This document shows, piece after piece, positions 1 to 47,949 of a stretch of 47,949 nt of DNA. A program made the translations under genes and the position numbers. Location of the stretch: NCBI GenBank assembly GCA_903882905.1, contig CAIRYW010000021.1, forward strand, positions 1 to 47,949. Reading direction: 5' to 3'. Below the pieces are notes generated by a model. The model was given only the letters and a program-made list of their open reading frames with translations, searched no databases and was not told the DNA's origin. The number at the start of each line of letters is the position of its first letter. Position 1 is the first letter of the stretch. This stretch comes from an uncultured bacterium (GTDB taxonomy: Bacteria > Patescibacteriota > Minisyncoccia > Phycocordibacterales > CAIRYW01).

Positions 1-35
1 CCGTTCGCAAAGCGAACGGCCTTTTGTTTTTTATT
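1..35 (+). terminator. Rho-independent terminator of an upstream gene outside the window
   Basis: Stem ccgttcgc-aaa-gcgaacgg followed by ccttttgtttttt. Confidence 0.75.
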
Positions 36-54
36 AAAATTAATTTTTTTATAT

Positions 55-99
55 ATAAAAATGGTTGTGGGGGCGGCTTCTTTTCAGAAACCGCCCCCG
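55..99 (-). terminator. Terminator of the minus-strand gene 112..666
   Basis: Stem gggggcgg..ccgccccc; on the minus strand it is followed by acaaccattttta. Confidence 0.6.
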
Positions 100-111
100 T
101 TGTTGATTTTC

Positions 112-666
112 TCAGTAGCGAACTAGTCGCCCGTCCGGCCCGTAATTATACCTCGGGTCGAATTTTTCTGAGGCCAGACTTCGCTGGACCATTCCTCCTG
201 CGAGGCTTTGGTCTTCTTGGTCTTTGCTTCGGCTTCGAATTAATCGGCCATCTAGGCCATATTGATACCGAGGGTCAAATTTTTCCGAAGCTCGGCTTCG
301 CTGGACCATTCCTCCTGCGAGGCTTTGGTCTCCGCGATCGCAACCTGCACCGAAACTGGTTCCGACTAGCTGGCGGTGTTGTAACCATCCTGCGCGAAGC
401 GCCAATGGCATTTCTGCTTCGATTCCACGCCAGACAACTCGTCCAGTACGGTGATCACAGATGGTGATGATCTCTCCACCACCGCATTGACCAGAGGCCA
501 CTGCGACTGCTGGTTGAGCGCATTGAACGCGCCGACCTTGACCATCGAAACCGATTTTTACGACAGCCACCCGGCTTCCGTTGCCCCCAATGGAGACCTG
601 ACAGCCTTCGTTTGACAGCGCGAAGACGGCGCCTAAGATGTAATAGAGAACAGTTTTCATCTCCAT
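112..666 (-). CDS. Hypothetical protein with N-terminal hydrophobic segment and two C-terminal tandem repeats (DQSLAGGMVQRSxASEKFDPRYxYGxDGRLxR)
   Basis: 184-aa ORF, internal amino-acid repeat, terminator just downstream; clearly more GC-rich than flanking DNA. Confidence 0.55.
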   Translation of the reverse strand: MEMKTVLYYILGAVFALSNEGCQVSIGGNGSRVAVVKIGFDGQGRRVQCAQPAVAVASGQCGGGEIITICDHRTGRVVWRGIEAEMPLALRAGWLQHRQLVGTSFGAGCDRGDQSLAGGMVQRSRASEKFDPRYQYGLDGRLIRSRSKDQEDQSLAGGMVQRSLASEKFDPRYNYGPDGRLVRY

Positions 667-759
667 AATTATATCACATTTCAGGAAAAAAGCAATAGGT
701 AGAAAATAAGCCTAGAATGTTAATATAAAGGTTACCCACAGTAAATTGACGGGGTATTA

Positions 760-894
760 AAGTAGGAGCTCGCTTTATTTGTTCGTCTTAGTAACAAATA
801 GCGAGGTATTAAACCTTTGTCAGCTCCTCAGCTCGGAAGAACAAAAGATTACTTTTGTTCTTCTCTCGCTTTACGTCGCTAATAAGCATTACTT
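760..894 (+). promoter_or_regulatory. Structured 5' leader of ileS (not a recognised T-box)
   Basis: ggagct(766-771)/agctcc(823-828) enclosing cgctttatttgtt..aacaaatagcg, then perfect 12-bp hairpin gaagaacaaaag-atta-cttttgttcttc (837-864). Confidence 0.4.
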
Positions 895-3800
895 ATGAGT
901 GAAATCTCAAATCAAAAAAGCAAAATAGCAGAAAAAGAGGAGGAAATCCTAAAATTTTGGAAAGAAAATGACATCTTCCAAAAAACTGTAGAGAAAGAAT
1001 CTCCAAAAGGGAGCTTTGTTTTTTTTGAAGGTCCGCCGACTGCAAATGGAAAGCCAGGAATTCACCATTTAGAGGCCAGAGCTTTTAAGGACGTTATTCC
1101 TCGTTTCAAAACTATGTGCGGATATAAAGTGCCAAGGCGCGCCGGTTGGGATACTCATGGACTGCCAGTTGAAATTCAGGCAGAAAAAACTCTTGGCTTA
1201 AAATCAAAAAAAGAAATTGAAGAATATGGAGTTGCTGAATTTAATAAAAAATGCAAAGAAAGCGTTTTTGAATATTTAAAAGATTGGGATTTGTTTACTG
1301 AACGAATTGGTTTTTGGCTTGATCAAAAAAATGCATACTATACTTTTAATAATTCCTACATCGAATCTCTTTGGTATATCGTCAGCGAAATAAATAAGAA
1401 AAAACTTTTGTATAAAGATTACAAAGTTGTGCCATGGTGCCCAAGATGTGGAACAGGGCTTTCTTCTCATGAACTCGCGCAAGGGTATCAAGATGTAAAA
1501 GACTTAACGATTTATGCAAAATTTAAAGTCATAGGACAAGAGAATACTTTTTTACTTGCTTGGACAACAACTCCTTGGACACTTCCTGGAAACGTAGCCC
1601 TCGCTGTTGGAGAAAAAATTGATTATGTAAAAATAAAATCTGGAGAAGAATTTTTTATACTTGCTAAAAATAGATTAGTTAATGCTCCAGAAGGATACGA
1701 GATAGTAGAAGATTTAAAAGGAAAAGATTTGGTTGGTTTGGAATACGAGCCACTTTATCCGTTTTTGAAAGATAACCTACCTGATGGTGAAAAAGGGAAA
1801 TTAGGAAAAGCGTTTAAAGTTTATGCTGCAGATTTTGTTACCACAGAAGACGGAACTGGAATTGTACACATTGCTCCAATGTATGGAACAGATGACTTTG
1901 ATTTGGGCACGGAAGAAGGTTTGCCAAAATATCATATTGTAAATGAAGATGGAACTTTCAAAGATTTCGCAGGATTTCTTTCAGGAAAATTTGTAAAAAA
2001 TGAAGAAGTTGCGGTAGACATTATCAAAGATCTTGCGGGCAGGGGACTTTTGTTCAAAAAAGAAAAATACGAGCACTCATATCCGCATTGTTGGAGATGC
2101 AAAACTCCGCTTATTTATTTTGCCCGAGATTCTTGGTACATAAAAATGTCAGCGCTCAGAGATGATTTAGTTAAAGAAAATGAAGGAATTAATTGGGAAC
2201 CAAATTATATAAAAGAGGGAAGATTCGGCGAGTGGCTCAGGGAAATAAGAGATTGGGCAATTTCCCGCGAAAGATATTGGGGAACGCCGCTTCCTGTATG
2301 GACCGATCAAGAAGGAAAAGAAATTTTTATTCCGGATTCAATTGAAAGCTTGAAGAAAAAAACTAAAAAATCTGGCAATAAATATTTTTTGATGCGACAC
2401 GGTGAAGCCGAGCAAAATGTTTTAGGTATAGAAAGTTCTGACGAAGAAGCAGTTCACCACTTAACAGAAAAAGGTATCGCAGATAGCAAAAAAACTGCAG
2501 AAAAATTAAAAGATGAAAAGATTGATTTAATAATTCATTCACCAATAACTAGAACAAAAGAAACAGCGGCAGAGGTAAAAAAAACTCTTGGAGATGTTGA
2601 AATCATTTCTGATAAAAGAATTACCGAAGAAATTCTCGGTGGACTTTCCGGTATAAAAGTCGGAGAGTTTGAAAAATATTTTTCTTGTTTCGATGATCGA
2701 ATGTATAAGAGTGTCAAAAATTGCGAGACGCTTTTGGAAGCAAAAAAAAGAGTAGGTGAGTTTATATATGATATCGAAAAAAAATATCAGAATAAAAATA
2801 TTTTAATCGTTTCTCATGGCGGTCCAATGTCTCTTATGAAATGTGTTGCAGATGGAATTCTTGAGAAGGACTTAGAAGAGCAATATGGTGTGGATATGAT
2901 GCCTTTGGGTGAGTATAAGGAATTTGAGTTTGTACCGATTCCGCATAATGAAAATTATGAATTGGATTTGCATAAGCCATATATTGATGAGATTGAAGTA
3001 CTTGGAGAAAATGGAAAGACGCTAAAAAGAACAAAAGAAGTTATGGATGTATGGTTTGATTCAGGAGCTATGCCTTTTGCTTCAAATCACTATCCAATGG
3101 AAAACAAAAAATTTGTGGATGGATCACTATTTCCTGCAGATTATATTTGCGAAGCAATAGACCAAACTAGAGGTTGGTTTTATACATTGCATGCAGTTGG
3201 CGTGTTACTTGGAAAAGGTAAAGCTTTCAAGAATGTTATTTGCTTAGGGCACTTGATGGATAAGACTGGGAAAAAAATGAGTAAATCTTTAGGGAATATT
3301 ATTGATCCTTGGGAGCAAATGAACAAATATGGAGCCGATGCCGTCAGACTCTGGATGTATTCTGTTAATCAACCGGGAGAATCAAAAAATTATGATGAAA
3401 AAACAGTTGATGAAATTGTAAAAAAGAATTTTAATTTGCTTTCAAATGTTTTGACTTTCTATGAGCTTTACCGAGAAAAAGAATTAGAATCAAATGATCG
3501 TCCAGAGTCTCAAAATGTTTTGGATATTTGGATTTTGGCAAGACTATCCGAACTTGTAGGTGGGGGAACTAACTATTTGAATGAATATAAGATTTTGGAA
3601 CCAGTGAGAACCTTGCGAGAGTTTATTGATGATCTTTCGACTTGGTATGTTAGGCGTTCACGAGAAAGACTTCGAGATGGTGATAAGGACGCAAAAAAGA
3701 CTTTGTATTTTGTCTTAAAAACAATCTCAAAATATATGGCGCCTTTTGCTCCATTTTATGCTGAATCGCTCTACCAAAATTTACGTTTAGAAAATGATGT

Positions 3801-4338
3801 AGAAAGTGTTCATCTAGAAAATTGGCCAACCGCATCAAAAGTTGATGAAAAAGTAATTGAAGAAATGAAAGCAGTTAGACTTATTTGCTCACTTGGACTT
3901 AAAGCAAGATCAGATGCAAAAATTAATGTTAGACAACCACTAGCAATGCTCAAGTTTAAAGTTGAAAGTTTAAAGTTGAAAGAAGAGTATAAAGGAATAA
4001 TAAGAGATGAGATTAATGTTAAGGAAATAATTTTTGATAGTTCAATCCAAGATGAAGTTTTTCTTGATACGGAAATTACTCCAGAGTTGAGAGAAGAGGG
4101 AACTATTCGAGAATTTATTCGCGCTGTTCAAGATTTTCGAAAAGAAAAAGGTTTTGAAGCAAAAGACAGAGCAGTTCTTTCTGTTTCTTGTGATGAAGTA
4201 TTCAAGAAACTTGTTTTGAAATTTGAAAGTGAAATTAAAAAAGTTGCCGGACTAGATAATGTTGAATTTGTTTCTGAAGCAGAAAAAGAAATAAATCTCC
4301 TAGGATTTACTGTGAAAGTTTCTATTAAGAAACTATAA
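895..4338 (+). CDS. ileS: Isoleucyl-tRNA synthetase with embedded histidine phosphatase domain
   Basis: Class I motifs (PPTANGKPGIHH as HIGH-like, KMSKSLGN), CP1 Zn-type motifs WCPRCG and CWRC, VMDVWFDSGAMPFA; internal FLMRHGEAEQN and ILIVSHGG motifs. Confidence 0.95.
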   Translation: MSEISNQKSKIAEKEEEILKFWKENDIFQKTVEKESPKGSFVFFEGPPTANGKPGIHHLEARAFKDVIPRFKTMCGYKVPRRAGWDTHGLPVEIQAEKTLGLKSKKEIEEYGVAEFNKKCKESVFEYLKDWDLFTERIGFWLDQKNAYYTFNNSYIESLWYIVSEINKKKLLYKDYKVVPWCPRCGTGLSSHELAQGYQDVKDLTIYAKFKVIGQENTFLLAWTTTPWTLPGNVALAVGEKIDYVKIKSGEEFFILAKNRLVNAPEGYEIVEDLKGKDLVGLEYEPLYPFLKDNLPDGEKGKLGKAFKVYAADFVTTEDGTGIVHIAPMYGTDDFDLGTEEGLPKYHIVNEDGTFKDFAGFLSGKFVKNEEVAVDIIKDLAGRGLLFKKEKYEHSYPHCWRCKTPLIYFARDSWYIKMSALRDDLVKENEGINWEPNYIKEGRFGEWLREIRDWAISRERYWGTPLPVWTDQEGKEIFIPDSIESLKKKTKKSGNKYFLMRHGEAEQNVLGIESSDEEAVHHLTEKGIADSKKTAEKLKDEKIDLIIHSPITRTKETAAEVKKTLGDVEIISDKRITEEILGGLSGIKVGEFEKYFSCFDDRMYKSVKNCETLLEAKKRVGEFIYDIEKKYQNKNILIVSHGGPMSLMKCVADGILEKDLEEQYGVDMMPLGEYKEFEFVPIPHNENYELDLHKPYIDEIEVLGENGKTLKRTKEVMDVWFDSGAMPFASNHYPMENKKFVDGSLFPADYICEAIDQTRGWFYTLHAVGVLLGKGKAFKNVICLGHLMDKTGKKMSKSLGNIIDPWEQMNKYGADAVRLWMYSVNQPGESKNYDEKTVDEIVKKNFNLLSNVLTFYELYREKELESNDRPESQNVLDIWILARLSELVGGGTNYLNEYKILEPVRTLREFIDDLSTWYVRRSRERLRDGDKDAKKTLYFVLKTISKYMAPFAPFYAESLYQNLRLENDVESVHLENWPTASKVDEKVIEEMKAVRLICSLGLKARSDAKINVRQPLAMLKFKVESLKLKEEYKGIIRDEINVKEIIFDSSIQDEVFLDTEITPELREEGTIREFIRAVQDFRKEKGFEAKDRAVLSVSCDEVFKKLVLKFESEIKKVAGLDNVEFVSEAEKEINLLGFTVKVSIKKL

Positions 4339-4340
4339 AA

Positions 4341-4913
4341 ATGAGTCATGTTAAATACACAACAGACAGCTTTGTAATTGCTTCAAAAGAGCATGGAGAG
4401 GCCGATAGAATTTTTAAGCTTTATACAAAAGACTTTGGAATGATTTTTGCTATTGCGAAAGGTGTAAGACACTTGAAATCAAAATTAAAACCGCATCTTG
4501 GCGTAGGTGAAAGAGTAAAAATTTCTTTGGTGAAAGGAAAAGAATTTTGGAGGTTGGTTGAAGCAGTAAAATATGATGAAGATAATATTCCAATTCAATC
4601 AAAAAAACATTTTGCAAAAATCATTGCTGTAATTTCAAGATTAGTTCAAGGTGAAGAAAAAAATTTAGAAGTGTATGAGACTTTGGTAAAGCTCAATAAG
4701 GCTTTATTTAGTTTACAGGACGGATGTTTAGAAGGTTTAGAATTAATAGCTTCAACAAAAGTTTTAAGTAGTTTGGGATATTCACCTCGCGAAGAACTTT
4801 TTAAAACAATTTGTGAGTCTTCATTTTGCGAAGAAGATGCAATTCGAGCTTTAGGAGAAAAGTCGAAAATAATACCAATGGTAAATAATGCTCTCTCACA
4901 TAGCCATCTGTAA
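4341..4913 (+). CDS. recO: RecO-like DNA repair protein (short form, no Zn-finger seen)
   Basis: N-terminal YTTDSFVIASKEHGEADRIFKLYTKDFGMIFAIAKGVRHLKSKL resembles the RecO OB fold. Confidence 0.75.
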   Translation: MSHVKYTTDSFVIASKEHGEADRIFKLYTKDFGMIFAIAKGVRHLKSKLKPHLGVGERVKISLVKGKEFWRLVEAVKYDEDNIPIQSKKHFAKIIAVISRLVQGEEKNLEVYETLVKLNKALFSLQDGCLEGLELIASTKVLSSLGYSPREELFKTICESSFCEEDAIRALGEKSKIIPMVNNALSHSHL

Positions 4914-4942
4914 TGACGGTGGTATAATTCTGTTACATAAAA

Positions 4943-6883
4943 ATGCCTGATGATTTAGAAAAAAGCCGAATAGAAGAACTAAAAAGAAGATTGTACTCAA
5001 AGACCGAAAAAATTGAGGAGAAGCATGTTCTTGATCTTAAAAAACACGAGAATGAAGTTTCTGGGCAGTGGACTCACGAAGAGGAAGGAAAGGAGGCTTT
5101 GAATCAGGTTTTGAATGCTCCGACTGATAGGAATAAATCAGATTTGACCAAAAGAATTCTTCAAGGAGCTTTTGTTTTTTTTATACTTTCAATTGCTGTT
5201 GCAGCGTTTATCCTTTTTAAAGGGGTCAATGTTGTCTCAAATGATAAGGTAAAAGTTGATGTTTTAGCTCCTGCTGCTGTACCTTCCGGTCAAATTACAT
5301 CACTTGATGTTAGTGTTCAAAACACAAATGATGGCCCAATTAATTTAGTTGATGTGGTTTTGAATTATCCAAAAGGCACAAGAAGTGCGGATGATCAAAC
5401 TCTAGAATTAACCCACGACAGAGTTTCTTTTGAATCAATCGCTTCCGGACAAACCTCCAAAGGCACTGCAAAGGCAATATTTTTTGGAGAAAACGGGACG
5501 TTGCAAAAAATAAATATTGAAGTTGATTATCGTGTCCCAGGTTCAAATACAGTTTTTTCAAAAAATTCTGAATATGATATTTCAATTGGTACTTCTGCTT
5601 TGTCTTTGACACTTGATTCAGTGAAAGAAATTACTTCCGGACAAAATATTGATATGACCCTAACAGTTAAATCAAATTCTCCTGAGACAATAAAAGGTGT
5701 TGTTCTTCAGGCGATATTTCCTTTTGGTTTTACTTTTTCAAGTTCAACTCCTTTGGCAGTAGATAATTTTAATGATTGGAACTTAGGTGATATTGAACCA
5801 GGAGGAACGAGAACTGTAAAAATTTCTGGTCTTGTTACTGGTGAAACTGATGAAGTAAGATTTTTTAGATTCTTACTTGGACTTGGGTCTGCTCAAAATC
5901 AAAATCAAATTCAATCAGAAATTTCTTCTGCGGAAAATTCTTTGGTTGTGAAAAAACCTTTTATTGGTTCAAGTCTTTATTTAAATTCAGTTCCAGCAGA
6001 GACTTTCATTGCAATTCCTGGAAAAGAAATTAATGCAGAAATTAGATGGCAAAATAATTTAGATGTACCAATTGATGATGCTCAAATTTCTGTCAGTATC
6101 GATGGAAGTATAGTAGACATGAATAGTCTCAAAACCCAGAAGGGAATAATCAAGACCGATGCAAAAACTATTTCTTGGAGTAAATTTGAAGATGATAAAT
6201 TAACAGAAATACCTGCTGGGGGAAGTGGATCGGTTCAGTTTGTTTTTACTACTCTTTCTGATCAATCTACTGGAATTTCAAAGATAAGAAATCCTTACAT
6301 ACAAATTGATGTTAATGTGAAAGGTAAAAGAATTTCTGAGAGTAATGTTCCCGAAGATATTGATTCTGTTATTTCTAAAAAAATAATGGTTGATACTGTT
6401 GCAACACTTTCTGCGCAAATCGTCCATAATACAGGACCTATTGAAAATCAAGGTGCTATTCCTCCAAAACTCAATAAGCCTACAGAATATACAGTTATAT
6501 GGACGGTTTCAAATACCTTTAATGATATAAATGGAGCTCAGGTTAAAGCTATTCTTCCAAACTTCCTATCTTGGACAGGTGTAACTTCACCAACAACTGA
6601 AAAAATTTCCTTCGATGCTGATAGTAGGACTGTGACATGGGACCTAGGAAAAGTTCTAGCAACTGGAGGATCTGCTTCTGGTTTGCATCAGGTTGCCTTT
6701 CAAATATCTTTCACACCAACTCTCGATCAGGTCGGAAATAGACCAGTATTGATAGATGCTTCTAAGTTTTCTGGAATAGATGCATTTACAGGAGATAATA
6801 TTTTCGTAGCATCAAACGCTTTGACGACATTTTTGCCTACTGATCCAAACTTTAATAATGGAGATGAGATAGTTTCAAAGTAA
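4943..6883 (+). CDS. Membrane-anchored protein with repeated extracellular beta-sandwich (DUF11/CARDB-like) domains
   Basis: Single TM segment (FVFFILSIAVAAFILF) followed by long repeats with 'DVSVQNTNDGPINLVDVVL'-type motifs. Confidence 0.6.
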   Translation: MPDDLEKSRIEELKRRLYSKTEKIEEKHVLDLKKHENEVSGQWTHEEEGKEALNQVLNAPTDRNKSDLTKRILQGAFVFFILSIAVAAFILFKGVNVVSNDKVKVDVLAPAAVPSGQITSLDVSVQNTNDGPINLVDVVLNYPKGTRSADDQTLELTHDRVSFESIASGQTSKGTAKAIFFGENGTLQKINIEVDYRVPGSNTVFSKNSEYDISIGTSALSLTLDSVKEITSGQNIDMTLTVKSNSPETIKGVVLQAIFPFGFTFSSSTPLAVDNFNDWNLGDIEPGGTRTVKISGLVTGETDEVRFFRFLLGLGSAQNQNQIQSEISSAENSLVVKKPFIGSSLYLNSVPAETFIAIPGKEINAEIRWQNNLDVPIDDAQISVSIDGSIVDMNSLKTQKGIIKTDAKTISWSKFEDDKLTEIPAGGSGSVQFVFTTLSDQSTGISKIRNPYIQIDVNVKGKRISESNVPEDIDSVISKKIMVDTVATLSAQIVHNTGPIENQGAIPPKLNKPTEYTVIWTVSNTFNDINGAQVKAILPNFLSWTGVTSPTTEKISFDADSRTVTWDLGKVLATGGSASGLHQVAFQISFTPTLDQVGNRPVLIDASKFSGIDAFTGDNIFVASNALTTFLPTDPNFNNGDEIVSK

Positions 6884-6907
6884 TCATTTTGGTGCTATAA
6901 ATTAGAT

Positions 6908-8227
6908 ATGGAAAACAAAAAAGATGAGAATCTGATGGAAAATTTAATCTCGCTTTGCAAGCGAAGAGGCTTTATCTACCAAGGATCAGAAATCTATGGT
7001 GGTCTTGCTGGCACTTGGGATTACGGACCTTTAGGCGTAGCACTCAAAAAAAATATTGAAAATTTATGGTGGAAAAGGTTTGTCTTGGATAGGGAAGACA
7101 TGTACGGAATGGATGCGGCGATTTTGATGAATCAGAATGTTTGGAAAGCTTCGGGTCATGTTTCTGGTTTTTCTGATCCATTAGTTGAATGCAAAAAGTG
7201 TAAAAAAAGATTTAGAGCCGATCAGCTTGAAGATCAAAAAAAATGTCCAGAATGTAAAGGAGAATTAGGTGAAGCAAGGCAATTTAACATGATGTTTAAA
7301 ACTCATATTGGCGCTATGGAAGATGATTCTGCAATTTCTTATTTGCGTCCTGAGACAGCTGGTGGAATGTTTGTGAACTTTAAAAATATTTTGGATAGCT
7401 TTCATCCAAGACTTCCTTTTGGTATGGCGCAAATCGGTAAAGCTTTTAGAAATGAAATCGCTCCAAGAGATTTTATCTTTCGTGTTCGCGAACTTGAGCA
7501 AATGGAAATAGAATATTTTGTAAAACCAGATACATGGAAAGAAAATTTTGAGAATTTTAGAAAACAAGTCTGGGAATTTACAAAAGACGTTGGCTTAACA
7601 CAAGAAAAAGTACATGAGCTTGAAGTAGCAGATGGAGATAGAGCTCATTATTCAAAGCGCACTATTGATTTTGAGTTTGATTTTCCTTTTGGTAGAAAAG
7701 AGCTTTATGGCCTTGCATACAGAACCGATTTTGATTTGAAAAGTCATACTGAAGCATCAAAAGTTGATCTGTCTTTTTTTGATGAAGAGAGCAAACAAAG
7801 ATTTTTACCCCATGTTATTGAGCCTTCTTTTGGGGTTGGTAGAACACTACTTGCTGTTTTGTCTGATGCTTACACTGAGGATGTTTTGGGTGATGAACCA
7901 AGAACTTATTTAAAACTTTCTCCTCGTGTTGCTCCTGTTATCGCAGCGGTTTTTCCACTTCTAAAAAATAAACCTGAACTTGTCGCAAAGGCGCGGGAAA
8001 TATTTGGTGAACTGAAAAAAGAATTTGGAAGAATAATATTTGACGATAATGGAAATATTGGTAAGAGATACAGAAGGCAAGACGAAATTGGTACACCATT
8101 TTGTATTACTGTTGATTTTGAAACCTTAGAAAAAGATGTAGGCGTGACCGTTAGAGATAGGGATACAGGAAAGCAAGAAAGAATAAAAATTTCAGAACTC
8201 TCTAGTTTTCTAAAATCTCATATATAA
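6908..8227 (+). CDS. glyS: Glycyl-tRNA synthetase (single-chain class II type)
   Basis: CKRRGFIYQGSEIYGGLAGTWDYGPLG, FGMAQIGKAFRNEIAPRDFIFRVREL, IEPSFGVGRTLLAVL. Confidence 0.95.
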   Translation: MENKKDENLMENLISLCKRRGFIYQGSEIYGGLAGTWDYGPLGVALKKNIENLWWKRFVLDREDMYGMDAAILMNQNVWKASGHVSGFSDPLVECKKCKKRFRADQLEDQKKCPECKGELGEARQFNMMFKTHIGAMEDDSAISYLRPETAGGMFVNFKNILDSFHPRLPFGMAQIGKAFRNEIAPRDFIFRVRELEQMEIEYFVKPDTWKENFENFRKQVWEFTKDVGLTQEKVHELEVADGDRAHYSKRTIDFEFDFPFGRKELYGLAYRTDFDLKSHTEASKVDLSFFDEESKQRFLPHVIEPSFGVGRTLLAVLSDAYTEDVLGDEPRTYLKLSPRVAPVIAAVFPLLKNKPELVAKAREIFGELKKEFGRIIFDDNGNIGKRYRRQDEIGTPFCITVDFETLEKDVGVTVRDRDTGKQERIKISELSSFLKSHI

Positions 8228-8241
8228 AATTTCGGATAATT

Positions 8242-8273
8242 ATAAAAAATGCTTAAGAGTTCTGTTCTTAAGC
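8242..8273 (-). terminator. Terminator of the small minus-strand gene
   Basis: Minus strand: gcttaaga-acagaac-tcttaagc followed by attttttata. Confidence 0.6.
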
Positions 8274-8280
8274 GAGGGAT

Positions 8281-8436
8281 CTATATTTGTCGGTGTTCAC
8301 ACACTTTCCAAATGGCGGAGGCAACAAGTGCCAGAACAATGCCTGTGGTTACCCCAGCTCCGAATTTGTGGAATAGATCACCCAAAGCTCCTCCGATGAT
8401 AGTGAAAAGAACAATGAAAATAGCGGGTATAGTCAT
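8281..8436 (-). CDS. 51-aa small membrane protein MTIPAIFIVLFTIIGGALGDLFHKFGAGVTTGIVLALVASAIWKVCEHRQI
   Basis: Manually translated on the minus strand; two hydrophobic segments; own terminator; absent from the supplied ORF track, whose shortest listed ORF is 60 aa. Confidence 0.6.
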   Translation of the reverse strand: MTIPAIFIVLFTIIGGALGDLFHKFGAGVTTGIVLALVASAIWKVCEHRQI

Positions 8437-8481
8437 TTCTATTTGATTTTACATATGTTATAAAGATAAGCAAGAAAATAT

Positions 8482-9750
8482 ATGAAATATCATAAAACAA
8501 CTCTAAAAAACGGCTTGAGGATTATTACTATTCCTATGAAGAACACAGAAACTGTGACTGTTATGGTTTTGGTAAAAGCAGGAAGTGATTATGAGACAAG
8601 AGAAATAAACGGAATCTCACACTTCTTAGAACACATGTGTTTTCAGGGGACAAAAACTCGTCCAAATTCTGGTGATATTTCGCGTGAACTTGATTCTCTT
8701 GGTGCACAGTCAAATGCTTTTACTAGTAAAGAATTTACTGGTTATTGGGCCAAGGCGCACAAAAAACACTTTCCAAAAATTTTAGATGTTGTCTCTGATA
8801 TTTACTTAAATCCAATTTTTAAAGAAGACGCAATCGAAAGAGAAAAGGGGGTAGTGGTAGAAGAAATAAAAATGTATGAAGACTTGCCACAGCACAAAGT
8901 TGGCGAAGTTTTTGAAGAACTTCTCTATGGAACTCAGCCTGCTGGTTGGCCAATTATTGGAAGTGAGAAAAACGTTCGATCTTTTACAAAAGAACAAATT
9001 TTTAATTATAGAAAAAAACATTACACTGCAAAAAATACAATCCTGGTTATTGCAGGAGGAATTGAAACGAAAAAAGCAGAAACATTGGCCAAGAAATATT
9101 TTACTTCAATTACTGGAGGCTTGAAAAATAAACATGAAAAGACAAACAGCGCGCAAGAAAATCCAAAGATAAAACTTCATTTTAAAGAAACAGATCAAGC
9201 CCATATTATTTTAGGTTTTAGATCTTTTGATGTAAAAAATAAAGACAATCCAAAAATTGCAGTCCTGGAAGCTATATTAGGACGAGGTATGAGTTCACGA
9301 CTTTTCAGAAAACTTCGAGATGATTTGGGAATTTGTTATTACGTTCGTGCGGGTAACGATACAGCAGATGATAGAGGTTTTTTTGCAGTTGCTTCAGGAC
9401 TTTCAAAAGATAGAGTGAAAATTGGTATTGAAGCGATACTTGGAGAAATTAAAAAAATTAAAACGGAATTAGTGTCGGCAGAAGAACTTAGAAAGGCTAA
9501 AGATTTAATGATTGGAAATATGTATCTTTCGCTTGAGACTTCTGATTCTTACGCAGATTTTTATTCTTTCCAGGATTTGTATGATTTAAAAATAAAAACT
9601 CCAGAAGAAAAAGAAAAACGCATAGAAAAAATTACAGCAAAAGACATAATGGACATGGCTAATAAAATTTTTGATAAAAAAACTATGAATTTGGCCATAG
9701 TTGGACCTTTTAAAGATGAGGGGGAATTTAAGGACATACTTAAGATCTGA
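8482..9750 (+). CDS. M16 (insulinase-like) zinc peptidase
   Basis: HFLEHMCFQGT (HxxEH) and downstream E-rich region; GLRIITIPMKNTETVTVMVLVKAGSDYE. Confidence 0.9.
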   Translation: MKYHKTTLKNGLRIITIPMKNTETVTVMVLVKAGSDYETREINGISHFLEHMCFQGTKTRPNSGDISRELDSLGAQSNAFTSKEFTGYWAKAHKKHFPKILDVVSDIYLNPIFKEDAIEREKGVVVEEIKMYEDLPQHKVGEVFEELLYGTQPAGWPIIGSEKNVRSFTKEQIFNYRKKHYTAKNTILVIAGGIETKKAETLAKKYFTSITGGLKNKHEKTNSAQENPKIKLHFKETDQAHIILGFRSFDVKNKDNPKIAVLEAILGRGMSSRLFRKLRDDLGICYYVRAGNDTADDRGFFAVASGLSKDRVKIGIEAILGEIKKIKTELVSAEELRKAKDLMIGNMYLSLETSDSYADFYSFQDLYDLKIKTPEEKEKRIEKITAKDIMDMANKIFDKKTMNLAIVGPFKDEGEFKDILKI

Positions 9751-9807
9751 TTAGGTATATTCTTCTGGAACCTGTAAAAACCTTCGAAAAGTGATATATT
9801 AAAGCGC

Positions 9808-10854
9808 ATGGAAGATAAAAATATTTCAATTAATATCACTTCAAGCACGATTGTTAAAACATTGGCAATTATTGCTATAGCTGCAATCCTATTTTTTTTG
9901 AAGGGAATTATCATCATTGTTCTAACCGCAATTGTCATTTCTTCTGCTGTGGAGCCTGGAATAATGTGGTTTGAGAAGAAAAAATTTCCAAGAATTATTG
10001 GAGTTATTGCAATATATTTGTTAGTAGTTTTGCTCGTAGGAATACTTTTCTTATCAATAATTCCGATATTTCTTCAGGATATTTCTGGCGTGGTTTCAAG
10101 TATCCCAACTTATTTAAATCAAATTTCAAGTTACTTTCCGATTCTTGATGATAGTTTTTTACAAGGCTATGTTCCTATTTTACAGAATATTGCTACATCT
10201 ATTTCAAGTACAGGTCTATTTAATCAAGTGCAATCTTCAACCGATTTTATTGCTACTGCTACTAAGGTAATTAATTCTGGACTGAGTGCAATTTTGATTG
10301 GAGTTCTTTCTTTTTATTTTTCTGTAACAAAGGATGGTGTTGAATATTTTTTGCGAATCATAACTCCATACAAACACGAGCAGTATGTCTTGGATTTATG
10401 GAAAAGAACAAAAATAAAAATTGGGGCATGGCTTCAAGGACAATTGATTTTAGGTCTGGTTGTTGGTGTGATGGTTTATATTCCACTTGCTATACTCGGA
10501 ATTAGACATGCTTTACTTTTAGCGATTACAGCTTCAATCTTAGAAATTATTCCAGTTTTCGGACCAACACTTTTTGCTATTCCAGGAATTCTTCTTACAC
10601 TTTTGGACAAAGGTATCGTTTTGGCTCTTGTGGTGACTGGAATGTACGTCATTGTTCAACAGTTTGAAAATTATCTTCTTTATCCTGCTGTGGTAAAGAA
10701 GATAGTTGGTATTTCTCCTCTTATAATTATTTTAGCTTTGGCTATAGGTTTTGAACTTTTTGGATTTTTAGGTTTGATTCTAGCCGTTCCGCTATCAGTT
10801 CTTATTGTTGAATATATTCAGGATGTGGACAAGAAAAAAGTAAAAAATTCTTAA
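9808..10854 (+). CDS. AI-2E family transporter/permease
   Basis: Multiple TM segments; ILEIIPVFGPTLFAIPGILLTLL and FLGLILAVPLSVL motifs. Confidence 0.85.
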   Translation: MEDKNISINITSSTIVKTLAIIAIAAILFFLKGIIIIVLTAIVISSAVEPGIMWFEKKKFPRIIGVIAIYLLVVLLVGILFLSIIPIFLQDISGVVSSIPTYLNQISSYFPILDDSFLQGYVPILQNIATSISSTGLFNQVQSSTDFIATATKVINSGLSAILIGVLSFYFSVTKDGVEYFLRIITPYKHEQYVLDLWKRTKIKIGAWLQGQLILGLVVGVMVYIPLAILGIRHALLLAITASILEIIPVFGPTLFAIPGILLTLLDKGIVLALVVTGMYVIVQQFENYLLYPAVVKKIVGISPLIIILALAIGFELFGFLGLILAVPLSVLIVEYIQDVDKKKVKNS

Positions 10855-10861
10855 TTTTAAA

Positions 10862-12310
10862 ATGTCTGAAAAATCTTTATACATAACAACTACATTGCCG
10901 TATGTAAATGCAGAACCACATCTTGGCCATGCAATGGAATTTATCAGAGCAGATGTAATTGCTCGTTATAAAAAACTACAAGGTTTTGATGTATTTTTTA
11001 ATACAGGGACAGATGAGCATGGGATGAAACTTTACGAGGGAGCAAAGATAGAAGGAAAATCAACACAAGATTACGTTGATTTTTATGCAGAAAAAGTTAA
11101 AGATCTTCTAAAGCTTTTAAGTATTAGTGTAGATGTTCATTTCATTCGAACTACTGACGAAAAGCACGTATCAGCCGCAACGGCTTTCTGGAAAAAAGTG
11201 AATGAAAATGGATATATTTACAAAAAAAATTACAAAGCAAAATATTGTGTTGGATGTGAAGAAGAAAAAAAGGACAGTGAGCTTATAAATGGTAGATGTT
11301 CTATCCATTCAAATTTAGAACTTGAGATAATTGAAGAAGAAAATTATTTTTTCAAGTATTCAGCTTTTCAAGAAAAACTTTTAAATTTTTATGAGAAAAA
11401 CCCAACTTTTGTTATTCCCGATTTTCGTCTGAACGAAATGAAAGGTTTTGTGAAAAATGGTTTGCAGGATTTTAGTATTTCTCGATTAAAGACAAAAATG
11501 CCCTGGGGGATTGAGGTTCCAGGAGATCCAGATCATATAATGTATGTTTGGTTTGACGCACTTGTAAGCTATATTGCAACTTTGGGGTATCCAAATATAG
11601 AAGGAGACTTTAAGAAATACTGGGTGGACGGAGAAACAATTCAATATTGCGGAAAAGACAATAATCGTTTTCAGTCGGCAATGTGGCAGGCAATGCTTAT
11701 GGCTTGTGATTTACCAAATACAACCCATGTTATTGTGGACGGCTTTATAACTGGAGAAGGTGGCGTAAAGATGAGTAAATCGCTAGGTAATGTTACTAAT
11801 CCAAAGAATCTGATCCAAGAGTTTGGGACAGATGCCCTACGTTATTTTTTGCTTAGAGAAGTAAGTTCTTTTGAAGATTCTCCATTCACTATTGAGAGGT
11901 TCAAAGATGCTTACAATTCAGGATTAGCAAACGGTATTGGAAACCTTACATCTAGAATTATGAAAATGGCAGAGACTAATCTCGAAGAACCAATAAAAAA
12001 TACAGCTAATTTTATAGATGTTTACCCAGATTTTACTAGTTCTATAAATAATTTTGATATACAGCGTGCGTGTAATGTAATCTGGCATTGGATAGGTCAA
12101 TTGGATCAAAAAATTCAAGAAACTATGCCTTTCAAATTAATCAAAACTGATCCAGTTAAAGCAAAAGAGATAATAACTGAATTGGTATATGAGTTGTCCA
12201 AGATTTCTGAATGTCTCTCTGTGATTTTACCTGAAACATCAGAAAAAATAAAAAAACTAATAAAGGAAAATAAATCTCCTAGTGTGCCGTTATTTTTGAG
12301 GAAAGAATAA
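10862..12310 (+). CDS. metG: Methionyl-tRNA synthetase
   Basis: TTTLPYVNAEPHLGHAMEFIRADVIARY, KMSKSLGN, FNTGTDEHG. Confidence 0.95.
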   Translation: MSEKSLYITTTLPYVNAEPHLGHAMEFIRADVIARYKKLQGFDVFFNTGTDEHGMKLYEGAKIEGKSTQDYVDFYAEKVKDLLKLLSISVDVHFIRTTDEKHVSAATAFWKKVNENGYIYKKNYKAKYCVGCEEEKKDSELINGRCSIHSNLELEIIEEENYFFKYSAFQEKLLNFYEKNPTFVIPDFRLNEMKGFVKNGLQDFSISRLKTKMPWGIEVPGDPDHIMYVWFDALVSYIATLGYPNIEGDFKKYWVDGETIQYCGKDNNRFQSAMWQAMLMACDLPNTTHVIVDGFITGEGGVKMSKSLGNVTNPKNLIQEFGTDALRYFLLREVSSFEDSPFTIERFKDAYNSGLANGIGNLTSRIMKMAETNLEEPIKNTANFIDVYPDFTSSINNFDIQRACNVIWHWIGQLDQKIQETMPFKLIKTDPVKAKEIITELVYELSKISECLSVILPETSEKIKKLIKENKSPSVPLFLRKE

Positions 12311-12314
12311 ATTT

Positions 12315-13163
12315 ATGGAATTTAAATATATTGATAATCATGCACACCTAAATTTTTCTGCGTATGAGGCAGATAGGCAGGAGACAATAAAAAGAGCAGA
12401 GGATGCAGGAGTTGCTGTAATTAATGTTGGTACTCAAAAAGATACTTCAAAAAAATGCGTCGAGATTGCAGAATCGGCCGACAATTGCTTTGCAATTGTC
12501 GGCCTCCATCCCGTCCATACTTCAAAATCTTTTCATGATGAAAAAGAAATAGGGGAAGGAGGAGTAGAGTTTACTTCTCGTGGAGAAATTTTTGATTATG
12601 ACTATTACAAAAAACTTTGTCAGTCTCCAAAAGTAGTTGGGATTGGCGAATGCGGATTAGACTACTATAGGTGTGAGTTGCAAGGTGCAAGTTTTGAGGA
12701 GGAAAAAGAAAAACAAAAAGAGGTATTCCGAAAACAAATAGAGTTGGCTATAGAGGTGAAAAAACCGCTTATGCTTCACATTCGGGAGGCTTATAAGGAT
12801 GTCCTTGAAATCTTAACTCAAAACTCAAAACTCAAAACTCTAACCTATCCAGGGAATGCACATTTTTTTGCTGGCACTCTTGAAGAAGCAAAAGAATTTT
12901 TGGATTTGGGATTTACTCTTTCATTTACTGGGGTGATAACTTTCGCTAAGCAGTACGAAGAATTAATTAAATTTGTTCCTTTGGAAATGATGTTGTCCGA
13001 AACTGACTGTCCATATGTTTCTCCAGTCCCTTACAGAGGGAAGCGAAATGAACCAGCTTATGTAATTGAAGTTATTAAAAAAATCGCTGAAATTAAAGGT
13101 TTACCATTTGAAGAAGTTGCAAAACAACTTCGAGAAAATTCAAAGCGAGTTTGGGGGATATAA
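12315..13163 (+). CDS. tatD: TatD family hydrolase/DNase
   Basis: YIDNHAHLNF, VGLHPVH, IGECGLDYY, SETDCPYVSPVPYRGKRNEPAYV. Confidence 0.92.
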   Translation: MEFKYIDNHAHLNFSAYEADRQETIKRAEDAGVAVINVGTQKDTSKKCVEIAESADNCFAIVGLHPVHTSKSFHDEKEIGEGGVEFTSRGEIFDYDYYKKLCQSPKVVGIGECGLDYYRCELQGASFEEEKEKQKEVFRKQIELAIEVKKPLMLHIREAYKDVLEILTQNSKLKTLTYPGNAHFFAGTLEEAKEFLDLGFTLSFTGVITFAKQYEELIKFVPLEMMLSETDCPYVSPVPYRGKRNEPAYVIEVIKKIAEIKGLPFEEVAKQLRENSKRVWGI

Positions 13164-13209
13164 ATAAATTTGAAGTTTATAAAGTAAAAATAGCCCTCTA
13201 ATCTGTAAG

Positions 13210-13243
13210 CTGTGGATAAAGTGCCATAGGTCGGTCCTTGGGG
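13210..13243 (+). repeat. REP-like element copy A
   Basis: ctgtggataaagtgccataggtcggtccttgggg. Confidence 0.85.
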
Positions 13244-13289
13244 TTTGCTTGAGATTTTTTGATTTCGTGATATTGTACTTGAACCGTCA

Positions 13290-13320
13290 TTTATAGGCGG
13301 TTTATTAGTTTATTTAAAAA
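13290..13320 (+). promoter_or_regulatory. Possible S6:S18 leader hairpin upstream of rpsF
   Basis: aaccgtc-atttata-ggcggtt stem in the short rpsF leader; match to the S6:S18 motif not tested. Confidence 0.3.
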
Positions 13321-13324
13321 AAAT

Positions 13325-13804
13325 ATGGAAGAAAATGCCACCAAGGAGCAAGGGAGAGTCTACGAAATAGGCTTTCACATAGCTCCGATTGTGGGCGACG
13401 AAAATGTTGCTCACGAAGTCTCAGGCATCAAAGCCTTGCTTGAAAAAGCAAAAGTTGAGGTTGTTTCTGAAGACTTTCCAAGGTTGCGTGCCCTTTCTTA
13501 TCCTCTCTCAAAGAAGATAAAGGGTGCGAAGAAGATTTTTACTGAGTGTTATTTCGGTTGGGTTAAATTTGAAGTAAACCCAGAGGCAATCAGGGAAATA
13601 GAAAAGGAGGTCGAGAAACTTGAAAACGTAGTTCGTTTTCTTATCATCAAAACGGTCAAAGAAAACACTCTTTATGGTGCAAAATTTGCAGCAAAAGAAA
13701 GAATGTCTTTCAAAAAACCAGATGTTGTAAAGAAAGATGAACCAAAGGTTGAAGTTGACGTTGTTGAAGTGGATAAAGCTATTGATGATCTTATAGTAGA
13801 ATAG
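13325..13804 (+). CDS. rpsF: Ribosomal protein bS6
   Basis: YEIGFHIAPI...; operon context with ssb and rpsR. Confidence 0.85.
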   Translation: MEENATKEQGRVYEIGFHIAPIVGDENVAHEVSGIKALLEKAKVEVVSEDFPRLRALSYPLSKKIKGAKKIFTECYFGWVKFEVNPEAIREIEKEVEKLENVVRFLIIKTVKENTLYGAKFAAKERMSFKKPDVVKKDEPKVEVDVVEVDKAIDDLIVE

Positions 13805-13838
13805 TTATAAGTTCGGTATTAACTAATCACATAAAAAT

Positions 13839-14297
13839 ATGTATCTAAACAAAGCACTTATTTTTGGAAATCTAACACGCGACCCTGAGATCAAGGCTCT
13901 GCCTTCTGGAATCAAGGTTGCAAGTTTTTCTGTTGCTACTAACAGAGTCTGGAAAGACAAAGATGGTAAAAAACAAGAATCAGCAGATTTTCACAACATA
14001 GTAGTTTTTGGAAGACAAGCAGAAATTGTTGGTCAGTATATTAAAAAGGGTTCATCAATTTTTGTTGAGGGAAGAATGCAGACAAGAAGTTGGGATGCGC
14101 AAGATGGAACAAAAAAATATCGCACTGAAGTAATTGCTGATAGAGTTCAATTTGGTCCACGTGCAGGTTCTGGTACTTCTACACAATCCGATACATCAAA
14201 CTCATCAAAGAAATTCGACTCTGCCCCAGAAACAGACAATGGCGGAGAATTAAAATATCCTGAAGAGGAAATAAACGTGGAAGACATTCCATTTTAA
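13839..14297 (+). CDS. ssb: Single-stranded DNA-binding protein
   Basis: NKALIFGNLTRDPEIKALPSGIKVASFSVATNR; acidic tail ending EEEINVEDIPF. Confidence 0.95.
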   Translation: MYLNKALIFGNLTRDPEIKALPSGIKVASFSVATNRVWKDKDGKKQESADFHNIVVFGRQAEIVGQYIKKGSSIFVEGRMQTRSWDAQDGTKKYRTEVIADRVQFGPRAGSGTSTQSDTSNSSKKFDSAPETDNGGELKYPEEEINVEDIPF

Positions 14298-14314
14298 TTA
14301 AAAAAATTAAAATT

Positions 14315-14584
14315 ATGGCCAATTTTGAAAATACAAAATTTTGGGAGACAGTAGCTTTCGGACAATTTGCTCCAGAATCTCTAAAACTTGCAGCGCAAGA
14401 GGGCAAAATAGATGAATCAAATTACAATGAAGCGATGGTCTCTGTAAGAGAAATTGTAGAAACGGCAGGATATCCTGATGTAGCAACTTCTGACCATTTA
14501 GTAGGTATTATGGAAGCGGCTGGAATACAAGAAGCTAATAAAGATGTCACTTCCTTATTAGAGAAATTGCGTAATGAGAAATAA
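14315..14584 (+). CDS. Hypothetical protein in the S6-SSB-S18 operon
   Basis: 89-aa ORF tightly spaced between ssb and rpsR. Confidence 0.7.
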
Positions 14585-14589
14585 AAATT

Positions 14590-14796
14590 ATGAAATCACA
14601 ACAATGCTTTTTTAAGCAAAATAATATTCAACATATCGATTATAAGGATATTGATATCCTAAAAAGATTTATCAATCCACACGGAAGAATCTTAGCAAAG
14701 AAAAGAAGTGGGGTATCTGCAAAGAACCAAAGAAATCTAGCGCTTGCAATCAAGCGTGCAAGATTTATGGCACTTATGCCTTTTGTTGCTAGATAA
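14590..14796 (+). CDS. rpsR: Ribosomal protein bS18
   Basis: [50 protein letters not shown]. Confidence 0.93.
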
Positions 14797-14834
14797 ATTA
14801 GAAAAATAACGAGTAGAGCGAGTATATTTTTCTT

Positions 14835-14874
14835 ACCCAGCACATTCTTTTTGAATAAAAAGAATGTGCTGGGT
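14835..14874. repeat. Perfect 18-bp palindrome, copy 1
   Basis: acccagcacattcttttt-gaat-aaaaagaatgtgctgggt. Confidence 0.95.
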
Positions 14875-14911
14875 GATGATTTGAAATTCGCAAGCTCATA
14901 ACAAATCAATC

Positions 14912-15478
14912 ATGGCTATACTTGAATATAACGAAATTACAGTTCGAAGTTACATCGTAGTTGAAGGGGAACCATATGAAGTAATTGATAATCATATTTT
15001 TCGAATGCAACAGCGAAAGCCTCAAAACAAAACAAAGCTTCGTAATATGATTTCTGGAAGAGTTATGGATATGACTTTCCATGCTTCGGACAAAGTCCCG
15101 GAAGCAGATATTGAAAAAAAAGAAGCAAAATATCTTTACAATACAAAAGGTGAGTGGTGGTTTTGCGCTCCAAATAATCCGAGCGATAGATATAAGATTG
15201 AACTTGATTCTTTAGGAGATGGAATGAAATTTGTAAAACCAAATACAATTGTAGATCTATTAATGTTCGGAGAAAGAATCATTGGAGTAAGACTTCCGGT
15301 AAAAGTTGAACTAAAAGTTACTGAGGCTCATCCTGCAGTTAAAGGTAATACTGCTAAAGGCGGAAACAAGCTTGTTGTTCTTGAAACTGGAGCAACATTA
15401 GATGTTCCTATGTTCATAAACGAAGGAGATGTAATTAGAGTTAATACAGAAACAGGGGATTACGTGGAAAGAGTTTAG
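14912..15478 (+). CDS. efp: Elongation factor P
   Basis: VEGEPYEVIDNHIFR..KLRNMISG; C-terminal FINEGDVIRVNTETGDYVERV. Confidence 0.93.
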   Translation: MAILEYNEITVRSYIVVEGEPYEVIDNHIFRMQQRKPQNKTKLRNMISGRVMDMTFHASDKVPEADIEKKEAKYLYNTKGEWWFCAPNNPSDRYKIELDSLGDGMKFVKPNTIVDLLMFGERIIGVRLPVKVELKVTEAHPAVKGNTAKGGNKLVVLETGATLDVPMFINEGDVIRVNTETGDYVERV

Positions 15479-15490
15479 ATTTAAAACAAA

Positions 15491-15523
15491 AGCCCCGCCA
15501 CGAAAGTGGCGGGGCTTTTGTTT
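15491..15523 (+). terminator. efp terminator
   Basis: agccccgccac-gaaa-gtggcggggcttttgttt. Confidence 0.9.
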
Positions 15524-15560
15524 ACCTGTGGATAAACTACCCAAGGACCGTCCTTGGGTA
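15524..15560 (+). repeat. REP-like element copy B (rearranged core)
   Basis: acctgtggataaactacccaaggaccgtccttgggta directly after a terminator. Confidence 0.8.
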
Positions 15561-15564
15561 TGTT

Positions 15565-15710
15565 AATATCAAGGTATGAATTTTAATTATTCATCAGCGA
15601 TTAAGGTGTCCGTGTCAAAGCATTTATGCTTGAGGCCTTAATTCTGTTGTTTAATTTAGAAACCCTATAGACAAAAGAATCAAGCCCTCAAGTGAGGGTT
15701 TTGTTCTTTT
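15565..15710 (+). ncRNA. Candidate small structured RNA ending in a terminator
   Basis: Nested stem ttaagg..(aagcat-tt-atgctt)..ccttaa and terminal ccctcaagtgaggg-ttttgttctttt. Confidence 0.35.
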
Positions 15711-15741
15711 AGCAAACAAACAAATAACCGGAGATCCAAAA

Positions 15742-15801
15742 ATGAACCCTATATTCTACCCATTCGAAGGTGGCATTGAAATAGATTGGTTGGAGGAATA
15801 G
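15742..15801 (+). CDS. Candidate 19-aa small ORF MNPIFYPFEGGIEIDWLEE
   Basis: accggaga upstream as a possible RBS; followed by terminator at 15832-15860. Confidence 0.3.
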   Translation: MNPIFYPFEGGIEIDWLEE

Positions 15802-15831
15802 TCCAAACCAAACAAAAGTTTGCAGTTATGT

Positions 15832-15860
15832 TGTCCGACCTTACGCGTCGGACATTTTTA
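15832..15860 (+). terminator. Rho-independent terminator
   Basis: tgtccgac-cttacgc-gtcggaca-ttttta. Confidence 0.8.
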
Positions 15861-15861
15861 T

Positions 15862-16188
15862 TTAACGAGTTCTCTGTTTTAAAATTTGGGTAGCAATATT
15901 TGCAGCGACTTGCTTTGCGTATTCCTCAAGAATTATTTTTGGATCACGGCCTAGTTTTTCTTTTCCTTCCTGTCTCTCATCTGGAGATAAATAAAAAAGT
16001 TTGAGTTTAGGATTATATATTCTTGAATAAATTTGTTGAACTAATATGTCGTGAGAATAACTTCTTAGTAAAGCTTTCTCTTCTTCTGGAAGTTCGTTTA
16101 TAAGGTGCCAAGCAGAGATTCCACCTGTTTCGCATATTTCATTTATTCTCTCTCCAACATCTTTTATTCCTTCTGGACTTCCTGACAT
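15862..16188 (-). CDS. Hypothetical protein
   Basis: 108-aa ORF downstream of recA, same strand. Confidence 0.65.
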   Translation of the reverse strand: MSGSPEGIKDVGERINEICETGGISAWHLINELPEEEKALLRSYSHDILVQQIYSRIYNPKLKLFYLSPDERQEGKEKLGRDPKIILEEYAKQVAANIATQILKQRTR

Positions 16189-16225
16189 ATTATTTTCTTC
16201 CTATTTATAAACTTCCAAATTATTT

Positions 16226-17311
16226 TTACTCCTCTGGTTTTTCTTCTTCTAGATCAGCAGGGGATGGAGCGACGTTGAAACCATCTTCTTTCATGAATTT
16301 TTTTATCTTTCCAAGAATTTCATCAGCAACTTTTTTGTTATCACGAAGAAATTGTCTTGTGGCATCATATCCGCGTCCAAGTGTTAATTCTCCATATTTG
16401 TAAGAATTTCCGCTCTTTTGTAGAAGTTCCATTTTCTCTCCAAGAGCCATAATTTCTCCTTCACGGGAGATTCCTTCGTTGTACATTAAGTCAAATTCTG
16501 TTTGCTTGAATGGCGCAGCTACTTTGTTTTTTACAACTTTAACTCTGACTCTTCCTCCCATAACCTCATCACCTTTTTTAATTTGTGCAATTCTACGGAT
16601 ATCAAGTCTTACAGATGTGTAAAATTTTAGAGCTTTCCCTCCTGGAGTTGTTTCTGGATTTCCAAACATTACGCCGATTTGCATTCTGATTTGGTTGATG
16701 AAAATTACAATTGTTTTTGAACGAGCTACAATTGCAGTTAGTTTTCTAAGGGCTTGGGACATAAGGCGTGCTTGTTTTCCAACGTGATATGCACCCATAT
16801 CACCTTCGATTTCATCTTTTGGAGTAAGTGCAGCTACTGAGTCGATAACAATGACATCAAGTTTTCCTGAACGAACCAAAGACTCAACAATTTCTAGTGC
16901 TTGTTCTCCTGTATCTGGCTGAGAAATTAAAAGTTCATCAAGTTTTACTCCAAGCCTGCCTGCATATTGAGGATCCATTGCGTGCTCTGCATCAATAAAC
17001 GCACAAATTCCTCCAAGCTTTTGGGCTTCTGCGATTACATGAAGAGATAAAGTCGTTTTACCAGAAGATTCTGGGCCAAAAATTTCGATAATTCTTCCTC
17101 GGGGAAGTCCTCCAACTCCAAGAGCTTCATCAAGTCCGATTGAACCTGTTGAGATTGCATTTACATCTACTCTTGGTTTATCACCAAGCATCATGATTGC
17201 GTCCTCTCCGAATTTACTTTTTATCGCTTTGAGAGTGTCTTCAATACCTGAAGAATTTGTTTTTTTTTCGATTGCCTCACCTTTAGTTTTTTTCTTTCCT
17301 AATTTTGCCAT
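16226..17311 (-). CDS. recA: Recombinase RecA
   Basis: [73 protein letters not shown]. Confidence 0.98.
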
Positions 17312-17372
17312 TTTATTTTTAATTAATTATTAAATTTTCTTTTCAACACAAGGTTAAATTATATTTCCGACC

Positions 17373-17831
17373 TTATAATTTTTTCTTGATATTTGAACTT
17401 GTTGCTGCGGTTGATGTTGAAGTACTTGAAGCTAAATTTTCTGTAGTTGTCGCAGTGCTTGTCCCAACAAAAGTATTTTTTGAATCTTTTACTAGATAGA
17501 GTTGTAATTTTTTTGAAATTTCCTTTCCGTATCTACCTTTTGCGCTAAGGGTAATTATATTATAGCCAGGAAGGAGTACCAAACTCTCATTAAAGTTGCC
17601 ATTTATATCAGTAAAAATTTGTCTGCCGTCCAAACTGAGGAACGACACATTTTTTGTTGTTCCGACTACAGAAAGAGAACCTAAGCCTTGAAGTGTGTCG
17701 CCATCTTTGGGGGAAGTGAGGATAATTTGAGGACCAAAAATCAATTTTTCAGCTTCAAATCCAGCATATATTAGGAAAGACAAAAGAAATATTATGGCAA
17801 GTACTATGGCTAATTTACGTCGGGCATTCAT
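17373..17831 (-). CDS. Membrane-anchored protein with Ig/glucodextranase-like domain
   Basis: Start reset from 17882 to MNARRKLAIVLAIIFLLSFLIYAG because the longer start translates a repeat; LTSPKDGDTLQGLGSLSVVGTTKNV domain. Confidence 0.65.
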   Translation of the reverse strand: MNARRKLAIVLAIIFLLSFLIYAGFEAEKLIFGPQIILTSPKDGDTLQGLGSLSVVGTTKNVSFLSLDGRQIFTDINGNFNESLVLLPGYNIITLSAKGRYGKEISKKLQLYLVKDSKNTFVGTSTATTTENLASSTSTSTAATSSNIKKKL

Positions 17832-17842
17832 TTTGTATTTCT

Positions 17843-17880
17843 TTGAGGACCGACCTAAAATCTCAAAAAGGTCGGCCACC
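17843..17880. repeat. Palindromic repeat family 2, copy 1
   Basis: gaggaccgacctaaaatctcaaaaaggtcggcc; shares GGACCGACCT with the REP-like family. Confidence 0.6.
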
Positions 17881-17908
17881 ATTCTCTTTCTAGTTACTTT
17901 GCAAATTT

Positions 17909-20128
17909 CTAATACACAGTTTCTTCTTTTTCCTCCGGTTCAGAAGGGCCTACACCTATGATTTCTCTTGGTCTTGAGCCGTCTGCAGGACCGATCACTC
18001 CGCGCTCCTCAAGCATATCCATAAGGCTTGCCGCACGCGAGTACCCAATTCTAAGTTTTCTTTGTATATAAGACGTAGAAGCCTTTTTTGCCTCAATAAC
18101 GATGGCTCTAGCGTCCTCGTAGAGATCATCCTCATCAACATCTGAAACTGTAGAGCTGTCAAAAATAGGATTTCTACCATCGGTTTCTTCAGGGTGTTTT
18201 GGTGTGAGTTCTAGGCCAGGTTCTGGGAGTTCATCTTTATAAGAATCAATCAAATATTTTACAACTTTTTTCACTTCACCTTCTGAAATATAAGGAGACT
18301 GAATTCTCGCTGGATCTGGTTTATCTTGGCTAACAAAAAGCATATCTCCTTGCCCAACGAGTTTTTCGGCGCCTGCTTTGTCAATAATTGTTCTTGAATC
18401 AATCTGTGAACCTACCTTAAGTGCGATTCGAGTTGGAATGTTTGCCTTGATAAGACCAGTAATAACATTTACCGAAGGTCTTTGTGTTGAAAGTACCAAG
18501 TGAATTCCAACAGCTCTAGACATTTGTGCTAGGCGTACAATAGCTGCTTCAAGTTCTCGTGGATATGCATGCATCAAATCAGCCAATTCATCAATAACGA
18601 TAACTAAGTAAGGCATTGTCTCAGGGACACTACCGTCCTCGCCGTCAGCTTTTTTATTTTTTAAAGCAGGAAGCACAATGTTTTTGTGATAAGAATCAAT
18701 GTCTCTGACAGATTCTTTTTCTAGGATGTCATAACGGCGATCCATTTCTTTGGCCGCCCACTTGAGAGCCAAAATTGTTTTTTTCGCTTCTGTAATTACG
18801 GGAGTTAGAAGATGAGGAATTTTATTATATAGAGTAAGCTCTACTCGCTTTGCATCAACCATAATAAATTTGAGCATATCAGGTGAGTTTCGGTATAGCA
18901 GGGAATTGAGGATTGAATGCACAGCAACAGATTTTCCAGAACCAGTAGTTCCAGCAATTAGAAGGTGAGGCATTTTCGCAAGATCGTAGAAAGTTGGCTT
19001 GCCAGAGACATCTTTACCAATCGTAACAAGAAGAGGTTTATTTGACTCTTGAAATTCTTTTGAACCGACAAGTGAACCAAGACCAACTATTGTTTTTGAA
19101 GTATTCGGTACTTCAATTCCTACGAGTGACTTGCCGGGGATGGGGGCTTCAATTCTAATTGTTTCTGCTGCAAGAGCGAGAGCTAGGTTATCCTGAAGTC
19201 CGATAATACGCGAAAGCTTTACACCTTCTGCTGGCTTGAGAGCATACCTTGTGACTGTAGGGCCGATAGTAACTTCATCCATCTCAACATCAATTCCAAA
19301 ATTTTGCAGAGTTCTTTTTATAATATTTGCATTGGCTTTTATATCTCCTGTTCCAGGTTTTCCAGAATCTAGTTCGAGAAGGGAAATTGGGGGAGGGATG
19401 TATGCTCGATTTCTTAAAATAATTGCAGAGCTAAAAAGATTTTCATCCTCATCGTTTTTTGTATTCTTTTTATTCTTTAAATTATCTCTAGATTGCTCAG
19501 GTGTAATCTTTTTTTCTTCCTCTGGGATTTGTACGAGAACTTCCTCTGGTACTTTTATATTTTTATCAAAATCTTCATCAGACTTTTCTTTTCTTGAGAA
19601 TAATCTATCCCACAGCAATCTAATCGCATGTCCTAGGTGAGTATCAAAAATTACAAGAATTGAAATCAAAATTAATGCAAGCAATAGAACACTAGATGTT
19701 ACTGAATCCAAAAGAGATAAAATTGGTTTTGAAAGTAGTGTTCCGACTGCTCCACCTTTATTCGTAAACCAGATTGCTAAAAGTGTCAGAGATGAAAGAA
19801 AAAACAAAAGTCCTCCACCCAATTTATGTATAGAAATTTTCCTCTCCAAATCTTTTAGAAAAGCTATACCAAGCATAATAAGAATTAATGGAATTAAATA
19901 ATATCCAATACCAAAAAGACTTGAATCAAGAATCGAGTACAATTCTTTTCCGAGCCATCCAGCTTTTCCAAATGCTCCCATTAAAAGAATAAATGATGCA
20001 ACAAAAAGTAGAATAGCAATAATACTTCTGAAAGTTTCTTCTCTTAAGTCTTTTGGTTTGTCATCTTGTCTTTCGTATTTTCTTTTTGGAGTTCTTTTCT
20101 CTATTTTTTCAATATCTTTTTTTGCCAT
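17909..20128 (-). CDS. ftsK: DNA translocase FtsK/SpoIIIE
   Basis: Four N-terminal TM segments; HLLIAGTTGSGKSVAVHSILNSLLYRNSPD; C-terminal winged-helix gamma domain. Confidence 0.96.
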   Translation of the reverse strand: MAKKDIEKIEKRTPKRKYERQDDKPKDLREETFRSIIAILLFVASFILLMGAFGKAGWLGKELYSILDSSLFGIGYYLIPLILIMLGIAFLKDLERKISIHKLGGGLLFFLSSLTLLAIWFTNKGGAVGTLLSKPILSLLDSVTSSVLLLALILISILVIFDTHLGHAIRLLWDRLFSRKEKSDEDFDKNIKVPEEVLVQIPEEEKKITPEQSRDNLKNKKNTKNDEDENLFSSAIILRNRAYIPPPISLLELDSGKPGTGDIKANANIIKRTLQNFGIDVEMDEVTIGPTVTRYALKPAEGVKLSRIIGLQDNLALALAAETIRIEAPIPGKSLVGIEVPNTSKTIVGLGSLVGSKEFQESNKPLLVTIGKDVSGKPTFYDLAKMPHLLIAGTTGSGKSVAVHSILNSLLYRNSPDMLKFIMVDAKRVELTLYNKIPHLLTPVITEAKKTILALKWAAKEMDRRYDILEKESVRDIDSYHKNIVLPALKNKKADGEDGSVPETMPYLVIVIDELADLMHAYPRELEAAIVRLAQMSRAVGIHLVLSTQRPSVNVITGLIKANIPTRIALKVGSQIDSRTIIDKAGAEKLVGQGDMLFVSQDKPDPARIQSPYISEGEVKKVVKYLIDSYKDELPEPGLELTPKHPEETDGRNPIFDSSTVSDVDEDDLYEDARAIVIEAKKASTSYIQRKLRIGYSRAASLMDMLEERGVIGPADGSRPREIIGVGPSEPEEKEETVY

Positions 20129-20131
20129 TTT

Positions 20132-20433
20132 ATCCGCACACTAACTTTCATTTTTCGCTAGTGTATCTTTTAATCTAGATAATAATTGTCTTCGCGCTTG
20201 TCCTCTTAATTTTAACATTTTTTCTCTCCTACGCGCATCTGATTCTATTTCGTAAGCTTCATAATAAATTAATTTATAAGGCATCTTACGTTCCGTAGAT
20301 TCTACTCTTCCTTTATTATGTTCTATTAATCTATTTTTTAAATCATTCGTTGAACCAATGTATAGTTCATCATATTTTTTACTTCTTATTAAATAAACAT
20401 AGAACATAATGAAATGAAAGTTAGTGTGCGGAT
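20132..20433 (-). mobile_element. Candidate GIY-YIG cassette bounded by 22-bp inverted repeats
   Basis: 20132-20153 atccgcacactaactttcattt and 20412-20433 aaatgaaagttagtgtgcggat are exact reverse complements. Confidence 0.55.
20141..20407 (-). CDS. Single-domain GIY-YIG nuclease (UvrC N-terminal-like/YhbQ-like)
   Basis: MFYVYLIRSKKYDELYIGSTNDLKNRLIEHN; 88 aa. Confidence 0.88.
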   Translation of the reverse strand: MFYVYLIRSKKYDELYIGSTNDLKNRLIEHNKGRVESTERKMPYKLIYYEAYEIESDARRREKMLKLRGQARRQLLSRLKDTLAKNES

Positions 20434-20511
20434 GAATTTAAATTTTATTAGTTATTTGTATGCAAATAATATCATAAAAAAGTATAAAATTATCTTGAAA
20501 AATATAAGAAA

Positions 20512-20551
20512 ACCCAGCACATTCTTTTTATATAAAAAGAATGTGCTGGGT
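20512..20551. repeat. Perfect 18-bp palindrome, copy 2
   Basis: acccagcacattcttttt-atat-aaaaagaatgtgctgggt. Confidence 0.95.
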
Positions 20552-20618
20552 TGACTTTTATCTAGTCTTTTATACTATTACCGATGTCTTAGACACTATT
20601 TTTATAAGAGACAAACAC

Positions 20619-21371
20619 ATGGAAGATAACGGACAAATAAATAAAGTAGAAGAGCCTATCCTAAAGGACATATTCTCAAATAGCCCTTTAAATTTATATA
20701 TATTTAAAAAGACAAATAAGCTTTCAGTTGCGTCATATCTTTTGACCGAACACATTAAGGACATAGAGCCTTTAAAGTGGAGCATTCGAAAAGCTGCTGT
20801 TCAGATGGTAGAAGGAGTTGTGTCCTTTAAGGGTCTCAATAAGACAGAGGTTTCATCTTTACTTTTATCTTTAAAATCATATTTTGAAACAGCGGTTTTA
20901 GTTAAATTAATTTCAAGTAGTAACGGTGAAATTCTTGTTTCTGAGATCAATAAACTAGCTCTGGAAATAAACAACTTTAATTCTCCAAAAGATACAGAAA
21001 AAGAGTTGAATCAGAATTTTTTTGCAGTAGAAAAGCCAGCTCTTATTCCAGCGGAAGATCTAATAGAAAATCTAAAAAAAGACATCTCTGTCTTTAACAG
21101 AAAGGATGATAAAGGACATCAAATTTATAAAGGACAAGTACAAGTTGATAGGAGTAAGTCTTTGAAAAACGACGAAGAGGATAAAAGACAGAGGCGTCAA
21201 AAAATCCTATCAATTATAAAGCAGAAGAAGGAGGTGACTATAAAGGACATTAGTTCAAATATCAAAAACTGCAGCGAGAAAACGATTCAAAGAGAACTCA
21301 ATTCGCTTCTATTTGAAAAGGTAATCAAAAAGACAGGGGAGAGGCGCTGGAGCAAATATTTGCTAGCTTAG
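20619..21371 (+). CDS. Hypothetical protein with C-terminal winged-helix (DeoR-like) region
   Basis: Start moved downstream of the palindrome to MEDNGQINK; RRQKILSIIKQKKEVTIKDISSNIKNCSEKTIQRELNSLLFEKVIKKTGERRWSKY. Confidence 0.7.
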   Translation: MEDNGQINKVEEPILKDIFSNSPLNLYIFKKTNKLSVASYLLTEHIKDIEPLKWSIRKAAVQMVEGVVSFKGLNKTEVSSLLLSLKSYFETAVLVKLISSSNGEILVSEINKLALEINNFNSPKDTEKELNQNFFAVEKPALIPAEDLIENLKKDISVFNRKDDKGHQIYKGQVQVDRSKSLKNDEEDKRQRRQKILSIIKQKKEVTIKDISSNIKNCSEKTIQRELNSLLFEKVIKKTGERRWSKYLLA

Positions 21372-21372
21372 G

Positions 21373-21417
21373 TATTTAAAGGACCGACCTTAAATCTTCA
21401 AAAAGATCGGCCTTTTG
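21373..21417 (+). terminator. Hairpin terminator; palindromic repeat family 2, copy 2
   Basis: aggaccgaccttaaatcttcaaaaagatcggccttttgctttt. Confidence 0.6.
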
Positions 21418-21440
21418 CTTTTCTTCTTTGAGAGTGTCGT

Positions 21441-21501
21441 AAAAACAAACCAGGAGGTGAGTCCTCCTCTTGAGAGGCCTCTCCTCTCGGTTTGTTTTTT
21501 A
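21441..21501 (+). ncRNA. Multibranched hairpin element
   Basis: Outer stem aaaaacaaacc/ggtttgttttt enclosing aggagg-tgag-tcctcct and gagagg..cctctc. Confidence 0.5.
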
Positions 21502-21897
21502 TTTCCCTAAAATTATATGGCTAAGGCTGTTTCATTGACTTTTAGCTTAAAAACGGTTAATATATATGCGTGGTTTACGTCTCTGTTTAGGAGGTTTTCC
21601 ACATATCAAAGTTGATATGCTTGTACTAAGGTAATATAATTTCAAGCAAGGAAAACTTATCGTTTTCCTCGTTACCGTAAAGACTCAAGATATCGACCGA
21701 AAAGCCACGAACTTTGACAACAAAATAGCCCATATTTCCTATCCCTTCGCTGTCAGTTTAACGAAAGAAATTCAGTCCAAATTATGTCAACTAAACTGTA
21801 TTTAAGTCGAAACAAAAATACAGGGTAGTTATAAAAGTGTTTCAATAGTGTTTAGATTTTGTGAAATAAAATTCGCAAAATTTAAATGCTTGAAAGC

Positions 21898-21933
21898 GTA
21901 GAAAATTTTTTAAGGAATTAAAAAATTTTCTAC
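21898..21933 (+). promoter_or_regulatory. Perfect 14-bp hairpin in the long region upstream of the S-layer-like gene
   Basis: gtagaaaatttttt-aaggaatt-aaaaaattttctac. Confidence 0.5.
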
Positions 21934-22142
21934 AACCGGCCTAAGAAAAAAATTGTCGATTCAAATTTTTTTTGACGCCGTTAAAAGAAATTCGGTGAGC
22001 TTCCACATTATTAAATTATTATAAAATTATTCCGACGAGTGAGAGACGACGCGCAAAAATTTATTTTTGCATGGCGTCCGAGCGAAGTCGGGACAAGGGG
22101 TTAATCGCCTTTTGGGAAGCAAACCAGTTAATTAAATTAAAT

Positions 22143-24074
22143 ATGAATAAATTCACAAAGACAATCGCAGGAGTCCTAGGATTCGCAGTTGTTCTTTCTT
22201 TGGTTGTAGTTGCAACAGCAGCTCCAGCAAAGGCAGATACAATTTCTGATCTTCAGGCTCAAATCGCTTCACTTACAGCACAGCTTTCAAAGCTTTCTGG
22301 AAGTACAGTAACAACAACATCAGGATCTTTTAACACTAACCTAACAGTTGGTTCAAAAGGAGCAGATGTAGTTGCACTTCAGAACTTCCTTATCAAAGGA
22401 GGATATGCAATTGCAGCTGGAGCAACAGGAAACTTTGGTCCACAGACTAAAGCAGCTCTTGCAGCTTACCAAGCAGCAAACGCAATCACACCAGCAGCTG
22501 GATATTTTGGCCCTATCACAAGAGCTAAAGTAAACGCAGCTGCAGGTTCAACAACAGTTGGAACAGGATCAACAGGATCAACTTCAACAGGTTCAACAGC
22601 TGGAGTATCACCTTCAACAAACGAAGGAATTCTTACAGCAACAGCTGGTCCTATCTCAAACTCAGTTTTGAACGTAGGTCAGCAGAAAGCTCCAATCATG
22701 ACAGTTAGAATTAATGAACAAAATTCAGACATCGCTATTCAGAGAATTCAACTTAATCTTGGAACAAACACAAACATCTACAACAAAGTATTCCAGAACC
22801 TATATGCAATTGATGCATCAACAGGAAACGTTCTAGCAACTGTTCCTCTAAACTCATCAACTGTTGTACAGAGTGGAAGTAACTACATCACAAATATTTC
22901 TATCCCTAACTTTGTAGTTAAGGCTGGAACATATAAGGACATCACAATTGCAGCTGATATCTTCTCATCAATTGATTCTGTATACAGAACAGGAGGTGGA
23001 CAAGCTATCAACCCTACAATCAGTGTTAATGACAGTGGTGTAAGAGGAGTTGACGGAACAGGAACAGATCAATACTCAAGTGGAGTAATCACTGGTCCAA
23101 CACTTACAATCAACGCAAGTCTTGTTGACAATTCAATTGCTAACATTTCTCTTGATTCATCATCACCATCACAGAGTCAGGTTGCTGTTACTGACACAAC
23201 AAACGGTCAGTACTTGAAGCTTCCAGTATTGGTTTTTGATCTTAACGCTCAAAACGATGCTGTTCACCTTCATAACCTAGCAATTAACGTTGCAACTTCA
23301 GGAACACAAGGAACTGTAACTGCAGCTTACTTGTACCAAGGTTCAACTCAAGTTGCTTCAGCTGCTGTTTCAGGAGGTGTTGCTACATTCAGTAACATCA
23401 CAGATGGAACTCAAGGAGCATTGGTTGCTGTAAACTCAACTCTGCCTTACACAGTTAAGGTAGATGCAACAGGAGTTCTTACAGGTTACTTAAACGTAAC
23501 AGCATCATTCACAACTTCAGGAACAACAATCTACAACTCACAAGATGGTAACGTTGCACAGGTCAATGGATCTGCAACAGGTTACGCTCAAAAAGTTGTT
23601 GGATTAGGTCTACAAGTTGCTCTAAGTTCAGCAAACTTGGTTAAGACAGTTGGTCCTTCAGACACATCAGGTAATGCAACTACAACTTACTCAGGTACAT
23701 TCAACTTGAATCTATCTGCAGTAGGAACAGATGCAACATTTGGTTTGCTTTCATCTTCAACACCTTCATTTGCAACATCTACATCATTTGTAACTGTTTA
23801 CGCAAACGGTGCTAAAGACACAACAACAAACTACTTGTTAACTGTAAACTACAGTCAGCCAACAGGTACAACTTTGTCTGGTGACAGTAAGAGCTTTACT
23901 CTAGGCAGAAACAATAGTGTTACAATCCCAGTTACTTACACATTTGCTGTAAAGAACCCAGGAGTAAACACTTACGCTGTCCAGCTTGAAGGTCTAACAG
24001 CTAACGTATCAAGTGGAGCTTCAACAATTAACTTCTTTGCTGATCTACCAGCTTGGAGAACAAACGTTCAGTAA
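22143..24074 (+). CDS. Secreted S-layer-like protein with N-terminal peptidoglycan-binding domain
   Basis: Start reset to MNKFTKTIAGVLGFAVVLSLVVVATAAPAKA (signal peptide); GADVVALQNFLIKGGYAIAAGATGNFGPQTKAALAAYQ; strongly biased codons. Confidence 0.8.
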   Translation: MNKFTKTIAGVLGFAVVLSLVVVATAAPAKADTISDLQAQIASLTAQLSKLSGSTVTTTSGSFNTNLTVGSKGADVVALQNFLIKGGYAIAAGATGNFGPQTKAALAAYQAANAITPAAGYFGPITRAKVNAAAGSTTVGTGSTGSTSTGSTAGVSPSTNEGILTATAGPISNSVLNVGQQKAPIMTVRINEQNSDIAIQRIQLNLGTNTNIYNKVFQNLYAIDASTGNVLATVPLNSSTVVQSGSNYITNISIPNFVVKAGTYKDITIAADIFSSIDSVYRTGGGQAINPTISVNDSGVRGVDGTGTDQYSSGVITGPTLTINASLVDNSIANISLDSSSPSQSQVAVTDTTNGQYLKLPVLVFDLNAQNDAVHLHNLAINVATSGTQGTVTAAYLYQGSTQVASAAVSGGVATFSNITDGTQGALVAVNSTLPYTVKVDATGVLTGYLNVTASFTTSGTTIYNSQDGNVAQVNGSATGYAQKVVGLGLQVALSSANLVKTVGPSDTSGNATTTYSGTFNLNLSAVGTDATFGLLSSSTPSFATSTSFVTVYANGAKDTTTNYLLTVNYSQPTGTTLSGDSKSFTLGRNNSVTIPVTYTFAVKNPGVNTYAVQLEGLTANVSSGASTINFFADLPAWRTNVQ

Positions 24075-24125
24075 TCACTTGTTATTGCTCTCTTAACTTC
24101 GAGTTGAGTTAGCAAAGCTAAACAA

Positions 24126-24150
24126 AAGCCGCCCGTAAGGGCGGCTTTTG
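24126..24150 (+). terminator. Rho-independent terminator
   Basis: aagccgccc-gtaa-gggcggcttttgtg. Confidence 0.85.
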
Positions 24151-24196
24151 TGTTTATTTTCAAGCACCAAACTTTAAAATAACACAGTATATATTA

Positions 24197-25201
24197 GTGA
24201 TGAATATGAAATTGAATCCAAAGAAAATTCTTTTTTTTAGTTTTCTTTTTTTAATAGGTATAGTTTTTGGAATTTTTCTTGATAAATTTTTTTTGAACAG
24301 ACAAGAAATTTCTACCGATTTTCACAGTGTCCAACTTTCTGATCCTAATTACAAACTGATTTCTCCTCTTTTACTTTCGGGTATTTCAGTGCAGGGAGAT
24401 ACACAAGAGTTCAAAGATATTGAAAGTAAGTTGAGATCTCAGACAGGTAACCTTCTTAAGATCCCTGGTATGCAAGATATATCTCTTTATTTTAAAGATT
24501 TAAATAGCGGTCTTTGGGCAGGTATTGGCCAAGATACTGGATATGATCCAGCAAGTCTTTTGAAGGTGCCAATTATGATCGCTTGGTTTAAAAAAGAACA
24601 AGATAACCCGGGAGTATTGTCTCAGAAACTCGTCTGGATCGGTTCTCCTTATGACGATAAAGGTCTAGATTTTTATAGTTTACATCCGGGACAATCTTAT
24701 ACAGTGGACGAACTTGTTAATTTAATGATTACAAAATCTGATAATGACGCAAAGGATTTACTGCTATCTAATCTAGATTCTCAGACAGTAAACACAGTTT
24801 TTACAGATCTAGGTATTAAAGATTGGGGAGATACCTCTAGTTCGTCTACAAAAATTTCTCCAGCAGCGTATTCAAGATTTTTAAGAGTTCTTTATAATGC
24901 AACATATCTAAACCGTGATTTATCGGAAAGGGCTTTAGAGTTACTTAGTTCTACTGATTTCAATAGTGGGATAGTGGCGGGTATTTCATCGAATATTAAA
25001 GTTGCCCACAAATTCGGACAATATACAACTAATGATCCTACAAGTCCGATAGAGTTACATGATTGTGGTATTGTTTATCTTCCCCAAAAACCTTATTTAT
25101 TGTGTGTTATGACTAAAGGTGCAACTGATATTGTTAATCTAGAGGCCGTAATAAAAAATATTTCATTAACTGTTTTTAATGAAGTAAATAAAAATTCTTA
25201 G
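24197..25201 (+). CDS. Secreted/anchored serine hydrolase, class A beta-lactamase-like fold
   Basis: N-terminal TM; SLLK (SxxK), SDN (TKSDNDAKDLL), HKFG in place of KTG. Confidence 0.75.
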   Translation: MMNMKLNPKKILFFSFLFLIGIVFGIFLDKFFLNRQEISTDFHSVQLSDPNYKLISPLLLSGISVQGDTQEFKDIESKLRSQTGNLLKIPGMQDISLYFKDLNSGLWAGIGQDTGYDPASLLKVPIMIAWFKKEQDNPGVLSQKLVWIGSPYDDKGLDFYSLHPGQSYTVDELVNLMITKSDNDAKDLLLSNLDSQTVNTVFTDLGIKDWGDTSSSSTKISPAAYSRFLRVLYNATYLNRDLSERALELLSSTDFNSGIVAGISSNIKVAHKFGQYTTNDPTSPIELHDCGIVYLPQKPYLLCVMTKGATDIVNLEAVIKNISLTVFNEVNKNS

Positions 25202-25386
25202 AAAAAGTTGTAAATTCCGAACTCTCAGGAACGCTCTGGTCTGTTCACAATTCTTAAAAAATAACTATTTACGCGTAAGATTTATCTTTTTATTTATTGG
25301 TATCTTTTGAATTTGCGTATTACTGAATGAGATTTGTTGTATAATATTAGTTGTTACTAGAGCTAACTTGAATTCATGGAACTTAT

Positions 25387-27084
25387 ATGAAAAATATTAA
25401 ATTAAATTTTTTTATACTTATCACAATTGTAATTGTTTTCGGAACCACAAATTTAATCAAAGCGGCATCTGTTCCTAGTTTATCTCTTAATCCAACTGTA
25501 GGTTCGAGTGTTGTTCAGGTTACAGTGATTGGTGGTGATCCAAATGCTTCGGCCGTTCTGTATTATCCCTCAAACTCTGTAATGGAATCGGTCTATATTG
25601 GAACAACTAATGGTTCTGGAAACCTAAATACGACAGTTGATTCAGCAGGTTATGGAATCACAGTGGGTACACAAGTTCATGTTGAAGTTAATAAGCAAGC
25701 CTCACAAGCATTAACTTGGCCTAATTATCTAAGTTCTGGTAGCTTACCGTTAAGTCAAACAAGTTTGACTTTGTCTGTTGGACAGAATGCCTCTATTGCG
25801 GCTTCAGTTAGCGCGAGCTTAACAATCACTAATAACACTAATTCTTCTGTTTCAAGCGCAACAATTTCAGGTAACAATATTAATGTTTCCGCTGTTAATC
25901 TTGGCTTAGATCAGATAACTGTTTGTGCAACAAACCTTGGTTGCAACAATATCAGTGTAACTGTGGTTTCGTCAGGTTCATCTTTACCCGCTAGTATTTA
26001 CTTGAGCCAAAATAGTATAAGTCTAACCTCAGGGCAAAATCAAACAATTTCATTAAGCGGTTCAGGAAATTACTCCATTTCACTTAACTCTAATCCAGGT
26101 ATTGCTTCGGCAAGTGTAAGTGGTAATAACTTGAATGTTAGTGCTTTATCTGTAGGTAGTACAAGTATTAATATTTGTGCTTCCGGTAGTAATGGTGCTA
26201 GTACTTGTACAGGACTCCAAGTTACTGTTACTAAACCAATAACCCAAATCGCAACAACAACCGAACCAATTGTATCCTTTAGCCAAAGCGAAGTAACTCT
26301 ATCAGTAGGGCAAAGCCAAACTGTTACAATTTATGGTTCAGCTCCTTATTCTATAACTAACAATACTAATCAAGATTCAGTTACTGCAAGCATTACTGGT
26401 GGAAATAATAGTAATACGATTGACCTTCATGGAGCTGCTACGGGCGGAGCGAATATTACAGTTTGTCAATTTGGGACTACGGTGTGTGCAAACCTTTACG
26501 TATATGTTCCAGTACAAGGAACTACAGTTGCTCAATCAACAACACCACCAACAATTTCCTCACTTTCAATTACTTCAGCTAATAACAACGGGAGCATAAT
26601 GAGTGTGGGAAATAATCTGACAATTACATTCAGCACTAATCAGATAGTGAGTACCCCAACAGTCACGATAGGGGGCTCGTCGGTTAAAGTAAGTGGTAAT
26701 GGTAGTGGTCCATATAGTGCTTCATACACAATAACTGGAAATGAAACCAAACCCCTTAAGTTTGTAGTTGATTTCAATAATACAGCTGGTAGTGGTGGGC
26801 AAGTATCTTTCTCTCTTACTAGTCCGACAATTTCTACTGTTACGGGAACTAATTCAATTAGTAGTCATTATGTTTTTTCTAAACTACTGACTCTTGGTAC
26901 GACTAGTAAAGATGTGACTGAACTACAAAAACTTTTGACAAAACTTGGTTTCTATAATGCCTCAGCCACCGGATATTTTGGTCCAAAAACGCAAACAGCT
27001 GTTAAGGCCTTTCAGAAAGCTCATAGTCTTTCACAAGTTGGATCTGTTGGCCCTGCAACCAGAGCTATATTAAACAAGTCTTAG
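25387..27084 (+). CDS. Secreted Ig-like repeat protein with C-terminal peptidoglycan-binding domain
   Basis: Signal peptide; repeats 'SLTSGQNQTISLSGSGNYSIS'; C-term DVTELQKLLTKLGFYNASATGYFGPKTQTAVKAFQKAH. Confidence 0.8.
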   Translation: MKNIKLNFFILITIVIVFGTTNLIKAASVPSLSLNPTVGSSVVQVTVIGGDPNASAVLYYPSNSVMESVYIGTTNGSGNLNTTVDSAGYGITVGTQVHVEVNKQASQALTWPNYLSSGSLPLSQTSLTLSVGQNASIAASVSASLTITNNTNSSVSSATISGNNINVSAVNLGLDQITVCATNLGCNNISVTVVSSGSSLPASIYLSQNSISLTSGQNQTISLSGSGNYSISLNSNPGIASASVSGNNLNVSALSVGSTSINICASGSNGASTCTGLQVTVTKPITQIATTTEPIVSFSQSEVTLSVGQSQTVTIYGSAPYSITNNTNQDSVTASITGGNNSNTIDLHGAATGGANITVCQFGTTVCANLYVYVPVQGTTVAQSTTPPTISSLSITSANNNGSIMSVGNNLTITFSTNQIVSTPTVTIGGSSVKVSGNGSGPYSASYTITGNETKPLKFVVDFNNTAGSGGQVSFSLTSPTISTVTGTNSISSHYVFSKLLTLGTTSKDVTELQKLLTKLGFYNASATGYFGPKTQTAVKAFQKAHSLSQVGSVGPATRAILNKS

Positions 27085-27088
27085 AATT

Positions 27089-27124
27089 CCCAAGGACCGA
27101 CCTATGGTACTTTATCCACAGGTA
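27089..27124 (-). repeat. REP-like element copy C
   Basis: cccaaggaccgacctatggtactttatccacaggta. Confidence 0.85.
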
Positions 27125-27206
27125 CTAAGAAATAATTTATTTTTTTCTGATAATATGTAGATAATTATTTTTGGTAAGCATTTATCAAAGTAATGAGATC
27201 AGAGTA

Positions 27207-27233
27207 CAAAATCCACCCAAGCGGTGGATTTTG
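27207..27233 (+). terminator. Terminator between REP copies C and D
   Basis: aaaatccacc-caagc-ggtggatttt. Confidence 0.7.
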
Positions 27234-27240
27234 TGTGATT

Positions 27241-27276
27241 ACCCAAGGACCGACCTATGGTACTTTATCCACAGGT
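27241..27276 (-). repeat. REP-like element copy D, upstream flank of the RAYT gene
   Basis: acccaaggaccgacctatggtactttatccacaggt. Confidence 0.9.
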
Positions 27277-27305
27277 AATATTTTTTTTATGTTAATATTT
27301 TAAAT

Positions 27306-27983
27306 ATGCAAAGATCGGAAACTTTTTGTGTAGGAGAGTATTATCACATCTATAATCGAGGTGTTGATAAAAGAATAATTTTCAACACTGAGCAAGATAA
27401 AAAACGTTTTCAACGTTGTTTGTATTTTTGCAATGGAGAAGAAAATGTAATATATGACGACGTTAAAAAACAAGCTCTTTTTAGAATTGATAAGGGAAAT
27501 GATTTGGTTTCTATTGGTGCGTATTGTTTAATGGATAATCACTTCCATATTCTTGTTAGAGAAAACGTCGAAGAAGGTATCTCAAAATTTATGAAAAAAT
27601 TGATGACTTCTTATTCAATGTATTTTAATAAATTGAATAATAGGACGGGTTGCCTTTTTGAAAACAGATTTAAATCAAAACACGTCGACAACGACAGATA
27701 CTTGAAATATTTATTTGCATATATACATTTAAATCCTGCAAAATTGATTGACAAGGATTGGAAAAATAATATTCAGAATAAAGAAAAAATTTTCCAACAT
27801 TTAAACAATTATAAGTACTCAAGTTTTTTTGATTATCAAGATAATTTAAGAGAACTAGGTGTGATTCTTACAAAGAAACATTTCCCGGAATATTTTTTCA
27901 GTAAAAAAGAACATCAAGATTTTATTCTGGATTGGTTGGATGTTCGTCCTGAAGAAGGGTGGGGTGTGGATAAACTACCATAG
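27306..27983 (+). CDS. REP-associated tyrosine transposase (Y1_Tnp / RAYT)
   Basis: GEYYHIYNRGVDKRIIF, YCLMDNHFHILVRE (HUH-type HFH), NRTGCLFENRFKSKHVDNDRYLKYLFAYIHLNPAK. Confidence 0.92.
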   Translation: MQRSETFCVGEYYHIYNRGVDKRIIFNTEQDKKRFQRCLYFCNGEENVIYDDVKKQALFRIDKGNDLVSIGAYCLMDNHFHILVRENVEEGISKFMKKLMTSYSMYFNKLNNRTGCLFENRFKSKHVDNDRYLKYLFAYIHLNPAKLIDKDWKNNIQNKEKIFQHLNNYKYSSFFDYQDNLRELGVILTKKHFPEYFFSKKEHQDFILDWLDVRPEEGWGVDKLP

Positions 27984-28009
27984 GTCGGTCCTTGGGTAGT
28001 TTATCAACA
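27965..28009 (+). repeat. REP-like element copy E, overlapping the RAYT 3' end
   Basis: tgtggataaactacc-ataggtcggtcctt-gggtagtttatcaaca; long hairpin. Confidence 0.9.
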
Positions 28010-28184
28010 TAGGGGGGATTGAAAAAAGAAAAAGATTTTAATACAATTTTTGTTATTCAGATCGGGTGCTAAAATCGGAAATCAAAATACCTCAAGTAAA
28101 GGCTCTCTTTGGCAGATCGGAGCAAGGGGAGTCTTTTCTCGAGATATTTAAAACGAGAAAAGATTAGAAAACTAAGATCGGAAA

Positions 28185-29591
28185 ATGAAATCAAAAGCAC
28201 TTTGTGTACTTTTTTTTGGGGCATTATTTTTTATTGCGAACTTTTCTCTTGCAGCAACTGCAAATATTTCCAGTTTGGTTTTTACTACAGAACCCCAAAT
28301 TATTAAACCTGGAGATATATCAAAAGATATAACTGTCCAAACTCAAAATTCTTCTGGCACGGCCGAAAAAGTTGACGAGACAAACGATACAACTTTTACA
28401 AGTTCTTCTCCTACAGGTCAATTTTTAAACTCATCAGGTAACGCTGTCTCGACCACAATGAGTAAAAATACTTCAAGTCGAACTTTTTATTACAAAGATA
28501 GTACTGAGGGGACTTATACGCTATTTGTTTCAGTGAAAGGACGAGATACTGGAAAGACTTTTTCTGCAACACAGCAAATAACTATTTCATCTAATACTTC
28601 TAGTGGAAATCTTGATACAGGAAACGGGACTTCTACAAGCGCAACTTCAACTACCTCGACCACAACAGCTACATCTAGCGACTCCACGACTTTTTCTGGT
28701 TCAGATATAAATACATCCGGTTCTGGTGTGTATTCATATTCAAGCGGTACGCCTTTGTCACAGTTCTCAGAAAATGATTTCGATTTGAAAGCTTATGCAG
28801 GGAGAGATAGGGTAGCTTTTATAAACAGTCCTGCAAAATTTATTGCACAAATTAAAACTACAAATTCTACTGGAAATTTAAGTTATTCATGGTCTTTTGG
28901 GGACGGGTCATTATCAAACAGCAAAGAAGTTGAACATTATTATGCTTATCCAGGAATTTACAATGTGGTTTTAAATGTTTCAAATGGAGTAAATGATGCA
29001 GTTTCTAGTGCTAAAGTTGAAGTTCTTGAACCAAATATCTCGATAACTAACTCTCAAAATCCTGGTAATAATTTCGTTGAAATTACAAATAATTCTAATA
29101 GAGAAGTTAATCTTGCAGGTTATAGGATTATATATGGTGCCAAAAATTTTCTGATTGCCCAGGATACAATCTTGAGTGCAAATTCAAATATAAAAATTCC
29201 TTTACAAATTTCAGGGCAAGAAAAAATTTCATTTACTTATCCGAATGGTACAAATTTGGTTGATACTATTTCAGACGGAGAAAAAGAAAAGGAAATTTCA
29301 TATATAAAATCACAAATAGATACGATTAAAAACAAAATTGCTGAATTAAAGACAACTGAATCAATTGCGCCAGTCTCTGAAACCCAAAACATTACAAAAG
29401 AAGACCAAATTAAAATTGCAGAAGATGCAAGGACTCACCTTGACGTTCCTAAAGATGAAAGTGTGCAAGTTGAAGAAAATTCGCAAGCGTCAAATTCTTC
29501 TACTACAGAATCTACAATAAATAAAAATCAGAATTTTATTGAAAGTCTTTTAGCGGCTCCAAAGAAAATATTTGATTTCATAAAATGGTAG
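28185..29591 (+). CDS. Secreted protein with PKD domain and lamin-tail-like domain
   Basis: SYSWSFGDGSLSNSKEVEHYYAYPGIYNVVLNVSNG (PKD); NFVEITNNSNREVNLAGYRIIYG (LTD-like); S/T-rich linker. Confidence 0.75.
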   Translation: MKSKALCVLFFGALFFIANFSLAATANISSLVFTTEPQIIKPGDISKDITVQTQNSSGTAEKVDETNDTTFTSSSPTGQFLNSSGNAVSTTMSKNTSSRTFYYKDSTEGTYTLFVSVKGRDTGKTFSATQQITISSNTSSGNLDTGNGTSTSATSTTSTTTATSSDSTTFSGSDINTSGSGVYSYSSGTPLSQFSENDFDLKAYAGRDRVAFINSPAKFIAQIKTTNSTGNLSYSWSFGDGSLSNSKEVEHYYAYPGIYNVVLNVSNGVNDAVSSAKVEVLEPNISITNSQNPGNNFVEITNNSNREVNLAGYRIIYGAKNFLIAQDTILSANSNIKIPLQISGQEKISFTYPNGTNLVDTISDGEKEKEISYIKSQIDTIKNKIAELKTTESIAPVSETQNITKEDQIKIAEDARTHLDVPKDESVQVEENSQASNSSTTESTINKNQNFIESLLAAPKKIFDFIKW

Positions 29592-32500
29592 GTACTAAGC
29601 TGAAAAATAATTTTTCTCTCAAAAAATTATTTTTCAGCTTTTTCATTTTCTTTCTCTTATTCTCTCTGCCAAAATTTGTCTGGGCAAATGTCACAATTAA
29701 TAATGATTTAGATATAAAAAAAGACACAATCTGGAATAAAGATCAGGGACAATATTTAATCTCTGGAGATATTTCAATTGAAAAAGGAGTTACTCTAAAA
29801 ATAGAGGCAGGTACAGAGATTCAATTTCAAAATAACAGAGCAATATATTTGTTTGGCGGGAATCTAGATATCGAAGGTGGCGAATCAGAGAAAGTCAGTA
29901 TAGATACAATTTTAGGTAAGCATTGGAACCTATATAATTTTGGCGGAAAAATGAATATAAATGATGCCATTTTTTCAGATCTATTTAGCATTTATGTAAA
30001 TACACAAGGTTATGTGGATATAAAATCTTCAGATATTTCCTCAATTTATGCACTCGATCTTTTTGATAGTAGTTTTTTATCAATAGATGGTGGTAGTTTG
30101 TCTGCGAGTAAAGATTCAGCTATTTATGCCACTGATTCGTCAAAAGTTTACCTATCAAGCACTGAGATTTCATCTTTATGCTCATACGAAACGATTTCTA
30201 TAAATCAAGGATCAGATTTGCATATGAATAGTGTGGTTATGGATTACTCAATCGGATCTAAAAGTTTATTAATTAACGATGGTACTGTAGATATTCTAGG
30301 CTCACAATTTGAAGGAGGACTGAAAGATGGAATTGTTATATATCAAGGTGATTCATCTTTAAATATTGCTTACAGTAGCATTTTAAATTTTAAAGATTCG
30401 GCTGTTAAAAATTACTACGCTAATGTTTCAATAAAAGAGTCAGATTTTTTTGGAAATGGAACAGCTTTTACTTTTTATCCAACTACAACAGGTAAATTCA
30501 CTGCTTCTAAAAATAACATAGAAGGAAATACTTCAGGAGTATATTTTAGCACTTACATGAATATTACTGATAATTTTGATGTCAGAAATAATTTTTGGGG
30601 AGATGCTTCTGGCCCTTACGATAAAGGTAATAACAGTAATCCGACCTCACCATCAAAAGGAAATCCTAATGGGCAAGGTGATTCTGTAAGTGGCTTTGCA
30701 AATATAATTTCAAATTATACCCCTTGGCTTACAACACCGGCTTCACATGTAATACATAATCCCGTAATAATAATTCCAGGAATTTTGAGTAGTTATTTAG
30801 ATAAAGCGGATGGGACAGAGGTATGGCCAAATTTGAGCAAGGCTTTGGTTCCCGGAAGTGATACCTATCTCGACGATTTAATTTTGAGTCCTGATGGAAA
30901 AACAAGTAGTACAACAATAAATACACCTGACATAATGAGGGAAACAAAAATACCATTACTTTTTGACGTAGATTTTTTTCAAGGTTTGATTACGAAATTA
31001 AAGGAACAATACGCAGAAGGTGAGGATTTATTTGTCTTTCCATACGATTGGAGGTTAGATGTTGATTCTGTAGCACAAGAAAAACTCAGTCTTTTTGTTG
31101 AAAATATTTTAGAACAAACTGGCTCTGAAAAAGTTGATATTGTCGCCCATAGTATGGGTGGATTAGTCACAAAATCTTATATAAAAAATTTTGGAGCAGA
31201 TAAAATTGGAAAATTTATTGACATTGCTACACCTCATCTGGGTTCTCCTGACTCATTAAAAATACTTTCTTATGGTGATGATTTGGGAGTTAATTTTTTA
31301 GGAATACTAGGGCTAAATTCTGAAGAAGTCAAAAAAATTTCACAAAATTTTCCTTCGGTTTATGAACTTCTTCCCAGTGAAAAATACTTCGATTCAATAG
31401 ATTCTGATTATAAATATTATTTTGATGACCTTGGAGATACAGATAAAAATGGTGTTAAAGGTAGGTTGAATTTTTCAGAGACTATGGATTTTCTTAAAAA
31501 TTCTGGAAGAAATTCTACTTTAATAGATGAAGCAAAGGAATTTCAAGAGGGGATTGCCGATGTTGATCCAGAAACAAATGGGATAGAAACAATAAATATT
31601 GTTGGATGTGGTACTCCTACAATAGGAAAAATTTATACATTAGACAAAAAGAATAGCAAAAATGAGTATGCACTAGGCTACATAAATGGAGACGGTACAG
31701 TCCCGCTCCAGAGTGCAGAAGCTTTAAATGCCGAGAAGACTTACTATATTTCTGGTGGGATTGCTCATGGTACGATGCCAAGTTCTCAAGGTGTAAAAGA
31801 TCTCATTTCCTCAATACTTTTTGGTAAAGATGTAATTACTGATAAAAATGTCAATACAACAAAATCAAATTGCAAATTACCAAACGGTAAGTACGTTAGT
31901 GTTCACAGTCCTATAAAGATAGATGTATATGACCAAGTAGGTAATCATACTGGGCCAAATGCATCTGGAGATATAGAGCAAAATATTCCTGGAGTTATTT
32001 ATGACACAATCGAAGATAACAAATTTGTTTTTGTTCCTGATGACGAAAATTACAAAATTAATCTTCAGGCGACAGATTTGGGCTCATTTTCAATTGATAT
32101 TAAAACTGAAAAAGATGACGTAGATCATTTCGATTATTTCAATGACATTCCAATAAATAATGTAAGTCTCTCTGGTAGTATAGATCTATCTTCATCAACC
32201 CCAACTCTTGTAATAAAAAAAGATGTTGGTTCGGATAATACTACTTTATTACCTGACGTTAGTTCTGATGTAGATCTATACGAACAAGGAAAAGATGTAC
32301 AAACTCAAAATATATCTTCTGAAGTATCTTTACCTCCAGTTTTAAATTCAGCAAAACATCATTCTGGAAGTATTCATAATAGCAACCTACCAATACTTGT
32401 TACTAAAACAATAACTATTTCAGTTTTGACACCAAATTCTTATCCCGCAAAAATTTTAACGTCAGCAAAAATGAAAGATACAAAAATTTTTGCACAAAAT

Positions 32501-32671
32501 GAACCTAAAGTGTTTGAAAAAAACATGACAAATGACACAAAAGAATCAAATTTTGCTGGAGCTTTAGGTGCTTTTAGGAAATTAAGTCGATGGAGTTTCT
32601 TTGAAAAATTATTGAATTATAAGAACAATACCTGGAATTTTTTTACAAAAATATTCCACTTAACAAAATAA
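29585..32671 (+). CDS. Large secreted protein: right-handed beta-helix plus LCAT/lipase-like alpha/beta hydrolase
   Basis: Signal peptide; beta-helix-like repeats; HNPVIIIPGILSSYLDKADGTEVWPN; nucleophile elbow VAHSMGG. Confidence 0.75.
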   Translation: MVGTKLKNNFSLKKLFFSFFIFFLLFSLPKFVWANVTINNDLDIKKDTIWNKDQGQYLISGDISIEKGVTLKIEAGTEIQFQNNRAIYLFGGNLDIEGGESEKVSIDTILGKHWNLYNFGGKMNINDAIFSDLFSIYVNTQGYVDIKSSDISSIYALDLFDSSFLSIDGGSLSASKDSAIYATDSSKVYLSSTEISSLCSYETISINQGSDLHMNSVVMDYSIGSKSLLINDGTVDILGSQFEGGLKDGIVIYQGDSSLNIAYSSILNFKDSAVKNYYANVSIKESDFFGNGTAFTFYPTTTGKFTASKNNIEGNTSGVYFSTYMNITDNFDVRNNFWGDASGPYDKGNNSNPTSPSKGNPNGQGDSVSGFANIISNYTPWLTTPASHVIHNPVIIIPGILSSYLDKADGTEVWPNLSKALVPGSDTYLDDLILSPDGKTSSTTINTPDIMRETKIPLLFDVDFFQGLITKLKEQYAEGEDLFVFPYDWRLDVDSVAQEKLSLFVENILEQTGSEKVDIVAHSMGGLVTKSYIKNFGADKIGKFIDIATPHLGSPDSLKILSYGDDLGVNFLGILGLNSEEVKKISQNFPSVYELLPSEKYFDSIDSDYKYYFDDLGDTDKNGVKGRLNFSETMDFLKNSGRNSTLIDEAKEFQEGIADVDPETNGIETINIVGCGTPTIGKIYTLDKKNSKNEYALGYINGDGTVPLQSAEALNAEKTYYISGGIAHGTMPSSQGVKDLISSILFGKDVITDKNVNTTKSNCKLPNGKYVSVHSPIKIDVYDQVGNHTGPNASGDIEQNIPGVIYDTIEDNKFVFVPDDENYKINLQATDLGSFSIDIKTEKDDVDHFDYFNDIPINNVSLSGSIDLSSSTPTLVIKKDVGSDNTTLLPDVSSDVDLYEQGKDVQTQNISSEVSLPPVLNSAKHHSGSIHNSNLPILVTKTITISVLTPNSYPAKILTSAKMKDTKIFAQNEPKVFEKNMTNDTKESNFAGALGAFRKLSRWSFFEKLLNYKNNTWNFFTKIFHLTK

Positions 32672-32686
32672 TAGTAAATTAATTAT

Positions 32687-32965
32687 ATGAAAATATTTCT
32701 CAACATGGTTAGACTTATTGCAAATCTCTTAATTTCCTTCATAATTCTTTATTTTGTATTGCTAAAATTTGGAGATGATAATTTTACAAATTATATTTTT
32801 TTTGTAATACCAATTTTCATTGCAATTAGCATTTATTTCATTGATAAAAAAATTACAGGAAATTCAAGAAAAAGTATCTACTATGTATCGGTGGTTTCGT
32901 ATTTTATAATTTCTTTTTTAATTTTTGTGTATGCTATTTCACAAATCACAATAAACTTTATGTAG
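32687..32965 (+). CDS. Small membrane protein, about three TM segments
   Basis: 92-aa hydrophobic ORF. Confidence 0.6.
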   Translation: MKIFLNMVRLIANLLISFIILYFVLLKFGDDNFTNYIFFVIPIFIAISIYFIDKKITGNSRKSIYYVSVVSYFIISFLIFVYAISQITINFM

Positions 32966-32986
32966 AAAATATCAGTAGCAGAATAT

Positions 32987-33032
32987 ACCTGTGGATAAGC
33001 ACCTATAGGTCGGTCCTTGGGTTATCCACAGG
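32987..33032 (+). repeat. REP-like element copy F (two perfect inverted DnaA-box 9-mers)
   Basis: acctgtggataagcacctataggtcggtccttgggttatccacagg. Confidence 0.9.
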
Positions 33033-33075
33033 GGAGGGGTTGCAGGTGAACCAGAGTTCACCTATACTATTATCC

Positions 33076-33318
33076 ATGAGCAGGACTAGATTAATAGGAG
33101 AAATAGAAAAGGAAATCGAAAGATTGAATAATAAGATTGATCTTAGGATTATTAAGGGTTTGCCTTATTTTAAGGAGGCTAGAAGGCATAGATTTCTTGT
33201 GGCACAACTTTCAAACCTAACAAGGACAGAAGCTCCAGTGGCTATTAAAACAATAATAAAAGCAAAAAGAAATTGGTTAGAGAGAGCTGGTAGTTTAGTA
33301 ACAATGTTTCTTTTTTAA
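33076..33318 (+). CDS. Hypothetical protein
   Basis: Start reset to MSRTRLIGEIEKEIERLNNKIDLRI; basic, coiled. Confidence 0.5.
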   Translation: MSRTRLIGEIEKEIERLNNKIDLRIIKGLPYFKEARRHRFLVAQLSNLTRTEAPVAIKTIIKAKRNWLERAGSLVTMFLF

Positions 33319-33463
33319 AACTAAAATTATGAACTTTTTAAGCACAAAGATTTTGAATAGAAAAATAAAATATTATAGAGGAAATATTCCTTTGCTTCGC
33401 AAGCGAGTAAAAATTAATTTCTTTCCCAGTATTTTTGTTGACGTTTATTTTTAAAATAATCTA

Positions 33464-34027
33464 ATGGAAAATTACAAAGACCGAATAATCTCTTTTTATA
33501 AAAAACATCGCAGGATGCCGGGGTATAAAGAGATAATGAACCTAACAGGGTTTAAATCTAAGAATGCTGTTTTTAAATTGATTAACCATCTTGTAGATGC
33601 AGGGATTGTGAGTAAGGATTCACAGGGGAAAATAATTCCAAGTAGGTCTTTGGACGAGATTCCAATGCTAGGGCTTGTAGAGGCAGGTTTTCCTTCATCT
33701 GTGGAGGAAGAAATGACAGACACAATAAGTATTGATAATTATTTAATTGAAAACAAAGAATCAACCTATATGCTCGAAGTGAAAGGGGAGTCGATGATTG
33801 ATGCTGGAATTCACGAAGGAGATTTGGTAATTGTCGAAAGAAATAGAAATCCAAAAGTAGGGGACATTGTGATTGCCGAAGTGGATGGTGGTTGGACTAT
33901 GAAATATTTCAGAAAGGATGGAGATAAAGTTTATTTAGAACCAGCAAACAAAAAATTTAAAAATATTTATCCAGAACACGAGTTAAATATTGCGGCTGTT
34001 GTGAAGGGTGTGGTTAGAAAATACTAA
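33464..34027 (+). CDS. lexA: LexA-like repressor (S24 peptidase)
   Basis: N-terminal HTH, cleavage-type AG (LVEAGFPS), catalytic GESMIDAGI and TMKYFRK. Confidence 0.88.
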   Translation: MENYKDRIISFYKKHRRMPGYKEIMNLTGFKSKNAVFKLINHLVDAGIVSKDSQGKIIPSRSLDEIPMLGLVEAGFPSSVEEEMTDTISIDNYLIENKESTYMLEVKGESMIDAGIHEGDLVIVERNRNPKVGDIVIAEVDGGWTMKYFRKDGDKVYLEPANKKFKNIYPEHELNIAAVVKGVVRKY

Positions 34028-34047
34028 ATTTAAATACTTGTAATTTT

Positions 34048-34446
34048 GTGAGTGTAAAGACGGCTCTATGGGTAAGCACTATATTACTCATTAACAAAAC
34101 ACATATGTTACTTTTTCTAATTCTTGGATTGATTATAGGAGCGGGAGCAATTATTTTTGCATTACAAAATGTGAGCATTATCACTGTTACTTTTTTCTCT
34201 TGGCAATTGCAAGGATCTCTTTCTTTGATATTGCTACTTGCGATTGCGACAGGTGTTCTAGTTTGTATTTTGGTTAGTATTCCTGAAGTTATCAGAACTA
34301 ATATAAATTTTTCTGTTTTAAAGAAAATAAACAAAAAACTTGAAGATGAGAACGCGAGTTACAAAAGAATAGTTGGGGATGTGGCAAGGGTTTCTCAGAC
34401 AAAGTTTGTTGAAACTACGAGTTCAGCAACAACTTCCTCTGAATAA
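34048..34446 (+). CDS. LapA-domain membrane protein
   Basis: LFLILGLIIGAGAIIFALQNVSIITVTFFSWQLQGSLSLILLLAIATGVLV. Confidence 0.75.
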   Translation: MSVKTALWVSTILLINKTHMLLFLILGLIIGAGAIIFALQNVSIITVTFFSWQLQGSLSLILLLAIATGVLVCILVSIPEVIRTNINFSVLKKINKKLEDENASYKRIVGDVARVSQTKFVETTSSATTSSE

Positions 34447-34479
34447 GTGAATACCTGTGGATGACTTTATTTTGAAGTG

Positions 34480-34513
34480 CTGTGGATAAACACCTATAGG
34501 TCGGTCCTTGGGT
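34480..34513 (+). repeat. REP-like element copy G
   Basis: ctgtggataaacacctataggtcggtccttgggt; half-copy acctgtggatgac just upstream (about 34453). Confidence 0.85.
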
Positions 34514-34536
34514 ATTGGGGTTTTTGAATTTGAATA

Positions 34537-34568
34537 AAAAAATCCGGATGGCGGTCCGGAGGGTTTTT
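34537..34568 (-). terminator. Terminator of minus-strand gene 34579..34956
   Basis: Minus strand: tccggaccgccatccggattttttt. Confidence 0.65.
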
Positions 34569-34578
34569 AAAGGTGCTG

Positions 34579-34956
34579 TTACGCAGCCAAAGCTATTTTG
34601 GACTTGTATTTGCTGCGTTCGAGTTTTTTTACTGCTGCCTTAGCTCTTAGAAGCCAGGGTTGGAGATAAGGTATGGAAATTTTTGGCCTGCCAGACGTTT
34701 CCACGAATTCGACGATGACCTTCTTTGGTCTTGTTTTGTTGATAATCTGATTCCTTTCCAACACAGTAATACCTCTTCCTTTGACGTTGTGCCAAAAAAT
34801 ATCGGTAACATCGATTGGGACTTTTTCCCCTTGGTGTAGCACATGTAGGATGTAACTCCGTGATTTGGATTTACCGATTGTTCCGGAAGAGATTCCGACG
34901 ATTGCTTCGAATCCTATGACTTTCGCCAAAGGGTTATTTTTTGTTGGTTTTGACAT
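34579..34956 (-). CDS. Hypothetical basic protein
   Basis: 125-aa ORF with its own terminator. Confidence 0.65.
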   Translation of the reverse strand: MSKPTKNNPLAKVIGFEAIVGISSGTIGKSKSRSYILHVLHQGEKVPIDVTDIFWHNVKGRGITVLERNQIINKTRPKKVIVEFVETSGRPKISIPYLQPWLLRAKAAVKKLERSKYKSKIALAA

Positions 34957-35097
34957 GATAGTGTGAAGTTGCTCTTTTTCTACATTAGCTTAATAGGGTA
35001 TTTTGTCAATTTTTGCTCAAAGATTGGTCAATGTTGTATGATGGTGAGGTAATCTAAAAAGTTTCGTCTAAGATTTAATGATAATAATATTTTATAT

Positions 35098-35973
35098 ATG
35101 GAAATAAAAAATAAAACTTTAAAAAACGGTTTCAGTATCCCAGAATTTGGGATTGGGACGTGGCAAATGGGAGGGCGTTATGAGAGAGATATTTCAAATG
35201 ACGATGCTTCAGATATTCAGGCTATTAAAGATGCGATTGAAATGGGTGTAACACATATTGATACTGCGGAGATATATGCAGGAGGACACACAGAAGAAAT
35301 AATTGGAGAGGCCATTAAAAGTGGAAATATTGATAGAAAAAAACTTTTTATTACATCAAAAGTTTCAGGAGATGATTTGAGTTACGACGGAATAATTAAT
35401 TCTTGCACAGCAAGCTTAAAAAGATTGGGAACTGATTATTTGGATTTATATTTACTACATTGGTATGCGGAAAATTTTCCACTCGAAAAATCAATCCAAG
35501 CATTGAATGACTTAAAAAATCAAGGATTAATAAAAAATATCGGTGTGTCGAATTTTGGTTTGGAGCACCTGAAAGATGCTGTGAGATTTAGTAAAGCTCC
35601 GATTGTTTGTAATCAGGTGCATTACAATCTTAGGGTAAGAGAAGTTGTGTATGCTGGAGTTTTAAAGTTTTGTAAAGAAAACGATATTATGATTGTGGCT
35701 TATAGACCACTTGATAAAGGGGCGATAATACAACCAATTACACAGATACTTGATGATATGTCTAAAAAATATAATAAAACTCCCGCCCAAGTTGCTATTA
35801 ATTGGCTGATTTCGCAGGAAAATGTTGTAACGATTGTGAAGAGTAGAGACAGAAAACATCTTGAAGAAAATCTTGGAGGAATAGGCTGGCAGATGGCACC
35901 GGAAGATATAGAAAAATTGGATTTAGAATTTCCTAGTCAGGTGATGGTTTCTGATGTTGTGCCACTTGAATAA
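35098..35973 (+). CDS. Aldo/keto reductase
   Basis: GIGTWQMGG, THIDTAEIYAGGHTEEIIGEAI, DLYLLHWY, IKNIGVSNFG. Confidence 0.95.
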   Translation: MEIKNKTLKNGFSIPEFGIGTWQMGGRYERDISNDDASDIQAIKDAIEMGVTHIDTAEIYAGGHTEEIIGEAIKSGNIDRKKLFITSKVSGDDLSYDGIINSCTASLKRLGTDYLDLYLLHWYAENFPLEKSIQALNDLKNQGLIKNIGVSNFGLEHLKDAVRFSKAPIVCNQVHYNLRVREVVYAGVLKFCKENDIMIVAYRPLDKGAIIQPITQILDDMSKKYNKTPAQVAINWLISQENVVTIVKSRDRKHLEENLGGIGWQMAPEDIEKLDLEFPSQVMVSDVVPLE

Positions 35974-36029
35974 TAACAATATTTTTTAAGCAGAATTGAC
36001 TTTTTTGCCTAAAAAAGTAGACTATATTT

Positions 36030-36122
36030 ACAAGGCCAAAGACAAGAGGCAGTTCGTTAAATGGACAGAGGACCTCTCGAGGCGGTATTAGCTTCTAGTT
36101 ATAGATCTTCGGGTTTATAACA
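36030..36122 (+). promoter_or_regulatory. Ribosomal L10 leader
   Basis: ggccaaagacaagaggc..ggacctctcgaggcggta directly upstream of rplJ-rplL, resembles the L10 leader consensus. Confidence 0.65.
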
Positions 36123-36188
36123 AAATAAGTGAAATCCAAATCAGCCTTAATTAACAGGTCGATTTTATTTGTATAAAAAATACAAAAC

Positions 36189-36677
36189 ATGCCAGTATCA
36201 AAACAACAGAAGAAAGAATCTTTAGCGAGAGTTTCTTCTGGATTAGATAATGCCGAAACTGTAGTCTTTGCTAATTTTAAAGGGCTTACAGTTGGTGAGA
36301 CAACTGAACTAAGAAAAGGACTTCGAGAGAATAACATTTCTTATACGGTTGCAAAGAAAACTCTCATCAGAAAAGCATTAGGAGAGAAAGGCTACAAAGG
36401 AGAAATTCCAGAACTTACTGGAGAGCTTGCTATTGCTTGGAGTAAAGATCAAATTGCTCCTGCAAAAAGTATTGCTGAATTCCAAAAGAAATTTGATAAA
36501 AGAATTTCAATTCTTGGAGGAGTTTTTGAAGGAGAATACAAAGGGAAGGAAGTTATGCTTTCAATAGCAGCTATTCCATCTAGAGAAGTTCTACTTTCAC
36601 AAATTGCATATCTTCTTAAGAGTCCAATTCAGGCACTTGCAATTGCAGTTTCTGAAGTAGCAAAGAAAAAAGCTTAG
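36189..36677 (+). CDS. rplJ: Ribosomal protein uL10
   Basis: VVFANFKGLTVGETTELRKGLRENNISYTVAKKTLIRKAL. Confidence 0.95.
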   Translation: MPVSKQQKKESLARVSSGLDNAETVVFANFKGLTVGETTELRKGLRENNISYTVAKKTLIRKALGEKGYKGEIPELTGELAIAWSKDQIAPAKSIAEFQKKFDKRISILGGVFEGEYKGKEVMLSIAAIPSREVLLSQIAYLLKSPIQALAIAVSEVAKKKA

Positions 36678-36711
36678 TATTAATTATTATTAAATTTAAA
36701 TTAAAAAAAAT

Positions 36712-37074
36712 ATGTCAAAATTTGATTCATTTCTAACTGAACTCGAAGGAGCATCAGTTCTAGAACTAAACGAGCTTGTAAAAGCTATTGAAGAAAAATT
36801 CGGAGTTTCTGCAGCTGCGGTTTCAGCTGCTCCAGCAGCAGCAGGGCCAGCAGAAGAAGAAAGAGCATCTTTCAACGTTGAGTTGACTGAGGCTGGTCCA
36901 AACAAGATTGCTGTTATTAAGATTGTTAAGGAAGTTCTTGCTCTTGGTCTTGCAGAAGCGAAGGGTGCAGTTGATTCTGCTCCTAAGGTTCTAAAGGAAG
37001 GGGTAAAGAAAGAAGAGGCTGAAAAGATGAAGAAAGATCTTGAGGCTGCTGGGGCAAAAGTCACGTTAAAGTAA
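36712..37074 (+). CDS. rplL: Ribosomal protein bL12 (L7/L12)
   Basis: [20 protein letters not shown]...[40 protein letters not shown]. Confidence 0.97.
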
Positions 37075-37168
37075 AGTGACTTTTGAGGCGGGGTCGCGCA
37101 AAATCCTAGCAAGGATTTATGCGTGACAAGGTTACTCTTAAGTAATATCTAGTAAATATAGGTTTAAA

Positions 37169-37196
37169 AGTCCCGCGCTCTGCGCGGGACTTTTTG
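37169..37196 (+). terminator. rplL terminator
   Basis: agtcccgcgc-tct-gcgcgggactttttg. Confidence 0.9.
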
Positions 37197-37197
37197 T

Positions 37198-37254
37198 ACC
37201 TGTGGATAAACACCTATAGGTCGGTCCTTGGGGTTTGAGGTCCTTGGGGTTTGA
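37198..37254 (+). repeat. REP-like element copy H plus 16-bp tandem duplication
   Basis: acctgtggataaacacctataggtcggtccttgggg; ggtccttggggtttga x2 (37223-37238, 37239-37254). Confidence 0.88.
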
Positions 37255-37310
37255 AATATTCGCAATTCAACCTTGGGTTTAAAGGAGGTTTTTTATGCTA
37301 AAATAAAAAG

Positions 37311-37895
37311 ATGATAGACAAACTTTTTGGTAGCGCGCTTCGGCTAAAACTTATGAAGTTTTTTGTGTTTAATCCTGCCCAGGTTTTTGACGTGAAAATA
37401 ATTGCTAGAAAAGTGGAAGCAAGACTTCCTGCGGTGAAAAAAGAAATCAGAATTTTACTCGCTGCAAAATTAATCAAAGTAAAAGTTTATAAAAACGAAA
37501 AAGGTAGAAAACAAAAAGGTGTTATTTTGGATAATAATTTTGGACATGTAGAAGCACTAAAAGAATTTTTGATGAAGGTTTCACCTTTAAGTGAGACTCA
37601 AATTTCAGACAAGCTTTCAAAAGCTGGACGGCTAAAGTTTGCGACTCTTTCTGGGGTGTTTATAAATAATCCAGATTGTAGAGTAGATCTTTTAATCGTC
37701 GGGGATAAACTTAAAAAGAATGTTTTAAGTAGAGTTATTTCAAATTTTGAATCAGAACTTGGTTCAGAAATTAAGTATGCTTTTTTTGAAACAGCAGATT
37801 TTGAGTACAGAAGATCTTTTGGAGACAAATTGGTGCGGGATATTCTTGAATATCCACATAAAATCATTATAGATAAGCTGGGGATTAGTGAATAA
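37311..37895 (+). CDS. Hypothetical HTH protein with nucleotidyltransferase-like C-terminal region
   Basis: IDKLFGSALRLKLMKFFVFNP winged-helix-type start; NPDCRVDLLIVGD. Confidence 0.55.
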   Translation: MIDKLFGSALRLKLMKFFVFNPAQVFDVKIIARKVEARLPAVKKEIRILLAAKLIKVKVYKNEKGRKQKGVILDNNFGHVEALKEFLMKVSPLSETQISDKLSKAGRLKFATLSGVFINNPDCRVDLLIVGDKLKKNVLSRVISNFESELGSEIKYAFFETADFEYRRSFGDKLVRDILEYPHKIIIDKLGISE

Positions 37896-37983
37896 CCAAA
37901 TTTTCTCTTTTCGAGATATAATATAGGGCGTAACTAAGGTCGCTTTGTTATTAGCTTATTATTAATTATTAATAAATAAAATT

Positions 37984-38670
37984 ATGATTCTTCAGGATTC
38001 AGCGCAGTTGTTAGGAGATTCTTTTGTGAATCTCTGGTATGGCATTATCGCCTTTATACCAAATCTTATTATCGCAGTTATTATCTTTGTTGTCGGATGG
38101 ATTGTTGGAGCTCTAATCGGAAGTGCTGTTGATAGTCTTTTCAAAGCAGCAAAAGTTGACCATGTTCTTAGAAGGACAGGAGTAGATTCTGCTCTTTCTC
38201 GCGCAGGATTAAGTCTAAATACTGGAAAATTTGTTGGTGCCCTTGTTAAGTGGTTTATCGTTGTTGCATTTTTGATTGCATCATTCAACGTTCTTCATCT
38301 TTCAGAGGTTAATGATTTTCTAAGAATTGTCGTTATTGGGTATCTTCCACAAGTAATTGCTTCTGTACTGATTCTTCTTGTTACAGTTGTTGTTGCAGAT
38401 GTTCTTGGAAGAATTGTTACAACTTCAGCAAAAGCAGCAGAAGTAAAATCAGCAAACTTTCTTGGGGTAATTTCAAGATGGGTGATTTATGTCATTGGTG
38501 TTCTTGCCGCTATTTCACAGCTTGGAATCGCACAGCAAATCATCCAGACTGTTTTTACAGGAGTGGTTGTTGCAGTTTCTATAGCAATCGGTCTTGCTTT
38601 CGGTCTTGGAGGACAGCAGGCAGCTTCTGAGGTTATCTCAAAAGTTAGAGGTGAAATCTCAAGTAAATAG
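37984..38670 (+). CDS. Membrane protein with conserved TM helix repeats (small MscS-related type)
   Basis: PNLIIAVIIFVVGWIVGALIGSAVDSLF; AIGLAFGLGGQQAASEVI. Confidence 0.8.
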   Translation: MILQDSAQLLGDSFVNLWYGIIAFIPNLIIAVIIFVVGWIVGALIGSAVDSLFKAAKVDHVLRRTGVDSALSRAGLSLNTGKFVGALVKWFIVVAFLIASFNVLHLSEVNDFLRIVVIGYLPQVIASVLILLVTVVVADVLGRIVTTSAKAAEVKSANFLGVISRWVIYVIGVLAAISQLGIAQQIIQTVFTGVVVAVSIAIGLAFGLGGQQAASEVISKVRGEISSK

Positions 38671-38700
38671 GGAATAGTTTAAAGTTGATAATTTACAATA

Positions 38701-38730
38701 AAAAAGCCCCGCCTTCGGCGGGGCTTTTTG
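38701..38730 (+). terminator. Rho-independent terminator
   Basis: aaaaagccccgcc-ttc-ggcggggctttttg. Confidence 0.92.
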
Positions 38731-38731
38731 T

Positions 38732-38766
38732 ACCTGTGGATAAAGTGCCATAGGTCGGTCCTTGGG
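38732..38766 (+). repeat. REP-like element copy I
   Basis: acctgtggataaagtgccataggtcggtccttggg directly after a terminator. Confidence 0.88.
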
Positions 38767-38859
38767 TTTGTAAAAAATTGATAGTTTACAAAAAGTTCGG
38801 TGCTCTGTGCGGGACTTTTTCCTTGTCATTTATTTATTGAAGAGTAATATAAAAATTAT

Positions 38860-39147
38860 ATGGATCCTTCTATTCGTAGTTTTTTTGAGGGTCGAGCTTT
38901 GACACCTGATTTTGCCTTTGCTCTTGAAGTAAGTTTGTATCGTCAACGGATACGATTGACTCAGGATGACTTGATGCATTTTTTTAACTCAAATCGTGGT
39001 GCTTATCTGCGAGAGTTAAGGAAAACACTTAGGTGTGCAACTGACTCAGAGCTTGAAGATATTTGTGTAATTGTTGGTACAACTCTAGCGGAGTATAAGG
39101 CAATAAAGGAAGAAATAATGTCGCTACTGCCACTTACCGAATATTGA
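38860..39147 (+). CDS. Hypothetical protein
   Basis: 95-aa ORF. Confidence 0.55.
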   Translation: MDPSIRSFFEGRALTPDFAFALEVSLYRQRIRLTQDDLMHFFNSNRGAYLRELRKTLRCATDSELEDICVIVGTTLAEYKAIKEEIMSLLPLTEY

Positions 39148-39196
39148 ACAATCCCAGACTATGGTCTGGATTTTTTTATAAAAATAGCTTGGGGAT

Positions 39197-39676
39197 TTAT
39201 TCCAAGCTTCGGAGGATTGCTCCCACTTCTTCCCAATTCCGAGCGACATGATATCGCTTAAAATTTGGTTTAGTTTTTTTTCGGTCGTCGTACGCCTCGA
39301 TGAACAGGATTTTTTCCGGGGTGGCGCCTGTGTCATTGATTGCGTTTAGGACTTCCACTCTGTCATCAATGTGTACTGACGAGCCGATTTCCGCTGCTAT
39401 CACACCTTTGCTTTTTCTGCTGTAGCAAAAGTGAACATCAGCGGAATTGACGAGACGAGGGACGATGTGGTGGTGACACAGATTGAACATTATTCTTGAT
39501 TCTGCTCCAAGAGGAATGTAACTGATGACGGAAATTTTGTCTCCGGCATATTTGTGTCCACTTAACACTCCAAATGCGTCACGAAAAAGTTGGTAAACGC
39601 TTTCTTGATAGACCGGAATTTTGGGTAATCTCCGGTCAAAAAGGGTGTTCCCAAGATCAACGGTAATGTGCTTCAT
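39197..39676 (-). CDS. HAD-like/haloacid dehalogenase-type protein
   Basis: ITVDLGNTLFDRRLPK, HIDDRVEVLNAINDTGATPEKILFIEAYDDR. Confidence 0.55.
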   Translation of the reverse strand: MKHITVDLGNTLFDRRLPKIPVYQESVYQLFRDAFGVLSGHKYAGDKISVISYIPLGAESRIMFNLCHHHIVPRLVNSADVHFCYSRKSKGVIAAEIGSSVHIDDRVEVLNAINDTGATPEKILFIEAYDDRKKTKPNFKRYHVARNWEEVGAILRSLE

Positions 39677-39705
39677 ATACCCTTAATATAGACCTAAATT
39701 AAAAT

Positions 39706-39733
39706 TTGACAATAAAATCAGTTTGAGTATAAT
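39706..39733 (+). promoter_or_regulatory. Consensus sigma70-type promoter TTGACA-N16-TATAAT
   Basis: TTGACA 39706-39711, TATAAT 39728-39733. Confidence 0.75.
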
Positions 39734-39739
39734 TTCTCC

Positions 39740-39839
39740 TACACAGAAATGTTGATAAACCTTAATTTAAAGCGGGAATTATAGAAGCTAGCAATAGCCT
39801 TTTGTAGTGATTACCCCGCTTAAAAAGCGGGTTTTTTAG
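39740..39839 (+). ncRNA. Candidate ~100-nt small RNA/attenuated leader between a consensus promoter and a terminator
   Basis: Terminator cccgctt-aaa-aagcggg-ttttttag (39815-39837); upstream aagcggg (39770-39776) can pair alternatively with cccgctt. Confidence 0.5.
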
Positions 39840-40202
39840 TAAAAGTGAAAGCTTTTGCATCCAGAACGACAGATACTTTGATAAATAAACCAACGATTTG
39901 TTCCGCCTCGGCGGACAGAGAGTTCGGCACATCCTGTCCCAGACTTTGATTGAGGGCTTTGAGCCAAATCACTGGAGGTCTTTTCTACTGGAGACAGAAC
40001 GTAAATGAAAAATTTATTTTTCATTTACAAGCACAAAATTTTTTGAGAGAAAAATTTTGTGTCGTCTAAAAAATTCTAGCCGGATTTTTTAGACAAAAAA
40101 CAGGTAAAAATAAAAAAAATCCTATAAAGTTTGAGTAAAACTTTTTAGGTGTAGCAAATAATATTAGAAAAAATTGTAAGTTTTTTCTAAGAATGGTTTT
40201 TA

Positions 40203-43437
<3,235 letters not shown>

Positions 43438-43588
43438 TTTATGGTTAGCAGTTAAGAGTTACTTATCATATTGACAAGACAACTGGAAAATGCAAATCTC
43501 AAAATGAAAAATGAGCGAGTCGCTTCGCGACGAAGTAGCTCTATAATTTTGATTTTTGATTTTTACATTTTCATTTTTTGAAGGCAGA

Positions 43589-43699
43589 ATTCTGGTGACT
43601 CTTGCGACTGGGTTACACCTCTTCCCATCCCGAACAGAGCAGTTAAGACAGTCAGCGCCGATGGTACCTCCATGAGGGAGAGTAGGTCGTCGCCAGAAT
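43589..43699 (+). rRNA. rrf: 5S ribosomal RNA
   Basis: ttctggtgactcttgcgactgggttacacctcttcccatcccgaacagagcagttaag..gagagtaggtcgtcgccagaa. Confidence 0.93.
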
Positions 43700-43723
43700 C
43701 CTGCTTTCAAAAATAAACAAACG

Positions 43724-43748
43724 CAAGCTGCACAAGCTTGTTTTTTTG
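43724..43748 (+). terminator. rRNA operon terminator
   Basis: caagct-gcaca-agcttg-ttttttt. Confidence 0.7.
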
Positions 43749-43824
43749 TTGCCAATTTTTTTGCATTGTGCATAAAGGTTTAGATGTTGTACAATAGAAT
43801 AGTTAAAAATATTATCAAAAAAAT

Positions 43825-44619
43825 ATGAATTCACATTTATTAAAGCGCTTGGTGATTGTTATTGGTTACATTTTGTTATTTTCAGCTATTGGCTGGCTAA
43901 TTCATTTTTTGATTACGCCAAAAGAATCTTGCTTTGATGGAAAAAAGAATCAAAGTGAAACCGAGGTTGATTGTGGTGGAGTTTGTAGTCCGTGCAAAGT
44001 CACTTATGTTGGAAAAGATTTGGTTGTGGGTGAAAAAACTTTTGTGTCTGGGGGTAATAATACCTATGATGCGCTAGTAAGAATCTCAAATCCAAATGAT
44101 TCAATTGGGGTATCTTCTTTCCACTACAAAATAACTCTTGAAGATAGCGCTGGGGCTGCGCTATCAGCAAAAGAAGGGGATGACTATATTCTCCCAGCGG
44201 ATTCAAAATATATTGCTCAGTTAGGACTTAGTATCGCAAATAACGCCATTCCAGTTCAAATTGATTTTGCAATTAGCGATGTGAAATGGAGTCAACTGAC
44301 AAATATTGAAAAACCGCAACTAAATGTTTACAATAAAAAATTCGGACCAGACACTAATGGTGTCGGCAATAGAGCCGAAGGTCTTATTCGGAATGAGAGC
44401 GCCAATGACTTCAAAAAAATCAGCGTGGTGGTTGTACTTAGAGATGAAAAGAATAATGTGCTTGGAGTTAACACTACCCAGAAAGATAATATCAGGGCAA
44501 GACAAGAAAGTGATTTTATTTTGACCTGGCCATACAATTTTCCTGCTCCAGTGCGAGGCATGGAAGTTGACACCCAAACCAATGTTTTTGATAGTCAGAA
44601 TTTTTCAGCCGGAATGTAG
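43825..44619 (+). CDS. Membrane-anchored protein with Cys motif (CFDGKKNQSETEVDCGGVCSPC)
   Basis: N-terminal TM and Cys-rich motif followed by beta-rich domain. Confidence 0.65.
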   Translation: MNSHLLKRLVIVIGYILLFSAIGWLIHFLITPKESCFDGKKNQSETEVDCGGVCSPCKVTYVGKDLVVGEKTFVSGGNNTYDALVRISNPNDSIGVSSFHYKITLEDSAGAALSAKEGDDYILPADSKYIAQLGLSIANNAIPVQIDFAISDVKWSQLTNIEKPQLNVYNKKFGPDTNGVGNRAEGLIRNESANDFKKISVVVVLRDEKNNVLGVNTTQKDNIRARQESDFILTWPYNFPAPVRGMEVDTQTNVFDSQNFSAGM

Positions 44620-44624
44620 GGATA

Positions 44625-44717
44625 GTAACTAGTAATCAGTGACTGGTAATTAGTAACGAAGTAAAATCAGTATTTATTTTTTTTAGTTTCTAATTTCTAG
44701 TTGCTAGTTACTTTTTT
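44625..44717 (+). repeat. Self-similar inverted repeat with T-tract (possible terminator)
   Basis: gtaactagtaatcagtgactggtaattagtaac .. tttctaatttctagttgctagttacttttttc. Confidence 0.6.
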
Positions 44718-44719
44718 CT

Positions 44720-45832
44720 ATGTTAAACAAATTTTTAAAAACTGATTGGATTTTAATTTGTGCCGCCTTGCTGCTGATGGGGATAAGTATGGCAGTGCTT
44801 TATAGTATCTCAATGTCAACAGCTAATGAAGGCGGTTTGAATATTTTTTGGCGTCAATTTATTTTTTTGGTAATTGGACTTGTGTTTATGTTTGTTTTTT
44901 CCAAGATTAGTTATCAGACTCTCAAGCTTCACAGTAGTGTTATATATTTTTCAACCCTGTTTATTTTGCTGGGTGTGCTCATTTTCGGTCGCACGATTCG
45001 CGGCACAGCTGGTTGGATCGGGGTTGGTTCTTTTCATGTCCAACCGGTTGAAATTGCCAAGTTGTCTTTGATTATTTTTTTGGCCAGTTTTATTTCTCAG
45101 AAAAAAATGGAGTTGGAGGAAACCGGCAGATTGATCGCCTCCCTTGTTTTGGCTGGTTTGATGATATTTTTGGTTGTAAAGCAGCCGGACTTTGGGAGTG
45201 CAATGGTGTTGATTGGCATTTGGCTTGGCACAACTCTGGTTTCTGGGATTAGTCTTAAAAAAATAATAGTTATGATTTTTTTGGGTCTTTCAATTTCTTT
45301 TGTTGGTTGGTTCATTTTAAAACCTTATCAGAAAGATCGCGTTCTTAGTTTGGTTCATCCTGAAAAAATAGATCCACGAGGAGCTGGTTATAATGTCATT
45401 CAAGCTATGATAGCGGTTGGCAGTGGTGGTTTAATGGGTGAGGGAATTGGTCATGGTAGCCAGTCCCAGCTCAATTTTTTGCCAGAAAAACACACTGATT
45501 TTATTTTCGCTTCGATTGCGGAAGAGCTCGGATTGTTCGGTTCACTCTTGGTTATTGGTCTTTATTTGGTGATGTTTTATCGGATGCGGATAATTGCAAT
45601 TAATGCGCCGGACAATTTCAGTTATCTGGTGACGGTGGGAATCATGGTGATGTTTTTTGTTCAAATTCTGGAAAACATCGGTATGAATATTGGCATCATG
45701 CCAGTCACGGGAATTCCTTTGCCATTCTTGAGTTATGGTGGAAGTTCTTTGATTATGGTGCTTGCTAGCGTTGGCATTTTAAATAATATTTATTCGCACC
45801 AAGAAACAAGTGTCAATAGAGAAAATTATTAA
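44720..45832 (+). CDS. rodA: RodA/FtsW/SpoVE-family SEDS protein
   Basis: GAGYNVIQAMIAVGSGGLMGEGIGHGSQSQLNFLPEKHTDFIFASIAEELG; PVTGIPLPFLSYGGSSL. Confidence 0.93.
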   Translation: MLNKFLKTDWILICAALLLMGISMAVLYSISMSTANEGGLNIFWRQFIFLVIGLVFMFVFSKISYQTLKLHSSVIYFSTLFILLGVLIFGRTIRGTAGWIGVGSFHVQPVEIAKLSLIIFLASFISQKKMELEETGRLIASLVLAGLMIFLVVKQPDFGSAMVLIGIWLGTTLVSGISLKKIIVMIFLGLSISFVGWFILKPYQKDRVLSLVHPEKIDPRGAGYNVIQAMIAVGSGGLMGEGIGHGSQSQLNFLPEKHTDFIFASIAEELGLFGSLLVIGLYLVMFYRMRIIAINAPDNFSYLVTVGIMVMFFVQILENIGMNIGIMPVTGIPLPFLSYGGSSLIMVLASVGILNNIYSHQETSVNRENY

Positions 45833-45912
45833 AAGCTAAAATAAAATTTTTTGCAGTGAAAAAATAAATAGTAAATATCTAGCTAAAAATATTTGGAATA
45901 TTTTTTTACAAA

Positions 45913-45943
45913 AAAACCGCCACGTTATTATTTGGCGGTTTTG
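45913..45943 (+). terminator. Rho-independent terminator of rodA
   Basis: aaaaaccgcca..tggcggttttg. Confidence 0.8.
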
Positions 45944-45982
45944 TATAATCTTTTCATGATAATTTTTTGTAGCACAAAGGAA

Positions 45983-46027
45983 AAAGACCATCAAATCCAT
46001 AATAGCATTTGATGGTCTTCCTTTTTT
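45983..46027. terminator. Bidirectional terminator
   Basis: aagaccatcaaat..atttgatggtctt with A/T tracts on both sides. Confidence 0.7.
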
Positions 46028-46545
46028 CAGTTTTTCACGACTTCCTTTTCTGTCATGTATTTGAAGTAACCAATTTCCCTCAGAAGCTGAGATCCAATGA
46101 TTGAGTTGCTACCATTTGGTTTTACGATTATAATTATTTGCCTTTTTTTATTGTTAATACAAACTTCAGCCGAAGCTTGTCCTAAGGAGGATTCTCTCCC
46201 ATTAAAACCAATGGCAGATATTTTCTCTTTGACAATTTCAAATCTGAACATTTCTATTAAATTTTCATTTAGGACAAAATCGACTGCACATCCGCTATCG
46301 CACATGGCATCAATATGCGCTATCCTTTCTTCTCCTTTAGTGTTCGTAGAATTAATTTTTAATTTAGCAAATGTTACACCATTTCTCTCAAAATATCCCT
46401 CAACACTTATTTCAAGTTTTTGCCAATATGAAATAAGAGGAGTGGATGGTGGCCTTGTGCTCATGAAATCAGGCACTAGAGTCCTTTCATAACCAGCCAT
46501 TACCGGCCTAGAGAAAGACATTGTTGTAACGAGGACAACAAGCAA
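46027..46545 (-). CDS. Exported retropepsin-like aspartic protease candidate
   Basis: Hydrophobic N-term then PVMAG; AHIDAMCDSGCAVDFVLNENLI (DSG) and GSNSIIGSQLLREIGY. Confidence 0.5.
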   Translation of the reverse strand: MLVVLVTTMSFSRPVMAGYERTLVPDFMSTRPPSTPLISYWQKLEISVEGYFERNGVTFAKLKINSTNTKGEERIAHIDAMCDSGCAVDFVLNENLIEMFRFEIVKEKISAIGFNGRESSLGQASAEVCINNKKRQIIIIVKPNGSNSIIGSQLLREIGYFKYMTEKEVVKN

Positions 46546-46760
46546 GGATAGTGCAATAGCGTAAGCTTTTTCATGGGTATGTTTCCTTTTTTAGAAATTG
46601 TAAGAACTGCAAAACTCTAACTGAATTATGTTTAGCATGTTTTAATAATTTTGTCAAGGGTAACGTAATGAATAATGTCAAAAATATGCGCAGTAGTATT
46701 AATCAGTTTAGATTTGACATTTGCCTTGATTGCTGCTATTCTATTGAGAGTTAATAAGCA

Positions 46761-46862
46761 TAAAACATAAAACATACAACATATAACAAATAGCTTAAAT
46801 ACGCGAAACTTGCCATTTGATTCGTGACACTAATGCTATATGCTACATGGTTTATGTTCCAT
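46761..46862. repeat. Self-similar AT-rich inverted repeat upstream of L25
   Basis: cataaaacataaaacatacaacatataac .. gctatatgctacatggtttatgttccatg. Confidence 0.5.
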
Positions 46863-46868
46863 GACTAA

Positions 46869-47528
46869 ATGAGTAAGAATATAACGCTTAAAGCGGAAGT
46901 TAGAGATATTGTTGGAAAAAAAGTTGCCAAATTCAGAAAGGAAAATAAAATTCCTGCTGTGATGTATGGCAACAAAATTGCTTGTCAAAATCTGTGGCTC
47001 AATGATCTCGATTTTTCACGTGTTTTCAGTAAGGCAGGTGAAAGCGCTTTGGTTGAATTGGAAGTTGGCAAAGAAAAACACAGTGTTTTGATTCATGAAT
47101 TGCAACATGATCATCGAAGCGGGAAAGTTTCTCACGTGGATTTTTTCCAAGTGAATATGAAAGAAGAAGTGGAAACTGAAATTCCATTGGAATTTGTGGG
47201 TGAATCTGCTGCTGTCAAAGCGCATGGCGGAGTTTTGATCAAAAATATCGATGCCGTCTCTGTGAAATGTTTGCCAGCCAATCTTCCAGAAAAATTTGTG
47301 ATTGATTTGTCAAAGCTTGAAACTTTTGAGGATCACATCACGGTTGCGGATTTGAAAATTTCTGATTTGGTTGAAATTTTACTTGAAGATGAAACCGTGA
47401 TTGCTTTAGTGGCGGCTCCTCGCACTGAATCTGAAATGGAAGGACTCACTCAGAAAGTTGAAGAAGATGTAACTAAAGTTGCGGGAGTTGTGAAAGAAGT
47501 AAAACCGGTTGAGGAAAAGAAAAAATAA
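46869..47528 (+). CDS. rplY: Ribosomal protein bL25 (TL5/CTC family)
   Basis: LKAEVRDIVGKKVAKFRKENKIPAVMYG; VLIHELQHDHRSGKVSHVDFFQV. Confidence 0.93.
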   Translation: MSKNITLKAEVRDIVGKKVAKFRKENKIPAVMYGNKIACQNLWLNDLDFSRVFSKAGESALVELEVGKEKHSVLIHELQHDHRSGKVSHVDFFQVNMKEEVETEIPLEFVGESAAVKAHGGVLIKNIDAVSVKCLPANLPEKFVIDLSKLETFEDHITVADLKISDLVEILLEDETVIALVAAPRTESEMEGLTQKVEEDVTKVAGVVKEVKPVEEKKK

Positions 47529-47729
47529 GAGATTTTTTAGGGAATATTTTAAAAGACGAGGAATTTATTTTCTCGTTTTTTATTTTCCAAAAAATAAAAG
47601 AGGCTGTGTATAACTTTATTTATTTTTTGTGGTATAATTCAAACATCATTAAATTAAAACTAACTTTTAACAAAACCAAACCAACCAACCCCTAGCTTTC
47701 AAAAAAGCTCTGGGAAGGTCAAAAGAAAC

Positions 47730-47949
47730 ATGAATCAAAAAACAAAAGTAATTGCTTTAATCGCAGTTGTCGTAGTCATCATTATCTTAGGCGCTATCTT
47801 GCTTAAGTCTAATCAACCAGCAGCCGTAACTACTGCTCAAATTCCACCGCAAGTAATCGAAGGTCAATTTGTTTCTGCTAATGAAAAACAAATCTACGTC
47901 AAACTGGCTGATGGTAAAGGAGCTGCTATCAACATCTCAGCTACCACCC
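47730..47949 (+). CDS. Partial CDS, membrane-anchored protein (runs off window end)
   Basis: MNQKTKVIALIAVVVVIIILGAILLKSNQPAAVTTAQIPPQVIEGQFVSANEKQIYVKLADGKGAAINISATT.. Confidence 0.65.
   Translation, partial: MNQKTKVIALIAVVVVIIILGAILLKSNQPAAVTTAQIPPQVIEGQFVSANEKQIYVKLADGKGAAINISATT

What the first reader, a model, noticed from the sequence alone, without database searches (positions are those of the whole stretch)
32987..33032. Each REP-like copy carries a perfect DnaA-box 9-mer (TTATCCACA)
TGTGGATAA/TTATCCACA is the strict DnaA-box consensus and occurs in all 9 repeat copies. Copy F has two in inverted arrangement forming its outer stem. Chance expectation for a given 9-mer on both strands of 48 kb is under one. 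The repeat could act as a dispersed DnaA titration or regulatory array (datA-like in concept) spread by a transposase, or the match could be incidental to the RAYT recognition sequence.
Basis: partly seen in the sequence, partly recalled or inferred. Interest (0 to 1): 0.72.

Follow-up and report, generated by a model that had tools for sequence, protein, structure and literature searches.

The report
DnaA-box-tagged mobile DNA repeats
Small mobile repeats scattered through this tiny bacterial genome each carry a perfect copy of the nine-letter site bound by the replication-starting protein DnaA, and the same tag recurs beside related but different transposase genes in many other genomes of the same order, which suggests that these elements use the host's replication machinery.

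Summary
The window holds 10 perfect TGTGGATAA/TTATCCACA sites (0.47 expected), all in the 9 copies of one REP-like repeat. Genome-wide, 26 of 27 copies keep the 9-mer intact while a 3-nt linker beside it varies; the roughly 7 boxes outside repeats are what chance gives.

The repeat flanks a RAYT-type Y1 (HuH) transposase gene (27306-27983). The main new result is that the box is not a quirk of this genome. In the 250-nt flanks of 129 homologous transposase genes of the same order (about 45-55% identity), TGTGGATAA is the commonest of all 9-mers (26 of 129 loci, reversed control 0; 14.5-fold over more distant flank). It usually lies just 5' of a hairpin whose sequence differs between elements. 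On the transposase tree the tag is polyphyletic, and untagged relatives show no other shared tag. A box plus AAGGnnnnnCCTT pattern gives 72 matches in 31 of 397 order genomes (control 2), but essentially none elsewhere in the phylum.

Best reading (inference): the box is a module of the element that recruits DnaA for replication-coupled mobility. Recognition of the tag by the transposase itself is the main rival. Titration is possible but unsupported. Binding by DnaA is untested.

The parts
13209..13242 (+). REP copy 1; box 13211-13219
15525..15558 (+). REP copy 2; box 15527-15535; perfect palindromic core CCCAAGGACCGTCCTTGGG
   Evidence: z -4.2
27089..27122 (-). REP copy 3; box 27112-27120; upstream of the transposase gene
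27242..27275 (-). REP copy 4; box 27265-27273; immediately upstream of the transposase gene
27306..27983 (+). RAYT-type Y1 (HuH) transposase, 225 aa; its last codons (GVDKLP) are supplied by REP copy 5
   Evidence: PF01797, 38.4 bits, cut-off 23; NF047646 REP_Tyr_transpos, 39.2 bits, below its cut-off of 80; HuH and Tyr motifs invariant among 28 homologues
27963..28009 (+). REP copy 5; box 27965-27973; near-complete inverted repeat with a degenerate second box (TTATCAACA, 28001-28009)
   Evidence: z -6.1
32986..33032 (+). REP copy 6 (the finding); double-foot copy with boxes at 32990-32998 and 33022-33030 forming the outer stem
   Evidence: z -4.5
34479..34512 (+). REP copy 7; box 34481-34489
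37199..37232 (+). REP copy 8; box 37201-37209, just after a terminator-like hairpin
38733..38766 (+). REP copy 9; box 38735-38743, just after a terminator-like hairpin

Best explanation
These are RAYT-associated REP-like elements with two parts: a high-affinity DnaA box, then a short linker, then a small hairpin with an AAGGnnnnnCCTT-type core. Shown: the two-part structure, its conservation, its link to the transposase gene, and its recurrence across the order. Inferred: the transposase recognises the hairpin on single-stranded DNA, while the box recruits the host initiator DnaA. DnaA bound there would help mobility by bringing the element to freshly opened or newly replicated DNA, or, in copies with the box inside a stem, by loading helicase and primase so that a single-stranded intermediate is made double-stranded. 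Host effects (titration, regulation) would be secondary.
For: Box intact in 26 of 27 copies while the adjacent linker varies. TGTGGATAA is the commonest 9-mer, found without prior choice, in flanks of 129 homologous transposase genes; reversed control 0; 36 sites in 63.9 kb near against 3 in 77.3 kb farther out. It usually sits 0-6 nt from a hairpin foot, with hairpins that differ between elements. The tag is polyphyletic on the transposase tree: 18 changes, at least 7 forced by well-supported branches. Untagged loci share only hairpin cores, no alternative tag. A second multi-copy family (genome G163) has a perfect box, a freely varying 7-8 nt spacer, then AAGGACSGTCCTT. 72 genome-wide pattern matches against 2 for the control. 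One order genome (G301) has a dnaA-dnaN origin region with 7 perfect TTATCCACA boxes, and the window's own DnaA keeps the recognition signature. Precedents: the Tn5 ends carry a DnaA site (PMC3347997); a DnaA-box hairpin on ssDNA loads DnaB (PMC6127211); one RAYT subclass carries a DnaA-like C-terminal domain proposed to target the fork (PMC6006769).
Against: No binding data. About 78% of homologous loci (102 of 130) lack the box, so it is not essential for the family. The box lies close to the hairpin foot, roughly where the guide tetranucleotide lies in canonical REPs, and conservation in other genomes extends to CTGTGGATAACT, slightly beyond the 9-mer; both would also fit recognition by the transposase. 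The exact 9-mer dominates although DnaA tolerates TTWTNCACA; one-mismatch variants are rare. The window genome's own dnaA region has only one perfect consensus box (TTTTCCACA, 4495 of L110) and degenerate ones. Single-foot copies leave the box single-stranded when extruded, and DnaA binds double-stranded boxes (own knowledge).
Confidence: 0.5

Rival explanations
1. The transposase itself reads TGTGGATAAC as its 5' guide or tag, the role GT[AG]G plays in canonical REPs. The identity with the DnaA box is incidental or a relic.
For: The tag usually lies 0-6 nt from the hairpin foot, near the guide position; it contains GTGG; conservation extends to CTGTGGATAACT; double-foot copies mirror 'double foot' REPs described in PMC6006769; CT is the known cleavage dinucleotide (PMC8266576) and often follows the box.
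Against: Most homologous transposases, including sister sequences of tagged ones, have hairpins without this tag and without a substitute; no transposase residue clearly tracks the tag in independent pairs (low power, 7 pairs); a guide is 4 nt at 0-2 nt from the foot, whereas this tag is 9-12 nt at variable spacing; coincidence of the most conserved 9-mer with the canonical DnaA box has low prior odds.
Confidence: 0.3
2. Dispersed DnaA titration or regulation: the host retains the repeats because they hold DnaA on the chromosome (datA-like in concept) or adjust neighbouring genes.
For: About 30 of the genome's 37 perfect boxes are in these repeats; several copies lie just after terminators or at gene ends; chromosomal titration is documented in E. 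coli (PMC12371093).
Against: Copies cluster round the transposase gene; only one copy was found on the dnaA contig; 31 of 397 order genomes carry the box-plus-core pattern at all, mostly at 1-2 copies; no datA/DARS-like cluster of boxes.
Confidence: 0.1
3. Target-site effect: the element inserts next to pre-existing DnaA boxes or origin-like sites, so the box is host flank and not part of the element.
For: IS200/IS605 elements have a conserved target tetranucleotide flanking their left end (PMC6006769); here the box is 5' of the hairpin.
Against: 27 copies would need 27 pre-existing boxes where about 7 are expected; conservation includes CC before the box and its spacing to the core is fixed within families; double-foot copies carry the box on both arms.
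Confidence: 0.07
4. Chance or compositional bias, or a coding artefact (GTG GAT AA = Val-Asp-Lys/Asn).
For: TGTGGATAA exceeds its reversed pattern in most order genomes, including sites that look coding.
Against: Shuffles, the reversed-pattern controls, and the near versus far comparison within the same loci.
Confidence: 0.02

Closest known systems
REP / REPIN / BIME elements with RAYT (TnpA-REP) transposases
   Same: Short dispersed, mostly intergenic palindromic units round a Y1 HuH transposase gene; each transposase has its own hairpin; inverted and double-foot copies
   Different: No GT[AG]G tag at the hairpin foot; a 9-nt DnaA box occupies that side; own transposase scores below the NCBIfam REP_Tyr_transpos cut-off; single-foot hairpins are weak
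RAYT subclass 2.1 (TIRYT) with Bac_DnaA_C domain (PMC6006769)
   Same: Links a Y1 transposase to DnaA-type DNA recognition and replication
   Different: There the protein carries the DnaA-like domain and its repeats do not resemble DnaA boxes; here the DNA carries the box and the protein shows only PF01797
Tn5/IS50 outside and mosaic ends with a DnaA site (PMC3347997)
   Same: A host DnaA site built into the end of a mobile element
   Different: Tn5 moves as double-stranded DNA by another transposase type (own knowledge); one site at the transposase binding end
ABC-primosome A-site hairpin (DnaA box in a hairpin on ssDNA; PMC6127211)
   Same: Palindromic copies such as 32986-33032 place a DnaA box in the stem of an extruded hairpin
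   Different: Most copies here have the box outside the stem; no helicase loading tested
datA, DARS and chromosomal DnaA titration sites
   Same: DnaA boxes away from oriC
   Different: Single dispersed boxes tied to a mobile element, not a fixed cluster

Membership tests
REP/RAYT system | Multi-copy short palindromic repeats, mostly intergenic | tested here: met
   27 copies genome-wide; window copies lie between ORFs or overlap a gene end
REP/RAYT system | Copies flank a Y1 HuH transposase gene | tested here: met
   Copies at 27089-27122, 27242-27275 and 27963-28009 flank 27306-27983; PF01797 above cut-off
REP/RAYT system | Transposase meets the curated REP_Tyr_transpos model | tested here: inconclusive
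   NF047646 matches at 6e-10 but at 39.2 bits against a cut-off of 80
REP/RAYT system (canonical) | GT[AG]G guide 0-2 nt 5' of the hairpin foot | tested here: not met
   Linker is A-CAC, A-GTG, A-GTA or A-CTA; no GT[AG]G at the foot. GTGG occurs only inside the box, farther out
REP/RAYT system | Transposase binds and cleaves its own repeat as ssDNA | not testable with these tools
   Needs a biochemical assay
DnaA box | Match to TTWTNCACA | tested here: met
   TTATCCACA exactly; consensus as given in PMC12371093
DnaA box | Native DnaA has a conserved domain IV | tested here: met
   L110 4478-5923; GGRDHTTV and PRQ aligned to 1j1v and 8btg
DnaA box | Bound by DnaA | not testable with these tools
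   No binding data
datA/DARS | Fixed intergenic cluster of several DnaA boxes | tested here: not met
   Boxes are single or paired per copy and dispersed
ABC-primosome A site | DnaA box within a double-stranded stem of an ssDNA hairpin | tested here: inconclusive
   Met in double-foot copies, not in single-foot copies

The most novel reading that the evidence does not exclude
Mobile REP elements of this order have repeatedly acquired a DnaA-box foot so that DnaA loads the replication machinery at, or opens, the element during single-strand transposition: replication-coupled mobility through a DNA site rather than through a protein domain.
Probability: 0.25. Interest if true: 0.8.

Novelty: new variant of a known kind. 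Interest (0 to 1): 0.6.

Why it matters
How REP sequences spread is poorly understood, and the link between RAYT transposition and replication rests largely on analogy with IS608 and ISDra2. A REP class with a built-in DnaA site gives a simple prediction that can be tested with a few oligonucleotides and two purified proteins. If true, it would show that an element can couple itself to the host replication initiator through its DNA, and that DnaA sites are being scattered through small genomes by mobile elements, which bears on initiation control.

Tried and rejected
Chance: rejected by shuffles, reversed patterns and the near/far comparison. Same repeat in near relatives: none of 59 other order genomes has it within 2 mismatches. 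Second PF08299 proteins as RAYT-DnaA_C fusions: the four inspected show no obvious Y1 transposase (by eye). oriC flank consensus as a yardstick: 28 clustered boxes at dnaA loci show only a mild AGTTATCCACA preference, so it does not separate the hypotheses. Orientation against replication: 7 of 7 G384 copies lie on the strand with negative GC skew, but the window's single copies lie mostly on the strand with positive skew, so no rule. Transposase residues tracking the tag: none clear, low power. High-count genomes without a close RAYT (G094, G181, G301): the boxes inspected there are oriC, promoter-proximal or apparently coding, not this element. Own RAYT has no match among phage families and none in solved structures at E up to 1.

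Full report
Observation. The window has 10 exact TTATCCACA/TGTGGATAA sites where 0.47 are expected and no shuffle reaches 10. All lie in nine copies of one repeat, consensus CC-TGTGGATAA-A-nnn-CC(A/T)AT-AGGTCGGTCCTTGGG. The flagged copy (32987-33032) has a box on each arm and folds strongly as a single DNA strand. Across the 746-kb genome there are 37 boxes, 8 for the reversed pattern; seven lie outside repeats, about what chance predicts. Of 27 copies found with up to two mismatches allowed anywhere, 26 keep the 9-mer. In the positional table the box is conserved, positions 10-12 just after it vary, and conservation fades within two bases upstream of the box.

Surroundings. The ORF at 27306-27983 is a Y1 HuH transposase (PF01797 above cut-off; REP_Tyr_transpos below cut-off), with copies on both sides; the 3' copy supplies its last codons, GVDKLP. 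Copies are denser than average round this gene: 9 of 27 in 6.4% of the genome. Copies 8 and 9 follow terminator-like hairpins.

Beyond this genome. A search of 397 genomes of the order found homologues in 229. I read the flanks of 129 homologous genes. Counting all 9-mers without choosing one beforehand, TGTGGATAA is the commonest (26 of 129 loci; reversed pattern 0). Density within 250 nt of the gene is 14.5 times that farther out in the same loci (36 in 63.9 kb against 3 in 77.3 kb). The box usually precedes a hairpin by 0-6 nt, and hairpins differ between elements. On a tree of 130 transposases the tag needs 18 changes, at least 7 of them forced by starred branches; so it has been gained or lost many times, and the tree cannot say which. 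Untagged loci share only hairpin cores such as AGGACCGTCCT, with no replacement tag.

Genome-wide, TGTGGATAA-N(2-20)-AAGGNNNNNCCTT matches 72 times in 31 of 397 order genomes, against 2 for the reversed pattern, with multi-copy sets in G163 (22), G384 (7) and G016 (7). In a draw of 383 genomes from the phylum, only one genome outside the order has a match. In G163 the box and the core are constant while the 7-8 nt between them vary freely, as expected of two separate recognition modules. That set was partly found through the box, so its box conservation is not independent evidence.

DnaA. The native DnaA (G000:C9, L110 4478-5923) aligns with E. coli domain IV (1j1v) and with the full-length protein 8btg, with PRQ and GGRDHTTV intact. 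One order genome, G301, has seven perfect TTATCCACA sites at the dnaA-dnaN junction, which fits use of this 9-mer as an origin box within the order. The window genome's own dnaA region has one perfect consensus box and several degenerate ones.

Mechanism. Shown: a two-part element, tied to a transposase, whose DnaA-box part is conserved and recurs on divergent relatives. Inferred: DnaA recruitment. Three precedents make it reasonable: Tn5 ends hold a DnaA site; a DnaA box in a hairpin on ssDNA loads DnaB through DnaA; a RAYT subclass carries a DnaA-like domain that its authors suggest targets the replication fork. The strongest rival is that the transposase reads the tag: it lies near the guide position, and conservation runs slightly beyond the 9-mer. 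The facultative, polyphyletic distribution and the variable spacing argue against that but do not settle it. Titration stays possible as a by-product.

Relation to known kinds. It works like a REP-RAYT system, but the canonical GT[AG]G foot was tested and not found, so I file it as a variant and not as a canonical member. In the papers I could search I found no report of DnaA-box-tagged REPs; subscription literature was not covered.

Noticed in passing
window about 21376-21416 (-); also G000 C4:92252-92294, C4:29733-29775, C27:1264-1363, C8:8493, C19:55337, C27:61029-61071, C28:37827: A second repeat type with the same AAGGACCG(A/T)CCTT-like core, arranged as two nearby cores (TTTGAAGATTT spacer in several), without any DnaA box.
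   Followed up: partly
L245, L254, L263, L272 (genome G301): TTATCCACA lies 22 nt upstream of a TATACT -10-like hexamer at four separate loci, as if DnaA boxes sit near promoter position -40 in that genome (read by eye).
   Followed up: no
G000:C10:36620 (L111 1621) and G046:C2:24221 (L295): A similar non-repeat stretch, TGTGGATAACTCTGT..ACATGTGTA, with two DnaA-box-like sites in two families; in G000 it lies upstream of a NUDIX-like gene.
   Followed up: no
window 14835-14874 and 20512-20551: Two 95% identical 40-nt palindromes, ACCCAGCACATTCTTTTT..AAAAAGAATGTGCTGGGT.
   Followed up: no
window 40215-43435: The 23S rRNA gene spans 3221 nt against a 2925-position model, so it carries about 300 nt of extra sequence; no 16S rRNA was reported in the window.
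   Followed up: no
G000:C4 end (172186-172204) and C23 end (21886-21904): Two contigs end in a head-to-head box pair, TTATCCACA-n-TGTGGATAA, that is, in an inverted pair of repeats; probably assembly breaks at repeats.
   Followed up: no
G000 C19:68724 and C22:1555 (L005, L011): Two copies with an internal deletion that fuses the left foot to the right foot (..AGGTCGGTCACAGGTATTTTTC..) and with shared downstream sequence, so a larger duplicated unit.
   Followed up: no
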